Shown: in pieces, positions 1 to 64,000 of the stretch
Numbering within the stretch: the first letter of the stretch is position 1
Layout of the letters: every line of letters begins with the position of its first letter
Assembly (NCBI RefSeq): GCF_024171735.1
Contig: NZ_JAMTCH010000004.1
Coordinates: 682,001 to 746,000 of the forward strand
Source: Prauserella alba
GTDB lineage: Bacteria > Actinomycetota > Actinomycetes > Mycobacteriales > Pseudonocardiaceae
Direction: 5' to 3'
Length of the DNA: 64,000 nucleotides
Program-made: the position numbers and the translations under genes
Notes under the pieces: generated by a model
The model's input: the letters and a program-made list of their open reading frames with translations, nothing else
Told to the model about the DNA's origin: nothing
Databases searched by the model: none

Positions 1-2862
1 TTCGTCGAGTACGTCCATGACCACGTCGAGAGTCTCCCCGTCCAGCGTGCCGAAACCCTCGTCGACGAACAGCGTGTCCAACAGCGCACCGCCGGTCTCC
101 GCGGCCACGACGTCCGCCAGGCCGAGCGCCAGCGACAGCGAAGCCAGGAACGACTCGCCACCGGACAGGGTTTTCGCCGAACGCACCATGCCGGAGTAGT
201 CGTCGAGCACGTCGAGGCCGAGCCCGCCGCTCTTGCCGTGGCTGCCGGGCGCATCGGAGTGGACGAACGCGTACCGCCCGTGGCTCATCGACCGCAGCCG
301 GACCGTCGCCGCGACCGCGACCTCCTCGAGCCGGGCGGCCAGCACGTACGACCGCAGCGACATGCGGCGAGCGTTCTGCCCGCGACCGTTCACGACGTCG
401 GTGAGCGCGTCCAGTTCGGCGAACTCCTCCTCCGCCGGTGCCAGCCGGCTCAGTACGGAATCCAGTTCGCCTGCGAGTGCGTCGAGGTCGCGGACACGTT
501 GCATGAGCTCCTGCAACGTGGCGGCGTCCCGTTCTGCCTGCTGCCGTGCCTGTTCGGCCGCCTGCCGGGCCCATTCGACATCGACGGCCCGATCCGGCTC
601 GACGCCGGCCAGCTCCTGCTCCGCCAGCACGGCACGGGCCGTCGCCTCGGCCTGTTCGGCATCGGCCAGCGACTGTTCCAGCTCGCCGATCCGTTCCTCG
701 TCGCGAGCCGCTTCCCTGGCTTCGCCGACGTCGGCGAAGCCCGCGGTGCGCGCGGCCTCCGCAGCGGCCGCCGCATGCTCGTCGACCCGCTCGCGGGCCT
801 CCCTCAGCTCGGCTCTGGAATCCGCCAGCCCGTCGAGCGCACCCGCCAGTTCCATCAGGTGGGCCCGCCGCGCCGCGACGTCGGCGAACTCGCCCGCCGC
901 CTCCTCGAGCCGCCGCTGCCGCTGGTCGACCTGATCGGCGAGGGCGCGCCGCTGTTCCTCCGCGGCGGCCGCCTCCCGTTCGGCAGACGTCCGCTGCGCC
1001 GTGAGGTCCTCGTGTTCGGCCTCCCCGTCCCGGACGAGCTGCTCGAGCCGCTCCTTGCGACCGGCCACCTCGGTCAGCGTGGCCAGCTCCTCGCGGACCT
1101 CGCCGAGCTCGGCCCGGATCTGCTCGGCCGTGCGATCCTGCAACCGTTCGACGACGGCGGCGAGCGCCGTGTCGGCCTCGTGGCGCGCGGTCGCCGCCCG
1201 GCTCCTGCGCTGCTCTGCGGCCTGTTCGGCCTCGGTGGCCGCCCGTTCCTCCGCCTCGCCCACGCTGTCGGTGCCCGCCGCGGGCGCGGGATGCTCCGCC
1301 GAGCCGCACACGGCGCAGGGCTCGCCGTCCCTCAGCTGCCCAGCCAGTTCGCCCGCCATTCCGGCGAGTCGCCGGGACCGCAGGTCGAGGAGCCCCTCGC
1401 GCGCCGTCTGATGCGCGTCGATCGCGGCCTGCTCGGCCTCGCGGGCACGTGCGGCCTCGTGTTCCAGGGTCGGCACCCGCTCGGCCTCCCCCAGCGTGCG
1501 TGCCAGTTCGGCCTCCCGCGCGCGCACGGCGTCGAGGCGCACGGCCGCCTCGGCCGCGGCGTCCAGCTCCACCCGGAGCTGCCGCGTGCGTTCCGGCAGT
1601 CCGGCCAGCTTCTCGCCCAGCGCCGCAGCCTGTGCCGTCGCATGTTCGGCTGTGTCGACCAGCTGCCGCAATCGCTTGCGGTCCCGCTCCTGTTGCTCCG
1701 CCTCCTCGACGAGCCCGGCCAGCGTGCCCGCCTCCTCGCGAACCTCTCCTGCGCGGGCACGCAACGCCCCGACGTCCGGCTCGCCACCCTCGAGTTCCGA
1801 CCCCACCCGGCCGTCGGCGCGTCCGCGGGCGACCAACGTCTCGCGCGCCCGCTGGTCCCGCTCTCCGGCCCGTTCCAGCCGGGTGCGCTGCCGGTCCGCC
1901 TCAGTGGCGAGACCGGTCACGGCCGAGGCGCGCCGCGCGGCCGTCAACTCGGCCTTCCACTCGGCGCGCAGGTCCGCTTCCTTCGCCAGCTCCGCCAAGC
2001 TCTCGTGAGCACCGCGCACCCTGCGGACCCGCTCGGCCTCGACGCGGCGTTCGTCGAGCACGTCGGCAGCCCGCTGACGTGCCGTGGCCGACTCGTCGGC
2101 CGCCGTTCTCGCCGCGGCGACGGCCTCCCCCGCCCTGGCACGGACGTCGGCCACCCAGTCGGCAGCACCGTCCTCCGGCGGCTCCTCCCGTGCGACCTGG
2201 CCGATCCGCGCGAGCCACTCCCGCACCGACTGCCTGCGCTCGTTCAGCTCACGCCGCTTGGCCTGGCGACGGTCGCTGAACCATTTCTCCGCCTCGAAGA
2301 ACCGCTGCGTGCCGAACAGTTTCTCCAGCAGCTCCTCACGATCCTTCGTGTCGGCCCGCAGGAACCGCGCGAACTCACCCTGAGGGAGCAGCACGACCTG
2401 GAAGAACTGGTCGGCCGTCATGCCGAGCAGCCGCTCCACGGTGCGTGCGACCTCGTCGATGCGTGTGACGCCCTCGGGCGGTTGGCCGCCCGGTGGGTCG
2501 TCGAGCCACGTGAGCGACGCCTTCGCCTGCTGTTTCGTCGTGCCGTCGCCGCGCAGCTTCGGCCGTTCGTACTCGGGGTTGCGCACGATCCGGAACCGGT
2601 GCCCCTGCACCGTCAGTTCGAGCGTCACCTCGGTCGGCGTGCCGCGTTCGGCCACGTCACAACGGAACCGCTTGGCCTCGGCCCGCGCACCGGGGACCCT
2701 GCCGAACAGCGCGAACGCCACGGCGTCCAGCAGCGTCGTCTTGCCGGCGCCCGTGTCCCCGTGCAGCAGAAACAGGCCGTCGGCGCCGAGCGTGTCGAAG
2801 TCCACGGCCTCCCGGCCCGCGTACGGCCCGAACGCGGAGACCTCCAACCGGTGCAGCCTCAT
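1..2862 (-). CDS. sbcC: SbcC, ATPase subunit of the SbcCD nuclease (3' end outside window)
   Basis: SMC-like ATPase that works with SbcD on hairpins and double-strand ends. 954 codons are present and the frame is still open at the window edge. The N-terminus has the Walker A motif GDTGAGKTT near residue 35. Long coiled-coil-like stretches rich in Ala, Glu and Arg flank a CAVC zinc hook near residue 515. The last visible part carries the ABC signature LSGGESF and a Walker B of the form LLDTLFVDEGFGTLD, so only a few dozen residues are missing. The ATG overlaps the sbcD stop codon in an ATGA arrangement, implying translational coupling with sbcD upstream. Confidence 0.95.
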   Translation of the reverse strand, partial: MRLHRLEVSAFGPYAGREAVDFDTLGADGLFLLHGDTGAGKTTLLDAVAFALFGRVPGARAEAKRFRCDVAERGTPTEVTLELTVQGHRFRIVRNPEYERPKLRGDGTTKQQAKASLTWLDDPPGGQPPEGVTRIDEVARTVERLLGMTADQFFQVVLLPQGEFARFLRADTKDREELLEKLFGTQRFFEAEKWFSDRRQAKRRELNERRQSVREWLARIGQVAREEPPEDGAADWVADVRARAGEAVAAARTAADESATARQRAADVLDERRVEAERVRRVRGAHESLAELAKEADLRAEWKAELTAARRASAVTGLATEADRQRTRLERAGERDQRARETLVARGRADGRVGSELEGGEPDVGALRARAGEVREEAGTLAGLVEEAEQQERDRKRLRQLVDTAEHATAQAAALGEKLAGLPERTRQLRVELDAAAEAAVRLDAVRAREAELARTLGEAERVPTLEHEAARAREAEQAAIDAHQTAREGLLDLRSRRLAGMAGELAGQLRDGEPCAVCGSAEHPAPAAGTDSVGEAEERAATEAEQAAEQRRSRAATARHEADTALAAVVERLQDRTAEQIRAELGEVREELATLTEVAGRKERLEQLVRDGEAEHEDLTAQRTSAEREAAAAEEQRRALADQVDQRQRRLEEAAGEFADVAARRAHLMELAGALDGLADSRAELREARERVDEHAAAAAEAARTAGFADVGEAREAARDEERIGELEQSLADAEQAEATARAVLAEQELAGVEPDRAVDVEWARQAAEQARQQAERDAATLQELMQRVRDLDALAGELDSVLSRLAPAEEEFAELDALTDVVNGRGQNARRMSLRSYVLAARLEEVAVAATVRLRSMSHGRYAFVHSDAPGSHGKSGGLGLDVLDDYSGMVRSAKTLSGGESFLASLSLALGLADVVAAETGGALLDTLFVDEGFGTLDGETLDVVMDVLDE

Positions 2863-4016
2863 CGCGGCGCACCGTCCTGCCCGGGGTCGTGCTTGCCCGC
2901 GGATTCCAGAGCCGCCACGAGCAGTGCCTCCTCACGGTCGTTGGGCGGTGCGCCCCGGCAGTCCTCGACGAAGCTCCGCGCGATCTCGGTGTCCGACCTG
3001 CCCCGGACGGCCTCGGCGTACCGCAGCGTGTCCTGCTTCGCCCCCTCCGGCTCCCATTCCAGGTGCACCGCGTACGGGAACCGTTCCCGCAGCCTGCGCA
3101 TCGCGTCGACCGGCCTGACCCGATCGGTCAGCGTCGCCGACACGAAGCTGTCGACGTGCTCGGCGTGTTCGGGTGCCGCGAGCAGGTCGTCGAGCGGGCC
3201 GCGCATCGTCGCGAGTGGCCTGGGAACCGGCAGATCCCGCCGCTGCACCTCGCCGACACCGTCACCGTCCACATCGAACAGGAAGACCGATTTCCGTTGC
3301 GCCGCCTCGGAGAACGAGTACGCGAGCGGACTGCCCGAGTAGCGGATGTGCTCCTCGATCACCTGCGGACCGTGCAGATGACCCAGCGCGACGTAGTCCA
3401 CCCCCTCGAACACCGACCCGGGGACCTGCTCCACGCCGCCGACCGCGATCGGCCGTTCCGAGTCGCACCCCGCGGCGCCGGTGACGAACGCGTGCGCGAG
3501 CACGACAGAGCGCGTGCCCGCCGGCCTGCCGTCCAGGTCCTCGCGCACGCACCGCATCGCCTCCGTCAGCACCGCCGTATGCCCCCTGCCGTCGATGCCG
3601 AGCGCGTGCCGGGCGGTCTCGGGTTCGAGGTACGGGATGCCGTACACCGCCACGGGCGCGCCGTCGCCGTCGAACACCACGGGCTCCGGAATGCCGGCGA
3701 CCGTCGTCCGCAGATGCAGCCCGCCCGCGGCCGCGAACTCGGCGAACGCCCCGAGCCTGGCCGCCGAGTCGTGGTTGCCCGACGTCAGGACCAGCTCCGC
3801 GCCCGCCTCGCGGATCCGCCGCATGCCCGCGGTCGCGACCCGCACGGCCTCCGCGGACGGGACGGCACGGTCGTAGATGTCGCCGGCGACGAGGACGACG
3901 TCGACCGCCTCGTCGGCCACGAGGCCGGCGAGGCGTTCGAGGACCGCGTCCTGCTCGGCGAGCAGATCCGCGCCGTGGAAGGTTCGTCCCACGTGCCAGT
4001 CGGAGGTATGGAGCAT
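2859..4016 (-). CDS. sbcD: SbcD, metallophosphatase subunit of SbcCD nuclease
   Basis: Mn-dependent exo/endonuclease subunit, partner of SbcC. The calcineurin-like phosphoesterase motifs appear in order: TSDWHVGRTFHG at the N-terminus, GDIYD near residue 50, SGNHD near 85 and GHLHG near 190. Length of 385 aa is normal. I start at the ATG giving MLHTSDWH, because the family begins this way; the open frame extends 16 codons further and a GTG two codons upstream is also possible. First gene of a two-gene operon with sbcC (4-nt overlap). It is divergent from rmuC, with a LexA-like box in the shared upstream region. Confidence 0.93.
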   Translation of the reverse strand: MLHTSDWHVGRTFHGADLLAEQDAVLERLAGLVADEAVDVVLVAGDIYDRAVPSAEAVRVATAGMRRIREAGAELVLTSGNHDSAARLGAFAEFAAAGGLHLRTTVAGIPEPVVFDGDGAPVAVYGIPYLEPETARHALGIDGRGHTAVLTEAMRCVREDLDGRPAGTRSVVLAHAFVTGAAGCDSERPIAVGGVEQVPGSVFEGVDYVALGHLHGPQVIEEHIRYSGSPLAYSFSEAAQRKSVFLFDVDGDGVGEVQRRDLPVPRPLATMRGPLDDLLAAPEHAEHVDSFVSATLTDRVRPVDAMRRLRERFPYAVHLEWEPEGAKQDTLRYAEAVRGRSDTEIARSFVEDCRGAPPNDREEALLVAALESAGKHDPGQDGAPR

Positions 4017-4082
4017 TCGCACGCGATCAACGCTAGGTGCCCGCTCCGACAGAACCCGGCACACCCACCCGGCGTGTCACTA

Positions 4083-4094
4083 GAACGTGTGTTC
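4083..4094. promoter_or_regulatory. LexA/SOS-box-like palindrome between sbcD and rmuC
   Basis: GAAC-GTGT-GTTC is a perfect core match to the actinobacterial/Gram-positive SOS box form GAAC-N4-GTTC. It lies 67 bp upstream of the sbcD start and 170 bp upstream of rmuC, in the shared divergent region. Assignment to LexA is inference from motif and context. Confidence 0.5.
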
Positions 4095-4263
4095 CCACTA
4101 GGCTCCTGGGTCCGGCCGAACGGTTTCTGTCGGGGGCGTGCGCCATGATGCGACCCCCGCCCGGAACGTGGCCGACCGCCACCGGACGATCCGGCGCGGC
4201 CGGGCCGGTGCATCCGGCGGGCCGGGACATCCGGAAGGGATCGACGAGCGAGGAGCGTGCTCT

Positions 4264-5181
4264 GTGGCTTCGACGGTGTTCGCGGCGGTCGCGACAGTGG
4301 CCGCCGCGCTGCTGGCGGCCGCGGTCGTGCTGCTGTGGCGGCTGTACCAGGACGGCATGCGCCGTGCCGACGCCGCCGCGCGGCAGGTCGAAGCGGAGCG
4401 GGAGAAGCTCGACCAGCAGCAGGCGGCGCTGCGCCGGTACGAGGTGGCGTTCGCCTCGATCAGCGGCAGAGGTGAGCTCGGCGAACACGTACTGACCGAG
4501 ACGGCGCGCTCGCTCGGCCTGCGCGAGGGCCTGCACTACACCCTGCAGACGGACCTGGCGGGCGGCGGCGCGGCGAAACCGGACATGGTGCTGCGGGTCG
4601 GCGGTGACCGCACCGTGCCGGTCGACGCCAAGGCGAGTCTCGCCATCTGGGCCGAGGCGGTCGAGACCGACGACCCCGACGAGCGCATCGACGCCCTGCG
4701 CGTCCATGTGCGGAACCTGCGTTCCCGTGCGACCGAACTGGCGGGCAAGGGCTACCAGCGCTGGGCCGACGCGATCTACGGCACGGTCATGTTCGTGCCG
4801 TCGGACGCCGCGGTCGTCGCCGCGCTCGACACCGACCCCGAACTGCTGCGGTGGATGCTCGATCGGCGCGTGTTCCTGTGCGGCCCTACGGGCTTCGCCG
4901 TCATCGCCTCGGCCGCCATGTTCGCCGCGACGGAACGCACCCTGCTGGACGACGTCGAGCAGGTACGTGCCTCCGCGGCCTCGGCGCACCGCGCGGCCGC
5001 GGGTGCCGTCGACGCGGTGAATCTGTCGAGCACGCATCTGCAGCGGTTCCTGTCCGCCCGCAAACGGGAGCTGGAGGCGCTCGAGAACTTCCGCGGCACG
5101 GTCGCCCCGCTGACGGAGGCCGCGGCCAGCCCGGCGCCGGTACCCGCCATCCGGAAGAGCGACGAGGCCGCGGCGAACTGA
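4264..5181 (+). CDS. rmuC: RmuC-family DNA recombination protein
   Basis: RmuC family proteins limit recombination at inverted repeats and have a PD-(D/E)XK-type nuclease-like core. One N-terminal membrane segment (residues about 4-22) is followed by a short coiled coil (about 30-60) and the RmuC domain, including VPVDAKASLAIW and GYQRWADAIYGTVMFVPSD. 305 aa, on the short side for the family. I use the GTG at 4264 because an AGGAG sits 8 nt upstream; the longer open frame upstream is low-complexity and lacks such a site. The neighbouring sbcDC genes and the SOS-like box support a role in DNA repair. Confidence 0.88.
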   Translation: MASTVFAAVATVAAALLAAAVVLLWRLYQDGMRRADAAARQVEAEREKLDQQQAALRRYEVAFASISGRGELGEHVLTETARSLGLREGLHYTLQTDLAGGGAAKPDMVLRVGGDRTVPVDAKASLAIWAEAVETDDPDERIDALRVHVRNLRSRATELAGKGYQRWADAIYGTVMFVPSDAAVVAALDTDPELLRWMLDRRVFLCGPTGFAVIASAAMFAATERTLLDDVEQVRASAASAHRAAAGAVDAVNLSSTHLQRFLSARKRELEALENFRGTVAPLTEAAASPAPVPAIRKSDEAAAN

Positions 5182-5399
5182 CCACGGCCGGGAGACGCGA
5201 CGGGACCCGCCGGGACGCACGCCGGGAGGCTGTGACCGAACCGATACCCCGACGAATCACCCGAACCACAGGTCACGGGTTCATGTCGACTTCACACCAT
5301 GCCCCCTGACTGTGCGAGACGTCACCGCAGGAGACCTCGTCCGACCACCCGGTGCAACGAACGTCGAGGATCCGTAGCGATCGTGGCCGATCTACCGGC

Positions 5400-5405
5400 T
5401 ACGGT
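5400..5405 (+). promoter_or_regulatory. -10 box 8 nt before a GTG start (leaderless pattern)
   Basis: TACGGT matches the actinobacterial TANNNT -10 and ends 8 nt before the GTG at 5414, so transcription would begin at or within 1-2 nt of the start codon. No Shine-Dalgarno is visible. Confidence 0.45.
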
Positions 5406-5413
5406 GTTGCCCT

Positions 5414-6508
5414 GTGACCGCCACACGAGATCGCCGCAGCGATCCTGACGCCGCGAACGAGGACGAGCCCGTCGCATGGGACGAGCGACTCGCGTTCGGT
5501 ACCAGGCGCGGTCTGCCCTGGTGGGGCGCGGTGCTGCTCGCCCTCGTCACGGCGATCGCGGGTGCGGTACTGAGCATGCAGATCAGCGACGGGCTCGGCC
5601 TGCCGTTCCAGTTGATCTACGTCGTGGGCGCGCTCGCCGCCGTCGCGGCGGTGCGCAGGCGCAACCTGTTCGGGCCGATGGTGCAGCCGCCGCTGGTCAT
5701 GGCCGTCACCGTGCCGCTGGTCGTACTCACCGACACGTCGCTGCCGGAGAGCAACGACACCCTCGCCAACGTGCTGGCGATCAGCACTCCACTGATCAAC
5801 AACTTTCCGGTGATGGCGATCGCGACGGCGCTGACGGTCGGCCTCGGGGTGCTGCGCATCTACCGCGAACGCGACCCCGACCGGCCGCTCAAGGACACCT
5901 CCGAACGCAAGCGCGGCCGAGTCGACGACACGGGTGACCGCCAGTCCGCCCCGAAGGAGAAGCGCCCCGCGAAGGGCAAAGCCTCCGGCACGGCCGACGC
6001 CGCAGCCGGTGCAGCCGGTGCAGCCGGGGCGGGTGTGGCCGGTGGTCGGCGCCCTGCCGACGATTCCGCCACGTCCGGACGCAGGCGCACTCCCCGCCCG
6101 CCCGAGGACCGGCCGGATGCCCAGGGCGGACGTGGCGAGCCCCCGCGCGGCCCCCGCCCCGCCGACGGCGGCCGTGGCCCGCGCGGGCCGGAGGACGCTC
6201 CCCCGCCGCGCCGCCCCAGGCCCGCCGACCAGGACCGTGGACCGCGCACGCCGCCTCCGGACCGCCGGCCGGCCAGGCCCCCGCGGACGCCGCCCGACGC
6301 CGCGGAACGCAAACGGCGCATCGACGAATGGCCCGACGCGGTCCCCGGCCCCAAGCGTCCGCAGCGGCCACCGAGGGGAGAGCGGCCGGACCCCCCGCAG
6401 CGGCCCAAACGTCCTCGCGGGTCCGAACCACCTCGGTCCGAACCACCACGCAGCGACCGGCCCGGTCGTGACCAGCCGCGCCGGCGCCCCTGGGACTCCG
6501 AGGACTGA
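5414..6508 (+). CDS. DUF6542 membrane protein with Arg/Pro-rich cytoplasmic tail
   Basis: Function unknown. Residues about 35-155 hold four membrane segments, matching the DUF6542 domain of actinobacteria. Residues 160-364 are a very basic Pro/Arg/Gly-rich, probably disordered tail. The GTG start has no ribosome binding site but has a well-placed leaderless -10. It lies close to ispH, convergent with it across a strong bidirectional hairpin. As I recall, the related mycobacterial gene also sits near ispH. Confidence 0.75.
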   Translation: MTATRDRRSDPDAANEDEPVAWDERLAFGTRRGLPWWGAVLLALVTAIAGAVLSMQISDGLGLPFQLIYVVGALAAVAAVRRRNLFGPMVQPPLVMAVTVPLVVLTDTSLPESNDTLANVLAISTPLINNFPVMAIATALTVGLGVLRIYRERDPDRPLKDTSERKRGRVDDTGDRQSAPKEKRPAKGKASGTADAAAGAAGAAGAGVAGGRRPADDSATSGRRRTPRPPEDRPDAQGGRGEPPRGPRPADGGRGPRGPEDAPPPRRPRPADQDRGPRTPPPDRRPARPPRTPPDAAERKRRIDEWPDAVPGPKRPQRPPRGERPDPPQRPKRPRGSEPPRSEPPRSDRPGRDQPRRRPWDSED

Positions 6509-6605
6509 TCCGCACGATCCGCGGGTCCACACCACACGGGCAGCGCCCGTCGGCGGCCGGCCCGCGACCACCGCCACCCGTAACGACCTGCGCAGCGGAC
6601 ACGAG

Positions 6606-6642
6606 CGAGGCCGCCCCTCCCGTATCGGGAGGGGCGGCCTCG
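6606..6642. terminator. Perfect 17-bp hairpin, bidirectional terminator
   Basis: Arms 6606-6622 and 6626-6642 are perfectly complementary around a TAT loop. The hairpin lies between the convergent DUF6542 and ispH genes. There is no U-tract, as is usual for high-GC actinobacteria. Confidence 0.75.
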
Positions 6643-6704
6643 CCGCTGTTCGGATGCTGTTGTCCGGTGCCGGTGCTGTTCGGTCCAGCAGTCCGAACGC
6701 CGGA

Positions 6705-7697
6705 TCAGCGCACGCTGCTGCGTGTCTCCTTGTTGTCCGAACGGAGCTCGCGGGGCAGCGCGAACGAGATCTTCTCGTTGGCCGTGGTGACCTCCTGCAC
6801 GTCCGCCCAGCCGCGTTCGGCGAGGTCGTCGAGCAGCTCCATCACGAGCACGTCGGGCACGGAGGCTCCGCTGGTCACGCCGACGGTCGTGACGCCTTCC
6901 AGCCAGGCCGGATCGACCTCGCTGGCGTAGTCGATCAGGTGCGCGCCGCTCGCGCCCGCTTGCAGCGCGACTTCGACCAGCCGCTGCGAGTTCGACGAGT
7001 TGCTCGAACCCACCACCAGCACGAGGTCACATTCGGCCGCCATCGCCTTGACCGCCACCTGGCGGTTCGACGTGGCATAACAGATGTCGTCGCTCGGCGG
7101 GTCGGCGATCCCGGGGAAGCGCTCGCGGAGCTGGTCGACGCGCTGCATCGTCTCGTCGACGCTCAGCGTCGTCTGGGAGAGCCACACGACCTTCTCGGGG
7201 TCGCGCACCTGCACCTGTGCGACGTCCTCCGGGGTGTCGACGAGCTGGACGTTCTCGGGCGCCTCACCGGAGGTACCTTCGACCTCCTCGTGGCCGTGGT
7301 GGCCGATGAGCATGATGTCGTAGTCGTCCCGGGCGAACCGGTTGACCTCCTTGTGCACCTTCGTCACGAGCGGGCAGGTCGCGTCGATCGTGCGCAGGTT
7401 CCGCTTCTCGGCCTCCTCGTGCACCGCAGGCGAGACCCCGTGCGCCGAGAACACGACGAGCGCACCCTCGGGCACCTCGGTGGTCTCGTCGACGAAGATC
7501 ACGCCCCGTTCCCGCAGCGTGTCCACGACATGCCGGTTGTGGACGATCTCTTTGCGGACGTAGACGGGCGGGCCGTACATCTCGAGCGCCTTCTCGACCG
7601 TGATCACCGCACGGTCGACACCGGCGCAGTACCCGCGCGGCTTCGCGAGCAGCACACGCTTGCCGTTCTGGTCACCGCTGGGGCTGGCTGCACTCAT
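6705..7697 (-). CDS. ispH: IspH, 4-hydroxy-3-methylbut-2-enyl diphosphate reductase
   Basis: Last step of the non-mevalonate isoprenoid pathway: HMBPP is reduced to IPP and DMAPP by a [4Fe-4S] enzyme. 330 aa, full length. The three cluster-binding cysteines are visible at about C24 ([10 protein letters not shown]), C108 ([11 protein letters not shown]) and C206 (CYATSNRQ). The substrate-binding HHGHEEVEG stretch follows near residue 135. It is transcribed alone and diverges from the Rv1109c-like gene, an arrangement I recall from mycobacteria. Confidence 0.96.
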
Positions 7698-7940
7698 GGC
7701 TCCCAGGGTACGGACCGCGGGGAAGGGCCGTCATCGCGCGCACGATGTGGCGGTGCCCGCACCGCCACCCCCGCCGCGCAGCAGTGTCCCGGAGCCGACG
7801 CTTCCCCGGTCGCCGCCGGCTGAACCGTCCGCGGGACGGCGGTGCGGCGACTCCCGTTCCCGGTGGAAACACCGGCCCCACGTGCGGATGGGACCGGGGT
7901 GGGGCTGGGCAGGCGGAGTCGCGTGCGGCAGTCTTGGCGC

Positions 7941-8837
7941 ATGAAGCATTTCCCGTTCCCGGTGCGGGTCGCCGCCGGCCTCGCCGCTTCGACCGCTGAC
8001 ACGGTTCGTGACCTGCCGAAACACCTGACCGAGCTGCCGGTGACGGTCGCGAGCCAGGTGCTGCAGACCTCGATGCGGGTGCAGCAGCACGTCACCGAGC
8101 TCGCGATCAAGGGCGATGACGCGCTGGCCGCGTTCCGCGGGGTGGACGACGAACCCAACTGGGCGACGTTCGACGAGGACGACGACCCCGAGGCCGCACA
8201 GGCCGACGCACGGGCCGGGGTCGACGCCCCGGGAGCGGCGGCCACGTTCGACGACCCGTGGGACGCCGAGTCGCAGGCGCTCGGCGAGGAACACGAGGAC
8301 GGGGAGTTCGACAGCACGGACACGCGGATCGCGGCGGCGGTCGGGACCGACACCCCGCGCGGCGGCGGGAACGACGGCGGCGACGGGAACGACGGCGGCG
8401 GCGCCACCGGGACGGCCACCGGCGAGGGCGAGAACGGCAGCGCCGACCCGACCGCAGGCGACACCGCCGCCGAGGGAGCGACGACCGGCGCCGGGGCCGC
8501 ACCCTCGGCACCGTCGACGACGTCATCCTCGGCGGCGGCGTCCTCGGCGGCGGCGTCCTCGGCGGCGGCGTCCTCGACGACGTCGGGGCCCGCGGGCGTG
8601 GACGACTACGACGCGCTCAGCCTGCCCGAGCTGCGGTCCCGACTGCGCTCGTTCTCGGCGGACGAGCTGCAGCAGCTCCTGGACTACGAACGTGACCACG
8701 AGAACCGGCCGTCGTTCACGGGCATGCTGACCCGGCGGATCGCCAACGTCAGGGCCGAATCAGGCGCCCAGCCCGAGGACGGCACAGCCGGTGACGACTC
8801 CGGCGCCACCGCGACCGGCGAGACCGCCACGTCGTGA
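7941..8837 (+). CDS. Rv1109c-like protein (lipid-droplet-associated type)
   Basis: 298 aa. The N-terminal 75 residues, beginning [17 protein letters not shown], are conserved in actinobacteria upstream of xseA; homologues are often labelled lipid-droplet-associated, but the role here is not shown. The middle (about 85-215) is an acidic, Gly/Ala/Ser-rich, probably disordered linker with a DNA tandem repeat coding Ser/Ala blocks. The C-terminal 60 residues contain a short helical part ([20 protein letters not shown]). I use the ATG at 7941, where the conserved N-terminus begins. Its stop overlaps the xseA GTG (GTGA), so translation is probably coupled to exonuclease VII. Confidence 0.7.
8526..8570 (+). 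repeat. Three exact 15-bp tandem repeats in coding sequence
   Basis: The unit TCCTCGGCGGCGGCG occurs three times without change (8526, 8541, 8556), coding for Ser-Ser-Ala-Ala-Ala blocks in a disordered linker. In-frame length, so copy-number change would not break the gene. Confidence 0.85.
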
Positions 8838-10096
8838 GCACCGATGCACGGGGCGCACAGGAAGGCACCCAGAGCGCAGGCGCACAGCCGTCGACGGCCG
8901 AGAGCCCCTGGCCGGTCCGCACGGTCGCGCGGAAGATCGCCGACTGGATCCACCGCCTCGGTTCGGTGTGGGTCGAAGGGCAGATCACGCAGATCTCGGC
9001 CCGTCCCGGCACGCAGACAGCGTTCCTGACGCTGCGCGATCCCGCCGCCGACGTGTCCATGTCGGTGACGTGCCAGCAGCGCATGCTGCGTTCGATCGAC
9101 CCGCCGCTCCGCGAGGGCGCCAGCGTGGTCGTGCACGCGCGTCCGTCGTTCTGGCTGGGCCGCGGCACGTTGAGCCTGCGGGCGAGCGAGATCCGCGCGG
9201 TCGGCATCGGCGAACTGCTCGCGCGGATCGAACGGCTCCGCAAACTGCTCGCCGCCGAGGGGCTGTTCGCACCGGAACGGAAACGCCGGTTGCCGTTCCT
9301 GCCGCGCGGCGTCGGGCTGATCACGGGCCGCGCCTCGGCTGCGGAACACGACGTGCTGGCCAACGCGCAGCACCGGTGGCCAGCGGTGAAGTTCCACGTC
9401 GTCAACACGGCGGTGCAGGGCGCGAAGGCGGTGCCGCAGGTGGTGCAGGCGCTGTCGGAGCTCGATGCCAACCCCGAGGTCGATGTCATCGTGATCGCCC
9501 GTGGCGGCGGCAGCGTCGAGGATCTGCTGCCGTTCTCCGACGAGACGCTGTGCAGGGCGGTCGCCGCCGCGGGCACGCCGGTCGTCAGCGCGATCGGCCA
9601 CGAACCGGACTCGCCGCTGCTGGACAACGTGGCGGACGTGCGCTGTTCGACACCGACGGGCGCGGCGAAGACGATCGTGCCCGACGTCGGTGAGGAGACC
9701 GCGCGGGTGCACCAGCTGCGGGACCGGGCCCGGCGGGCACTGCACGGCTGGGTAGACGGCCAGCGCAGGCAGCTCGACCAGCTGCGCAGCCGTCCCTGTC
9801 TGGCCGACCCGCACGGTCCGGTGGATCGCAGGGAGGCCGACGTCCAGCTGCACGCCGAACGTGCCCGCCGGGCGGTCATGACCACGCTGACGCACGAACA
9901 GAGCGCCCTGACCGCGGCGCGTGCCCGGCTGACGGCGCTCGGACCGGCTGCGACGCTCGAGCGCGGCTACGCGGTGGTGCAGTACGTCGACGCCGACGGG
10001 GAGCTGAAGGTACTGCGGTCGGTCGACGAGGTGTCCGAGGGCACCGAACTGCGGGTGCGGGTCACCGACGGCGCGATCTCGGCGACCACGCGATAG
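8834..10096 (+). CDS. xseA: Exodeoxyribonuclease VII large subunit
   Basis: Catalytic subunit of the single-strand-specific exonuclease VII. 420 aa. The N-terminal OB-fold runs from about residue 15 to 105 ([20 protein letters not shown]). The nuclease core has [36 protein letters not shown] and [18 protein letters not shown]. Coiled-coil C-terminal part. GTG start overlaps the stop of the preceding gene by 4 nt. xseB follows 75 nt downstream, giving the usual xseA-xseB pair. Confidence 0.95.
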
Positions 10097-10171
10097 TGTG
10101 CGCCCGGACCCGGCTCGTGCGGGCACGGTGTCCGCACGAGCACGCATCCGAGACGTGAGGCGAACCGCGAC

Positions 10172-10468
10172 GTGAGCGAATCCGGTGGCGACACCGCCGA
10201 CAGCGCCCCCGACGACCTGGCCGGCCTTGGCTACGAACAGGCCCGCGACCAGCTGGTCGAGGTGGTGCGCGAACTCGAGGCGGGCGGGTTGTCCCTCGAA
10301 CAGTCGCTGACGTTGTGGGAGCGCGGCGAGAAGCTGGCGCGGCTGTGCGAAACCCATCTCGCCGGCGCCCGCGAGCGGATCGAGGCCGCGCTGGCTACGG
10401 TTGAGGACGATCCCGAGGCCGGCGCGGGCGACGCCGCGGGCGGCTCGGGCGACGACGCACCGGAGTGA
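10172..10468 (+). CDS. xseB: Exodeoxyribonuclease VII small subunit
   Basis: 98 aa. Small helical subunit that packs on the XseA coiled coil. Family pattern is clear: [18 protein letters not shown] near residue 20, then [24 protein letters not shown] Gly/Ala/Asp-rich tail follows the conserved helices. GTG start 75 nt after xseA on the same strand. Some actinobacterial XseB proteins have such acidic tails, so I see no sign of damage. Confidence 0.93.
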
Positions 10469-10586
10469 CACGCACCGTGACGTCCGCGACAACTCCATGA
10501 ACGCAGGCTCGCGCAGACTGTAAGCAGTGTCCGCGCCGATCTTCGTCGAGCGCTCATTCACGCGAACACCCACCTCGGGAGGCAGC

Positions 10587-11639
10587 ATGACCACCAGCAC
10601 GCCGAGACGGGGCGAGACGCCCGATCGCAACCTCGCCATGGAGCTCGTCCGGGTCACCGAGGCTGCGGCGATGGCGGCGGGCCGCTGGGTCGGCAAGGGC
10701 GACAAGAACGGCGGGGACGGCGCGGCGGTCGACGCCATGCGCCAGCTCATCGGCACGGTGTCGATGTCCGGCGTGGTCGTCATCGGCGAGGGCGAGAAGG
10801 ACGAAGCGCCCATGCTGTTCAACGGCGAGGAGGTCGGCAACGGCGACGGGCCGCAGTGCGACGTCGCCGTCGACCCGATCGACGGCACGACGCTGATGAG
10901 CAAGGGCATGCCGAACGCGCTGGCGGTGCTGGCCGTGGCCGAGCGGGGAGCGATGTTCGACCCGTCGGCGGTGTTCTACATGGAGAAGATGGCCGTCGGC
11001 CCTGAGGCCGCGGGTGTCGTCGACCTGTCCGCGCCGATCGCGGAGAACGTCCGCCGGGTGGCGAAGGCGAAGCAGAGCAGCGTTTCCGACGTGACCGTGT
11101 GCATCCTGGACCGGCCCCGGCACGAGGCGATCGTGAAGGAGGTCCGCGAGGCGGGCGCCCGCATCCGCTTCATCAGCGACGGCGACGTCGCGGGAGCGAT
11201 CGCGGCGGCACGGTCGACCACGGGTGTCGACATGTTGCTCGGCATCGGCGGCACGCCGGAGGGCATCATCGCCGCGGCCGCGCTCAAGTGCCTCGGCGGT
11301 GAGCTGCAGGGCAAGCTGTGGCCGAAGGACGACGACGAACGCCAGCAGGCCATCGACGCGGGTCACGACCTCGACCGGGTCCTCACCACGGACGACCTGG
11401 TGCGGGGCGACAACGTGTTCTTCTGCGCGACCGGCATCACCGACGGCGATCTGCTGCGCGGCGTGCATTACCGCGCGGGCGGCGCGACGACCGAGTCGAT
11501 CGTGATGCGGTCGAAGTCCGGCACCGTGCGGTTGATCGACGGCTACCACCGGCTGAACAAACTGCGCACGTTCTCGACCGTCGACTTCGACGGCGCCACC
11601 GACGCCGACGGTGACGCGACCGTCCCGCCGCTGCCCTGA
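10587..11639 (+). CDS. glpX: Class II fructose-1,6-bisphosphatase (GlpX)
   Basis: Gluconeogenic phosphatase converting fructose-1,6-bisphosphate to fructose-6-phosphate. 350 aa, usual size. Metal and substrate motifs: [10 protein letters not shown] near residue 48, [12 protein letters not shown] near 70, and [19 protein letters not shown] near 92. The ATG at 10587 is preceded by GGGAGG at 10577-10582, which decides the start against an open frame 20 codons longer. Its TGA overlaps the ATG of the next gene by one base. Confidence 0.95.
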
Positions 11640-12526
11640 TGCGGGGGCGGGTTTCGCGCTGCGTGACCGTCGCGGCGGCGGTCACCGTATGCCTGGCCGG
11701 TGTCCTGGCGACCACGGCGTCGGCTGCTGCGGCTCCCGGTGCAGGACCGGATCGCGGGGCAGGGACGGCACCGGCGTCCGTGCAGCCCGACCTGGTTGGC
11801 GGCACCCCCGCGGACCAGACGTATCCGTTCATGGCGTCGCTGCAGGAGAAGGGCGAACACGTCTGCGGTGCTGCGCTGGTGCGGCCCACATGGCTGGTCA
11901 CGGCGGCGCACTGCGTTCACGAGCCGGGCGGCCAGGACGGTGCGAGTCAGGATCCGGGCCCGTTGACGGCGCGCATCGGCAGTAACGACCGGACCAGTGG
12001 CGGCGAGGTCGCCGAGGCCGCGGAGGTGGTCGTCCACCCGTCGTTCGAGTATCCGGGGTCGACGGGTGACATCGCACTGATCCGCCTGGGCGAGCCGGCG
12101 TCGGCCCGGCCCATCGACCTCGCCACAGCCGACGACCAGCCCGACAACCCGCCGTCCGGCGATGGCGCGCCGACCGATCCGGGCACGGCGACGCGGCTGC
12201 TCGGCTGGGGCCAGACCTGCCCTGAGAACGGGTGCGGCGAGGCACCGGTGACGCTGCAGCAGGTCGACACGCAGGTCGTCGACGACGAGCGGTGTGGCGC
12301 CGGGTTCGACGCGGCATCCGAGGTGTGCACGGACAACCCTGACGGGGCGGGTGCGTGTTACGGCGACTCGGGCGGACCGCAGCTGGTGCGTGCGGGCGAG
12401 CGGTGGCGGCTCGTGGGCATGTCGAGCCGCGCGGGCAACAACGATCCCGTCTGTGGCAGTGGCCCTTCGATCTACACGTCGGCGCCCGCGTACACGGAGT
12501 GGATCGAGGAGACGACCGCCGGCTGA
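11639..12526 (+). CDS. Secreted trypsin-like serine protease
   Basis: S1-family protease with signal peptide (residues 1 to about 32, hydrophobic core then AAAAP) and a short pro-region, with the mature enzyme probably starting near the LVGG motif at 52-55. The catalytic triad is visible: H91 in TAAHC, D144 in GDIALI and S244 in GDSGGP. Six cysteines could form the usual disulfides. 295 aa. The start overlaps the glpX stop (TGATG), so it is probably co-translated with a metabolic enzyme; the link looks positional rather than functional. Substrate unknown. Confidence 0.9.
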   Translation: MRGRVSRCVTVAAAVTVCLAGVLATTASAAAAPGAGPDRGAGTAPASVQPDLVGGTPADQTYPFMASLQEKGEHVCGAALVRPTWLVTAAHCVHEPGGQDGASQDPGPLTARIGSNDRTSGGEVAEAAEVVVHPSFEYPGSTGDIALIRLGEPASARPIDLATADDQPDNPPSGDGAPTDPGTATRLLGWGQTCPENGCGEAPVTLQQVDTQVVDDERCGAGFDAASEVCTDNPDGAGACYGDSGGPQLVRAGERWRLVGMSSRAGNNDPVCGSGPSIYTSAPAYTEWIEETTAG

Positions 12527-12530
12527 GCCG

Positions 12531-13559
12531 TCAGCCGCTGGAGTGCCCCGGGAAGAGGTGTGCCGACGGGTCCAGTTCGACGGCGATGTTGTTGACCGCG
12601 GTGGCCGCCTCCCCGAATCCTGTCGCGATGAGCTTGACCTTGCCCGGATAGGCGGCCACGTCGCCCGCGGCGTAGATCCTCGGACGCGCTGTGGCCATGG
12701 TCGAGTCCACCGTGATCGAGCGCTGGTGGATCTCCAGTCCCCAGTCCTCGATCGGCCCGAGGTCGGCGGTGAACCCGAGCGCGGCGACGACCGTCTGGGC
12801 GGGCAGCACTTCCGGCCGGATCTCCTTGGTGTCCGGGTCCTTGATCTCGAGCGACACCTCGGCGAGCCCGCCGTCGGCACCGCCGCGCAGTTCGGCGACC
12901 TCGGCGTCGGTGATGATCCTGATCCCGACCTCACGCGCTTCGCGGATGATCGATTCCGCGGCGCGGAACTTCGCTCTGCGGTGCACGAGTGTCACGCTGC
13001 GGGCGACCGGGTGCAGCGCCAGCACCCAGTCGAACGCCGAGTCGCCGCCGCCGACCACCACGACGTCCTTGTCGGCGTGTTCGTCGAGCGCGGGCACGAA
13101 GTGCACCATGCCGTTGCCGAGCCAGCCGTCGCCCGCCGGCAGCGGACGTGGGGTGAACTCGCCGATGCCCGCGGTGATGAGTACTGCCCTGGCGCGGACG
13201 GTTTCGGCTCCCGCCCCGCCGTCGAGAGTCATCGTCAGCCGCTCGCCGGCCTCGTCGAGGGCGTGTGCCTTGCGGCCGAGCAGGTACCTCGGGTTCCACT
13301 GGCTCGCCTGCTCGACGAGGCCCTTCACGAGGTCGCGTCCGCGAACTCCGGGGAACCCCGCCACGTCGTAGATCATCTTCTCCGGGTACATGGCCGTGAC
13401 CTGGCCGCCCGTTTCGGGCAGCGAGTCGACGATCGCGGCGGACAGCCCGCGGAACCCCGCGTAGTAGGCCGCGAACAGTCCGGTCGGGCCCGCACCGACG
13501 ATCAGCACGTCGACGTCGGTGGTTTCGGCCTGGTCGGGGGTCTCGGTCGGTTCGGCCAT
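12531..13559 (-). CDS. Ferredoxin/flavodoxin-NADP+ reductase, thioredoxin-reductase-like
   Basis: FAD and NAD(P)H oxidoreductase of the thioredoxin-reductase-like FNR type (Bacillus YumC family). FAD motif VGAGPTGLFAAYYAGFRG at residues about 18-35, second dinucleotide motif VVVGGGDSAFDW near 170, and the C-terminal GDVAAYPGKVKLIATGFGEA. No CxxC redox pair is visible in the middle, which separates it from true thioredoxin reductase. 342 aa. It is convergent with the protease gene with only 4 nt between stops. The frame continues upstream but the ATG at 13559 fits the family. Confidence 0.87.
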   Translation of the reverse strand: MAEPTETPDQAETTDVDVLIVGAGPTGLFAAYYAGFRGLSAAIVDSLPETGGQVTAMYPEKMIYDVAGFPGVRGRDLVKGLVEQASQWNPRYLLGRKAHALDEAGERLTMTLDGGAGAETVRARAVLITAGIGEFTPRPLPAGDGWLGNGMVHFVPALDEHADKDVVVVGGGDSAFDWVLALHPVARSVTLVHRRAKFRAAESIIREAREVGIRIITDAEVAELRGGADGGLAEVSLEIKDPDTKEIRPEVLPAQTVVAALGFTADLGPIEDWGLEIHQRSITVDSTMATARPRIYAAGDVAAYPGKVKLIATGFGEAATAVNNIAVELDPSAHLFPGHSSG

Positions 13560-13769
13560 GGGGCGCACCGCCCTTTCCGCCGTTGATGGGGTGAGGCGCT
13601 CCCTTGATCGTAATACCGTGACACCGGTGTTGTGATCGCCGCTACAGTCCCGGCGAAGCCCACGGCCCCGGCACCTGCGCCGCCGACCACCCGCCTGCCT
13701 GGTTCTCGTTCCGGCGACGTGCCCGAGGACACCGGGCACGTCGGGCAGCTGCTGGAGCAGACTGGGGAC

Positions 13770-15167
13770 ATGGCAGAGCAGGAATTCCGGATCGAACACG
13801 ACACGATGGGCGAGGTCAGGGTCCCGGCCGATGCCCTGTACCGAGCCCAGACCCAGCGGGCGGTGGAGAACTTCCCGATCTCCGGAGCAGGGCTGGAACG
13901 CGCTCAGATCAGGGCGCTCGGGCTGCTCAAGGCGGCCTGTGCCAGGGTGAACGCCCGCCTCGGGGTGCTCGACGCCGAGCTGGCCGCGGCGATCGCGAGC
14001 GCGGCCGACGAGGTCGCGGAGGGCCGTCACGACGACCACTTCCCCATCGACGTGTTCCAGACCGGTTCGGGCACGTCGTCGAACATGAACGCCAACGAGG
14101 TCATCGCCACGCTCGCCTCGCGTGCACTGGGCAGGGACGTGCACCCGAACGACCACGTCAACGCCTCGCAGTCGTCGAACGACACGTTCCCGACGACCAT
14201 TCACGTCGCGGCGACCGAGGCCGTCCTCACCGACGTCGTCCCGGCGCTGGAGCACCTGGCCACGACGATCGAGCGGCGTGCGGCCGAGTGGGCCGATGTC
14301 GTCAAGTCGGGGCGCACCCATCTGATGGACGCCGTGCCGATCACGCTCGGCCAGGAGGCGGGCGCGTGGGCCTCGCAGGTCCGGTTCGGCATCGAACGAC
14401 TGCGCAGCGGTCTTCCGCGGCTGGGCGAACTGCCCATCGGCGGCACGGCGGTCGGCTCCGGGTTGAACGCGCCCCCGGGATTCGGTTCGGCCGTGGCCGA
14501 CGAACTCGCCAAGGTGACCGAGCTGCCACTCGTCGAGGCGCGCGACCATTTCGAGGCGCAGGCTTCGCAGGACGGCGTGGTCGAGACCTCCGGGCAGCTG
14601 CGCACGGTGGCCGTGTCGCTGAACAAGATCGCCAACGACCTGCGTTGGCTCGGTTCGGGACCCCGCACGGGCCTGGCAGAGGTGGCCCTGCCGGACCTGC
14701 AGCCGGGGTCGTCGATCATGCCGGGCAAGGTCAACCCGGTCATCCCGGAGGCGACGCTGCAGGTGGTGGCGCAGGTGATCGGCAACGACGCGGCCGTCTC
14801 CTTCGCCGGGTCGCAGGGGAATTTCCAGCTGAACGTGAACCTGCCCGTGATCGCTCGCAACGTGCTGGAGTCCGCGCGGCTGCTGTCGGCCGTGGCGCGG
14901 CTGCTGGCCGACAAGGTGTTCGCGGGCCTGACCGTCAACGCCGAGCGCACGCAGGCCTACGCCGAGGGATCGCCGTCGATCGTGACGCCACTCAACGCCT
15001 ACATCGGCTACGAGGAGGCCGCTGCCGTGGCCAAGCAGGCCCTCAAGGAGCTGAAGACCATCCGTGAGGTCGTGATCGAACGCGGACACGTCGCGCAGGG
15101 CAAACTCACCGAGACCCAGCTCGACGAAGCCCTCGACGTGCTCGGCATGGCACGCGGCGGTAAGTGA
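13770..15167 (+). CDS. fumC: Fumarate hydratase class II
   Basis: Iron-independent fumarase of the TCA cycle, interconverting fumarate and malate. 465 aa. Begins [20 protein letters not shown], typical of actinobacterial FumC. Motifs: [14 protein letters not shown] near 105, [15 protein letters not shown] near 140, and the family signature [11 protein letters not shown] near 320. The frame is open 46 codons further upstream, but that part is not FumC-like. Single gene, followed by a strong hairpin and then by the accessory island. Confidence 0.95.
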
Positions 15168-15170
15168 GCC

Positions 15171-15203
15171 GATCGGGGGCCGCCGCGGTGGCGGCCCCCG
15201 ATC
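15171..15203 (+). terminator. Hairpin terminator after fumC
   Basis: GATCGGGGGCCGCC (15171-15184) and GGCGGCCCCCGATC (15190-15203) form a perfect 14-bp stem with a 5-nt loop, 3 nt after the fumC stop codon. Confidence 0.8.
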
Positions 15204-15207
15204 ACAC

Positions 15208-15288
15208 TCAACGGTTCAGGCTCGACCGGGTGCGCGGCGCCAACGGCAGGAACACCGCGATGAACACCAGCGGCCACGAGCTGCCGCT
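15208..15288 (-). pseudogene. 3' remnant of an ABC-2-type permease-like gene at the island edge
   Basis: 26 codons directly after, and in frame with, the tctA stop codon read as a hydrophobic segment plus basic tail ending in a stop: SSWPLVFIAVFLPLAPRT and about eight more residues. A tail of this kind (WPL..., membrane segment, PLA.R...) ends many ABC-2-type permeases. Codon use is GC-rich like the chromosome and unlike tctA. No start or upstream part exists in the window. I infer that the island replaced the rest of this gene; the family call is tentative. Confidence 0.4.
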
Positions 15289-17265
15289 CTAGATGAGCCA
15301 GCCGACCGGGGCCACCAACTCGGCGAACTGTTCCAGTGCGTAGAGCGCCCCGACGATCGCGGCCACATAGATCACCGCGAAAAGAGGTTTCATCCTGGCT
15401 ACGACGAGGAGAAAGACCAGAGCAAAGACGGCCGTGCCGACATACATGCCGACCAGGAAGACCAGCCATACGAAGGCCAACAGCCACAGGATCGAGACGC
15501 CGACGACTCGCAGCTGCGCGCGGAAAGCTCCTTCGATCCGTCCGACACCGCCATCCCTGCGTACCTGCTGGATGTCTTTGACCAGCGCCACGACTCCGAG
15601 CCCGAGGCCCAGGATGCTGGCCATGTAGGGGAAAAGTTGGCCGTTCGGGGAGAAGTCGGTCGCAAGGATGAAGGCGCCGATGAAGAACAGCATCGAACCC
15701 ACGGTCATGGCCACGCCCACAACGGGCGGAACGTGGATTCCGCTCTCGTCGGCGGCAGCGGAGGCACCCTCGGCCGTTTCCGGGTGCAGCCTCTTGCGCT
15801 TGACGTTCCGGTAGGTGACCACGCCGACGGTGACGATGAGCAACAGTGCGACGACGATGACGAACGGCCGGGTCATCCATTCCCCGGGCTCGAAGGCCGA
15901 GACAGTGATGTAGTAGTACCGCTCCAACGGGACCGCGAGCACGTAGGCGATCAGGAAGGGAGCCCGGGGAATGTCGGAGATCTTGCAAAGCCAGCCGAAG
16001 ATTCCCAAGGCCAGCATGGTGTAGAAGACGCCCAGGCTCAGCGGCTCCTGGAAACCACTCATGAACAGCAGCGGGATCAAGGCCGCGGCCAGGATCGGAA
16101 AGCTGACGAAGCTGAGGCGGGCGAGCGGCCGGGCCATGAAGAAGGCGAAGATCGCACCGACGATCGACGCTATGGCGAAGGCCCAGACAATGAAGTAGAT
16201 GAGGTCGAGGTCCTGCTCGATCAGGTCGGGCCCTGGCTGGATGCCGAAGATCAGCAGCACGCCGAGCAGCAGCGCGAAGGGTGCAGCACCGGGGACGCCG
16301 AACAGCAGGGTCGGGATCAGCGCACCGGACTCGATACCGTTGCTCGCCGCCGAGGGGGCGATCACTCCGCGAGGGTCGCCTTGGCCGAAGCGGCTGCCTT
16401 TGCGGCGGCTTCCGATTGCCTGAGCCTGCCCGTAGGCCAGCCATGCCCCGGCTGTGGCCCCGACGCCGGGGAGGATGCCGGCGCCGACACCGACGCCTGC
16501 CCCGCGGAGGACGTCTCCCTTGTACTTGACGACATCTCGGGCTCCCCTGGCCCAGCCCTTGCCGAGGCTGACGTTCTTGTCGGCTACCGAGCTGCGCTTG
16601 GCGACCAGATGAATGATCTCGGCCACGCCGAAGATGCCCAGTGCAGCCGCGACGAGGCCGATGCCCTCGGAAAGGTACTCCGAACCGAAGGTGTAGCGGT
16701 ATTCGGCCGAAACCGGGGACATACCCACGATTCCCAGGATGACTCCGAAGGCGGCGACCACCAGCCCCTTGACGACATTTCCCTTGGACAGCATGGCCGT
16801 GAGGAAAATGCCGAGCACGATCAGCATGAAGATCTCGGGAGATCCGAAAGCCGTGACCACCGGCCGCGCCACAGGCACGACCAGGGTGAGTCCGATGATG
16901 CCGATGATGCCGCCGACGGCGGATGAAATGAAGCTGGCAGAGAGCGCGCGGCCGCCTTTGCCTTCCTTGGCCATCGTATGGCCGTCCATCAGGAACACTG
17001 CCGCCGACGCCGAACCGGGGATCCCCAGAACCACTGACGTGATGACGTCGGACGTGTGAACCACCGCGACGGCACCGATGATCATGGCGATCGCCTGGTT
17101 CGGTTCGAGCACGAAGACGAAGGGCATCAGGACTGCTACTGCCCCTGTGCCACCCAGCCCGGGGATGACACCGATGACCAGTCCGACGACGACTCCGATG
17201 ATCAGATACAGCAGCATCGCCGGATCAGCGAAGCTGGCCAATGCCGAAGTGGCTGCCTCTAACAT
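15289..17265 (-). CDS. Tripartite tricarboxylate transporter, TctA-TctB fusion
   Basis: 658 aa. Residues 1 to about 500 are the large TctA permease with about 12 membrane segments, including IGVIPGLGGTGAVAVLMPF near 30, the GIPGSASAAVFLMDG loop near 80 and GVGAGILPGVGATAGAWLAYG near 255. Residues about 505-658 hold four more membrane segments separated by a basic loop, fitting the small TctB subunit, which is normally a separate gene of about 150 aa. No separate tctB is present. ATG preceded by AAGGACA. It lies 94 nt downstream of the binding protein gene on the same strand. The cargo is probably a tricarboxylate, inferred from neighbouring tcuA and prpF-like genes. Confidence 0.85.
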   Translation of the reverse strand: MLEAATSALASFADPAMLLYLIIGVVVGLVIGVIPGLGGTGAVAVLMPFVFVLEPNQAIAMIIGAVAVVHTSDVITSVVLGIPGSASAAVFLMDGHTMAKEGKGGRALSASFISSAVGGIIGIIGLTLVVPVARPVVTAFGSPEIFMLIVLGIFLTAMLSKGNVVKGLVVAAFGVILGIVGMSPVSAEYRYTFGSEYLSEGIGLVAAALGIFGVAEIIHLVAKRSSVADKNVSLGKGWARGARDVVKYKGDVLRGAGVGVGAGILPGVGATAGAWLAYGQAQAIGSRRKGSRFGQGDPRGVIAPSAASNGIESGALIPTLLFGVPGAAPFALLLGVLLIFGIQPGPDLIEQDLDLIYFIVWAFAIASIVGAIFAFFMARPLARLSFVSFPILAAALIPLLFMSGFQEPLSLGVFYTMLALGIFGWLCKISDIPRAPFLIAYVLAVPLERYYYITVSAFEPGEWMTRPFVIVVALLLIVTVGVVTYRNVKRKRLHPETAEGASAAADESGIHVPPVVGVAMTVGSMLFFIGAFILATDFSPNGQLFPYMASILGLGLGVVALVKDIQQVRRDGGVGRIEGAFRAQLRVVGVSILWLLAFVWLVFLVGMYVGTAVFALVFLLVVARMKPLFAVIYVAAIVGALYALEQFAELVAPVGWLI

Positions 17266-17359
17266 CTGTTGTCCTTAAAGTACTACGGTTGCGGCGCTAC
17301 AGCCGGTACGGATGAAGGCGGCCACGGAGCCGCATGATCGGTGTGCGAGAGGACAGCTC

Positions 17360-18454
17360 TCAGCTCAGGACCGCTCCGTACTCGTTGGTGAGAAAACCTT
17401 TGGCATAGCTGAGGGCCTGGGGCCTGATGTTCAGGGCCTTGCGGAAGACTTCGACGTTGCCACGGCCCGGCTGCAGTTCGTAGCCGCCCAGCGCTCCCGC
17501 GGCCTCCTTCAGGAACTTCTCGTCCTTGTTCAGCTTCCCGACGAGCTCCGCATACGCGTCGACGAGCTCGTCACTCGTTCCCGCGTTGGACCAGAACCCC
17601 TTCTGGTAGAAGAACGCCGGGGTGACGAATGACTGGTATGCCTCGTAGGCCAGACCCCGGGGATCCTCCCCGTGGATGTCCCGGTAGATCTCTTCGAGCG
17701 TCGGCACGTCCGGCATGTTGGGGTCGCGGACGACCTCGCCGCCTTCGAGAACGCCCACCGAGAAAAGCGGGTAGATCTCCTCGGCTTCGGCCATCGAGGA
17801 GAGCGGCCCGAGCCAGGTGGAGGTGGTCTGGAAGTCGATGTCGGTCTCGCCCCGTTCCAGCGCCAGCCGCGAAGGACCACGTCCTCCGAAACCGAAGACT
17901 CCGGTGACACTGGCTCCCAGGACGTCGAGCGCCAACAACGGTACGAGGTCCAGCCCGGAGGCAGAGATTCCGCCGATCTTGGCGTTACTGCCTGCTTCGA
18001 GGAGGTCTTCCATGGAGCGGATGCCACTGGCGGCATTGGAGTAGAGGATGCCTCCTGTGCCGTGCAGAACCAGCGGCACCATTTCCCGGAAGTCGAATTC
18101 GACGTTCCCCTGCCCCAGCATGCTCTGCAGGTAGGTGGTACCGGAGCTGACGAGGATGTGCCGGCCGTTGTTCACGCCGGCAGCCACATAAGCGTTGGTT
18201 CCCGTCACGGATCCTCCGCCGGCGATGTTCTCGATCTGGTACCGCGAGACATCGTTCTGCAGCTCGGCGAAGTACGGGGAGACGAAGCGGCCCCACGTGT
18301 CGGTGCCGCCTCCCGCGGCATAGGGAACGATGACATCGACGATTCCGGGACCCGAAGGGTTGAATGCGGCCTGCGGCGGGGCGCATCCGGCCAAGCCCGC
18401 CGCGACGCCGAGGGCGCCACCGATGAGGAAGTTCCGTCGGGAGAGTGGATGCAT
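17360..18454 (-). CDS. TctC/Bug-family extracytoplasmic solute receptor (Tat lipoprotein)
   Basis: Substrate-binding subunit of the tripartite tricarboxylate transporter. 364 aa. The N-terminus has a twin-arginine motif SRRNFL at residues 5-10 and a lipobox LAGC with C24, so it should be exported folded by Tat and lipid-anchored. The Bug-fold features IVPYAAGGGTDTWGRFV (near 42) and a later FGFGGRGPSRLALERGE stretch are present. GAGGAG 8 nt before the ATG. Between prpF-like gene and tctA-tctB in one apparent operon, with a stem-loop in the upstream 40-nt gap. Confidence 0.85.
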   Translation of the reverse strand: MHPLSRRNFLIGGALGVAAGLAGCAPPQAAFNPSGPGIVDVIVPYAAGGGTDTWGRFVSPYFAELQNDVSRYQIENIAGGGSVTGTNAYVAAGVNNGRHILVSSGTTYLQSMLGQGNVEFDFREMVPLVLHGTGGILYSNAASGIRSMEDLLEAGSNAKIGGISASGLDLVPLLALDVLGASVTGVFGFGGRGPSRLALERGETDIDFQTTSTWLGPLSSMAEAEEIYPLFSVGVLEGGEVVRDPNMPDVPTLEEIYRDIHGEDPRGLAYEAYQSFVTPAFFYQKGFWSNAGTSDELVDAYAELVGKLNKDEKFLKEAAGALGGYELQPGRGNVEVFRKALNIRPQALSYAKGFLTNEYGAVLS

Positions 18455-18482
18455 CCTTGCATCTCCTCGTTCATATCAGCGT

Positions 18483-18508
18483 AGTACGCCGCACCTATGC
18501 GGCGTACT
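18483..18508 (-). promoter_or_regulatory. Perfect 10-bp stem-loop spanning the prpF-like stop codon
   Basis: AGTACGCCGC (18483-18492), loop ACCTAT, GCGGCGTACT (18499-18508). One arm is the last codons of the upstream gene. No U-tract follows. It lies between the isomerase and binding-protein genes, where an mRNA processing or stabilising hairpin would let the receptor be made in excess; that role is inference. Confidence 0.6.
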
Positions 18509-19589
18509 CCAGCGGGGCGTCGGGAATGTACAGAGTGGCGTCGGCCAAGGTGCGCGCGGTGCGGTCAGCACCGACGATGAGCTCGCCGCCGAAGTCGTCG
18601 GCGAAGGTGACGATGATCCCGGCCGGGGTGCGGAAGCGCAGTTTTCCGGTCGTGCGGCCCGGCTTCACGGCTTGGTGAGGAACCGTCCCCTCGGTGAGGA
18701 CAGCCATCGTCATCGCCACACTGCCGGTGATGGGCATCGCCGGGTGAGGCTTACCCATCGAGAGCATCAGGACCTCGATATCGGCATCTTCGTCCTCGGC
18801 AGGGCCGGCGATTCCGAGCTTGGGGACAGCGCGCTCGGCCGCTTCCGGGGTGGGAGTCATCCCCATGGCGACGGCCCCAGCACGGCGGATCTTGTCCAGT
18901 ACGGAGAGCTTCTCGGTGATCGCGGCCCCGGCCCACTCTGCGTGCGGGAGTCCGGCCAGGCCGGCGGTCTCCGGCGAGAGGATGACCGACGGAGCCCCCG
19001 CGTCGACGATCGAGACGGGATAGTCGACGCCATCGACGGTGAGCACATCGATGCCGGACCCGGTCGGAAGAAGTTTGCCGGTGGTCTTGCCGCCCGGATC
19101 GACGAAGCCCAGACCCACCTCGTGGCCGGGATAGACCGTGCCCGGGATGACGGCACTCGGCTCGGCCGGCAGGGCTCCCCCCGGTGTGGGGACCCGCTGG
19201 ACCACCTTCTGACCGCTGTTGGTGTTGAACGTCCGGACATAGGTCACGTCGTCGGCGAGCTGCACCCATCCGCGCTCCAGCGCGTACAGACCGGCGGTGG
19301 CGGAACAGTTTCCGCAGTTACTGCCCCAGTCCACCGTGAACTCCTCGATGCCGACCTGGGCGAACGTGTAGACGACGTCGAGGTCCGCGTCGGCGGACGG
19401 TTCAAGGATCACCGCCTTGCTCGTGGTCGACGTGGCTCCGCCGACTCCGTCGATCTGCCGCAGGTCCGGACTGCCGTAGACCCGCGGGAGCAGTTGGTCG
19501 GCCGTCAATCCGGTTCCTTCGATGTGCTCCCTCTCGAACACCCAACATTTGCTGGTTCCCCCTCGGACCCAGCTTGCCGAGATCTGCAT
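18495..19589 (-). CDS. PrpF-family isomerase (aconitate / 2-methylaconitate isomerase type)
   Basis: PrpF family enzymes move the double bond of aconitate-like acids (2-methylaconitate cis-trans isomerase, aconitate delta-isomerase, methylitaconate isomerase, oxalomesaconate tautomerase). Family hallmarks: MQISASWVRGGTSKCWVF at the start, GGATSTTSKAVI near 50, the DWGSNCGNCSATAG cysteine motif near 90, and GKPHPAMPITGSVAMT near 280. 364 aa. I use the ATG at 19589 because GAAAGG precedes it by 6 nt; a GTG five codons upstream is possible. First gene of the prpF-tctC-tctAB operon, divergent from lysR. With TcuA nearby, an aconitate-type substrate is likely, but I cannot tell which. Confidence 0.8.
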   Translation of the reverse strand: MQISASWVRGGTSKCWVFEREHIEGTGLTADQLLPRVYGSPDLRQIDGVGGATSTTSKAVILEPSADADLDVVYTFAQVGIEEFTVDWGSNCGNCSATAGLYALERGWVQLADDVTYVRTFNTNSGQKVVQRVPTPGGALPAEPSAVIPGTVYPGHEVGLGFVDPGGKTTGKLLPTGSGIDVLTVDGVDYPVSIVDAGAPSVILSPETAGLAGLPHAEWAGAAITEKLSVLDKIRRAGAVAMGMTPTPEAAERAVPKLGIAGPAEDEDADIEVLMLSMGKPHPAMPITGSVAMTMAVLTEGTVPHQAVKPGRTTGKLRFRTPAGIIVTFADDFGGELIVGADRTARTLADATLYIPDAPLEYAA

Positions 19590-19646
19590 CAGGTGCCTTT
19601 CCACACTGTCCGGTATCGCGGCACAGCCTCACAGGACCCAAGAATT

Positions 19647-19664
19647 AACACAATGTTCAGTGTT
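19647..19664. promoter_or_regulatory. Inverted repeat in the lysR / prpF-like divergent region
   Basis: AACAC-N8-GTGTT in an AT-rich stretch 58 bp upstream of the isomerase start and 150 bp upstream of lysR. Location and dyad symmetry fit a LysR-type regulator site controlling both directions; not shown. Confidence 0.45.
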
Positions 19665-19813
19665 TGATACATGATTAAGAGTTGCTTCATTCGTCGGCGG
19701 CGGAACCCCTGTTACTTGCGGCCACACGCACCCTGTACATAGCCTCCGAGCAGCCAGATAAAGTAGATTTACAGAAGAGGAACACCTATGAAGTCCTACT
19801 TAAGCGGAGTTCG

Positions 19814-20779
19814 ATGCTGAACCCACAACGACTCGAAGTCCTCGTACGTGTTGCAGAGACCGGCTCCATCACCGCGGCCGCCGACGAGCTCGGCTACACC
19901 CCCTCCGCGGTGTCCCAACAGCTCAAGAAGCTCGAGCGGGAGGCCGGACACCCGCTGGTCCGGCGCCGTCCTCGCGGGATCATCCCCACGGATGCGGGGC
20001 AGATCCTCGTCAGTCACGCGCGCAAGGTGCTGCGGCAGCTGGATGCCGCACAGGCCGACCTTCGCGATCTGGCCGAAGGGAACAGGGGATCTCTGATCGT
20101 GGGAGCCTTCCCCACGATGGCCGCCTCGTTCCTGCCGCGGGTGCTGGAGACATTCAAGTCGCGCTACCCGGCCATCGACCTCTCGGTCTCCAGCGGACGC
20201 TTCGACGAGCTCCTTGAGGATCTCGAACGGGGGCGCTCCCACCTGTGCTTCCTGTGGGAGTACCCGTGGCAGCCGGTCAACATCGAAGGGCTGCGCCTGC
20301 AGGAGCTGTTTCGGGAGGACTCGGTGATCCTGGTCTCGAAGCACCACCCGTTGGCTGACCAGGACGAGATCAACCTCGCACAGCTGCGCGACGAGTCGTG
20401 GATCGTGCGCGCCAACCGCCACCCCGTGGTGGAAGTCCTGGAACGGGCAGCGGAGAAAGCGGGTTTCCGGCCGTCGATCGCCCTCTACGCCAACAACTAC
20501 CAGGAGGCTCAGGCGATGGTGAGTGTGGGGATCGGAGTGGCGATGGCCCCGCGCGGTGCCATCGCCATCCAGCACCCGGACATCCGGGTGCTGACTCTGG
20601 GGGACGAAGCCCCGGTGCGCAATGTGCTGCTCGCCCAGCGGGAGGAAAGGGTCTATTCCCCGGCCGAGGTGGCCTTCCGCTCGGTGCTGATGGAACTGGT
20701 CCGGCAGGACTTCCCGACTGCTGGCCCGTCAGAGGTACGTCCGTCCCCCGAGCCGAGGACCGGGTCTCATTCCTCCTGA
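19814..20779 (+). CDS. LysR-family transcriptional regulator of the tricarboxylate island
   Basis: 321 aa. Winged HTH at residues 1-60 (MLNPQRLEVLVRVAETGSIT, then LGYTPSAVSQQLKKLERE), followed by the two-lobed effector-binding domain from about residue 90 (GSLIVGAFPTMAASFLPRVL). Start chosen at 19814, where the HTH begins and GCGGAG lies upstream; the open frame is 44 codons longer. It is divergent from the prpF-tctC-tctAB operon, the classic position for a LysR activator of that operon; the effector may be the imported tricarboxylate. The 3' end overlaps the convergent AbrB-type gene by 13 bp. Confidence 0.88.
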   Translation: MLNPQRLEVLVRVAETGSITAAADELGYTPSAVSQQLKKLEREAGHPLVRRRPRGIIPTDAGQILVSHARKVLRQLDAAQADLRDLAEGNRGSLIVGAFPTMAASFLPRVLETFKSRYPAIDLSVSSGRFDELLEDLERGRSHLCFLWEYPWQPVNIEGLRLQELFREDSVILVSKHHPLADQDEINLAQLRDESWIVRANRHPVVEVLERAAEKAGFRPSIALYANNYQEAQAMVSVGIGVAMAPRGAIAIQHPDIRVLTLGDEAPVRNVLLAQREERVYSPAEVAFRSVLMELVRQDFPTAGPSEVRPSPEPRTGSHSS

Positions 20780-21306
20780 CCGTTGCCCCTGCCGGCGATC
20801 CATCTGCGGTGGATGGCCTCAGCGGCCCGGAGAATCAGGGGGAGACTGAGCACGACGGTGAGCAGGCGAACCATATGGGCGCCGGTGACCACAGCACCGT
20901 CGAGCCCCAGAGACGCCGCAGTCGCCACCATCTCGCCGACGCCACCGGGCAACAGCCCGAACATGGACTCGCCCGGTTCCATCAGACCCCACGCGGCGAA
21001 GCCCCAGCCGAAGAAGACTCCCACCGCGAGGACGGTGGTCACAGCCAGCACGCCCGGTCCGAAGAAGTGCATGAACTGCCGGAAGACATCGGGACTCAGG
21101 GTGGCCCCGATGGCGGTGCCGATCAGGAGCTTGGCTCCCGAGGTCACCAGGTCGGGAGCCTCCACCTCGAGACCTATGCCTAGGTTGACGACGGCAGCAC
21201 CGACAAGACCTCCGGTCAGCGCCCACAGCGGGATCCGAGCCCAGCGGAAGACCAGCGCCGTCCCCAGGGAACCGGCCATCACCGCGACCAGTGCAACTGA
21301 CTCCAT
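20767..21306 (-). CDS. AbrB-type membrane protein, second half (split gene)
   Basis: 179 aa, about five membrane segments (for example IPLWALTGGLVGAAVVNLG near 25 and FFGPGVLAVTTVLAVGVFFG near 82) and the motif LLPGGVGEMVATAASLGLDG near 118. Matches one repeat of the AbrB/COG3180 membrane family, whose members usually carry two such repeats in one protein of about 350 aa. These proteins were once called regulators but look like transporters. The ATG overlaps the stop of the upstream half (TGATG), so both are probably made as a heterodimer. Function unknown. Confidence 0.72.
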   Translation of the reverse strand: MESVALVAVMAGSLGTALVFRWARIPLWALTGGLVGAAVVNLGIGLEVEAPDLVTSGAKLLIGTAIGATLSPDVFRQFMHFFGPGVLAVTTVLAVGVFFGWGFAAWGLMEPGESMFGLLPGGVGEMVATAASLGLDGAVVTGAHMVRLLTVVLSLPLILRAAEAIHRRWIAGRGNGQEE

Positions 21307-21908
21307 CAGGCGAGCACCGTCAGCAGTATGGGGAGTACCAGGAAGACGAGGGCGAACAGCCGCACCGCGTGGACGGTGAGCACCACTCCGAGCTGGGCCC
21401 CCTTGTCGACAGCCAGTGAGCTGACCTCGCTCAGCCCGCCGGGAGTAACGGTCAGCACAGCCGTGGCGGGGTCGACGCGATAGCGAGACATCAGCAGCGT
21501 GATGAAGACCAGATTGAGGATGCCCAGGGCGAGATAGGCGGCCACCACGGGAAGAGCGACGGCAGCGGTGCTCACCAGCGAGTCCACGGTGAGCATCACC
21601 CCGCTCACGAAACCGATGGCGATGAGGCCCGTCTGGCGCATCGCACGAGGAAAGGTGGCGGGGCGCATCCGCGGAGTAACGGGCTGATTGACCAGACCCG
21701 CGCCGAGCGCACTGCCGAGAAGCATCCCGGCCGGAATCCCCAGGTGCTCGAAGAGGCTGCCCACCACGGCTGCTCCGGCAAGGAGCCGCATCACTCCGAA
21801 CCACTGCCGATAGCGCGGACGTTCCTGTTCGGAGTTCAACCCTCTCCCCTCGCTCTCTGCCCTGACCAGACATACGTGCCTGTTGAGCTCCAGTCGGATA
21901 CTTGGCAT
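21306..21908 (-). CDS. AbrB-type membrane protein, first half (split gene)
   Basis: Up to 200 aa; the membrane part starts near residue 35 (MRLLAGAAVVGSLFEHLGIP), with the repeat motif TPGGLSEVSSLAVDKGAQLG near 155 mirroring the second half. This is the other repeat of the AbrB/COG3180 family. The true start is uncertain: the ATG at 21908 has no Shine-Dalgarno and lies in a repeated operator-like motif, while purine-rich sequence further downstream could serve a GTG or TTG start near 21836-21860. Divergent from tcuA and coupled to the second half. Confidence 0.68.
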   Translation of the reverse strand: MPSIRLELNRHVCLVRAESEGRGLNSEQERPRYRQWFGVMRLLAGAAVVGSLFEHLGIPAGMLLGSALGAGLVNQPVTPRMRPATFPRAMRQTGLIAIGFVSGVMLTVDSLVSTAAVALPVVAAYLALGILNLVFITLLMSRYRVDPATAVLTVTPGGLSEVSSLAVDKGAQLGVVLTVHAVRLFALVFLVLPILLTVLA

Positions 21909-21933
21909 GCTGAACGAGCTTTTGGCATACCAA
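21902..21933. promoter_or_regulatory. Repeated operator-like motif upstream of tcuA
   Basis: TTGGCATGC at 21902 and TTGGCATAC at 21922 are direct repeats 20 bp apart (two helical turns). The second extends to the near-palindrome TTGGCATACCAA, which resembles sites of GntR/FCD regulators. It ends just before the tcuA Shine-Dalgarno. The FCD regulator gene lies at the end of the same operon. Confidence 0.55.
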
Positions 21934-21943
21934 GGGAGTATAG

Positions 21944-23416
21944 ATGTCTACCTATACCGCTGATGTTCTCGTCGTCGGCGCGGGAAACGCCGCGATGTGC
22001 GCAGCGCATGCAGCCCGCGAGGCCGGCAGACAAGTGCTGGTCCTGGAGGCGGCGCCGAGGTCCCAGGCGGGCGGCAACAGCTACTTCACGGCAGGGGCCA
22101 CCCGGATGACCCATGAAGGACTGGAGAGCCTCAAAGACCTGGTGGAGCCCGACGAGCGACACAGCCGCAGCGAGGTGCCGCCCTACTCGAAGGAGGACTA
22201 CGCCGCAGACCTGAAGAAGGTCACCATGGGGCGCAACGATCCGGACATGACCGAGATCCTGACCTCGAACATCTCCGCCGACATGCGGTGGCTCAAGACC
22301 AAAGGGATGCGGTATCGCCTGATGTACGAGCGGCAGGCCTACGAGACCCCCGAGGGGGCCTACCTGTTCTGGGGAGGGCTGCACGTGGGCAATGTCGACG
22401 GAGGTGAGGGCTTGCTCCGTGATCATCTCCGCGTCGCAGAGGAGACCGGCATCGAGATCCTCTACGAGGCCCGAGCCGTGAAGCTGACCGAAGAGGCCGG
22501 TGCTGTCACCGGTGTGACCTTCGAGCGCTTCGGCGAGGAGCACACCGTCCGCGCCGAAGCGACGGTCCTGGGCAGCGGCGGGTTCGAGGCCAACAAGGAG
22601 ATGCGGGCCGAGCACATGGGCGCCGAGTGGCACCACGCCATCACCCGAGGAACCCCCTTCAACACCGGCACCATGCTGCAGGAAGCGCTACGACTCGGCG
22701 CGGCCAAGGGCGGCGACTGGGCCTCCTGCCACGCCACTCAGTGGGACGCCGGCTACGAGGACAACGAGTCCAACTACGAGGTCACCAACCGGCTGACCCG
22801 GCAAAGCTATCCACTGGGTATCATCGTCGATCGCCACGGGAAGCGATTCCTCGACGAGGGCGCAGACTTCCGGAACCTGACCTACGCCAAGTACGGCAAG
22901 GAGGTGCTGATGCAGCCCGGTGCCATCGCCTGGCAGATCTTCGACGCATCACTGCGCCCCATGCTGCGCTCCCAGGAGTACGAAGTACCCGGGGTGGGCG
23001 AGCACGTGGCAGACTCGCTGCAGGAGCTGGCCGAGCAGGCCGGCATCGACCCGGCCGGTTTCGCCGAGACGGTGGAGTCGTTCAACGCCTCCGTCGACAC
23101 CTCCGCCGAGTTCAATCCCAACGTGAAGGACGGCCGCGCAGCGCGCACCGAGCCGCCGAAATCCAACTGGGCCAACCGGATCGCCGAACCGCCCTTCTAC
23201 GCCTATCCCGTCACCTGCGGGATCACCTTCACCTTCGGAGGCCTCAAGGGCGATTCCCGGGCCAGAGTGCTGAAGGAGGACGGCTCGCCCATCCCGCGGC
23301 TCTTCGCCTGCGGTGAGGCACTCGGCGGCCTTTTCAGCGAGAACTATCCGGGCGGCTCCGGCCTGGCGGCCGGGATCGTCTTCGGCCGGATCGCCGGACG
23401 GAGCGCCGCTGCGTGA
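21944..23416 (+). CDS. tcuA: FAD-dependent tricarballylate dehydrogenase (TcuA type)
   Basis: 490 aa flavoprotein of the fumarate reductase/succinate dehydrogenase family. FAD-binding DVLVVGAGNAAMCAAHAARE at the N-terminus; GGNSYFTAGATRM near residue 43; HATQWDAGYEDNESNYEV near 263; C-terminal CGEALGGLFSENYPGGSGLA. In Salmonella TcuA oxidises tricarballylate to cis-aconitate, with TcuB re-oxidising the flavin. No TcuB-like Fe-S membrane protein is encoded in the window. GGGAG lies 5 nt before the ATG. Its stop overlaps the gntR GTG. Cytoplasmic. The exact substrate is inferred from family and from the tricarboxylate transporter beside it. Confidence 0.82.
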   Translation: MSTYTADVLVVGAGNAAMCAAHAAREAGRQVLVLEAAPRSQAGGNSYFTAGATRMTHEGLESLKDLVEPDERHSRSEVPPYSKEDYAADLKKVTMGRNDPDMTEILTSNISADMRWLKTKGMRYRLMYERQAYETPEGAYLFWGGLHVGNVDGGEGLLRDHLRVAEETGIEILYEARAVKLTEEAGAVTGVTFERFGEEHTVRAEATVLGSGGFEANKEMRAEHMGAEWHHAITRGTPFNTGTMLQEALRLGAAKGGDWASCHATQWDAGYEDNESNYEVTNRLTRQSYPLGIIVDRHGKRFLDEGADFRNLTYAKYGKEVLMQPGAIAWQIFDASLRPMLRSQEYEVPGVGEHVADSLQELAEQAGIDPAGFAETVESFNASVDTSAEFNPNVKDGRAARTEPPKSNWANRIAEPPFYAYPVTCGITFTFGGLKGDSRARVLKEDGSPIPRLFACGEALGGLFSENYPGGSGLAAGIVFGRIAGRSAAA

Positions 23417-24030
23417 CGTTCCGCCCCCAGGTCGACGTGGTCTACGAACAGCTGCGCTCGAAAATCCTCGACGGCTCGCTCGAGCAGGGGTACGACCTCC
23501 ATGAGCGGGCAGTGGCTGAACTGGTCGGCACCTCCCGGACCCCGGTCCGGGAGGCGGTCGCCCGGCTGGTGGTCGACGGACTGGCCGAACGTCACGGCCG
23601 ACGCACCAGGGTGACCGTCTGGGACGACGAGAAGACCGGCCAGCTCTACGAGATGCGTGCAGCCCTCGAGTCGGAGGCCTGCCGACTGGCCGCCATGCGC
23701 CGCAGCGAGAGCGTGGTGATGCGGCTACAGGCCTCGGTCGCCGAGCAGCGCAAGCTGGCCGACCCGTCCCCCGTGGCTCGCCGCGACATCAATTACGAGT
23801 TCCACGAGGAGATCTGGCAGGCGAGCGGCAATCCCTTCCTGCTGGAGACCAACCAGAAGTACGGGGTGCAGTCGATGTGCATAGCCCCGACCACGCTGCG
23901 CCACGACGAGCGCTGGAAGACCGCCCTGGACGAGCACGAACGACTCGTGGAACACATCAGCCGACACGAAGCGGGCGAGGCGGCGGCGCTGATGCACCAC
24001 CACCTCGCATCAGCGTTCAGACGGCGTTGA
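23413..24030 (+). CDS. GntR-family regulator, FCD subfamily
   Basis: 205 aa. Winged HTH at residues 5-70 (VVYEQLRSKILDGSLEQGYD, then VGTSRTPVREAVARLVVDGL) and a C-terminal FCD ligand domain from about 75 (YEMRAALESEACRLAAM, with NYEFHEEIWQASGN). FCD proteins often sense organic acids and usually repress. GTG start overlaps the tcuA stop (GTGA), so it is co-translated with tcuA and may autoregulate through the TTGGCATAC repeats upstream of tcuA. Last intact gene of the island. Confidence 0.85.
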   Translation: MTFRPQVDVVYEQLRSKILDGSLEQGYDLHERAVAELVGTSRTPVREAVARLVVDGLAERHGRRTRVTVWDDEKTGQLYEMRAALESEACRLAAMRRSESVVMRLQASVAEQRKLADPSPVARRDINYEFHEEIWQASGNPFLLETNQKYGVQSMCIAPTTLRHDERWKTALDEHERLVEHISRHEAGEAAALMHHHLASAFRRR

Positions 24031-24097
24031 CCACCGCCTGGGTGACCTCCATGGCGCCGTCGCCGGTATCCGGTTCAGCCCTTCCACTCCTTGAAAT
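24017..24097 (-). pseudogene. C-terminal remnant of a metabolic gene at the right island edge
   Basis: A frame of about 26 codons on the minus strand ends with PDTGDGAMEVTQAVVNAV and a stop that lies inside the gntR 3' end. The pattern resembles the last residues of isocitrate/isopropylmalate/tartrate dehydrogenases. The frame is closed upstream by a stop at 24098-24100, and the next 80 bp are AT-rich, non-coding-looking DNA. Family call is weak. Confidence 0.28.
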
Positions 24098-24244
24098 TCA
24101 GCAGGAATGAACAACATCCTCATTCGAACGATGATGAATTCCTTCCGGCGGATATTTCGGTACCGAACCGGGTATCAGCTTTGCAAGACCTCGAACGCCG
24201 GCCGACCACGGCTCGACGACTCAGCGGAGCATCGGCGGCCCAGT

Positions 24245-24823
24245 TCAGAGCGCGGCGTCGAGCAGCTGCCGCGCGGCGTCCCTGGCTCCGGCGACCGCCC
24301 CGGGGACGACGTCGACCGAGGCCGCGACGGCGGCGCCTTCGAACAGCATGAACAGTGATGCCGCGAGTTTGCGCGGATTGCGCGCGCCGGTGTCGCGCAC
24401 GAGCTGCCGCAGGTAGTCGAGCACCCACTGCTTCTCGTCGCCGATGGCGGGGCGTGCGGGATGGTCGGGATCGGGAAGCTCGGCCAGCGCGTTGACGAAC
24501 GCACACCCGCGTGGGTTCTCCGCGGCCATCCAAGATTCCAGGGCATCGAACATCAGCAGCACCCGGCGCCGGGGTCCGAACCGGCCCGGCTGTTCGACGA
24601 CCGCGGTCACGTGCTCCCGCCATCTGGCGTCCCTGCGTTCGAGGTACAGCCGAACGATGACGTCCTTCGAACCGAACCTGTCGTAGAGCGTCTTCTTGGT
24701 GACCCCCGCCTCCGCGGCGATCATGTCCACGCCCACGGCGTGGATGCCCTTGTCGTAGAACAGGTTCTCCACGACCTCGAGCACCCGCTCTGCCGCGGGC
24801 GTCATCGCCGACTGTTCGGTCAT
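24245..24823 (-). CDS. TetR/AcrR-family repressor
   Basis: 192 aa. The N-terminal HTH is clear: RVLEVVENLFYDKGIHAVGV, then EAGVTKKTLYDRFGSKDVIV (residues about 13-56). The C-terminal ligand domain includes ENPRGCAFVNALAELPDPDH. Divergent from the EamA-type exporter gene, with a dyad GTATAG-N9-CTATAC between them, so it probably represses both itself and the transporter. The inducer cannot be told from the sequence. Confidence 0.88.
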   Translation of the reverse strand: MTEQSAMTPAAERVLEVVENLFYDKGIHAVGVDMIAAEAGVTKKTLYDRFGSKDVIVRLYLERRDARWREHVTAVVEQPGRFGPRRRVLLMFDALESWMAAENPRGCAFVNALAELPDPDHPARPAIGDEKQWVLDYLRQLVRDTGARNPRKLAASLFMLFEGAAVAASVDVVPGAVAGARDAARQLLDAAL

Positions 24824-24930
24824 ACCTGAATCCTATGCGGTCGCGCGGAACGTGTCCGGTCGGGCGCCAGCAGGAGGCGAGCGCACCCCTGCCGCACCAC
24901 TTCTCGGCCTTCTTGACGGTAAACAGATCT

Positions 24931-24951
24931 GTATAGTACGACTAGCTATAC
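24931..24951. promoter_or_regulatory. Candidate TetR operator
   Basis: GTATAG-N9-CTATAC, a perfect 6-bp dyad in the tetR/eamA intergenic region, with TTGACG (24913-24918) just upstream as a possible -35 for the transporter. Confidence 0.5.
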
Positions 24952-24992
24952 CGGTCAGTTTACTCGACCATCGGCCGACCCGAGGGGGATTC

Positions 24993-26090
24993 GTGGGAAC
25001 GTCCCGCACCGACGCCGGACTCGCGGTGGGATTCGTGCTGCTCTGGAGTTCCGGTTTCATCGGCGCGACCATGGGCACCGCTCTGACGAGCAGTGCGACC
25101 CTGCTGGCTTGGCGGTTCGCCGTGGTCACCGCGCTACTGGGGCTGTGGTGGCTGACCTTCCGACGTCGGCGCATTCCACTACGCGAGCTCGGCGTGCACG
25201 GGTTGCTCGGACTGCTGACCCAGGCCGGCTACCTGTCGGGCGTCGTGTGGTCGGCCGAACTGGGGGTTCCCGCGGGCACGTCGGCGCTGATCGCGGCGCT
25301 GCAGCCGATTGTCGCCGCGGCACTGTCGGGGCCGCTGCTCGGCGAGCACACCTCGGCCACACAGTGGCTGGGCCTGCTGCTCGGCCTCGGCGGCGTCGCG
25401 CTCGTCGTGTCGGGTGACCTCGCAGGCAGCGCACCCGCCCTCGCGTACACGCTGCCGCTGCTGGCGATGCTCAGCCTCGTGGCGGGCACGTTCGCGCAAC
25501 GCCGGCTCCCCTCGACGCTCCCACTCGGCGAGTCCCTGCTGATCCAGGCCGCGCTCTCCACTCTGGTGTTCATGCCGGTCGCAGCCCTCACGGGCGACTT
25601 CGCCCCACCGGTGTCGGGCGACTTCTGGTTCGCGATCGCCTGGCTCGTCGTTCTGTCGACATTCGGCGGCTACGGGTTCTACTGGGCGGTTGCCAGGCGC
25701 GGGTCGGTGCGCCGGGTGTCCACCCTGCTGTACCTGACCCCGCCGACGACGATGCTCGCCGCGCTGCTGATGTTCGGCGAGCCGGTGACGGCCGAGGGAC
25801 TGGCGGGGCTCGTCGTGTGCTTCGGCGCCGTGCTGCTCGCGCTGCGCTCACCACGCGAGATGTCGGCCCCACGAGCGACGATGGAGCCATGCACCGCGAC
25901 TTCGAACCCGGCGAACCCCGCGAGCCCGGCGCCCCAGAACCCGGCACCGGCTGCCTGCACCTCGACGACGTCACCAAGGCCTCCGGCGAGCTGGCCGCCA
26001 CGCGATCACGCAAGGCCAAGACCGCGATCCTGGCGGACGTCCTTGGCCGCGCGGCGGCGGACGAGCTCGCGTCCACGGTCGCGTTCCTGA
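24993..26090 (+). CDS. EamA/DMT-family transporter with read-through tail
   Basis: Ten membrane segments in two EamA repeats over residues 1 to about 285 (VGFVLLWSSGFIGATMGTAL at the start; second repeat from SLVAGTFAQRRLPSTLP). Members export small metabolites or drugs. GTG start with GAGGGG 4 nt upstream. The reading frame does not stop after the last membrane segment but runs about 70 residues (Pro/Ser/Arg-rich, not family-like) into the ligase gene, overlapping it by 202 bp in another frame. The tail may be an artefact of a lost stop codon. Divergent from the TetR gene. Confidence 0.8.
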   Translation: MGTSRTDAGLAVGFVLLWSSGFIGATMGTALTSSATLLAWRFAVVTALLGLWWLTFRRRRIPLRELGVHGLLGLLTQAGYLSGVVWSAELGVPAGTSALIAALQPIVAAALSGPLLGEHTSATQWLGLLLGLGGVALVVSGDLAGSAPALAYTLPLLAMLSLVAGTFAQRRLPSTLPLGESLLIQAALSTLVFMPVAALTGDFAPPVSGDFWFAIAWLVVLSTFGGYGFYWAVARRGSVRRVSTLLYLTPPTTMLAALLMFGEPVTAEGLAGLVVCFGAVLLALRSPREMSAPRATMEPCTATSNPANPASPAPQNPAPAACTSTTSPRPPASWPPRDHARPRPRSWRTSLAARRRTSSRPRSRS

Positions 26091-27466
26091 CGGGAACTCC
26101 GACGCAGGGCCGCATCGGCGTGGGGTGGCGGACGCTGCGCGACCTGCTCGGACGCTGTGCACCGGAGCCGACGCTCACGGTCGCCGAGGTCGACGCGCTC
26201 CTCGGCGAGGTCGCCGCCACGAGCGGCAGCGGATCGGCCTCCCGTCGCTCCGAGCTGCTGTCGGGCCTGCTGAGCCGGGCAACCCAGGGGGAACAGGACT
26301 TCCTGCTACGGCTGCTCACGGGGGAACTGCGACAGGGTGCGCTGGAAGGCGTGATGATCGAGGCGATCGCGTCCGCCACCGACGTTCCCGGTGACCTGGT
26401 CCGGCGGGCGGTGATGATCTCCGGTGACCTGGCCACGACCGCGGCGGCCGCGGCCGGGGGCGGGCAGGGGGCGTTGCGGGCCTTCCACCTCGAACTCGGA
26501 CGACCGGTTCGGCCCATGCTCGCCTCACCTGCCGACTCACTGGACCAGGCAGTCGACGGAATCGCGCACCCGATTGTCGAGTACAAAATGGACGGCGCCC
26601 GCATCCAGGTGCACCGCGACGGCGACGACGTGCACGTCTACACCCGCACACTGCGTGACATCACCCGGCACGCAGCGGAACTCGCCGACCTCGTGCGTGG
26701 ACTGCCGTGCACGTCCGTGGTCCTCGACGGCGAGACGCTCGCACTCACCGACGACGGAAGGCCACGGCCGTTCCAGGAGACGATGGCACGGTTCGGCAGT
26801 ACGCGGCAGGAACAGGTCGAGGCGTTGCTGTTGCGGCCGTACTTCTTCGACTGCCTGCACCTCGACGGCGTCGATCTGCTCGACGCGCCACTCCACCGGA
26901 GACGGGAAGCGCTGCACCGGGTCGCGGGCGAGCACGTCATCCCCGGCGAAGCCGCACCGGCCGACGCCGCGACGCTGCTGGAGTCGTCGTTGGACGCTGG
27001 TCACGAAGGCCTCATGGTGAAGGATCCGGACACGCCGTACGCCGCGGGCAGGCGAGGGCGCGCGTGGCTGAAGGTCAAGCCGTCGCACACGCTTGATCTG
27101 GTCGTGCTGGCCGCGGAGTGGGGGCACGGCAGGCGCACCGGCTATCTGTCCAATCTGCACCTCGGAGCGCGCGATCCGGATGGCGGCGAACCGATCATGG
27201 TCGGCAAGACGTTCAAGGGCCTGACCGACGAGCTGCTGGCATGGCAGACTCGCCACTTCCCCGAACTGGAGCGGCGCAGCGATGACTGGACCGTCCACAT
27301 GCGGCCGGAGCTGGTCGTCGAGATCGAACTGGACGGGGTGCAGACGAGCACCCGCTACCCCGGCGGCGTCGCACTGCGGTTCGCCAGGGTGCTGCGCTAT
27401 CGCGAGGACAAGGATGCGGCCGACGCCGACACCGTCGACGACGTGCGCGCCCTGCGGCGCGACTGA
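25889..27466 (+). CDS. ATP-dependent DNA ligase, LigB type
   Basis: Seals nicks in DNA using ATP. 525 aa, close to mycobacterial LigB (Rv3062). An N-terminal DNA-binding domain (about 22-200) is followed by the adenylation domain with the lysine motif EYKMDGARIQVHRDG (nucleophile about K233), then LDGETLAL, FFDCLHLDG, EGLMVKDPD and RAWLKVKPSH, and an OB domain including TFKGLTDELLAWQ. The start is placed at the first ATG outside the transporter core; GGAG lies close before it. The first 20 residues are Pro/Gly-rich, so the true start could be slightly later. Confidence 0.9.
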   Translation: MHRDFEPGEPREPGAPEPGTGCLHLDDVTKASGELAATRSRKAKTAILADVLGRAAADELASTVAFLTGTPTQGRIGVGWRTLRDLLGRCAPEPTLTVAEVDALLGEVAATSGSGSASRRSELLSGLLSRATQGEQDFLLRLLTGELRQGALEGVMIEAIASATDVPGDLVRRAVMISGDLATTAAAAAGGGQGALRAFHLELGRPVRPMLASPADSLDQAVDGIAHPIVEYKMDGARIQVHRDGDDVHVYTRTLRDITRHAAELADLVRGLPCTSVVLDGETLALTDDGRPRPFQETMARFGSTRQEQVEALLLRPYFFDCLHLDGVDLLDAPLHRRREALHRVAGEHVIPGEAAPADAATLLESSLDAGHEGLMVKDPDTPYAAGRRGRAWLKVKPSHTLDLVVLAAEWGHGRRTGYLSNLHLGARDPDGGEPIMVGKTFKGLTDELLAWQTRHFPELERRSDDWTVHMRPELVVEIELDGVQTSTRYPGGVALRFARVLRYREDKDAADADTVDDVRALRRD

Positions 27467-27540
27467 TCACCACCGCCGCCGCCGGATCGCGCGGCGAAAC
27501 TCACGTGCACGGCGTGGTCGGGGCCCGCTGCCGTCCCGCC

Positions 27541-27999
27541 ATGACCTCGGCAGCGTTCGTCCCGGACGACTTCGAACCGCCCGCACCGCTCGTCACGGAC
27601 TCGTTCCACCTCGAACCGCTGGGGCCGCAGCACAACGAGGCCGACCACGCCGCGTGGACCTCCAGCATCGACCACATCCGAGCGACGCCGGGCTACCCGG
27701 ACGGCGACTGGCCGCCGCTCGAGGGGATGTCGCTCGAAGCCAACCACGACGACCTGGTGCGGCACGCAGCCGACTTCACGAACCGCGTCGGGTTCACCTA
27801 CACGGTCCTGGAACCGGCCGCCGGCGACGTTATCGGCTGCGTGTACCTGTATCCGGCGTCGGCCGCGGACTACGACGTCACGGTCCAGTCATGGGTCCGG
27901 GCGGACCGGGCCGAGCTCGACGACCGGCTGGCAGATGCGGTCGCCACCTGGCTCGCCGCCGAGTGGCCCTGGCACCGCGTGGACCACGGCGGCCGCTGA
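27541..27999 (+). CDS. GNAT-family N-acetyltransferase-like protein
   Basis: 152 aa. Resembles the GNAT relatives that begin with LVTDSFHLEPLGPQHNEAD and carry a substrate loop (TPGYPDGDWPPLEGMSLEANHDDLVRH region) and the strand GFTYTVLEP, then VIGCVYLYPA. A canonical acetyl-CoA loop (Q/RxxGxG/A) is not visible, so activity is uncertain. Short intergenic distance behind the ligase gene. Its 3' 122 bp overlap the convergent MFS gene frame. Confidence 0.65.
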   Translation: MTSAAFVPDDFEPPAPLVTDSFHLEPLGPQHNEADHAAWTSSIDHIRATPGYPDGDWPPLEGMSLEANHDDLVRHAADFTNRVGFTYTVLEPAAGDVIGCVYLYPASAADYDVTVQSWVRADRAELDDRLADAVATWLAAEWPWHRVDHGGR

Positions 28000-29446
28000 A
28001 CACGGCCGTGCGGGGTGCCTCATTCCGCCCGGGTCCGCTGTCCTGCCTGGACGCACTTCGGGACAGGGCCAGTACGACGGCCGCACCGACGAGGGAGAGC
28101 GTTCCGGTCAGCACGGCCACATGGTTCCAGCCCGACAGCTGGGCAGGGAGGTCACCGCCAGGGGCGGCGGCGAGCACACCAACGACGGTGACGCCGATCG
28201 AGGCCCCGACGTAGCGGGTGGTGTTGTTCATGCCGACCCCGACGGCGGCCCGTTCGGGCGGGACGGTCGCGGTCGCCTGCCGTCCCAGCCCGGCGTTGAG
28301 TACACCGGTGGCCACGCCCGCGACGAGCAGGCCGGGCACCATCCGCGTGCCGGTCGAGCCGATGTCCAGCCCGGTGAGCAGCAGCAGACCGACCCCCGTG
28401 GCCACGAGGCCGATCGCGAGCTGCACCGTTCCGGTCAACCGCGCGGCCAGCCTGCGGCTGAGCACCGCGGAGACCGCGCTCGTGCCGGACCAGAGCACGA
28501 GCAGGGCACTGGCCTGGAAGGTGGTCATGCCCATGCTGGTGACGAGGAACGTGCAGGCGAACGACAGCAGGGCGATCACACCGGCACCGGTGGCAGTCGC
28601 CGCGACCGTGGCCGCCACGAAGTCGCCCCGGCTGAACAGCCCGAAGTCCACCATGGGTGATCTGCCGCGGAGCTGGCTGACCGTGAAGGCCGCCAACGTG
28701 GCCACTGCACCACCGCCGCAGATCAGTGCGAGCGCGAGCCCACCCTGCCGCGTTTCGACCAGTGCGAAAAGCCCCAGCCCCAACCCGCCGGTCAACAATG
28801 CGGCGCCGAGCAGGTCCAGGCGCCTGTCCGCAATCACCGCCATCTCCGAGAAGCACCACCGCGCGGCGACGGCGATGCCTGCCCCGACCGCGGCGAGCAG
28901 CCAGTAGGGCACGTGCCACAGCCCGACGAGATCGAGCAGTCCGGTCAGCAACGGGCCGAGCGCGATACCCAGCCCCATGCTCGCGCCCCACCAGCTGGCG
29001 GTGGTCGAGCGGGCTCCTGCGTCACCGGTCACCGCGGCGACGAGTCCCAGCCCGGTCGCGATCAGACCTGCCGCGCCGACGCCCTCGACGACCCGCCCCA
29101 GGACGAACTGTGTCGCCGAGGTCGCGGTGGCACAGACCACGGATCCGGCTGCGAAGATCCACGCGCCGAACGTGAAGACCCTGCGACGGCCGAACTGGTC
29201 GGCCAGGGCGCCCGCCGTCAGCAGACTCACCGCAAGACCGGTGCTCATCGAGCTCAGGATCCACAGGGTCGCTCCCGGCGGTGCGGCGACCGCAGCGGTG
29301 ACGGTCGCTGCGTTTCCCAGCGGCCCCGAGTAGGCCAGCATCGCGACGAACGTGCTGAGCGATGTGAGCACCAGCGCCGCAGCGAACGACCCGCGTGCTC
29401 CGTCGGTGCTGCGGGCCTTGAACGCTCGAGGATTTGGTCTTTTCAC
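27878..29446 (-). CDS. MFS drug/metabolite exporter with long read-through tail
   Basis: 522 aa, about 14 membrane segments as in the DHA2 family. Motif A after TM2 (LADQFGRRRVF), GRVVEGVGAAGLIATGLGLV near residue 105 and the later PERAAVGVGMNNTTRYVGAS are typical. I start at the GTG at 29446, because the N-terminal part before the first membrane segment is then short. The last about 60 residues are basic and lie partly inside the convergent acetyltransferase gene, so the natural stop may be lost. Divergent from hxlR, with paired operators overlapping its start. Confidence 0.8.
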   Translation of the reverse strand: MKRPNPRAFKARSTDGARGSFAAALVLTSLSTFVAMLAYSGPLGNAATVTAAVAAPPGATLWILSSMSTGLAVSLLTAGALADQFGRRRVFTFGAWIFAAGSVVCATATSATQFVLGRVVEGVGAAGLIATGLGLVAAVTGDAGARSTTASWWGASMGLGIALGPLLTGLLDLVGLWHVPYWLLAAVGAGIAVAARWCFSEMAVIADRRLDLLGAALLTGGLGLGLFALVETRQGGLALALICGGGAVATLAAFTVSQLRGRSPMVDFGLFSRGDFVAATVAATATGAGVIALLSFACTFLVTSMGMTTFQASALLVLWSGTSAVSAVLSRRLAARLTGTVQLAIGLVATGVGLLLLTGLDIGSTGTRMVPGLLVAGVATGVLNAGLGRQATATVPPERAAVGVGMNNTTRYVGASIGVTVVGVLAAAPGGDLPAQLSGWNHVAVLTGTLSLVGAAVVLALSRSASRQDSGPGRNEAPRTAVFSGRRGPRGARATRRRARWRPHLPAGRRARPGPPGPMTGP

Positions 29447-29485
29447 AAGACCACGATGACACAGACTTGGTCTGGTGAACAGACC
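29435..29485. promoter_or_regulatory. Two oppositely oriented HxlR-type operators
   Basis: Site 1 is TGGTCTT-TTCAC-AAGACCA (29435-29453). Site 2 is GGTCTG-GTGAA-CAGACC (29469-29485). Spacers TTCAC and GTGAA are reverse complements, so the two are the same site GGTCTKTTCACMAGACC in opposite orientations, 33 bp centre to centre, about three helical turns. Confidence 0.65.
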
Positions 29486-29508
29486 GGATCGGCGGTAGGG
29501 TAGGAGAC

Positions 29509-30045
29509 GTGGCACTAGGAACCGGATACGAGCAGCAGGGTTGCCACCTCGCCCGCGCACTCGAAGTGGTCGGTGAACGCTGGACCCTGCTGATCCTGCG
29601 CGACTGCTTCTACGGCGTGCGCCGCTTCACGGACCTGCGTGAGCATCTCGACATCTCCCGAGCCGTCCTCACCGACCGGTTGGACACCCTGGTCGCCAAC
29701 GGAGTGCTGACCCGGGAGGACTCGGACGGACATCCGGAGTATCTGCTCACCGAGACGGGCCGGGCACTGTGGCCCACGATCTTCTCCCTGTCCAAATGGG
29801 GCGAGCGGCACACGAGCGGACCGCATCCCGCCCGGCTCTTCAGCCACGCGGCGTGCGATACCGACATCGACGACGTCGGGCACTGCCACACGTGCGGCGA
29901 GGTGCCCGGCCCCGAGGATCTCGTCGTCCGGCCCGGCCCCGGCACCAACGCGATGCGCCGCAGCGACCGGGTCGCCCGCGCCCTGGAACGACCGCACCGC
30001 ATGCTGACCCCGATCGACACCGCTTCCGGCCCTGCCGGCGGGTGA
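29509..30045 (+). CDS. HxlR-family regulator with C-terminal Cys-rich part
   Basis: 178 aa. The HxlR winged helix occupies residues 8-105 (CHLARALEVVGERWTLLILR, FTDLREHLDISRAVLTDRLD). The single cysteine at the HxlR entry position could be redox-sensing, as in related regulators. A tail with CDTDIDDVGHCHTCGEVPG suggests a metal or redox site. GTG start. Divergent from the MFS exporter with two inverted operators in between, so it most likely represses the exporter. Confidence 0.86.
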   Translation: MALGTGYEQQGCHLARALEVVGERWTLLILRDCFYGVRRFTDLREHLDISRAVLTDRLDTLVANGVLTREDSDGHPEYLLTETGRALWPTIFSLSKWGERHTSGPHPARLFSHAACDTDIDDVGHCHTCGEVPGPEDLVVRPGPGTNAMRRSDRVARALERPHRMLTPIDTASGPAGG

Positions 30046-30223
30046 ACGGTTTCTCACCGTGCCCGACGGCCCGTGAGCGTTGCGCCGCCGGGCTCCGCCG
30101 ATCCGGCACGCGGCCACGATGAAGCGGACTCCCGGCCACTATGGACGACCGGTCAGGCCACAGTGGACGCGGCCGCCGAGCGCGCACGGCACGTCCGGAG
30201 CACAGTCGCCGGCCGCCCCGGAA

Positions 30224-30661
30224 TCAGTCCAGGCAGAACTCGTTCCCTTCGGGATCGGCCATCACGATCCAGCCCGAGCCGAGGGGCGGCGCCGGCTCGA
30301 ACCGTTCGAGCCGTTTCGCGCCGAGCGCCGTCAGCCGCCGCGCCTCGTCCTCCAACGCGGCCATCCGCGGCTCCCCTTCCAACTCCGGAGCGGCGCGCAC
30401 GTCGATGTGCAGTCGGTTCTTTCCCGCCTTCTCCTCCGGAACTCGTTGCAGGAAGATCCGCGGGCCCTCACCGTCCGGATCGACGATCGCGTTCGCGTCG
30501 TTCCACCGCTCCTCCGGCACACCCATCGCGGCGAGCGCCTCGTTCCACGTCGCGTGCCCGCCCGGCGGGTCCATCTGCCGGTAGCCGAGCACGTCGGCCC
30601 AGAACGTGCCGAGAGTTTCCGGGTCGGCGGCGTCGATCGTGATCTGCAGCTCTCGTGCCAT
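30224..30661 (-). CDS. VOC-family (glyoxalase-like) protein
   Basis: 145 aa single glyoxalase/bleomycin-resistance domain: LQITIDAADPETLGTFWADV at the start, RIFLQRVPEEKAGKNRLHID in the middle and IVMADPEGNEFCLD at the end, with candidate metal ligands H and E. Substrate unknown; this dioxygenase/lyase-fold subgroup is common in actinobacteria. ATG lies one base after the stop of the upstream DinB-like gene, so the two are co-translated. Confidence 0.78.
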   Translation of the reverse strand: MARELQITIDAADPETLGTFWADVLGYRQMDPPGGHATWNEALAAMGVPEERWNDANAIVDPDGEGPRIFLQRVPEEKAGKNRLHIDVRAAPELEGEPRMAALEDEARRLTALGAKRLERFEPAPPLGSGWIVMADPEGNEFCLD

Positions 30662-30662
30662 G

Positions 30663-31265
30663 TCAGCGCTCCGTGTGCAGGTAGAGGTCGCGCAGCAGTG
30701 CGACCTCCGCGAGGTGGTGGATGAGTTCCCGGTGGATATGGAGCACGAGCCGGGCCATCGAACTGTCGGCGAACGGCCCCTCGGCCGGGCCGACCGGCCG
30801 GGCGAGCCCCTCCTCACCCAGTGCTTCGACCCCGGCGAGCCACGTCGCGTACTCGGCGTCGAGCTGTGCGAGCGCCTCGTCGGCCGTCCCTGCGTAGTCG
30901 AACGTGGCGTAGTCGGTGGCCTCGCGGCCGAAGTGCGACGCGTTGCGCATCGCGAGGACGCCGACGATCACGTGCCCCAGGCGCCAGGCGATGGTCGTCA
31001 CCGGCTCGGGCTCGGGCGGCGGAACGGCGAAGTCGATGGTCATCGCGCCGGAGCCGCCCTGGATGGGTGCCGTGCTCGTGCCGCGCGGCCGGACGTTCCA
31101 TGCGCCCGGAACGGGCTCCCAGAAGTACTCGTCGTCGGACAGCCCGTCGAGGCGCCCGCGCACCTGGTTGTCCCAGTGCCACGTGAGCTGATCGCGCAGC
31201 ACCGCGTTCCACGTGCCACCCGCCCGCCGGGGCGTCGACTCGGTCATGAATGTCGATTCGGTCAT
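30663..31265 (-). CDS. DinB-like (DUF664/DUF1569-type) four-helix protein
   Basis: About 200 aa. Features of the DinB/YfiT thiol-transferase-like fold: DQLTWHWDNQVRGRLDGLSD near the N-terminus, TIAWRLGHVIVGVLAMRNAS in the middle and VLHIHRELIHHLAEVALLRD at the end, with histidines that usually bind a metal. In actinobacteria such proteins are often mycothiol-dependent enzymes. Two ATG starts (31265, 31247) arise from an 18-bp tandem duplication at the 5' end. Upstream of the VOC gene in an operon; divergent from the WYL regulator. Confidence 0.75.
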   Translation of the reverse strand: MTESTFMTESTPRRAGGTWNAVLRDQLTWHWDNQVRGRLDGLSDDEYFWEPVPGAWNVRPRGTSTAPIQGGSGAMTIDFAVPPPEPEPVTTIAWRLGHVIVGVLAMRNASHFGREATDYATFDYAGTADEALAQLDAEYATWLAGVEALGEEGLARPVGPAEGPFADSSMARLVLHIHRELIHHLAEVALLRDLYLHTER

Positions 31266-31269
31266 GAAC
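31234..31269. repeat. 18-bp tandem duplication at the DinB-like gene start
   Basis: GTCGACTCGGTCATGAAT and GTCGATTCGGTCATGAAC are adjacent 18-bp copies (16/18 identical), duplicating the start codon and the Met-Thr-Glu-Ser-Thr beginning of the gene. Confidence 0.8.
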
Positions 31270-31326
31270 CCAGTCTCGCGCCGAATGCGGACAGTTGCCG
31301 TCCGCGATGTGTGCCAGGATCCGGAC

Positions 31327-32298
31327 ATGACCGTCGAGGGGACCACCGAACGGGTGCTGCGCCTGCTGGAGCTGCTTCAGCGCAGACCCGTATGGACCGC
31401 GAGCGAACTGGCCGCCGAACTCGACGTCACCAATCGGTCGGTGCGCCGGGACGTCGAACGTCTCCGCGGGCTCGGCTATCCCGTGCACGCCACGGCCGGG
31501 GTCGGCGGCGGCTACCAGCTCGGTGCGGGCACCCGCCTCCCTCCGCTGCTGCTCGACGACGCCGAGGCGATCGCGACCGCCGTGTCCCTGCGCGTCGCCT
31601 CCGGTGGCACGGTCGCCGGCACCGGCGAGGCCGCCCTGCGGGTGCTGGCCAAGCTCGACCAGGTGATGCCGCCCCGGCTGCGCAGCGAGGTCCGCGCCGT
31701 GCACACCGCGACCGACACACTCGTGTCGCCCGGCGCCGAGGTCGACCCCGACGTCCTGCTCACCCTCGCCAGGGCGTGCCGCGACACCGTGCGCGCCCGC
31801 TTCGACTACACGACGATGCGCGGCGACGCCGCAACCCGCACGGTCGAACCCGTGCGCATGGTCGCCACGAGCCACCGCTGGTACCTCATGGCGTGGGACG
31901 TCGACCGCGACGACTGGCGCACGTTCCGCCTCGACCGCATGCACGACGTGACCGCCACGACGTGGCGCTTCCGGCCGCGCGACCATCCCGATCCGGTCGC
32001 CTACGTACAGGAATCGGTGACGTCCTCGCCGTACCGCCACACCGCGCGCGTACTCGTCCACGCGGAGGCCGAACAGGTCGCCGCCTACGTGCCGCCGCAG
32101 GCCGCCCGCGTCACCCCGGAGGCCGAAGGACGCTGCCTGCTCGTCTCGGGAGGCGACGACCTCGACCTGATCGCCCTGCACCTCGGGCGACTGCCGTTCG
32201 ACAGCGAGATCCTCGGACCGCCCGAACTGCGCGAGGCCGCCGACCGCCTCGCCCGCAGACTGGCCGGCATGGCCACGGCCAACGGCGCTGACAGGTGA
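31327..32298 (+). CDS. HTH-WYL transcriptional regulator
   Basis: 323 aa. N-terminal HTH (residues 5-60: TTERVLRLLELLQRRPVWTA, AELDVTNRSVRRDVERLRGL), then a WYL domain about residues 140-215 with HRWYLMAWDVDRDDWRTFRL, and the C-terminal WCX-like extension. WYL proteins bind small or nucleic-acid-type ligands and occur as metabolic and stress regulators. Start at 31327, where the HTH begins. Divergent from the DinB-VOC operon, which is its likely target. Confidence 0.87.
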   Translation: MTVEGTTERVLRLLELLQRRPVWTASELAAELDVTNRSVRRDVERLRGLGYPVHATAGVGGGYQLGAGTRLPPLLLDDAEAIATAVSLRVASGGTVAGTGEAALRVLAKLDQVMPPRLRSEVRAVHTATDTLVSPGAEVDPDVLLTLARACRDTVRARFDYTTMRGDAATRTVEPVRMVATSHRWYLMAWDVDRDDWRTFRLDRMHDVTATTWRFRPRDHPDPVAYVQESVTSSPYRHTARVLVHAEAEQVAAYVPPQAARVTPEAEGRCLLVSGGDDLDLIALHLGRLPFDSEILGPPELREAADRLARRLAGMATANGADR

Positions 32299-32345
32299 GC
32301 GTGGGCGGGTGAACGTCGACGGGTGAGCGCACGGCCCTGCGGACG

Positions 32346-32779
32346 TCACGCCCGGGGCTCACCCCGGTAATAGCCGAACGACCAGAGGTTGCCCTCCGGG
32401 TCCCGGATGGCCAGTTCCCGGTTGCCGTACTCCTGGTCCTCGATGTCACGCACCATGTCGACCCCCGCGGCGCGCAATCGCGCGTACAGGCCGTCGGGAT
32501 CGTCGGTGACGACGTACGTTCCGGCGGTTCCCGGCTCTCGTGACCAGTCGCCGTCGGGCTGGTGCGAGCCGAGCATGACGCCGCCGCCCTCCGGCCAGTC
32601 GAGCTGGGCGTGGACGACCCGGTCGCCGTCGGCGTACACGGCTGTCCGCAGGAAACCCACGGTGTCGACGAGGAAATCGATCAGCGCGCCTGCGTCCCTG
32701 GCCTGCAGAGTGGGCCACACGGTAGGGGCGGGACGGGCGTCGGTGGATGCGGTTTCTTCTGATGCGCTGTTCGCTGTAG

Positions 32780-32783
<4 letters not shown>
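32346..32783 (-). CDS. VOC-family protein (bleomycin-resistance-like)
   Basis: 145 aa. One VOC domain: TVWPTLQARDAGALIDFLVD near residue 20, GVMLGSHQPDGDW near 68, VTDDPDGLYARLRAAGVDMV near 90 and the closing IRDPEGNLWSFGYYRGE. It resembles the glyoxalase-like PhnB/YdfO groups. The ATG overlaps the AraC stop by 4 nt, so the two form an operon with translational coupling and the AraC protein may regulate the unit. Substrate unknown. Confidence 0.8.
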
Positions 32784-35205
<2,422 letters not shown>

Positions 35206-35212
35206 CGCGAAG

Positions 35213-35337
35213 CGCCCCCAAGGGCATTTTGGTTGCGTTGAACGCGACCACTCTTCCCCTCGCGCCCCGCGGCCACGGCGATGGAAGCGAGGGGAAGAAC
35301 AGTCGCACTGAGTGCAACCATGGTGCCCTTGGGGGCG
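35213..35337. repeat. Mosaic palindromic repeat, copy A
   Basis: Two 51-nt arms (35213-35263 and 35287-35337) pair imperfectly around a 23-nt centre. Conserved blocks are CGCCCCCAAGGGCA at the outer ends and TCTTCCCCTCGC at the inner ends. Each arm also holds its own small palindrome, GCGTT-G-AACGC on the left and GCACT-G-AGTGC on the right, differing by two compensatory base-pair changes. It fills the gap between convergent guaB1 and phoH. The same outer and inner blocks occur in copy B at 58.7 kb. Confidence 0.8.
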
Positions 35338-35357
35338 TGAAAACGGGCGGGCGTGGG

Positions 35358-36752
35358 TCAGCCGTGGTATTCGAGCATCTCGGTGACCAGGGCCGCGATG
35401 GGCGAACGCTCCGAGCGCGTCATCGTGACGTGCGCGAACAGCGGGTGTCCCTTGAGCTTCTCGATCACCGCCGAGACGCCGTCGTGCCTGCCGACCCGCA
35501 GGTTGTCCCGCTGCGCGACGTCGTGGGTCAGCACCACCCGCGACGCCGCCCCGAGCCGTGACAACACCGTGAGCAGCACGTTCCGCTCCAGCGACTGCGC
35601 CTCGTCGACGATCACGAACGAGTCGTGCAGCGATCGGCCGCGGATGTGGGTCAACGGCAGCACCTCGAGCATGCCGCGGTCCAGCACCTCGTCCATGACC
35701 TCCTGGCTGACCAGTGCGCCGAGCGTGTCGAACACCGCCTGGGCCCAGGGCTGCATCTTGTCGTTCTCCGACCCGGGCAGGTAGCCCAGATCCTGGCCGC
35801 CGACCGCGTACACCGGCCGGAACACGACCACCTTGCGGTGCATCCCGCGTTCCAGCACCGCTTCGAGCCCTGCGCACAGCGCGAGCGCCGATTTGCCGGT
35901 ACCGGCACGGCCGCCGAGCGACACGATCCCCACGTCCGGATCGAGCAGCAGGTCGAGGGCGATCCGCTGTTCGGCGGAACGGCCGTGCAGCCCGAATGCC
36001 TCCCGGTCGCCGCGCACGAGCTTGACCTGTTTGTCCTGCGTGACCCTGCCGAGTGCGCTGGACGTGCCCGCGAGCAGCCGGAGGCCGGTGTGGCAGGGCA
36101 GTTCGGCCGCGTCGGGCACGCCGAAGTCGGAGAGGTCGGCCGACCCCTTCGAGAACAGCTGGTCGAGGGCCTCCTGGGGCACGTCGAGGTCCGCCGTGCC
36201 CGTCCAGCCGGACGGTGTGACCTCCTCGGCCCGGTACTCGTCGGCGTCGAGGCCCACCGAACCGGCCTTGACCCGCAACGGGATGTCCTTGGTGATCAGG
36301 GTGACGCCACCGTCGCGCTCGTTGGACAGGTTGAGCGAACACGCGAGGATGCGGTGGTCGTTGGCCTCGGTGCGGAAGCCCGGCGGCAGCACCGTCGGGT
36401 CCGAGTGGTTCAGTTCGACGTGCAGGGTGCCACCGTGTTCACCGATCGGCACCGGTGCGTCGAGCCTGCCGTGTTTGCGGCGCAGGTCGTCGAGCAACCG
36501 GAGGGCCTCGCGTGCGAACCAGCCCAGTTCGGGGTGGTGCCGCTTACCTTCGAGCTCGTTGATCACGACGATCGGCAGGACCACCGGGTGTTCGGCGAAC
36601 CTCGTCATCGCCCACGGGTCGGAAAGCAGTACCGAGGTGTCGAGCACGAAGGTCCGGGGCTGACCTGGGGATCCTGCGGCGTCGGGGTCGAAGCCCGAGG
36701 CGCCGGTGGTAGCGGGGCCGGAGGCATCTTGGGGCGAACGCTGCGCAGTCAC
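35358..36752 (-). CDS. PhoH2-type protein: PIN domain fused to PhoH ATPase
   Basis: 464 aa. N-terminal PIN-domain RNase (residues about 30-170; [12 protein letters not shown] with the first catalytic Asp) joined to a PhoH RecA-like ATPase (about 245-460; Walker [12 protein letters not shown], Walker [14 protein letters not shown]). Mycobacterial PhoH2 (Rv1095) of this design is an ATP-dependent RNA helicase and RNase, as known from the family. Transcribed alone, with a 569-bp upstream gap that should contain its promoter. Confidence 0.9.
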
Positions 36753-37321
36753 GACGGCATCTCCCTCAGGGGCGTTGGCACCACGCCCGCACTCGCTGGG
36801 CCGGGCACTGCCCTGGCTGGTCGCTGATCCGACGCCGGAAGCGTCAGGTCACACGGCCACGAGGGCCCGGTGCCGGCCCCCTCGTGTGCTTGAACGGCTT
36901 CGCCGTCCGCTGTATCACTGCCACGACCAGGGCCTCCCGCGACGAACCACATCGGTTCGTGGTCCGTCACCCGCGAAACTACCGCCGAGCGTCAACAAAT
37001 GCAGGCATCCAGCCAGGTGATTCACCGATTTGTCACGTCGATGCCGGACACGGGACACGCACGCCCCGCGACTCACCACCGAAAGTCACGAAACCCGGGC
37101 GCCCGAACGTCGTTCTCACCGGAAAAGACCAACGGTTTCCGGTCCGCTACAAAGCCGGAAGAGCAATAGGCTCTGCATATACCAGAAACCGTCTGCGACG
37201 GGCAAGATCGGCACCCCGAGACGGTGATCAACAAGCGGGTAGCATCCTCGTATCTGCAGGTCAATACCTTTACCGAGCAGTGTTCACACCCCGCGCGCCG
37301 CGCCGCGATGCCGCAGCCTGC
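36753..37321. other. 569-bp intergenic region without a convincing gene
   Basis: Between phoH and the prenyl synthase gene, both on the minus strand. It contains a hairpin with arms CACGAGGG (36859-36866) and CCCTCGTG (36878-36885) that could end prenyl synthase transcription. The part near 36970-37270 is less GC-rich than the surroundings. Short open frames in it show no protein-like pattern. The phoH promoter must lie here but I could not place it. Confidence 0.6.
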
Positions 37322-38101
37322 TCAACCCCCGTACCGACGGTTCCGCACCGCGTAGTCGCGCAACGCCCGGAGAAAGTCGACTCGCCGAAAAGCCGGCCAG
37401 TAAGCCTCGGTAAACCAGAATTCGGAGTGCGCCGATTGCCACAGCAGAAAACCGGACAAGCGCTGTTCTCCGGACGTCCGAATGATGAGGTCGGGGTCCG
37501 GCTGCCCCGAAGTATACAAATGTTCGGAGATATGGTCGACATCCAGAATCTTGGCCAGCTCGCGGATGGACGTGCCCTCGTCGGCGTGCTGCCGCAGCAG
37601 CTTGCGCACGGCGTGGGCGATCTCCTGCCTGCCGCCGTAGCCGACGGCGACGTTGACGACCATGCCCTTGCGCCCGTCGGTGCGCTGCGCAGCGGCGGTC
37701 AGCCGGGTCGCGACGTCGGCGGGCAGCAGATCCTGCGCCCCGACGATCGAGAGCTGCCACGGGTTGCCCGGCGCGGCCAGCTCGTCGACGACGTCCGGGA
37801 TGATCTGGAGCAGCGCCTGCACCTCTTCGTTCGCGCGATTGCGCACGTTGTCGGTCGAGAGCAGGAACAGCGTCACGACCTCGACGTTCGCCTCACCACA
37901 CCAGCCGAGGAAGTCGGCGATCCGCTTGGCGCCGACCCGGTGCCCGCCGTTGACGTCGGTGAAGCCCGCCTCTCTGGCCCACCGGCGGTTGCCGTCGAGG
38001 ATGATGCCGATGTGCTGGGGATGCTTCCCACCGGACTGCTGCTGCAACCGCCACGAGTACAGGCGGTACACGACCTTGGAGGCTAACGACCGAAGACTCA
38101 C
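37322..38101 (-). CDS. Short-chain Z-isoprenyl diphosphate synthase (UppS family)
   Basis: 259 aa cis-prenyltransferase. Catalytic ILDGNRRWA with D36, then HRVGAKRIADFLGWCGE and the C-terminal PDLIIRTSGEQRLSGFLLWQ and FTEAYWPAFR. As I recall, mycobacterial Rv1086 (Z,E-farnesyl diphosphate synthase) also lies beside the hemolysin III gene, as here, so this is more likely the short-chain enzyme than the decaprenyl one; together they make the lipid carrier for the cell wall. GTG start within a longer open frame; divergent from trhA. Confidence 0.9.
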   Translation of the reverse strand: MSLRSLASKVVYRLYSWRLQQQSGGKHPQHIGIILDGNRRWAREAGFTDVNGGHRVGAKRIADFLGWCGEANVEVVTLFLLSTDNVRNRANEEVQALLQIIPDVVDELAAPGNPWQLSIVGAQDLLPADVATRLTAAAQRTDGRKGMVVNVAVGYGGRQEIAHAVRKLLRQHADEGTSIRELAKILDVDHISEHLYTSGQPDPDLIIRTSGEQRLSGFLLWQSAHSEFWFTEAYWPAFRRVDFLRALRDYAVRNRRYGG

Positions 38102-38205
38102 GTCCAGGCAGCGTACGCCTGCCCGCGGCGCGATGGTGCGGGCTCGCCCCGCACCCGGAACGTGATGTTCACACCGCACGGGTACACCGGACACCCGCGG
38201 CCCCC

Positions 38206-38211
38206 TAACCT
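38206..38211 (+). promoter_or_regulatory. -10 box 7 nt before trhA GTG (leaderless pattern)
   Basis: TAACCT followed by 7 nt and the GTG at 38219. Confidence 0.4.
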
Positions 38212-38218
38212 GGGCCGG

Positions 38219-38923
38219 GTGAGCACTCTGAGCGACGGCCGTCCGCAGGAACGTTCCGGGGCAGAACAGCGTCCGGAGAAGTCCGTCGAGAACCGGCCAC
38301 GGCTGCGCGGGCACCTGCACTTCTGGAGTTTCTTCGGTGCCGTGGCCGCGGGCGCCACTCTCATCGCTCTGGCCGCGTCGACGGTGTCGGGGCTGGCCGC
38401 GCTGGCGACGTCGATCTACGGTGCGACGGTCCTCGGCCTGTTCGGTGTCAGCGCGCTGTATCACCGGCACATCTGGAGCCCCCGCGGGTACCAGTGGATG
38501 AAGCGCGCGGACCACTCGATGATCTTCCTGTTCATCGCGGGCACCTACACCCCGTTCACGCTGCTCGCGATGTCCCAGCCCACGGGCTACATCGTGCTCA
38601 CGGTCGTCTGGACGGGTGCGGTCGCGGGCGTGGCCCTGAAGATGCTGTGGCCGACGGCGCCGCGCTGGTTCGGGGTGCCGATCTACGTGGCGCTCGGCTG
38701 GGTCGCGGTGTTCGTGCTGCCCGAACTGGCCACCAACGGCGGCGTGGCCGCGCTGGTGCTGCTGCTCGTCGGCGGCGCGCTGTACACTCTCGGTTCGGTC
38801 TTCTACGCAACCCACTGGCCGAACTACTGGCCGAAGACCTTCGGGTATCACGAGTTCTTCCACCTCTGCACCGTGCTGGCCGCGATCTGCCACTACATCG
38901 CCATCTGGCTGTCGATGTACTGA
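38219..38923 (+). CDS. trhA: PAQR / hemolysin III family membrane protein (TrhA)
   Basis: 234 aa. Seven membrane segments after a basic N-terminal part. Family motifs are visible: VSALYHRHIWSPRG near residue 85, RADHSMIFLFIAGTYTPFTL near 105 and the C-terminal FGYHEFFHLCTVLAAICHY, whose histidines bind zinc in PAQR proteins. The bacterial members influence membrane fluidity and lipid balance. Neighbour of the Z-prenyl synthase as in mycobacteria. The frame is open 19 codons upstream, but the GTG at 38219 has a matching -10. Confidence 0.9.
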   Translation: MSTLSDGRPQERSGAEQRPEKSVENRPRLRGHLHFWSFFGAVAAGATLIALAASTVSGLAALATSIYGATVLGLFGVSALYHRHIWSPRGYQWMKRADHSMIFLFIAGTYTPFTLLAMSQPTGYIVLTVVWTGAVAGVALKMLWPTAPRWFGVPIYVALGWVAVFVLPELATNGGVAALVLLLVGGALYTLGSVFYATHWPNYWPKTFGYHEFFHLCTVLAAICHYIAIWLSMY

Positions 38924-38939
38924 CGCTGGGGCCGGCCGG

Positions 38940-39527
38940 TCACCGGCAGAAGCGCGCGGCGAGTTCCGCGATGCGCTCGTCGCGATGATCCGTACGCAGC
39001 CGCCCGGCGCGTTCCAGCAGGCTGAGTCCGTGCAACGCGCCCCACAGCACCTCGGTCACGGTGCCGTCGCCGTCGTCTCCGATCGCATCGGCGAGCGCGG
39101 CGAATCCCTCGCGCAGTTCGGACTCCGCGTCCTGCTGCGCGAACCGCGCATCGAGGGGCGACTGGAACATCGCCTCGTAGAGCGCAGGGTGGGCGGCAGC
39201 GAAGTCGAGGTATGCGACGGCCACCGCTTCGACGGCCCGGCATCCGACGTTCTCGCCGACCGCGGCCCGGCACACCTGCGCCAGCTCGGTGAACCCTTCG
39301 AGCGCGACAGCGCGCATGATCTCGCTCTTGCCACCGGGAAAGTGCCCGTAGAGCACGGGCTGGGTGTAGCCGATCGAGACGGCCAGATGGCGGGTCGTCA
39401 CGGCGGCCCAGCCTTCGGCGTCGGCTCTGGCGCGGGCGGCGTCCAGGATTCGCCTGCGTCGCTCCTCGGTGCGACGCCGCCGCGCCGAGCCCTCGGCCGT
39501 CGCCATGCCCTTGATGCCCTCGGCCAT
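38940..39527 (-). CDS. TetR-family regulator with WHG-type C-terminal domain
   Basis: 195 aa. HTH at residues 20-70 (RRRRILDAARARADAEGWAA, AVSIGYTQPVLYGHFPGGKS). The C-terminal part includes YLDFAAAHPALYEAMFQSPL and VTEVLWGALHGLSLLERAGR, which is the WHG domain pattern. Convergent end close to trhA (16 bp). Divergent from the DUF1772 gene, with two CTAGC palindromes between the genes that are its likely operators. Confidence 0.88.
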   Translation of the reverse strand: MAEGIKGMATAEGSARRRRTEERRRRILDAARARADAEGWAAVTTRHLAVSIGYTQPVLYGHFPGGKSEIMRAVALEGFTELAQVCRAAVGENVGCRAVEAVAVAYLDFAAAHPALYEAMFQSPLDARFAQQDAESELREGFAALADAIGDDGDGTVTEVLWGALHGLSLLERAGRLRTDHRDERIAELAARFCR

Positions 39528-39564
39528 CGATCCTCCTTGCCGTCGGCGACAGCCCGCGCCTAGT

Positions 39565-39595
39565 CTAGCGGTGCTAGATATTCTAGCGTTGCTAA
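39565..39595. promoter_or_regulatory. Two CTAGC palindromes, candidate TetR operators
   Basis: CTAGC-GGT-GCTAG (39565-39577, perfect) and CTAGC-GTT-GCTAA (39583-39595, one mismatch), 18 bp centre to centre, 17 bp before the DUF1772 start and 38 bp before tetR. Confidence 0.65.
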
Positions 39596-39611
39596 CCCGA
39601 GGGATTCGCCC

Positions 39612-40064
39612 ATGACTCCGATGCTTGCCGTCGTCACCGCGACCGTTGTCGGCCTGATGGTCGGGGTGGAGCTCGCCGTCGCACTCGTCGTCAACCCGAT
39701 CCTGCGCAGACTGCCGGCCGGCCCCTCGCTCGAAGGTCGTGCCGACGGAGCACGCATGCTCGGCCGGGCCATGCCGATCTGGTACGCCGCCTCACTCGCG
39801 CTCACCACAACCCTGACGGTCGTGACCTGGGGAAGGGCTCCGGCGGGCCCGGCCACGATCGCGGCGATACTGCTGGTGATCAGCGTGATCCTGTCGATCG
39901 CGTTGCTCGTCCCGATCAACAACCGATCCGCGACCTGGACGGCCGACGACCATCCCTCCGACTGGCGCGAACAGCACCGGCACTGGGACCGTCTGCACCA
40001 CGTCCGGGTCGCGATCATCGTCGTGAGCTTCATGCTCGTGCTGGTCGCCGCCACCGCGGTCTGA
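39612..40064 (+). CDS. DUF1772-family small membrane protein
   Basis: 150 aa, four membrane segments (first at residues 3-28, last at 132-150), with the DUF1772 pattern of a conserved Asn-Pro in TM1 (VVNPILRRLPAG) and NRSATWTADDHPSDWREQHR in the third loop. DUF1772 members include anthrone-oxygenase-like proteins, but most are of unknown role. GAGGG lies 8 nt before the ATG. Probably repressed by the divergent TetR protein. Confidence 0.78.
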   Translation: MTPMLAVVTATVVGLMVGVELAVALVVNPILRRLPAGPSLEGRADGARMLGRAMPIWYAASLALTTTLTVVTWGRAPAGPATIAAILLVISVILSIALLVPINNRSATWTADDHPSDWREQHRHWDRLHHVRVAIIVVSFMLVLVAATAV

Positions 40065-40128
40065 TCGCTGCCCCGCGCGTCGCACCAACACCTGCACACG
40101 TTCGGCGACGCACGCTTACGTTGCACCG

Positions 40129-40684
40129 GTGACGAACCATCGAATCGATCTCGTCGGCGAGCGCGTCAGGATCCGTGAGTTCACGCGCGACGATCTGGAC
40201 GACGTGCACCGCATCGTCGGCGACGAGCGTGTGACGTCCCATCTCGCGTTCGACGCCCGCACGCGGGGCGAAGCCTCGGCCCTACTGGACGGGATCCTGG
40301 AACGCGCACGACTCGAACCGCGGTCGGAGTACCACCTCGCGGTGTCGCCGAAGGGCGGCTCCGGCGAGGTCGTCGGCTTCGCGCGCCTCGGCTTTCACCG
40401 GTGTCGAGTCCGCGAAACTGGGCTACGCCATCGCGGCCGGTCATCAAGGCCGTGGATACGCCACCGACACCGTTCGCACCATGCTGGAACTGGCCTTCGG
40501 AGCGTTGCGGCGGCACCGGGTGTCGGCCGCCGTCGGGCCCGACAACGAGGCGAGCCACGCCGTCGTCCGGCGAGTCGGCTTCACCCGCGAGGGACTGCTG
40601 CGTGATCACGTCTTCACCAACGGCGCCTGGCGGGACTCCGTGCTCTACTCGATACTCGCCGGCGAGTGGACCCGCGAGACGTGA
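40129..40684 (+). pseudogene. GNAT acetyltransferase broken by a +1 frameshift
   Basis: Reading frame 1 encodes a RimJ/RimL-like N-terminus (VRIREFTRDDLDDVHRIVGD ... GEVVGFARLGF). The rest (KLGYAIAAGHQGRGYATDTV, then RVSAAVGPDNEASHAVVRRV and FTREGLLRDH, to 40684) is in another frame. Removing one T from the TTT at 40393-40395 restores a continuous protein of about 184 aa with an intact acetyl-CoA loop GHQGRGYA. So this is a recent pseudogene or a sequencing error. GTG start with TACGTT 6 nt upstream. Confidence 0.85.
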
Positions 40685-40737
40685 AGCCTCGCGAGCGGAG
40701 CAGCCGCGCACCCTGACCCGGTACCCGATGACGCATC

Positions 40738-40848
40738 CCCGCGATCGGCGCCGCGGCTCCTCGGCACCGATCGCGGGAGCGTGATCACTCCCGCGCGCTC
40801 TCGCCGGTCGGGTGTGCCCGCGGGCTGCGCGACCCCGCCGGCACACCC
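40738..40848 (-). terminator. Two hairpins downstream of gcoB
   Basis: A perfect 11-bp stem CCCGCGATCGG (40738-40748) with CCGATCGCGGG (40767-40777), and a 9-bp stem GGGTGTGCC (40810-40818) with GGCACACCC (40840-40848) beginning 12 nt after the gcoB stop. Probably ends the gcoAB transcript. Confidence 0.6.
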
Positions 40849-40860
40849 GGCCGCGGCTCC

Positions 40861-41871
40861 TCAGGCATCCGCCGGGGTGAACTTCTCCCGGTGGATGTTC
40901 CTGGGCGCCATCCGCCTGCGCTTGAACGCCTTGACCCCGGCCTCGACCATCGCGGGCGGGCCGCACAGCCAGCCCGTCCACCCGCGTGCGGTGGAGACGT
41001 CCTCGACGAAGGCGTCGGTCGGGAATCCCTCGCGGTAGCCGTCGGCGGGCTCGTGCGAGAGCACCGGGACGAACCGAAAGTTCGGGTACTGCCCTGCCAG
41101 TTCGGTGAGCCGGTCGCCGTCGTAGAGCTCGTCCTCACCACGAACGCCGTGGTACAGCACGACTTCCCGCTCCGGATGCCTGCGCAGCGCCGTCCGCACG
41201 ATGCCGACCAACGGCGCCAGTCCCGTACCGCCGCCGATGAGGACCATCGGCCCGCCGTCGTCCTCGGATTCCGGCGGCAGGTGGAAATCGCCCAACGGTC
41301 CGGAGATGTCCACCTCGTCGCCCGCGGCGAGACCGTCGAACAGCCAGCCGTGGGTGGCCACCCCGCCGGGCACGAGCTTGACGTGCAGTTCGAGCTCCTT
41401 GTCCTCGTCGGCCGTGTTGGCCAGGGAGTACTGCCTGCGCTCACCCGAGCCCGGTACGACCAGCTCGACGTACTGGCCCGCGTCGAACGTCAACGGCTCG
41501 TTCAACCCGAGCAGGATTCGGCGGGTGTCGCGGGCGATGTCGGAGATCTCCCGCACCGTGGCCACCATGTCCCGCAACGGGTTCGCCGTCCGCGCCGCAC
41601 TCGTGCCCTGCGGCCGCAACTCGACGTCGCCGCGCGGCCGCGCCTGACAGGCCAGCGCCATCCCCGCGCAGCGTTCCTCGTCGGACAGTGTCTCCACCGG
41701 CGACGAGCCGTGGTCGACCTCGCCGGAGACGACGTGCAGTTTGCACGTGCCGCACGTGCCCTGGTTGCACGAGTTCGGCATCCACACGCCCGCCCGCAGG
41801 CACGCGTCCAGCAGCGCCTGGTCCTGGTCGCATTCGACGCTGCGCCCGCCGACGGTGACCGCGAACGTCAT
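40861..41871 (-). CDS. gcoB: GcoB, three-domain reductase of guaiacol O-demethylase
   Basis: 336 aa electron-transfer partner of the P450. N-terminal plant-type [2Fe-2S] domain with C35, C40, C43 (SCNQGTCGTCKL) and C75; then an FAD domain (RQYSLANTADEDKELELHVK) and an NADH domain (VLIGGGTGLAPLVGIVRTAL). Fusing ferredoxin and reductase in one chain is the hallmark of GcoB, and the sequence matches my memory of the Amycolatopsis protein closely, including MVEAGVKAFKRRRM near the end. ATG lies one base after the gcoA stop, so the pair is co-translated. Confidence 0.9.
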   Translation of the reverse strand: MTFAVTVGGRSVECDQDQALLDACLRAGVWMPNSCNQGTCGTCKLHVVSGEVDHGSSPVETLSDEERCAGMALACQARPRGDVELRPQGTSAARTANPLRDMVATVREISDIARDTRRILLGLNEPLTFDAGQYVELVVPGSGERRQYSLANTADEDKELELHVKLVPGGVATHGWLFDGLAAGDEVDISGPLGDFHLPPESEDDGGPMVLIGGGTGLAPLVGIVRTALRRHPEREVVLYHGVRGEDELYDGDRLTELAGQYPNFRFVPVLSHEPADGYREGFPTDAFVEDVSTARGWTGWLCGPPAMVEAGVKAFKRRRMAPRNIHREKFTPADA

Positions 41872-41872
41872 G

Positions 41873-43096
41873 TCAGACCTCCCAGGTCGCGTGCAGGCTG
41901 GTGGGTCCGCGGAAACCCCAGCCCCAGAACTCGACACCTTCGCGGGTGTCGCGCTCCAGGTTGGGGATCGCCTCGAACAGTTCCTCCAGCGCGATCCGCA
42001 TGGTGTGGTTGGCGAAGTAGATACCGGCGCACGCGTGGTTGCCCGCGCCGAACGCGAGGTGCGGAAGCGGCGGGCGGTGCAGGTCGTAGGTGGTCGGCGC
42101 CTCGTAGCGGCCCGTGTCGTGGTTGGCCGAGCCGTACGACATCATCACCGCCGTGCCCTCCGGCAGGTCGACACCGGCCACCGTCACGGGCTTGGTCGAG
42201 ATCCGCGCCGTGGCCGACCAGATCGGCGACGTCCAGCGCACGCCCTCGGCGATCGCACGCGGGACCAGCGTCGGGTCGTCGACGACCTCCTCGAGCTGCT
42301 CCGGCCTGCTGAACAGCCCGACGAGCGTCGACGCCATGCCGTGACCCGGTTCCTGCATCGCGCCGAGCAGGTACACGTAGATCGTCGGGTAGATGTACTC
42401 GCGGTCGCGCGTCTGCCCCGGCGGCATGCCGTCGTGCAGCCAGTGCGAGATGGCGCTGTCGTCGGGCTGCTCGATCCACTCGTCGATCAGCGGGTCGACG
42501 ATCGACCGGATCTCGGCCTTGGCCTCGTCACCCTCGACGAAGCCCTCCGGGTTGGCGAACTCGCCGTCGGAGGTCATCGCCGCGTTGGTGAACGAACGGT
42601 TCAGCTTGGCGAACCATTCGCGCAGCTTGTCCGACTCGACGTCCTGCAGTCCGAGCAGATCGCCGAGGGAACGCACGCTGACCGGCTCGCAGAACTGGGC
42701 GACCAGCTCGGCCTGCCCGTCGTTCTCGAACTGCTCCAGGTAGCGACGCGCGATGGGCCGCACGAGGTCGTCGATCCAACGGTCGACCTCCGCGGGCTGC
42801 AGCGCGGGCTCGATCATCGTGCGCAGGTCGGCGTGCACGTCACCGTTGACGCCGATGACCGCGGGGTGTCCGAAGGTGCGGCCACCTGCAGGGGTGATGA
42901 CCGCCTCGAAGTCGGGGCTCGTCGCGATCTCGCGGCAGACCTCCTCGGTCGAGGCCACGTACGAACCCAGCACGGGCACGTACGCCAGCGGCGCCTCGGC
43001 ACGCAACCGTTCGTAGGTGGCGTACGGATTGCGTTCCAGATCGGCCATCGTGACCTCGTCGAGCCAGGACAGATCGGGCCGTTCGGTGGTCGTCAT
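41873..43096 (-). CDS. gcoA: GcoA, cytochrome P450 (CYP255A type) guaiacol O-demethylase
   Basis: 407 aa, the same length as Amycolatopsis GcoA. It converts guaiacol to catechol plus formaldehyde. Heme ligand C356 in [16 protein letters not shown]. The phenylalanines that line the guaiacol pocket in GcoA, F75, F169 and F395, are all present at the same numbers. The I-helix has GAMQEPGHG in place of the usual acid-Thr pair, also a GcoA feature. GGAGGAG precedes the ATG by 7 nt. First gene of the gcoA-gcoB operon, divergent from an AraC regulator. Catechol-cleavage genes are not in the window. Confidence 0.93.
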
Positions 43097-43284
43097 CGGG
43101 GCGTCTCCTCCCACGTCGTTGTCCGGGATGAGCACGGAAGGTAGGACCGGCTCCACCCCCGCGACGACACACTTCGCGCGCTCACGACACCGATCGCGCG
43201 AGCAGTACGAGTTTTCGTCGCGACGGAGTGACCCGTGGGGCCCGAACGGCGCGCACATTCCTGGTCGGTGATCTGTGCCTCGGG

Positions 43285-43290
43285 TACGGT
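43285..43290 (+). promoter_or_regulatory. -10 box 8 nt before AraC ATG (leaderless pattern)
   Basis: TACGGT followed by 8 nt and the ATG at 43299. Confidence 0.45.
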
Positions 43291-43298
43291 CTGTGGCT

Positions 43299-44237
43299 AT
43301 GCGCGCACGACGTGGTCGCGCACCGCACGACTGGGACCAGGCGTCCCGGGAGGTGGCGGACGCGTATTTTCCCCACGAGCTCCGGCCGCTGGGTGGTGGC
43401 CGCGAGCCGCGGTTGACGCTGCGCACGCTCGACCTCGGCCCGGTGCTCGTCGGACATGTCGGCTGGGGTGCGGACGTCGGGATCGAATGCGACTACCCCG
43501 GCGCCTACGAGGTGAACCTGCCACTCACGGGCCATCTGGAGAGCAGGGGCGCCCGCGGCCCGGTGTCGTCGGTTCCCGGCCAGGGAACGGTCTTCCGGGC
43601 GGACACGCCGTCCCTGATCAGCCACTGGGACGCCACGTGCACCGTGCTGGGTGTCAAGTTCGACAGCGCCTGGCTCGACCGGGAGTCGGAACGGATCATC
43701 GGCACCGACCGGTCCGGACTGCGCGCCGGACTCCCCGACCAGCTGCGGCTCGACGCGGGCCCCGCATACGCCTGGCGACAGCTCGTGGGCAGCCTCGCCG
43801 CGAATCTGCAGAACCCCGAGCTGTTCTCCGACGTCGGGCCAGTGGCCGAGCAGCTCGCCGGTGCGGTCGCCGCGGGATTCCTGCTCGCGAGCTGCCCCGA
43901 TTCGGGCGAGGGCGCACCTGCCCGGCCACGCTCGATCCGCAGGCTGCTCGACGAACTGCACGACGATCCCGGCCGGGCCTGGACCGCCGGTGAGATGGCC
44001 GCCGTCGCGGGCACGACCGTGCGCAGGCTGCAGGAGGGGTTCCGCCGGTGGGTCGGGACCACACCCACCGAGTACCTGACGGACGTGCGCCTGCGGCGCG
44101 CGCACGCCGAGCTGGTCGGCCCGGCCGCACCGACGGTCAGCGACGTCGCGGCGCACTGGGGTTTTTCCAGCGCCAGTCGCTTCGCCGCGGCCTACCGCAA
44201 GCGATACGGCAGGCCGCCGTCACAGGCGCGAGACTGA
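43299..44237 (+). CDS. AraC-family regulator, probable activator of gcoAB
   Basis: 312 aa. N-terminal AraC-binding-like domain (type 2; residues about 40-190, including [20 protein letters not shown] and [20 protein letters not shown]) and C-terminal double HTH (about 215-310, [20 protein letters not shown] and [20 protein letters not shown]). It is divergent from gcoA, and in related bacteria AraC proteins control guaiacol and similar aromatic demethylases. The role is inferred from position. Start at 43299 rather than eight codons upstream because of the matching -10. Confidence 0.85.
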
Positions 44238-44369
44238 CGTTCGACGTCCTCCCCGCTCTGACGGCATGGGGCTCCTACGGGCCGTGCGGCGGTAGGCTGC
44301 GGTCCGGACCTGTCCGTACGTTCGAGGAGAACCGATGCCCCGCGCCGATTCCGTCACCGGGCTGCGCTG

Positions 44370-44810
44370 ATGGCGAGCGGCAACGGAACCGTCGGGGTCG
44401 GCGTCGTCGTGCGGGACGGCGACGGCCGGACACTGCTCGGACTGCGGGACAAGGCAGGCGAACCGACCGTCTGGTGCCTGCCCGGCGGCGCGGTCGACCC
44501 GGGAGAAAGCTTCGAACGGGCCGCCGCGCGCGAACTCGCCGAGGAAACCGGACTCGTCGCCGAGACCGTGGAGGTCGCGCACCTCGTGCTGTCCCCCGAA
44601 CCCGGCGTCACGGCGACCGCCGTGGCCGTGGCCCGGGATGTCCGCGGCGAACCACGGGTCCTCGAACCGCAGGTGTTCCGCAGCTGGCAGTGGTTTCGCG
44701 ACGACGAACTGCCGGACGCGCTCTTCCCCGCGACCCGACTGGCCCTCGACGCCTTGGCCACGGGAGCCGCACCGGAGGCGGCCGCGTCCTACCGCCTCGA
44801 ACGCACCTAG
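44370..44810 (+). CDS. Nudix hydrolase
   Basis: 146 aa. Complete Nudix box GGAVDPGESFERAAARELAE plus ETGL (residues about 39-62), matching GX5EX7REUXEEXGU. Nudix enzymes hydrolyse nucleoside diphosphates linked to another group; the substrate cannot be told. The stop codon overlaps the convergent HxlR stop by 4 nt. Located 130 bp after the AraC gene with its own start. Confidence 0.88.
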   Translation: MASGNGTVGVGVVVRDGDGRTLLGLRDKAGEPTVWCLPGGAVDPGESFERAAARELAEETGLVAETVEVAHLVLSPEPGVTATAVAVARDVRGEPRVLEPQVFRSWQWFRDDELPDALFPATRLALDALATGAAPEAAASYRLERT

Positions 44811-45268
44811 TCGTCGTGGGGCGGCACGACCGTGGTCGTATCGGTGGTCACGGTGGAGCCGTGACTGTCGGTGGGGCGTAGCTCGGCCAGCGGGAGCCCG
44901 TCGTCGTCCACGAGGACGGAGTGGACCTCGCCCGGGGCGAACGCATGTCGCTCGCCCCACTGGCGCATCGCCACGACGACCGCGAAGAGGTCGCGGCCGG
45001 CCTCGGTGAGCACGTAGACCTGTCGGCGGCCCGACGGTGCCGGCTGCCGATCGAGGATGCCGCGCTCGACCAGGCGCCGGAGGCGGTCGCTCAGGATGTT
45101 ACGTGCGATTCCGGTGCGGTGCTGAAAGTCGCCGAACGACCGCGCGCCGTCCATCGCGTCGCGCACGATCAGCAGGCTCCATCGATCTCCGACGAGATCG
45201 AGGGTGCGCGCGACCGGGCACGGCGCGTCCGTCCAGTCCATGCCGTCGAAACGGGCGGCGTGCGTCAT
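44807..45268 (-). CDS. HxlR-family regulator
   Basis: 153 aa. HxlR domain at residues 10-110 with CPVARTLDLVGDRWSLLIVR, FGDFQHRTGIARNILSDRLR and VYVLTEAGRDLFAVVVAMRQ. The conserved entry cysteine (APCPVART) could sense redox or electrophiles. Start at 45268, where the family begins, preceded by GGAGGGG. Divergent from the MFS gene, with a 21-bp direct repeat in the gap, so it probably controls the exporter. Confidence 0.87.
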   Translation of the reverse strand: MTHAARFDGMDWTDAPCPVARTLDLVGDRWSLLIVRDAMDGARSFGDFQHRTGIARNILSDRLRRLVERGILDRQPAPSGRRQVYVLTEAGRDLFAVVVAMRQWGERHAFAPGEVHSVLVDDDGLPLAELRPTDSHGSTVTTDTTTVVPPHDD

Positions 45269-45281
45269 GACCCCTCCCATG

Positions 45282-45340
45282 AGTTGCGATTTGAAACCAT
45301 TCTGCCGCACTCTGCAATCAGTTGCATTTTGCTACCAATC
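45282..45340. promoter_or_regulatory. Two 21-bp direct repeats, candidate HxlR operators
   Basis: AGTTGC-ga-TTTG-aa-ACCA-t-TC at 45282-45302 and AGTTGC-at-TTTG-ct-ACCA-a-TC at 45320-45340: 16 of 21 positions identical, 38 bp apart, filling the hxlR/MFS intergenic region. Confidence 0.55.
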
Positions 45341-45350
45341 AGGAGGGCTC

Positions 45351-46556
45351 GTGGTTCTCACGTTCGGCCGGAGGATGTTGCTCGCCGCGATCTGCTCGGT
45401 AGCCGTTGCGACGATCTATGTCGCGCAGCCCGTACTCGTCCAGGTGGGTCACGACCTCGGAGTGCCGCAAGCCCGCTTGGGCTGGATGGTGGCGACGGGA
45501 CAGATCGGCTACCTGGCAGGTCTGGTATTCCTCGTACCGCTGGGAGACATGCTCGACCGGCGCCATCTCATCGCCGGTCACCTGACCCTCGCCGCGGTCG
45601 GCACGATGGCCGCGGCGACCGCCAGCCAGCTCTGGTTCCTCCTCGCCGGACTCGCCGTCGCCGGCCTGTTCGCCGTCGTGGTCCAGACCACCGTCGCCTT
45701 TGCGGCCGACCTCGCAACGGCGGCCGACCGGGGCCGGACGATCGGAGTCGTCACATCCGGCGTCGTCATCGGCATTCTCGGATCCCGCTTACTGGCGGGC
45801 GGCCTCGCCGAGCTCTGGGGATGGCGCAGCATCTACGTGGCACTCGCCGTGCTCCTCATCGTGCTCACCGTTCTCGTCCTGAAGCTGCTCCCCGCGGAGC
45901 ATCGCGGCGTACGCGCGACGTACGGCGAGGTACTCGGCTCGCTCGCGGGCCTTTTCCGCAAGCGCCTGTTCGTCTCACGCGGGCTGATCACGTTCTTCCT
46001 GTTCGCCTCGTTCGGCGCACTCTGGAGCGGGCTCGCGCTGCCGCTCGCAGCCGAGCCATGGCAGCTGACCACGGCGCAGATCGGCCTCTTCGGAATCGCC
46101 GGCCTCGCAGGCGCCCTGGGAGCAGCACGGGCGGGACGATGGGCCGACGCCGGTCGTGCGAACGCCGTCACGGGCAGCGCCCTCGCTCTCCTGGCCGTGT
46201 CGTGGTTGGCATCCGGGCAAGCGACCTGGTCGCTCTGGCTGGTCGTCCTGGGTGTCGTCCTGCTCGACCTCGCGGTCCAAGCGGTGCACGTCAGCAACCA
46301 GCACGTGCTCACCGAGGCGTACCCGCACCGGACAAGCAGCGCCATCGGCGGCTACATGCTGTTCTATTCGCTCGGCTCCGCTCTCGGAGCAACCGCCACC
46401 ACCACGCTGTACTCCGCCGCGGGGTGGACGGGATCCGCCGTTCTCGGCGGAACGTTCGCCCTCTGCGGACTCCTCGTCTGGACCGCCGGACAGGCGCGCA
46501 ACCACACGGGCACGAGAAGACGCCCTCGTGTGAGGCCTGCCGCTAGTCCGCGATGA
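45351..46556 (+). CDS. MFS exporter (DHA1 type)
   Basis: 401 aa, twelve membrane segments; motif A LGDMLDRRHLIAGH near residue 65, and YLAGLVFLVPLGD and SSAIGGYMLFYSLGSALGAT typical of YcnB/CynX-like and arabinose-efflux-like permeases. GTG start with AGGAGG 4 nt upstream. Its last six codons and stop lie in the left 36-bp direct repeat that was copied from the acyl-CoA oxidase gene end, so the natural C-terminus was probably altered by the insertion next to it. Regulated by the divergent HxlR protein by inference. Confidence 0.87.
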   Translation: MVLTFGRRMLLAAICSVAVATIYVAQPVLVQVGHDLGVPQARLGWMVATGQIGYLAGLVFLVPLGDMLDRRHLIAGHLTLAAVGTMAAATASQLWFLLAGLAVAGLFAVVVQTTVAFAADLATAADRGRTIGVVTSGVVIGILGSRLLAGGLAELWGWRSIYVALAVLLIVLTVLVLKLLPAEHRGVRATYGEVLGSLAGLFRKRLFVSRGLITFFLFASFGALWSGLALPLAAEPWQLTTAQIGLFGIAGLAGALGAARAGRWADAGRANAVTGSALALLAVSWLASGQATWSLWLVVLGVVLLDLAVQAVHVSNQHVLTEAYPHRTSSAIGGYMLFYSLGSALGATATTTLYSAAGWTGSAVLGGTFALCGLLVWTAGQARNHTGTRRRPRVRPAASPR

Positions 46557-46578
46557 TCGGGGCGGCCAGGAACTGCTC
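46543..46578. repeat. Left copy of 36-bp direct repeat (att-like)
   Basis: Matches 47377-47412 at 35 of 36 positions. It is a copy of the 3' end of the acyl-CoA oxidase-like gene (codes EQFLAAPIIAD plus stop on the minus strand). The two copies bracket the DUF3800-like gene, 834 bp apart. Confidence 0.85.
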
Positions 46579-47325
46579 GGGCTCGACAGCGAACCGGGAT
46601 GCGTTAGAATCAAGGTGCAACTCGGTTGCGACGAACTGCCAGGCGTTCGAGGACGTGACTGGAAGTAGGGGCCCGGACCCCCGCGGGATAGCGGGACCGG
46701 GCCCTTGCGCATGCCAGCCAGGGGCGCCGCGTTCCTGGAGGCGCTGCACGTCGATGACCTGACCGTCGTTCAACACCTCCCCGGGCTCGGGGTCACCGCC
46801 CTTCTCCGCGACAGTGAAAGCACTGACGATGACATCGGCGACCCACAGGACCGGATCCGTGCTCTTGCGCGCGAAGTCGATGGTCAACCGGCCGGAAAGG
46901 TGTCTACGCGACCGGGCGATATCGATCGTCTTCCTGTCGTTCTTGTCAGCCTGACTACGTGATTCCATGACGAGCCGACTCACGTGCTCGACGCGCTGCA
47001 ATCTGGCTGCGGCTGCGGTCAACAAACGTGACCTGCAGTCCTCGAGTTTCTGCGCGGCACCGATCTGCGTCACGACGATCGTTCCGAGTAGCTCCAGCCC
47101 GGCGACCTGTTTGGCAAGTGCCACGCGGCGCGCGCGGTTCTCATCAGCGAAATGCACCGCTCGCAGACCGTCACGATAGGCCAGAGCTTGAAGTTCACCC
47201 CGTATTACGCCACGTTGCACCACATCGGTCACCACGTTGGCCAAGGCATACAGAAACCGGCCGCTGGGCAACTGCGGAAATGACTCGTCAACATGCGCCC
47301 ACACCTGTCTGTCGGCCGCGTCCAT
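46543..47325 (-). CDS. DUF3800-like protein on a small inserted segment
   Basis: 260-codon frame. Residues 1 to about 200 resemble DUF3800 (RNase-H-like fold): AHVDESFPQLPSGRFLYALA at the N-terminus, RAVHFADENRARRVALAKQV near 55, a middle with SQADKNDRKTIDIARS, and DPVLWVADVIVSAFT near 175. DUF3800 genes are typical cargo of mobile elements. The last about 50 residues run through a strong hairpin and into the copied oxidase gene end, so the natural C-terminus is probably missing. Base composition is less GC-rich than the neighbours. Function unknown. Confidence 0.6.
   Translation of the reverse strand: MDAADRQVWAHVDESFPQLPSGRFLYALANVVTDVVQRGVIRGELQALAYRDGLRAVHFADENRARRVALAKQVAGLELLGTIVVTQIGAAQKLEDCRSRLLTAAAARLQRVEHVSRLVMESRSQADKNDRKTIDIARSRRHLSGRLTIDFARKSTDPVLWVADVIVSAFTVAEKGGDPEPGEVLNDGQVIDVQRLQERGAPGWHAQGPGPAIPRGSGPLLPVTSSNAWQFVATELHLDSNASRFAVEPEQFLAAPIIAD
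46669..46704. repeat. Strong GC hairpin near the left edge of the inserted segment
   Basis: GGGCCCGG (46669-46676) pairs with CCGGGCCC (46697-46704), with further pairing inside (CCCGC with GCGGG). It could be a terminator or an end structure of the inserted segment. Confidence 0.5.
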
Positions 47326-47376
47326 GACTCTTCTTATCAGGAACGGCCGACAGCCTGGACGTGAGGAGCCCCGTGG

Positions 47377-47412
47377 CTAGTCCGCGATGATCGGCGCGGC
47401 CAGGAACTGCTC
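47377..47412. repeat. Right copy of 36-bp direct repeat (native gene end)
   Basis: The original 3' end of the acyl-CoA oxidase-like gene, including its stop codon; partner of 46543-46578. Confidence 0.85.
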
Positions 47413-49263
47413 CGGGATCGCGAACGCGTCGACGAGTTCACGGGCCCGTGGGCGCAATTCGCCGCACAACTCGTTCACGGCGGCGACGACGGCCTTCGCA
47501 CGCTGGGCCGTGAACCGCCCGTGCTCGAGGAACCACGCGCGATCGGCCTCGATGTTGGCCAGCGCATAGAGGTCGCACACCCGCTCGAGAAGCGCCTTGG
47601 TGCCGGGGTCGGTGCACCGGTCGATCGCGCCGACGAACGCCTCCAGCACGATCCGGTCGACATGCACCCGGCCGGCGCGCAGCACGTGGTCCTGCGCACT
47701 GTTGAACACCTCGAACCCGTTGTCACGGCCCGCTTTCCGCAGTCGTTTCACGAGGCTGTCGAGCACGTGTTCCTCGCGGTCCTCGAACGCGGCGATCTGC
47801 CACGCGCGGTCGAACAGCGAGTCCTCGTCGTCCCGGCGCGGGCTCGCATCCATGATCCGTTCGATCACCTTGCGCGCCGACGTCCGCTCGATCACGGTGT
47901 CCACGACCTGCTCGGCCACGAACCGCGCGGTCTCAAGTGGACTGAGGTCCTGCACCTCCTGCTCGTAGCTCGTCAGCAGCCCCTTCGCCACGAGCTGCAA
48001 CAGCACCGTGTTGTCGCCCTCGAACGTGGTGAACACGTCGGTGTCGGCCTTGAGCTGCGGCAGGATGTTCTCTGCCAGGTAGCCCGCACCGCCGCACGCC
48101 TCCCGCGCCGCCTGGATCGTCGACGTCGCATGCCACGTCGCGACCGCCTTCACACCCGCGGCGTGCGATTCGAGCTCACGGCGGGCGCGCTCGTCGGGTT
48201 CCTCGGTGCGCTGCAGCTCGTCGAGCGTGGTGACGAGTTCCTCCTGCGCGAAATGCAGGGCGTACGTCGTCGCCAGCGCGGGCAGCAGTTTCCGCTGGTG
48301 GCCGAGGTAGTCGAGCACGACCACCTCGTCGTCGGTGCCGGGACGTTCGAACTGGGTGCGCCGATCGCCGTACCGCACCGCGATCGTCAGCGCCCGTTTC
48401 GTCGCACTGCCCGCGCTGCCCGCGACACTCACCCTGCCGCGCACGAGCGTGCCGAGCATCGTGAAGAATCGCCTGCCGTCGCTCTCGATCGGGCTGGCGT
48501 AGGTGCCGTCCGGGGCGACGTCGCCGTAGCGGTTCAGCAGCGCCGTCCGCGGCACGCGCACCCCGTCGAACGTGAGCCGGCCGTTGTCGACCCCGTTGAG
48601 CCCGGCCTTGTGCCCGCAGTCCTCGATCGTCACGCCCGGCATCGCGACACCCGCGTCGTCACGGATCGGCACCAGGAACGCATGCACCCCACGACTCTCA
48701 CCACCGGTGACGAGCTGGGCGAACACCGCCGCCATCCGCCCGTCGCGCGCGGCGTTGCCGATGTACTCCTTGCGCGCCGAGGCGTCCGGCGTGTGGATCA
48801 CGAACTCCTCGGCGGCCGGGTCGTACGTGGCGGTGGTGCGCAGGTTCTGCACGTCCGAGCCGTGGCCGTACTCCGTCATCGCGAAGCACCCCGGCAGCTC
48901 CAGGTCCATGATCGACCGCAGGTACTTCTCGTGGTGCTCTCGCGTGCCCAGCAGTTCCACCGCGCCGCCGAACAGTCCCCACTGCACGCCTGCCTTGACC
49001 ATCAGCGACAGGTCGCCGAACCCGAGCATCTCGAACGCGACGATCGTCCCGCCGATGTCGCCCTTGCCGCCGTAGGCGACGGGGAACCCGAGGTGCGGCC
49101 TGCCGGTCGCAGCGAGCTCGTGCAGCTGGTCGAGCACCTGCGCGCGGTGCTCCTCACGGCCCAGGCCGTACGCGTCGGGCTGGGCCGTGCCCGCCACCTG
49201 CGCACGCACGTCACGGCGGATACCCGCCCACCGGCCGTCGAGGACGTCAGTCAGGGAGTTCAT
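47377..49263 (-). CDS. Acyl-CoA oxidase/dehydrogenase family protein
   Basis: 628 aa flavoprotein of the ACOX branch: FAMTEYGHGSDVQNLRTTAT near residue 130, ESRGVHAFLVPIRDDAG near 190, CGGAGYLAENILPQLKADTD near 400 followed by DVFTTFEGDNTVLLQLVAKG, which is the acyl-CoA oxidase signature. It would introduce the first double bond in fatty acyl-CoA oxidation, possibly passing electrons to oxygen. I start at 49263 (MNSLTDVLDGRWAGIRRDVR). The 3' end was used as the source of a direct repeat. Confidence 0.88.
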   Translation of the reverse strand: MNSLTDVLDGRWAGIRRDVRAQVAGTAQPDAYGLGREEHRAQVLDQLHELAATGRPHLGFPVAYGGKGDIGGTIVAFEMLGFGDLSLMVKAGVQWGLFGGAVELLGTREHHEKYLRSIMDLELPGCFAMTEYGHGSDVQNLRTTATYDPAAEEFVIHTPDASARKEYIGNAARDGRMAAVFAQLVTGGESRGVHAFLVPIRDDAGVAMPGVTIEDCGHKAGLNGVDNGRLTFDGVRVPRTALLNRYGDVAPDGTYASPIESDGRRFFTMLGTLVRGRVSVAGSAGSATKRALTIAVRYGDRRTQFERPGTDDEVVVLDYLGHQRKLLPALATTYALHFAQEELVTTLDELQRTEEPDERARRELESHAAGVKAVATWHATSTIQAAREACGGAGYLAENILPQLKADTDVFTTFEGDNTVLLQLVAKGLLTSYEQEVQDLSPLETARFVAEQVVDTVIERTSARKVIERIMDASPRRDDEDSLFDRAWQIAAFEDREEHVLDSLVKRLRKAGRDNGFEVFNSAQDHVLRAGRVHVDRIVLEAFVGAIDRCTDPGTKALLERVCDLYALANIEADRAWFLEHGRFTAQRAKAVVAAVNELCGELRPRARELVDAFAIPEQFLAAPIIAD

Positions 49264-49423
49264 GCCGTCAGCGTGCCGGACGAGCCGGACGAACGCACTG
49301 TGACATGCACGGGTCCGGTCCGCTTTCACCCCACCGCGGGCACCACAGTGGACACTCGGCTCCGGCGGCACCGAACCCGGCACCCGCGCGACCGGTCTGC
49401 GGGCCGACGCCGGGCAGACCGGG

Positions 49424-51451
49424 TCAGCGGGCGAGCGCGCGCACCAGGTCGTCCCGATCGGTCACCGGGCGGTCGCACACGTACCCGCGGCACACGTAGG
49501 CGGCGGGTTCACCGTCGACCAGCGGCCGGTCGGCCAGCAACGGCACCCTGCCCGCGTCGAGTTCGCCGCCGGCCTCGGGTTCGCCGGCCACGACGACCGC
49601 GCCGCCGGGCACGCGTTCCGACGCCGTCGCCAGCAGCTCCGAACGCGAGGATTCCGTCTCCCCGACGACGGCGACCTGCACCGGCCCGGCCAGCAGCGAT
49701 TCCGCCACGGCGGCCCAGTTGCCCGCGAACCGCGGCACCTGCATCACCAGCGCACCCGCACGCGCGACGGCCTGTTCACAGATCGACCGGTACCGGCTGG
49801 CCCTGTCCGGGCCGGCCAGCACCGACGCCGTCAACAGCGCGCTCGCCAACGCCGATGCGCCCGACGGGCTCGCGTTGTCCGTCGGGTCCGCCGGCCTGCT
49901 GAACAGCTCCTCCGCATCGTCGGCCGTGTCGTGGAACGCCCCTGGCGCCTCGGCGGCGAACCGGTCGACCGCTTCGTCGAGCAGCCGCAGCGCCGCGGAC
50001 AACCACATGGCCTCGCCGGTCGCCTGGTGCAGCGCGAGCAGGCCGTCCGCGGTGCACGCGTAGTCCTCCAGCACGCCGGCGGCGTCGCCGACCTCGCCGT
50101 CCCGGGAACTGCGCCGCAGCCGCCCTTCGACCTCGTGGACGTCGAGCACCAGCCGTGCCGCCTCGCTCGCGGCCTCGACCCACTCCGGCCGGCCGAGCGC
50201 GACGCCCGCCTCGGCCAGTGCCGCGATCGTCAAGCCGTTCCACCCGGCGATCACCTTGTCGTCCCGCGCAGGTTGCGGTCGCCGGTTCCGCGCCGCCAGC
50301 AACGTCTCCCGCACGCGCTGCCAGCGTTCGGTGTCGTCGGGGTCGGCAGGCAACTGAAGGGTCGACGTGCCGTGCTCGAACGTGCCCTCCTCCGTGACGG
50401 CGAACGTCTCCGCCGCCCAGGCACCGTCGTCGTCACCGAGGGCCTCCACGAGCTGCTGCGGCGTCCACACGTACGTCAGCCCTTCGACACCGTCGGTGTC
50501 GGCGTCGAGCGAGGCGGCGAACCCGCCCTGTTCGGTGCGCAGGTCCCGCACCAGGAACTCGGCCGTCTCGGTGGCGATGCGACGTGCGCCCGAATGGCCC
50601 GTACGGCGTGCCATGTGCGTATAGGCGCGCAGCAGCAGCGCGTTGTCGTACAGCATCTTCTCGAAGTGCGGTACGACCCACCTGCCGTCGACCGAGTACC
50701 GCGAGAACCCGCCTGCCAGCTGGTCGTAGAGGCCGCCGCGGGCCATCCCCTCCGCCGTCAGTTCCACAATGGACAACGCGGCGGGGTTGGCGGTGCGCTC
50801 GTAGTGCCGGATCAGGAATTCCAGCACCATCGACGGCGGGAACTTCGGCGCTCCGCCGAAGCCTCCGTAGCCCGGGTCGGTCTCCTGCCGCAGCTTTCCG
50901 ACGGCGCCGGTGAGCGCGTCGTCGTCGAGCGTCTGCTGCCGCAACGGGCCCGACTGCTCGACGACGTGGTCGACGACCTTGCCCGCGCCCTCCACGAGCT
51001 CGTCCCGCCGCTCGGACCACGCCTTCGCGACCGCGTCGAGCACTTGGTGGAAGGCGGGCATACCGTGCACCGGCCGGGGCGGGAAGTACGTGCCGCAGTG
51101 GAACGGCTTGCCGTCCGGCGTGAGGAAACACGTCATCGGCCAGCCGCCCTGACCGGTCATCGCCTGGGTGGCCGACATGTAGACGGCGTCGAGGTCCGGC
51201 CGTTCCTCGCGGTCGACCTTGATGTTCACGAAATGCTCGTTCATCACCGCGGCGATGTCGTCGTCCTCGAACGACTCGTGCGCCATGACGTGACACCAGT
51301 GGCAGGCCGCGTAGCCGATCGACAGCAGGATCGGCACGTCGCGTTCGGCCGCCTCGGCCAGGGCCTCCGGGCACCACGGCCACCAGTCGACCGGGTTGTC
51401 GGCGTGCTGGAGCAGGTACGGGCTCGTCGAGTTCGCAAGGCGATTGGCCAT
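49424..51451 (-). CDS. YyaL-type protein: DUF255 thioredoxin-like domain plus (alpha/alpha)6 barrel
   Basis: 675 aa. N-terminal DUF255 thioredoxin fold with a CHWC motif at C50-C53 ([16 protein letters not shown]), then [16 protein letters not shown] near residue 100. The remaining part is a six-hairpin glycosidase-like barrel ([33 protein letters not shown]). The human relative is SPATA20; the biochemical role is not known. As I recall, mycobacterial Rv1084, close to mca and greA, is the same protein. Start at the ATG giving [20 protein letters not shown], where the family begins. Confidence 0.9.
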
Positions 51452-51624
51452 ACCGAGAGTCTCCCCTGCCACCCCGCGCCATGCACGCGTGCCCGGCCCG
51501 TGGACGCCAGGTCCGCACCACGGTCGTCACGCCGAGCCGGCGCCGCGCACCGCGGAACCGGCGGCCGACCCCTACGGTGGTAGCAGATCCGGCGCAGTCC
51601 ATGGTCAACATCGGCGTGCCCGCC

Positions 51625-51630
51625 TAGCCT
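51625..51630 (+). promoter_or_regulatory. -10 box 7 nt before an ATG (leaderless pattern)
   Basis: TAGCCT followed by 7 nt and the ATG at 51638. Confidence 0.4.
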
Positions 51631-51637
51631 GAGCGCC

Positions 51638-52357
51638 ATGTCGAGTACGAAATCCGAGGATCAAGCCTTGCTCCGACAGTCGGTGGCCGGTCTGGGTGAA
51701 GCCCTCGCGGCGCTCGGCCGCTACGGCGCGGACGCCACCGAAGTCCGGCGATCAGATGCGCTCGGGGCCGTCGTGCCCTGGGCCGACAACCACCATTGGA
51801 TCGACGCCGCTGCTGTCCCGGTCGGAACAGCAGCCCCGCCCACCGGCGAGCACCTCCCCCACTGCCTCTGGACAAGCTCCGGCCCGCCGCCGGGCCGTCG
51901 CGAGGAGCCCGACGTGGCGATGCCGGCCATGGCCCTGGACCTGACGGTGACCGGGACCGAGGCCGACCGGAACGAGGCCGGCGCCGTGGGCACCGCCGAG
52001 CTGGGCGAGATCGGCGCACTCAACGATCTGGCCTACCAGCAGCAGGCCTTGGGACCGTTGCTGGCCGCAATCCCGCCCGGTGCGGGACACGGCCACGGCA
52101 TCCGCGACCACTCCGGTCGGCTCGTCAGCGCCGCAGTCGCCCTCGACGTCGGTTCCGACACCTCGGTGCAGTGGGTGGTCACACATCCCGATCACCGGCG
52201 CCGGGGGTTGAGCGCGCAACTGTTGCAGGTACTCCTCGCCCAAGCGCGAGAGCGCGGCCAACGGACGGCCACGCTGCAGTCCAGCCCGGCAGGGTTCTCG
52301 CTGTACCAACGGCTCGGCTTCCGCACCGTCGGCACCCTGCGCGCCTACGTGACCTGA
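51638..52357 (+). CDS. GNAT-family N-acetyltransferase
   Basis: 239 aa. The C-terminal half carries the acetyl-CoA-binding GNAT core: SVQWVVTHPDHRRRGLSAQL (with the RRRGLS pyrophosphate loop), LAQARERGQRTATLQSSPAG and SLYQRLGFRTVGTLRAY. The N-terminal half (about 1-130) is divergent and may be a degenerate GNAT or substrate domain. No ribosome binding site; the start fits a leaderless transcript. Substrate unknown. Divergent from yyaL. Confidence 0.8.
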   Translation: MSSTKSEDQALLRQSVAGLGEALAALGRYGADATEVRRSDALGAVVPWADNHHWIDAAAVPVGTAAPPTGEHLPHCLWTSSGPPPGRREEPDVAMPAMALDLTVTGTEADRNEAGAVGTAELGEIGALNDLAYQQQALGPLLAAIPPGAGHGHGIRDHSGRLVSAAVALDVGSDTSVQWVVTHPDHRRRGLSAQLLQVLLAQARERGQRTATLQSSPAGFSLYQRLGFRTVGTLRAYVT

Positions 52358-52540
52358 TCATCTTCCGGCTGCCACGACCGGCCACCAGGATCTGTCGACC
52401 GGGCGATCGGTCATGGACACGCTTGCCGACGGCATCGACGAGCCCGCGACCCTGCACGGCCGTGGCCGCGGCGCCGCCCGCGCCCCCACGACGCGACGTT
52501 CCGGTTGCACCCGACCAATCGGGCGGTCAGGATCCTCGGT

Positions 52541-53170
52541 ATGCGCCCGGCCGGCGAATTCTGCTGGATGGACATCAAAACGCCCGACCTCGACGCGACG
52601 GAGCGGGAACTGGACTCCGCGCTGGGCTGGGAGTGCGTCGTCGACCCGGACGACCACCGCGACCCCGCCACCGTACGGAAAGCCCGGTTCGAGGGCCACT
52701 GGATGGCCGGGCTGTGCAGCCTCCGCAGCGGAGCATATCCGCCGGGCACGGAACCCCACGTGAGCTACTACGTCGCCGTCGACGACGCCGCTCGGGTGCA
52801 CGACGCCGCCGTGACCGCCGGGGGCACCTCGGTCGCCCCGCCGTCGCCGATCGCGGGCCTCGGCGTGCTCGCCACCGTCGTCGACCCGTTCGGCGCGGCC
52901 GTCTCGCTGTGGCAACCCGGCACGTTCGCGGGATGGACACATCCGGTCACGCCGGGCACCCCACGGCGCCTGGTGCACACGTCGACGACCCCCACCAGTG
53001 CGGGCCGCTTCTACCGCGACGGGCTCGGCCTGGCCCTGAGCGACGCCGTGTTCCGCACTCGGACCGGCGAACCGCCGGGATGGACGGCCCTCATCCAGAT
53101 CGCCGACCGGCCCGCCACGACGCTCGCGCCCGTACGACTGCCGTCCGGCCACGTCTTCCTGTTCGCCTGA
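52541..53170 (+). CDS. VOC-family protein with two glyoxalase-like domains
   Basis: 209 aa. Two tandem VOC modules: residues 8-120 (FCWMDIKTPDLDATERELDS, then FEGHWMAGLCSL, VVDPFGAAVSLWQPG) and 130-209 (LVHTSTTPTSAGRFYRDGLG, ending LPSGHVFLFA). This arrangement is common in actinobacterial proteins related to hydroxylase cofactor or antibiotic-tolerance VOC members, without known substrate. The ATG at 52541 is chosen because the domain begins soon after; the frame is open 12 codons upstream. Confidence 0.75.
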   Translation: MRPAGEFCWMDIKTPDLDATERELDSALGWECVVDPDDHRDPATVRKARFEGHWMAGLCSLRSGAYPPGTEPHVSYYVAVDDAARVHDAAVTAGGTSVAPPSPIAGLGVLATVVDPFGAAVSLWQPGTFAGWTHPVTPGTPRRLVHTSTTPTSAGRFYRDGLGLALSDAVFRTRTGEPPGWTALIQIADRPATTLAPVRLPSGHVFLFA

Positions 53171-53189
53171 CGACAGCCCGTTGCGGGCG

Positions 53190-53519
53190 TCAGGACTCGT
53201 CGGGCTTCGCCTTGTCCCCGGAAGCGGCGGTCACGGCCGAGGCCGTGCCTGCGTCGCCGTCGTCGCGGCTGTCCTCGGCGCCGTCCCCGGCACCCTCGTC
53301 CGTGTCATCGCCGGATTCGCCGAAGCTCGCCGGTACCCGCTTCAGGTGCTTTGTCATCGACCGCACCAGGAAGACCACCGCGACGAGGAACACCAGCATC
53401 AACAGCAGACCGACCGGGGAGGACTTGCCGAAGTCCTGTCCCTGCCCACCGGTGTCCTGCTGCTGGGCCAGCACCTCCGTCGCAGTCATCGCCGGTCCGG
53501 CCATCGCCGCAGGCAACAT
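53190..53519 (-). CDS. Small single-pass membrane protein coupled to mca
   Basis: 109 aa. One membrane segment at residues about 36-54 (VGLLLMLVFLVAVVFLVRSM) followed by a charged acidic tail; the N-terminal part has no clear signal. The ATG overlaps the mca stop (ATGA). A small membrane protein just downstream of mca is also found in mycobacteria (Rv1083 as I recall). Function unknown; the coupling suggests a link with mycothiol detoxification, which is inference. Confidence 0.72.
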   Translation of the reverse strand: MLPAAMAGPAMTATEVLAQQQDTGGQGQDFGKSSPVGLLLMLVFLVAVVFLVRSMTKHLKRVPASFGESGDDTDEGAGDGAEDSRDDGDAGTASAVTAASGDKAKPDES

Positions 53520-54448
53520 CAGGGACTCACCTTCTCTCGAACGCCCGCGAACAGATCGTCCTCCGGAACGGTGCTGTCGACAAGCGAGCGGGCCAGCTCG
53601 TACTCCTCGGTCGGCCACAGTCGGCGCTGGGTCTCGAGCGGAACCGCGAACCACCGGCTCGTCGGGTCGATCTGCGTCGCGTGTGCACGCAACGCGTCGT
53701 CGCGCTGCTCGAAGTACCCCGAGCACGGCACCTGGGTGGTCACCCGCTCCATGATGTCCGGCTTGTCCGGGTCCCACCGCTCCAGCCACTCGGCCCACGG
53801 CGATTCCTGCCCGGCCTCGAGCAGCGCCTCGTGGAACGCGGTGATCCGGGCACGGGAGAAGCCGTGCACGTAGTAGACCTTCGACGCCTGCCACGGCTCG
53901 CCCGCGCCGGGGAACCGGTCGGGGTCGGCGGCGGCGTCGAACGCGGCCATCGACACCTCGTGGGTACGAATGTGGTCCGGGTGCGGGTAACCGCCGTTCT
54001 CGTCGTAGGTGATGACGACGTGCGGGCGGAACTCGCGCATGACACGCACCAGCGCCTCGGTCGGCTCGTCCAGCGGCACCCTGGCGAAGCAGCCTTCCGG
54101 CAACGGCGGCAGCGGGTCACCCTCCGGCAGACCCGAGTCGACGAAACCGAGCCAGCGGTGCTGCACACCGAGGATCTTCGCGGCGTTGGCCATCTCCTCA
54201 CGCCGGATCTCGTCCATGTGCTCGTGCACCTCGGGGCGGTCCATCGCCGGGTTGAGCACGTCGCCGGCCTCACCACCGGTGCAGGTCACAACCATCACCT
54301 CGGCACCCTCGGCCACGTACCGGGCCATGGTGGCCGCGCCCTTGCTCGACTCGTCGTCGGGATGGGCGTGCACGGCCATGAGCCGCAACCCGTTACTCGC
54401 CTCCGCCTGCCCGGTGTCGACCGACCCAGTTCCGTTCGATCCAGTCAT
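53519..54448 (-). CDS. mca: Mca, mycothiol S-conjugate amidase
   Basis: 309 aa zinc amidase of the LmbE/PIG-L family. It cleaves mycothiol conjugates of toxins to a mercapturic acid and GlcN-Ins. Zinc motif VHAHPDDES (H29, D32) near the N-terminus and [10 protein letters not shown] near residue 160, with [11 protein letters not shown] near 58. The product-like [20 protein letters not shown] stretch is characteristic of Mca rather than MshB. Start at 54448. It marks a mycothiol-making actinobacterium. Mycothiol also serves formaldehyde removal, relevant to the GcoAB product. Confidence 0.93.
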
Positions 54449-54681
54449 GACCGACCAGACCCCTCTCACACCTGTGCTGTATCCGCTGCTGTCCACTGCG
54501 GGGCCGACGTCGCGCCGTCGGCCCACCTCCCGCGCCCCGCTGCGCGGCCTCACCGACGCGCCCGGACCGGGCTCGCCGACCCCGAACCCGCCCGCGGCGG
54601 GCCTCCCCGGATACTCGTAACGCCGGGGATGACATCCATCTTCCTGGTAGCCACGACAGCCCCGACCGGGAGGCCTCCGTT

Positions 54682-55176
54682 TTGCCCGAGGAGCCCACGT
54701 CCGACGACGCCGCCCGAGACACGTCGGCAGCAGGCGCGGCGCCGGCGGACCCCCAGCACACCCGGGACGTGATGGCCGACCGGTACGGCGCGAGGCGGAA
54801 GACGAAGCCGCGCCGCCGGTTGTGGCAGGTGTGGACGTTCACGGCGATCGCGCTGGTCGCGAGCAGCATCGCCGCCTATGTCGGATATCAGAACCTCGCC
54901 GGTGCACCCATCGATGCGCAGCGGGTGACCTACGACGAGCGGCCGGGCAACGCCGTGGAGATCACCATCGACGTCTCCCGCGACGACCCGGACCGCCAAG
55001 GGGTGTGCATTGTACGGGCGCGCAACAGGTCGGGCCAGGAAAGCGGACGGAAAGAGATTCTGGTCGCATCGGGCATCGAACGTGTCTCCACGGTGATCCA
55101 GAGCATCGGCCGACCCGTCACGGCCGACGTCTACGGCTGCAGCTACGATATTCCACGGTATCTGTCAAGCCCCTAG
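54682..55176 (+). CDS. DUF4307 membrane-anchored protein
   Basis: 164 aa. One membrane segment at residues about 47-68 ([20 protein letters not shown]) and an extracytoplasmic DUF4307 domain ([40 protein letters not shown], with two Cys that could pair). Start TTG at 54682, reading [14 protein letters not shown] gene of this family between mca and greA is the arrangement I recall in mycobacteria. Function unknown. A perfect 9-bp dyad at 54501-54524 lies in the divergent gap to mca. Confidence 0.8.
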
Positions 55177-55267
55177 CGGCCAACGGAGTGAAACGCGCGC
55201 TGAATGCCCGGCGGTACTTACGCTGAGCGGCATTCGGCCATGGTTTCGTGGTAGTCTTTAGCATCGG

Positions 55268-55301
55268 CACGGTCCTTGCGGGGCCGTGTCTTTCCTTATT
55301 T
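55268..55301 (+). terminator. Hairpin with U-rich tail upstream of greA
   Basis: CACGGTCC (55268-55275), loop TTGCG, GGGCCGTG (55281-55288), then TCTTTCCTTATTT. This is one of the few intrinsic-terminator-like structures with a U-tract here. It could end the DUF4307 transcript or attenuate greA. A second dyad GAATGCC...GGCATTC at 55202-55235 lies before it. Confidence 0.6.
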
Positions 55302-55363
55302 CGAACCACGCCGTCGAGCGTGGCGGCCGGCCTGCACACCCAGGTTCGGCAGGCTAGGAGGAG

Positions 55364-55864
55364 ATGGTGACCGTGAGCGACACCAAGGTGACCTGGCTGA
55401 CCCAGGATGCCTACGACAGGCTCAAGAGCGAGCTCGATGAGTTGATCGAGAATCGTCCGGTCATCGCCGCGAAGATCAACGACAGCCGCGAGGAAGGCGA
55501 CCTCAAGGAGAACGGTGGCTACCACGCGGCCCGTGAGGAACAGGGCCAGCAGGAAGCCCGCATCCGTCACCTGCAGGAGCTCCTGCGCAACGCGAAGGTC
55601 GGCGAGGCCCCATCGAACAACGGTGTCGCCGAGCCGGGCATGGTGCTGACCATCCAGTACGACGGCGATGACGATTCCGAGACGTTCCTTCTCGCGACAC
55701 GCGAGGAAGGCGGCGGGGGCGAGCTCGAGATCTACTCGCCGGACTCGCCGCTCGGGCAGGCTCTGCTCGGCGCGAAGGAAGGCGAGACGCGCGAGTATCC
55801 GCTGCCGAACGGGAAGACCGAGAAGGTCAAGTTGCTGAAGGCCGTGCCCTACGGCGCCAGCTGA
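55364..55864 (+). CDS. greA: Transcription elongation factor GreA
   Basis: 166 aa. Rescues backtracked RNA polymerase by stimulating transcript cleavage. N-terminal coiled coil with the acidic tip motif [20 protein letters not shown] (residues about 38-57, catalytic Asp/Glu) and the C-terminal globular domain with [26 protein letters not shown] upstream of the ATG. Flanked by hairpins on both sides, so it appears to be a single transcription unit, possibly with attenuation in its leader. Confidence 0.95.
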
Positions 55865-55882
55865 CGACCCGCCGACGACCAC

Positions 55883-55925
55883 GACAGCGGCGCGCCCCGG
55901 CCCCACGCCGGGGCGCGCCGCTGTC
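55883..55925 (+). terminator. 18-bp perfect hairpin terminator after greA
   Basis: GACAGCGGCGCGCCCCGG (55883-55900), 7-nt loop, perfect complement at 55908-55925, 19 nt after the greA stop. Confidence 0.85.
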
Positions 55926-55978
55926 ACATCGGCCGGTTTCCGCAGGTCCGCTCCGGCGAGGTCTGCCAGTCTGGTGCC

Positions 55979-56785
55979 ATGAGCGCCGACCTGCCCATCT
56001 GCCTCACCTGCGGGACGCAGTATTCCCGACCGCGGCCGGACTGCCCGATCTGCGAGGACGTGCGCCAGTACGTACCGCCTGCGGGGCAGCAATGGACGAG
56101 CCTGGCACGGCTGCGCGCCGCCGACTACACGGTGGCGGTCGAGCCGCAGGCTCCCGGCGTGCACGGCGTCGGCACCCGGGAGCGGTTCGCGATCGGCCAG
56201 CGCGCACTCCTCGTACCCGCCGCATCGGGGAACGTGCTGTGGGACTGCGTCGCGTATCTGGACGACGAGATGGTCCGCCGGGTCACCGAACTGGGCGGGA
56301 TCACCGCGATCGCGATCAGCCACCCGCACTACTACACGACCATGGTCGACTGGGCCGACACCTTCGACGTGCCGATCTACCTGCACGAACGTGACCGGCA
56401 CTGGGTCGGCAGGCCGAGTGAACGCATCCGGTTCTGGGACGGCGACACGCTGCGCCTCGCCGACGACCTGACGCTGGTCAACCTCGGTGTGCACTTCGCG
56501 GGCGGAACCGTGCTGCACTGGAGCGACGGCGCAGGCGGTGCGGGCGCGCTGTGCAGCGGCGACATCGTGCAGGTCGTGCCGAACCGCGAGCTCGTCGCGT
56601 TCATGTACAGCTATCCGAACCACATTCCCGAACGGCCCAGCGTGGTGCGCAGGGCAGGAGAGCTGCTCGCCGGGTTCGCGTTCGACGACGTCTACGGCGC
56701 CTGGTGGGACGCCACGATCATCGGCGGGGCGAGCCGGATCGTCGACCGATCGGTGGCGCTGTACTTGCTGCAGACGTCCGGGTGA
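55979..56785 (+). CDS. MBL-fold metallo-hydrolase with N-terminal zinc ribbon
   Basis: 268 aa. Residues 1-30 form a CxxC...CxxC zinc ribbon (C8, C11, C22, C25). The remainder is a metallo-beta-lactamase fold with SHPHYYTTMVDWADTF near residue 120 (HxH...D type metal site) and later LCSGDIVQVVPNRELVAFMY. Active-site ligands partly differ from the canonical HxHxDH, so it may be a hydrolase of altered metal use. Substrate unknown. Followed by the Lrp gene on the other strand. Confidence 0.78.
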   Translation: MSADLPICLTCGTQYSRPRPDCPICEDVRQYVPPAGQQWTSLARLRAADYTVAVEPQAPGVHGVGTRERFAIGQRALLVPAASGNVLWDCVAYLDDEMVRRVTELGGITAIAISHPHYYTTMVDWADTFDVPIYLHERDRHWVGRPSERIRFWDGDTLRLADDLTLVNLGVHFAGGTVLHWSDGAGGAGALCSGDIVQVVPNRELVAFMYSYPNHIPERPSVVRRAGELLAGFAFDDVYGAWWDATIIGGASRIVDRSVALYLLQTSG

Positions 56786-56902
56786 TCACGGCAGGGGGCC
56801 ACGGGTCGGCGGCCGCGGACCCGGCTACCGCAACCACGCACGGCGGCCGAGGCCCCGCAAGCGCGGGCCGGCGGTGTTCCGGGCGGAACGCCACGGGGAG
56901 TG

Positions 56903-57379
56903 TCACGGCCGGTCGCCGCGGGCGATCCGCTCCAGCAGGGGCCGCACCCGCGGTGCGACGGGGGTCGACAACGCGATCGACGTCGACGTTCTGCGCACGC
57001 CGGGAACGCCGACGACCTCGTCGATCACCCGCTGCAGATCGTCGTTCGAGCGGGCGACCATGCGGACGAACAGGTCCCCCTGACCGGTTGTCGCGTGCAC
57101 CTCGCACACCTCGTCGATCGCGGCGAGTTCCTCCGCCACCTCACCCCGCCTGCCCTGGGCGATCTCCAGCACGGCGAAGGCGGTGAGGCCGTACCCGAGT
57201 GCGTCGAGGCGCAGCTCCGGCGGGAATCCCGTGAGCACCCCGTCGGCGGAGAGCCGATCAAGACGAGCCTGGACGGTGCCGCGTGCGACACCGAGCCGCC
57301 GCGCGCATTCGAGCACGCCGAGCCGCGGCGCATCGGTCAGCAGCAACAGCAGGCGGGCGTCGAGCGCGTCGAAGGTCAT
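56903..57379 (-). CDS. Lrp/AsnC-family regulator
   Basis: 158 aa. HTH at residues 4-60 (LDARLLLLLTDAPRLGVLEC, RRLGVARGTVQARLDRLSAD) and an AsnC/RAM ligand domain from about 75 (AFAVLEIAQGRRGEVAEELA, EVHATTGQGDLFVRMVARSN). Divergent from hpd, with two dyads in the 120-bp gap. Lrp-family control of tyrosine or phenylalanine catabolism is known in related bacteria, so tyrosine or an aromatic keto acid is a plausible ligand; that is inference. Confidence 0.88.
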   Translation of the reverse strand: MTFDALDARLLLLLTDAPRLGVLECARRLGVARGTVQARLDRLSADGVLTGFPPELRLDALGYGLTAFAVLEIAQGRRGEVAEELAAIDEVCEVHATTGQGDLFVRMVARSNDDLQRVIDEVVGVPGVRRTSTSIALSTPVAPRVRPLLERIARGDRP

Positions 57380-57395
57380 CGCGGACTCCCCTGGG

Positions 57396-58709
<1,314 letters not shown>

Positions 58710-58728
58710 TCCCGGGGGAGGGAGAAAA

Positions 58729-58914
58729 GCCCCCAAGGGCACCTTCGGTGCACTGGATGCGCCGAATCCTCCCCTCACGCGCGGCAATGGCACTGCGCCA
58801 GCGCTTCCACAGCGAGGGGAAGATTCGGGGCGCCCGCCCGCCAGCCCGGCCACCACCCCTCACGGGCACGCTGGCACGTGGCTGCGTTCGATGCACCAAG
58901 GTGCCCTTGGGGGC
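58729..58914. repeat. Mosaic palindromic repeat, copy B
   Basis: Outer arms GCCCCCAAGGGCACCTT (58729-58745) and its exact complement (58898-58914). An inner palindrome pairs CCGAATCCTCCCCTC (58762-58776) with GAGGGGAAGATTCGG (58814-58828), 14 of 15. Outer and inner blocks are the same as in copy A at 35.2 kb, with about 70 nt of extra sequence between the inner and outer right arms. Lies between convergent hpd and ilvA. Confidence 0.8.
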
Positions 58915-58928
58915 ACTACTGTGCGCGG

Positions 58929-60152
58929 TCAGTGGTCGGCGGAGGCCACCGTGTAGCCGGCGCGCTGCAGTTCGGCGATGACGTCGTCGCAGTGCTGCGG
59001 ACCCCGCGTCTCCAGTTTCAGCGCCACCTCGACCTCGCCGATGCCGAGCCTTCCGGAGATCCGGGAGTGCTCGATGTCGACGATGTTCGCGCCGAGCTCG
59101 CTCATCCGCGTCACCACGCCCGCGAGTGAGCCCGGCCGGTCCGGCACCCACAGCCGCACGGACAGATACCGCGCCGCGGCGGTCATGCCGTGCTGGATGA
59201 TCTGCATGAGCAGCAGCGGGTCGACGTTCCCACCGGACAGCACGGCGACGACCGGCGGCTCGAATGCGCCGCCGTGTTCGAGCAGCGCCGCCACGGGTGC
59301 CGCGCCTGCGGGTTCGACGACGAGTTTGCGCCGCTCCAGGCAGTTCAGCACGGCCCGCGACAGTGCCTCCTCACCGACCGTCACCACGTCGTCCACGAGT
59401 GACGTCACGTGTTCGAACGTCAGCTCCCCCGGCCGTGCCACCGCGATCCCGTCGGCCAGTGTGTGCGTGCTGTCCAGCCCCACCGGCGCGCCTGCGGCCA
59501 GCGACGGCGGGAACGCGGCCGCAGCGTCCGCCTGCACCCCCACCAGCCGCACCTCGGGCCTGCTCGCCTTGATGGCGCTCGCCACGCCGGACACGAGTCC
59601 TCCACCGCCGGTGGACACGAGCACCGTGCCGACGTCGGGCACCTGCTCCAGGATCTCCAGCCCGACCGTGCCCTGACCGGCGATGATGTCCTCGTGGTCG
59701 AAGGGGTGGATGAACACCGCGCCGGTCCGTTCCGCGAACTCGGCCGCGCCCGCGAACGCCTCCTCGAACGCCGTGCCCACCAGGTGCACGTCCGCGCCGT
59801 AGCCGCGGGTGGCGGCGACCTTCGGCAACGGGGCCTTCCGCGACATGAACACGGTCGCCTGCGTGCCGACCAGCGACGCCGCGAGCGCCACCCCCTGGGC
59901 GTGGTTCCCCGCGCTCGCCGCGACGACCCCGCGGGCACGTTCCTCCGCCGAGAGGCCGTGGATCCGCGTGTACGCGCCCCGCACCTTGAACGAGCCCGTG
60001 CGCTGCAGATTCTCACATTTGAGATGGACGGGGCCGCCGAAGGAGTCGTGGAACTCGCGCGCGTGCTCCATCGGCGTCACGCGGACGACACCGTCGAGCA
60101 GGTCACGTGCTTGCAGGATGCGGTCAAGGTCGACGAGCCGCGTGGCGGGCAT
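58929..60152 (-). CDS. ilvA: Threonine ammonia-lyase (biosynthetic-type, with ACT domain)
   Basis: 407 aa PLP enzyme converting threonine to 2-oxobutanoate for isoleucine synthesis. Lysine K56 in GSFKVRGAYTRIHGLS, AGNHAQGVALAASLVG near residue 82, the glycine loop STGGGGLVSG near 180 and a C-terminal ACT domain (about 325-407; LWVPDRPGSLAGVVTRMSEL) for feedback control. This two-part form, shorter than E. coli IlvA, is common in actinobacteria. Start at 60152. Convergent with hpd across repeat copy B. Confidence 0.9.
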   Translation of the reverse strand: MPATRLVDLDRILQARDLLDGVVRVTPMEHAREFHDSFGGPVHLKCENLQRTGSFKVRGAYTRIHGLSAEERARGVVAASAGNHAQGVALAASLVGTQATVFMSRKAPLPKVAATRGYGADVHLVGTAFEEAFAGAAEFAERTGAVFIHPFDHEDIIAGQGTVGLEILEQVPDVGTVLVSTGGGGLVSGVASAIKASRPEVRLVGVQADAAAAFPPSLAAGAPVGLDSTHTLADGIAVARPGELTFEHVTSLVDDVVTVGEEALSRAVLNCLERRKLVVEPAGAAPVAALLEHGGAFEPPVVAVLSGGNVDPLLLMQIIQHGMTAAARYLSVRLWVPDRPGSLAGVVTRMSELGANIVDIEHSRISGRLGIGEVEVALKLETRGPQHCDDVIAELQRAGYTVASADH

Positions 60153-60260
60153 GACTGTGACGACTCTCCCTCCGAGATCGGACTTCCGTGTATGTCGCGC
60201 GTGAGCATTGGGTACCCTGGAGCTGACCCAGGGGGACGAATCCACGACCGGAGGAACAGC

Positions 60261-60536
60261 ATGGCACGGCCGTCGGCACCGCGGGACGCACGCTCGCAGG
60301 GCCGTGTCACACCGCTGCTCGCCGGCATCGTGTCCGCCATGGCACTCGCCGGAGCGGCTGTGTTCACGGTGGGCTACGCGTCCTGCGGCGATCCGGGTCA
60401 GTACGTGCGCCACGCCGACAGCGTGCAGTTCATCGGCGGTTGCGTGGACAGCGAGGAGCTGCCCACGACCGGTCCCGGCGAGCAGCGCGGCCCGGCCGGA
60501 GGCAACGACGAGGCGCCCCGCAACTACCGGCCGTAG
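60261..60536 (+). CDS. Small membrane protein of unknown function
   Basis: 91 aa. One membrane segment at residues about 18-38 (PLLAGIVSAMALAGAAVFTV) followed by an outside part with two cysteines (YASCGDPGQYVRHADSVQFI, GGCVDSEE) that could form a disulfide. GGAGG 6 nt before the ATG. Divergent from ilvA. No family recognised; the organisation suggests a small secreted or membrane-tethered protein. Confidence 0.65.
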   Translation: MARPSAPRDARSQGRVTPLLAGIVSAMALAGAAVFTVGYASCGDPGQYVRHADSVQFIGGCVDSEELPTTGPGEQRGPAGGNDEAPRNYRP

Positions 60537-60621
60537 CTGCCGCGGCCCGGCCTGCGCAGCCACCGGCGAACACCATCGCCGTGCCGCCCGGAACTCGCCG
60601 CGCGGCCCCGGCACACGTCGC

Positions 60622-61779
60622 TCAGCCCAGCGCCTGTCGCAGGTCGTCGACGAGGTCCTCGCCGTCCTCGATACCCACCGACAGCCGCACCAGCTCGGCC
60701 GGCACCTGCAGCAACGACCCCTCGGCCGAGGCATGCGTCATGCGACCCGGGTGTTCGATCAGCGATTCGACCCCGCCCAGCGACTCGGCCAGGATGAAGA
60801 GGTTCGTGCCCGCGGCGGCCTTCAGCGCGGCCTGTTCCCCGTCGACGTGGTCGAACGCGACCATGCCACCGAACCGCCGCATCTGCTTGGCCGCGACGTC
60901 GTGGCCGGGGTGGTCGGCCAGTCCGGGGTAGTACACCCGGGCGACCTTCGGATGGCTCTGCAGCATCGCGGCGATGCGCTCGGCGTTGTCGCAGTGCCGC
61001 TCCATGCGCACCGACAGGGTCTTGAGTCCGCGCAACGTCAGCCACGCGTCGAAGGCGCCCGGCACCGCTCCGGCCGAGTTCCGCAGGAAGAACAGCTGAT
61101 CGCGCAGGCCGTCGTCACCGGTGACGACGGCCCCGCCGACCACGTCGGAGTGGCCACCGAGGTACTTCGTCGTCGAGTGCACGACGACGTCGGCACCCAG
61201 GTCGAGCGGTGTCTGCAGGTACGGCGTCGCGAACGTGTTGTCGACGACCAGTTTCGCCCCACCCTCGTGCGCGATGCCGGCGAGCGTCGTGATGTCGGAG
61301 ATACCCAGTAGCGGGTTCGTCGGGGATTCGCACCAGACCAGCTTGGTCTCCGGGCGCATCGCGGCACGCACCTCGTCCACATCGGACAGGTGCGCGACGC
61401 TGTAGGTGATGCCCCAGCCGGTGAGGACCTTGTCGATGAGGCGGAACGTGCCGCCGTAGACGTCGTTGCCGAGCACCAGGTGGTCACCGGGTCGGAGCGT
61501 GGTGCGCAGCACGGCGTCGCTGGCGGCCATCCCCGAACCGAACGCCAGCGCGTGACGGCCGTTCTCCAGTGCGGCGAGTGCCGCTTCGAGGGAGGTACGG
61601 GTGGGGTTCGCGGTGCGCGAGTACTCGTAGTCGCCTTCCCGGGTGCCGCCGACACCGTCCTGGGCGTACGTGGAGGTCTGGTAGATCGGCACGATCACCG
61701 ACCCGGTTCGCGGGTCGGGCTCCTGACCGGTGTGAATGGCGCGGGTGGAGAAGCCTGTGTCGGCGGATTCGTGGGACAT
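60622..61779 (-). CDS. metB: Cystathionine gamma-synthase
   Basis: 385 aa PLP enzyme of the Cys/Met family. It joins O-succinyl- or O-acetylhomoserine with cysteine to cystathionine. PLP lysine K205 in STTKYLGGHSDVVGG, the Tyr/Arg phosphate site YEYSRTANPTRTSLEAALAA near residue 51, and LGGVESLIEHPGRMTHA near the C-terminus. With the cbs gene further along on the same strand, it would allow transsulfuration in either direction. The same neighbours (cbs, proline-rich protein, metB, greA) occur in mycobacteria as I recall. Confidence 0.92.
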   Translation of the reverse strand: MSHESADTGFSTRAIHTGQEPDPRTGSVIVPIYQTSTYAQDGVGGTREGDYEYSRTANPTRTSLEAALAALENGRHALAFGSGMAASDAVLRTTLRPGDHLVLGNDVYGGTFRLIDKVLTGWGITYSVAHLSDVDEVRAAMRPETKLVWCESPTNPLLGISDITTLAGIAHEGGAKLVVDNTFATPYLQTPLDLGADVVVHSTTKYLGGHSDVVGGAVVTGDDGLRDQLFFLRNSAGAVPGAFDAWLTLRGLKTLSVRMERHCDNAERIAAMLQSHPKVARVYYPGLADHPGHDVAAKQMRRFGGMVAFDHVDGEQAALKAAAGTNLFILAESLGGVESLIEHPGRMTHASAEGSLLQVPAELVRLSVGIEDGEDLVDDLRQALG

Positions 61780-61848
61780 GTGCCCACCCTATTGCGGGCG
61801 CGCCCGTCGGACACCCCGACACCGAAAATGACCTCGACCCCGGAACCG

Positions 61849-61884
61849 ACGGAGCCCCGGCCGCATCGGCGACCGGGGCTCCGT
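61849..61884 (-). terminator. Hairpin terminator downstream of the proline-rich protein gene
   Basis: ACGGAGCCCCGG (61849-61860) and CCGGGGCTCCGT (61873-61884), a perfect 12-bp stem with 12-nt loop, between the proline-rich protein stop and the metB start. Confidence 0.65.
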
Positions 61885-61942
61885 GGATCGTTCTGTGCTC
61901 TGCGCAACAGCACCGCAGATCGATGCCGCGTTGTTCAGCGCC

Positions 61943-63367
61943 TCACCACTGGGGCGGCTGGCCCTGCGGCGGCTGACCGGGCGGCGGTCCCTGCGGAGGC
62001 GGACCGCCGTACCCACCGGGCTGCCCCGGTGGCGGACCCTGCGGCGGCTGGCCGGGAGCACCGAAACCACCCGACTGCGGGTTGGGACCGCCGGGCTGAC
62101 CGAAGCCACCCGACGGCGGGTTCTGGCCTCCGGGCTGACCGAAGCCACCGGACGGCGGGCCGTAACCACCCGGCTGACCGGGCTGCTGCGGCGGCTGGCC
62201 GAACCCACCGGGCTGGCCGTGCGGCGGCTGCCCGAAACCACCCGGCTGCCCACCGAAACCACCGGGGCCACCCGGACCACCGAAGCCGCCAGGGCCACCG
62301 GGGCCGGCATTGCCGAGCCCGACGAACTGGGCTGCCTGCGGGATCAGACCGACGACACCGACGGCGAGCACCAGAATGCCGAAGATCAACTCGAAAACGA
62401 TTCTCGCCGACGATCCCGCACCCTCGGCGAGAAACAGGATGGCGAACAGCAGGAGCAGGAACCCGCCGACCGCCTCGGCGATCGGCGCGATCTTCTTGAG
62501 CATCGGGTTCATCATCGCCAGGGCGTGCATCGCGCCGCCTGCCAGCGCTCCGAGCCCGCCGAGCAGCAACATCCAGCAGTAGAACGTGATGTAGCCGACG
62601 TAGCCGGCCACCTCGGACAGCAGCGTGATCGCCATGATCGTGCCGATGAGCCCGAGAAGCGCGACCGCACCCCCGGCGATCCACGCGAACAGCTGCGGGT
62701 TGCCGCCGCCCTGCTGGCCGCCGAAGCCGGGCTGGCCGCCGAACTGCCCGGGAGGCGGACCGCCGAAGCCGCCAGGCTGGCCGGGAGGCGGTCCGTAACC
62801 CTGCGGCGGTTGGCCGGGAGGCTGACCGTAACCACCCTGCGGCGGCTGACCCGGCGCGCCGAAGCCCGGCTGCCCCTGCGACGGGTCGAACCCGCCGGGC
62901 TGGCCCGGCGCGCCGAAGCCCGGCTGGCCCTGTGACGGGTCGAAACCCTGCTGCCCCTGCGGAGCACCGTAGCCCTGGGGGTTCACCGCAGCCGGGTTGT
63001 CGGCCGCACTCGGCGGCGGGGCGTACGGAATCGACGGCTGCGGCTGCATGTCGGGCGACACCAGCTGCGTCGACTCGGAGCCGCCCTGCGGCGGCTGCTG
63101 CTGGCCGGACTGCGCAGGCTGGACGACCTGCGTCGCCTCCCCACCCTGGTCAGCAGGCTGCTGCGGCGGCTGGGCCGCGTCGCCTCCCTGATCGGCAGGC
63201 TGCTGCGGCATCTGGCCGCCCTGATCCGACTGGCCGGGCTGCACGACCTGCGTCGGCTCGGCCGACTCGAACGGGCCGTCCTGGGCAGGCTGGGAACCAC
63301 TCGGCGGCCCCTGCGGCGGCTGCTGCTCGCCACCCCCGGGCTGGTTCGGTGGCTGCGGAGCACTCAT
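61943..63367 (-). CDS. Proline/glycine/glutamine-rich tetraspan membrane protein (Pra-like)
   Basis: 474 aa. A disordered N-terminal region (1 to about 225) of Pro/Gln/Gly repeats, with the block FDPSQGQPGFGAPGQP duplicated; four membrane segments (about 228-345, including NPQLFAWIAGGAVALLGLIG); and a disordered Gly/Pro-rich C-terminal tail (about 350-474) with FGQPGG-type repeats. By position, between cbs and metB, it is the counterpart of mycobacterial Pra (Rv1078), as I recall. Function unknown. Start at 63367 inside a longer open frame. Confidence 0.78.
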   Translation of the reverse strand: MSAPQPPNQPGGGEQQPPQGPPSGSQPAQDGPFESAEPTQVVQPGQSDQGGQMPQQPADQGGDAAQPPQQPADQGGEATQVVQPAQSGQQQPPQGGSESTQLVSPDMQPQPSIPYAPPPSAADNPAAVNPQGYGAPQGQQGFDPSQGQPGFGAPGQPGGFDPSQGQPGFGAPGQPPQGGYGQPPGQPPQGYGPPPGQPGGFGGPPPGQFGGQPGFGGQQGGGNPQLFAWIAGGAVALLGLIGTIMAITLLSEVAGYVGYITFYCWMLLLGGLGALAGGAMHALAMMNPMLKKIAPIAEAVGGFLLLLFAILFLAEGAGSSARIVFELIFGILVLAVGVVGLIPQAAQFVGLGNAGPGGPGGFGGPGGPGGFGGQPGGFGQPPHGQPGGFGQPPQQPGQPGGYGPPSGGFGQPGGQNPPSGGFGQPGGPNPQSGGFGAPGQPPQGPPPGQPGGYGGPPPQGPPPGQPPQGQPPQW

Positions 63368-63484
63368 GTGGGCTTGAACTCCCTTGACGAGGACCTTCTT
63401 GTCTCTAGCTCGGGCACACGCTAGCGGATACACCTAATCGTGACCCGGAACGCCCCGCTGGCAGCGAGCGAAAACGAGCTGTCC

Positions 63485-64000
63485 TCACTCGCGCCCGGAG
63501 ATGAACGCCAGCAGGTCCTGCCGGGTGACGACCCCCGCGGGTTTGCCACCCTCCAGCACCAGTGCACCATCGGCCGAGGTCAGCGCGTTGATGGCGGCGG
63601 TGATGGACATGCCGGCGCCGATCGTGGGCAGCGGCGGGGACATGTGGGTCTGCAACATGTCGGCGAGCGCGGCCTCACCGCCGAACAGCTTGTCGAGCAG
63701 GTCACGTTCGTTCACGGCGCCGACGACCTCAGCAGCCATCACGGGCGGCTCGGCACTGACGACCGGCATCTGGCTCACGCCGAACTCACGCATGATCGCC
63801 ACGGCCTCGGTCACGGTCTCGTGCGGATGGGTGTGGACGAGGTCGGGCAGGGTGCCGTCCTTGCGCCGCAGCACGTCGCCGACGGTGGCGTCCGTCGAAT
63901 CGGGCGGGAGGAAACCGTACGCGCCCATCCACGAGTCGTTGAAGACCTTGCCGAGGTACCCGCGGCCGCCGTCCGGCAGCAACACGACGATGACGGAGTC
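63485..64000 (-). CDS. cbs: Cystathionine beta-synthase, C-terminal part (5' end outside window)
   Basis: 172 codons of the 3' end are visible. They cover the end of the PLP domain (DSVIVVLLPDGGRGYLGKVF, then NDSWMGAYGFL) and the C-terminal pair of CBS (Bateman) modules (VHTHPHETVTEAVAIMREFG, GAVNERDLLDKLFGGEA, ITAAINALTSADGALVLEGG). The enzyme condenses serine and homocysteine to cystathionine. Same strand as the Pra-like gene and metB. Only the C-terminal portion lies in this window, so completeness cannot be judged. Confidence 0.9.
   Translation of the reverse strand, partial: DSVIVVLLPDGGRGYLGKVFNDSWMGAYGFLPPDSTDATVGDVLRRKDGTLPDLVHTHPHETVTEAVAIMREFGVSQMPVVSAEPPVMAAEVVGAVNERDLLDKLFGGEAALADMLQTHMSPPLPTIGAGMSITAAINALTSADGALVLEGGKPAGVVTRQDLLAFISGRE

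Follow-up and report, generated by a model that had tools for sequence, protein, structure and literature searches.

Gene content of the locus

The window analysed here is a 64,000-nucleotide stretch of the Prauserella alba genome (contig NZ_JAMTCH010000004.1, positions 682,001 to 746,000 of the forward strand). At about 15.29-24.03 kb it carries eight intact genes, hereafter the island: a tctAB fusion, tctC, prpF, a divergent lysR, two single-repeat abrB genes, a gene for a TcuA-like flavoprotein and a gntR/FCD gene. The gene order and identities proposed by an earlier sequence-only reading agreed with our domain and profile searches. The features are as follows.

13770..15167, + strand: fumC, core gene, left boundary (fumC_II, TIGR00979, 542 bits, below the 664.75 cut-off)
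15171..15203, + strand: terminator-like hairpin 3' of fumC, read from the sequence (14-bp stem, 5-nt loop)
15208..15288, - strand: remnant of a DrrB-like ABC permease, 3' part of about 26 codons with the stop codon (tblastn and blastn to relatives)
15289..17265, - strand: tctAB fusion, permease of a tripartite tricarboxylate transporter (TTT) (PF01970, E 4.7e-112)
17360..18454, - strand: tctC, Tat-type lipoprotein solute-binding protein (profile and predicted-fold matches)
18495..19604, - strand: prpF-family isomerase/tautomerase (PF04303, E 2.1e-77)
19644..19657, no strand assigned: candidate LysR-type operator ATTAACACAATGTT (lysR-prpF intergenic alignment)
19814..20779, + strand: lysR regulator, divergent from prpF (PF03466, PF00126)
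20767..21306, - strand: abrB2, single-AbrB-repeat membrane protein (TIGR03082, 104.6 bits, above the 94.7 cut-off)
21306..21908, - strand: abrB1, single-AbrB-repeat membrane protein (TIGR03082, 78.0 bits, below 94.7; PF05145, 77.2 bits, above 29.2)
21902..21933, + strand: conserved block TTGGCATG...TTGG[CT]ATACC upstream of tcuA (alignment of five island loci)
21944..23416, + strand: tcuA-like FAD-dependent dehydrogenase (NF006130; trees)
23413..24030, + strand: gntR/FCD regulator (PF07729, PF00392), with a 4-base overlap with the tcuA end
24031..24244, no strand assigned: filler segment at the right end (G+C 0.59; DNA comparison)
24245..24823, - strand: tetR, core gene, right boundary, intact

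The AbrB genes had been described as a split protein. The duplication family of TIGR03082 and PF05145 has two repeats per chain, whereas here two adjacent intact genes, overlapping by ATGA, encode one repeat each. AbrB is likewise encoded by two genes in other actinobacterial loci. The description as split was an over-reading. The structure model of abrB2 (pTM 0.44) gave no PDB match at 1e-3. AbrB-family membrane proteins repeatedly travel with such clusters.

Borders and acquisition of the island

On the left, fumC is kept at 91-97% identity in all six other genomes of the genus. The terminator ascribed to it was found as a perfect hairpin, but it lacks a T run. The island junction lies between the permease remnant and the tctAB stop codon. 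The remnant matched the loci of two relatives (G001, G002) by tblastn and those of five (G001, G002, G004, G005, G006) by blastn. The DrrB-kind permease is complete in relatives; the full copies in G006 and G004 match TIGR01247, below its cut-off, and the neighbour gene there matches TIGR01188, above its cut-off. In the window, the island has replaced an ABC-exporter cassette, of which about 26 permease codons are left behind.

On the right, similarity to island-free relatives starts again at about 24233-24245, and tetR (192 amino acids) is 96% identical over its full length to the copies in G006 and G003. When 24031-24244 was compared as DNA with 60 genomes, 24-46-base matches turned up in four besides its own; two of these were inspected (L130, L131) and did not support a remnant reading. 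Among 131 loci, no match outside its own genome exceeded 36 bases. We also considered a remnant of an isocitrate/isopropylmalate-type dehydrogenase near 24031-24100 and rejected it: the 23-residue reading was no better than shuffles, of which 244, 851 and 172 of 1000 scored as well against the homologues in L017, L018 and L019, respectively. Broken gene ends had been noted at both edges. The left one is genuine, but the right one could not be confirmed, as no broken gene was found there and the segment's matches in other genomes are all short and weak.

A search of the related genomes for the gene set found the island in four of seven genomes of the genus, at three different positions. At four-fold sites compared with Prauserella rugosa, the island shows 69-80% identity and the flanking core genes 55-60%. 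On the evidence of this patchy presence, the three positions and the incongruence with the core, the island is a horizontally acquired accessory block of this organism, which is described as a soil-type actinobacterium, in agreement with the accessory island first proposed. The less GC-biased codon use offered in its support does exist, but the shift is weak and had been over-read as strong evidence: GC3 of the island genes is 0.795-0.868, against 0.859 +/- 0.060 in 286 background ORFs (11th-48th percentile), and the lowest codon adaptation, that of abrB1, is at the 3.5th percentile. Insertion-type direct repeats flanking the island were not found, the longest shared word being 9 bases, similar to that in shuffles (mean 8.3).

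Transporter, isomerase and divergent regulator

TctA scored above its cut-off, and the TctB tail of the fusion remained sub-threshold (23.5 bits vs 29.1). TctC gave no match in Pfam and NCBIfam at 1e-3. A profile of eight TctC sequences, however, matched solved Bug/TctC-type binding proteins (RPA4515, BugD and MatC; best E 2.3e-9), and all of the top 17 PDB matches to the predicted fold were of this type, including TphC, TBP, Bug27, BugD, MatC, a Polaromonas TctC, RPA4515 and 2dvz, which is labelled just 'periplasmic transporter'. TctC thus joins TctAB in the TTT family by profile and fold. An RR motif and an LAGC lipobox are visible, as expected of the Tat-lipoprotein it had been called, but the Pfam TAT model gives only a weak match (E 0.061). 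The importer encoded by tctC and tctAB is tripartite, unlike that of the enteric tcuRABC set, as had been recognized.

PrpF has the catalytic Lys and Cys of its superfamily: K63 and C97 align with K73 and C107 of SoPrpF, and both are kept in all 29 rows of the alignment. SoPrpF is reported to have aconitate isomerase activity, with roles for K73 and C107 (PMC5690661). The PrpF family covers several substrates, and the window protein exceeds the cut-off of neither curated model, with 215.7 bits for 4-oxalomesaconate tautomerase and 189.6 bits for PrpF, both far below cut-off. In the PrpF tree (29 rows, a Bradyrhizobium row being left out), it groups at 99/99 with four loci of the lysR|prpF-tctC-tctAB layout without a close tcuA.

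The 209-bp gap between lysR and prpF contains a block conserved in all five island loci, in which CAATGTT of the candidate operator is invariant. Among five proteins compared, the nearest to the window LysR (46% identity) is encoded beside CoA-transferase and CoA-ester-lyase genes; identity to TcuR is 27%.

The TcuA-like dehydrogenase

The TcuA-like protein scored 539.6 bits against NF006130 (PRK08274; cut-off 369) and 284.5 bits against TIGR02485 (cut-off 372.55). It is 34-37% identical to five TcuB-partnered TcuAs, which form a 100/100 group excluding it in two trees. The second tree was built without the long-branch rows L052 and Pliao_L091, and again recovered the two grouped sets. TcuB (TIGR02484) was detected neither in the own genome at 1e-3 nor in any of 390 family genomes at 1e-10; the model does recognize TcuB of Paracoccus marcusii, at 331.6 bits. 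The absence of TcuB noted by the sequence-only reading is thus borne out, and its TcuA label goes too far. Since the protein falls outside the TcuB-partnered clade and below one of the two TcuA models, and no TcuB was detected in the family genomes, tricarballylate is no more than a plausible candidate substrate. Relatives of the protein adjoin genes for phosphosulfolactate-synthase-like proteins, 4-carboxy-4-hydroxy-2-oxoadipate aldolase or PrpD, so other acids may also serve.

It is worth considering that the pathway may act on another branched or substituted acid, such as an aconitate homologue or a 4-oxalomesaconate-like or itaconate-/mesaconate-type acid, with PrpF as the tautomerase and the TcuA-like protein as its dehydrogenase. 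The aldolase and phosphosulfolactate-synthase-like neighbours, the higher of the two PrpF scores and the CoA-transferase/CoA-lyase cluster of the nearest LysR are in line with this idea. We nevertheless consider it rather improbable: none of the island genes encodes an aldolase, a CoA-transferase or a hydratase, so that the product would be expected to feed straight into central metabolism, and cis-aconitate fits best.

Related gene clusters

Stretches of 12-22 kb were searched at 20 loci selected by TctAB similarity. Matches were found for tctC (20), prpF (18), lysR (15), tcuA-like (14), gntR (12) and abrB (9), and an isocitrate/isopropylmalate-type dehydrogenase gene in nine; one of the prpF matches, in L054, is a separate YbhH-like gene more than 4 kb distant. 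In the 20 stretches taken as controls, at weaker homologues of TctA, there were no matches for prpF, tcuA or abrB, although distant homologues may have been missed there because the queries also missed tctC in all 20. In homologous clusters, tcuAB or genes of the aconitase or isocitrate/isopropylmalate-dehydrogenase families are present; those of Arthrobacter and Shinella include AcnA.

The combination had been called unusual; it recurs across phyla, in other actinobacteria and on alphaproteobacterial plasmids. The closest PrpF group belongs to actinobacterial LysR|PrpF-TctC-TctAB-Usp loci (L052, L053, L066, L067), which share the divergent layout of the island but have no close tcuA, abrB or gntR match in the searched stretch, except for a 35% tcuA-like match and a 31% gntR match in L052. 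Plasmids of P. marcusii and Pseudosulfitobacter (L117, L127) carry TTT-PrpF-AbrB-GntR-TcuA-TcuB clusters of families common to the island; identities to the P. marcusii proteins are 36% for the TctAB-length permease, 36% for TctC, 32% for PrpF and 33% for GntR. Unlike the island, these clusters have TcuB, a TcuA of the TcuB-partnered group and AbrB as one fused gene, and the P. marcusii PrpF, unlike that of the window, is above the 4-oxalomesaconate tautomerase cut-off.

These loci bear on whether the two halves of the island belong together. The substrate may be solely trans-aconitate (or citrate/aconitate), the TcuA-like flavoprotein being an independent passenger that acts on another acid. 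The four close PrpF relatives without a close tcuA point in this direction, as do the ten loci L056-L065, all of which have tcuA-like genes without a prpF match in the searched stretch, and the separate candidate operators of the prpF and tcuA units. However, 14 of the 20 TctAB-selected loci have a tcuA-like gene nearby, and in Nesterenkonia and P. halophila, where abrB is absent, lysR, tcuA and gntR are co-directional with the lysR and tcuA ORFs only 48-49 nt apart. We therefore regard an independent flavoprotein as unlikely.

Among known systems, the enterobacterial tcuRABC for the use of tricarballylate (for example L124) likewise has a TcuA-family flavoprotein and a LysR beside an importer. 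The island differs in lacking TcuB and TcuC, and its TcuA-like protein is 34% identical to the TcuA of an E. coli plasmid, outside the group of the latter. The tarR-tarAB genes of Bacillus velezensis FZB42, a proven system for the assimilation of trans-aconitate described in PMC11495376, resemble the island in the PrpF-family isomerase, the divergent LysR (tarR|tarA gap 173 bp) and the importer gene in the isomerase operon. The island differs from them in the TTT importer in place of the MFS protein TarB, and in additional genes for a TcuA-like dehydrogenase, GntR/FCD and, in many cases, AbrB. This likeness is one of family and layout, not of sequence comparison with TarA or TbrA, for which no Bacillus record was among the matches listed (40 and 60, overlapping, of 331 matching plasmid records). 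In PMC5373536, PrpF is part of the methylcitrate cycle, and two TctC genes lie farther on in its cluster. Among the papers searched, none joined tricarballylate dehydrogenase with tripartite tricarboxylate transport, and those retrieved for tricarballylic acid and fumonisin did not mention a cluster of this kind in their titles or abstract openings.

Proposed function

With a probability of roughly 0.5, we propose that the island is a catabolic cassette for aconitate-type tricarboxylates, similar to tar but with a TTT importer and an entry for saturated acids by a dehydrogenase. The transporter and two-enzyme route to aconitate suggested earlier is thus plausible and favoured by the PrpF catalytic residues, the tarR|tarA-like layout and the homologous clusters, but not with the second enzyme under the name TcuA. 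Speaking against the proposal are the tree position and the TIGR02485 score of the TcuA-like protein, the PrpF scores below both curated models, the breadth of PrpF substrates and the setting of the nearest LysR. In the proposed scheme, the acid would be bound extracellularly by TctC and brought in by TctAB. PrpF would interconvert isomers differing in the double bond, with trans- to cis-aconitate as the likeliest reaction, and its product would feed aconitase and the TCA cycle. LysR may sense the acid and activate prpF-tctC-tctAB. This part would work as tarRAB does in B. velezensis, with the MFS importer swapped for a tripartite transporter.

The opposite direction should also be weighed. 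The tbrAB genes make and export trans-aconitate, and the aconitate isomerases known so far are described in PMC11495376 as favouring trans-aconitate formation in vitro. The island could by analogy export or detoxify an acid, with AbrB, which recurs in such loci, as the export partner. This is very improbable, since TTT systems working with a binding protein belong to the importers, and both the TcuA-like dehydrogenase and GntR/FCD are in keeping with catabolism.

As a catabolic cassette, the island would have a second entry in tcuA-gntR, by which tricarballylate, or a saturated acid closely related to it, may be oxidized in an FAD-dependent manner to an aconitate-type acid. The conserved block upstream of tcuA may be its promoter; a palindrome of the GntR/FCD type overlaps it, and there GntR might repress tcuA.

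Plants, the rumen and mycotoxins are sources of aconitate and tricarballylate. The trans-aconitate study calls the identification of more importers urgent (PMC11495376). A definite candidate comes from the present locus, where the TTT genes share an operon with the gene of a PrpF-type isomerase. The locus further shows that the label TcuA is being applied to TcuB-less relatives. Instead of TcuB, another carrier, possibly ETF, would take up the electrons from the TcuA-like protein. More speculatively, and in our estimation doubtfully, the TcuB-less relatives might be distinct flavoenzymes that oxidize tricarballylate-type acids with ETF to the fumarate-like trans isomer of aconitate, for which PrpF would be needed to give cis-aconitate; together with the TTT importer and a heteromeric pair of single-repeat AbrB proteins, they would form an undescribed, horizontally mobile system of tricarboxylate assimilation in actinobacteria. 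ETF genes adjoin tcuA-like genes at two loci in all, in Cryobacterium and Bradyrhizobium.

Gene content and identities

The reading frames of the eight reported island genes proved to be real in an ORF check of the window, and the names given in the sequence-only reading are backed by family models (Pfam, NCBIfam).

Island features in the window
15289-17265, minus: tctA-tctB fusion, last of the prpF-tctC-tctAB series
17360-18454, minus: tctC, followed by the fusion after a 94-base gap
18495-19604, minus: prpF, followed by tctC after a 40-base gap
19814-20779, plus: lysR, divergent from prpF
20767-21306 and 21306-21908, minus: the two abrB genes, with an ATGA overlap
21944-23416, plus: tcuA-like gene, overlapping gntR/FCD
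23413-24030, plus: gntR/FCD, overlapping the tcuA-like gene

The prpF-tctC-tctAB series is likely a single operon. TctC was too divergent for any Pfam or NCBIfam match at 1e-3. An eight-sequence TctC profile recovered Bug/TctC-type binding proteins of known structure (best E 2.3e-9), and the first 17 PDB matches to its predicted fold (pLDDT 80) were proteins of this type, all of which we take to belong to tripartite tricarboxylate transporter (TTT) systems. The product of abrB2 scored over both the Pfam AbrB and TIGR03082 cut-offs, and that of abrB1 over the former and under the latter.

We read the island as the tar trans-aconitate module (tarRAB of Bacillus velezensis) in a TTT version, joined by a second module that would oxidise the saturated counterpart of the acid. 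The TTT-type module would serve the trans-aconitate side, and the TcuA-like module would act on the saturated acid corresponding to aconitate; substrate and direction of the route are putative. K63 and C97 of the window PrpF align with the lysine and cysteine of SoPrpF, the structure-solved reference, and both are present in 29/29 rows. PMC5690661 describes aconitate isomerase activity of SoPrpF and trans-aconitate in the active site of the wild-type structure. In the 29-protein PrpF tree, five island PrpFs and those of four plain LysR|PrpF-TctC-TctAB loci formed a 99/99 group; AcnD-linked PrpF and the GalD/YbhH group lay outside it.

The TcuA-like protein and its possible electron acceptor

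The TcuA-like protein scored over the NF006130 cut-off but under that of TIGR02485. It shares 34-37% identity with five TcuB-partnered TcuAs and 42-48% with seven proteobacterial or deinococcal relatives for which no TcuB is annotated in the region fetched. In both TcuA trees, the TcuB-partnered rows lay on one side of a 100/100 branch, and the window protein falls outside this group. The TcuB model had no match in 390 family genomes at 1e-10; beyond the family, absence was judged from the annotated region only, where judged at all. Since one model gives the name and the other refuses it, the label tricarballylate dehydrogenase on 21944-23416, which has no TcuB, is likely an over-propagated annotation. 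The title of a reference cited in PMC10468695 states that S. enterica TcuA converts tricarballylate to cis-aconitate; this reaction cannot be carried over to the window's group from sequence. Overall, the sequence-only reading is partly confirmed in what it observed and partly supported in how it interpreted it.

Electron transfer flavoprotein (ETF) genes directly adjoin tcuA-like genes in Cryobacterium sp. Y50 (etfB-etfA, then tcuA-like, co-directional; L019:17239-20526) and on a Bradyrhizobium plasmid (L112:23509-26835), whose fetched region shows no tcuB annotation. The ETF genes of both loci match the ETF models clearly, below the curated cut-offs. This adjacency suggests, without proving, that the tcuA-like group uses an electron acceptor other than TcuB.

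Recurrence of the gene combination

A TctAB match of at least 44% identity was present in 13 of 390 family genomes, the window's own included, and in 2 of 394 class genomes besides it. Twenty loci were picked by TctAB similarity (one, L055, only ~40% identical), and their fetched stretches held prpF (18), tctC (20), lysR (15), tcuA-like (14), gntR (12), abrB (9) and isocitrate/isopropylmalate-type dehydrogenase (9) genes. The controls were 20 stretches chosen from a longer list, each with a weaker TctA homologue (32-36% identity). They held no prpF, tcuA or abrB, three lysR and two gntR; the same queries found tctC in none of them, so that distant homologues could be missed.

The plasmid clusters of Paracoccus marcusii (TctC-TctAB-PrpF, TcuB-TcuA-GntR, AbrB) and Pseudosulfitobacter (TctAB-PrpF-Usp-2-hydroxyacid dehydrogenase, AbrB, GntR-TcuA-TcuB) comprise the same families as the island, but with TcuB. 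TcuAB, AcnA, PrpF, GntR and AbrB adjoin one another in Shinella, Hydrogenophaga has a contiguous TctC-TcuA-LeuC-LeuD-TctC-PrpF, and in Arthrobacter AcnA and an isocitrate/isopropylmalate-family dehydrogenase are added. The combination, at first considered unusual, thus recurs and is not unique.

Genes for AbrB-family membrane proteins were repeatedly found alongside TTT/TcuA clusters (window 20767-21908; P. marcusii, L117:9342-10412; Pseudosulfitobacter, L127:4777-5832); the actinobacterial loci have two of them, and the alphaproteobacterial plasmids examined have a single fused one. In Arthrobacter sp. 260, one cluster (L018:11984-21664) encodes acnA and two dehydrogenases (2-hydroxyacid and isocitrate/isopropylmalate type) alongside a pair each of tcuA-like and abrB genes; its substrate may be a tricarboxylate that is larger or hydroxylated.

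Distribution and transfer

Among seven genus genomes, the window's own included, the island occurred in four: the window, Saccharomonospora sp. CUA-673, P. rugosa NRRL B-2295 and P. halophila DSM 44617. In the other three (G003, G004, G006) it was not found in the fetched fumC region, and no tctAB match exceeded 31% identity genome-wide at the threshold used. Its position varies among the carriers. It is flanked by fumC and a drrA-drrB-like exporter cassette in CUA-673 and P. rugosa, and by a permease remnant (the last ~26 codons) and tetR in the window; in P. halophila it lies beyond the ligase gene, without abrB.

A DrrAB-like exporter pair sits between fumC and tetR in G004, P. halophila and G006; in G003, fumC and tetR are separated by ~180 bases. 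ABC exporter pairs of this kind lie in relatives at L040:4323-6109, L041:4413-6265, L044:4554-6544 and L045:13405-15390, either close to fumC or in the fumC-tetR interval; of the permease, the window retains only the last ~26 codons. The G004 and G006 ATPases exceed the DrrA cut-off, and the permeases match the DrrB model below its cut-off.

At four-fold degenerate sites at identical amino acids, the window and P. rugosa agree at 60% in fumC, tetR and eamA and 55% in the ligase gene, versus 69-80% in the eight island genes. Against P. halophila, the same core genes agree at 65-71% and the six shared island genes at 28-39%. No vertical history yields both patterns; the window island was thus exchanged with a P. 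rugosa-like lineage, and the P. halophila version has a different history. Together with the patchy presence and differing positions, this incongruence bears out the accessory nature of the island.

Composition alone is a weak transfer signal. The less GC-biased codon use noted earlier amounts to a weak GC3 shift (0.795-0.868 versus 0.859 +/- 0.060 for 286 ORFs; these came from 20 stretches of the window's genome, 19 of which lie on the same contig as the window). Total G+C dips to ~0.62-0.69, versus ~0.69-0.73 in most flanking windows. ORFs and family models revealed no integrase gene within the island, and no flanking direct repeats rose above chance.

The CUA-673 tctAB (L045:4417-6415, also L016:10001-11999) falls into three tblastn segments with frame changes, which reflect either a decayed gene or assembly errors. 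The window's genome carries a second fumC-like gene (G000:C2:320804-322135, L032; 46% identity); second fumC matches in the other six genus genomes reach only 28-29%.

Putative regulatory sites

CAATGTT is invariant in the lysR-prpF intergenic block of 5/5 loci. Upstream of tcuA, TTGGCATG and TTGG[CT]ATACC are kept in all five, although the next gene upstream differs (abrB1 or lysR). In three of the five, an exact palindrome, TTGG[CT]AT[AG]CCAA, is present; its second half would coincide in part with the -10 region, which fits a candidate GntR repressor site. In Nesterenkonia and P. halophila, where abrB is absent, lysR, tcuA and gntR run co-directionally (lysR-tcuA gaps of 49 and 48 nt, respectively) from a divergent region shared with prpF-tctC-tctAB, and this links all six genes as a single unit.
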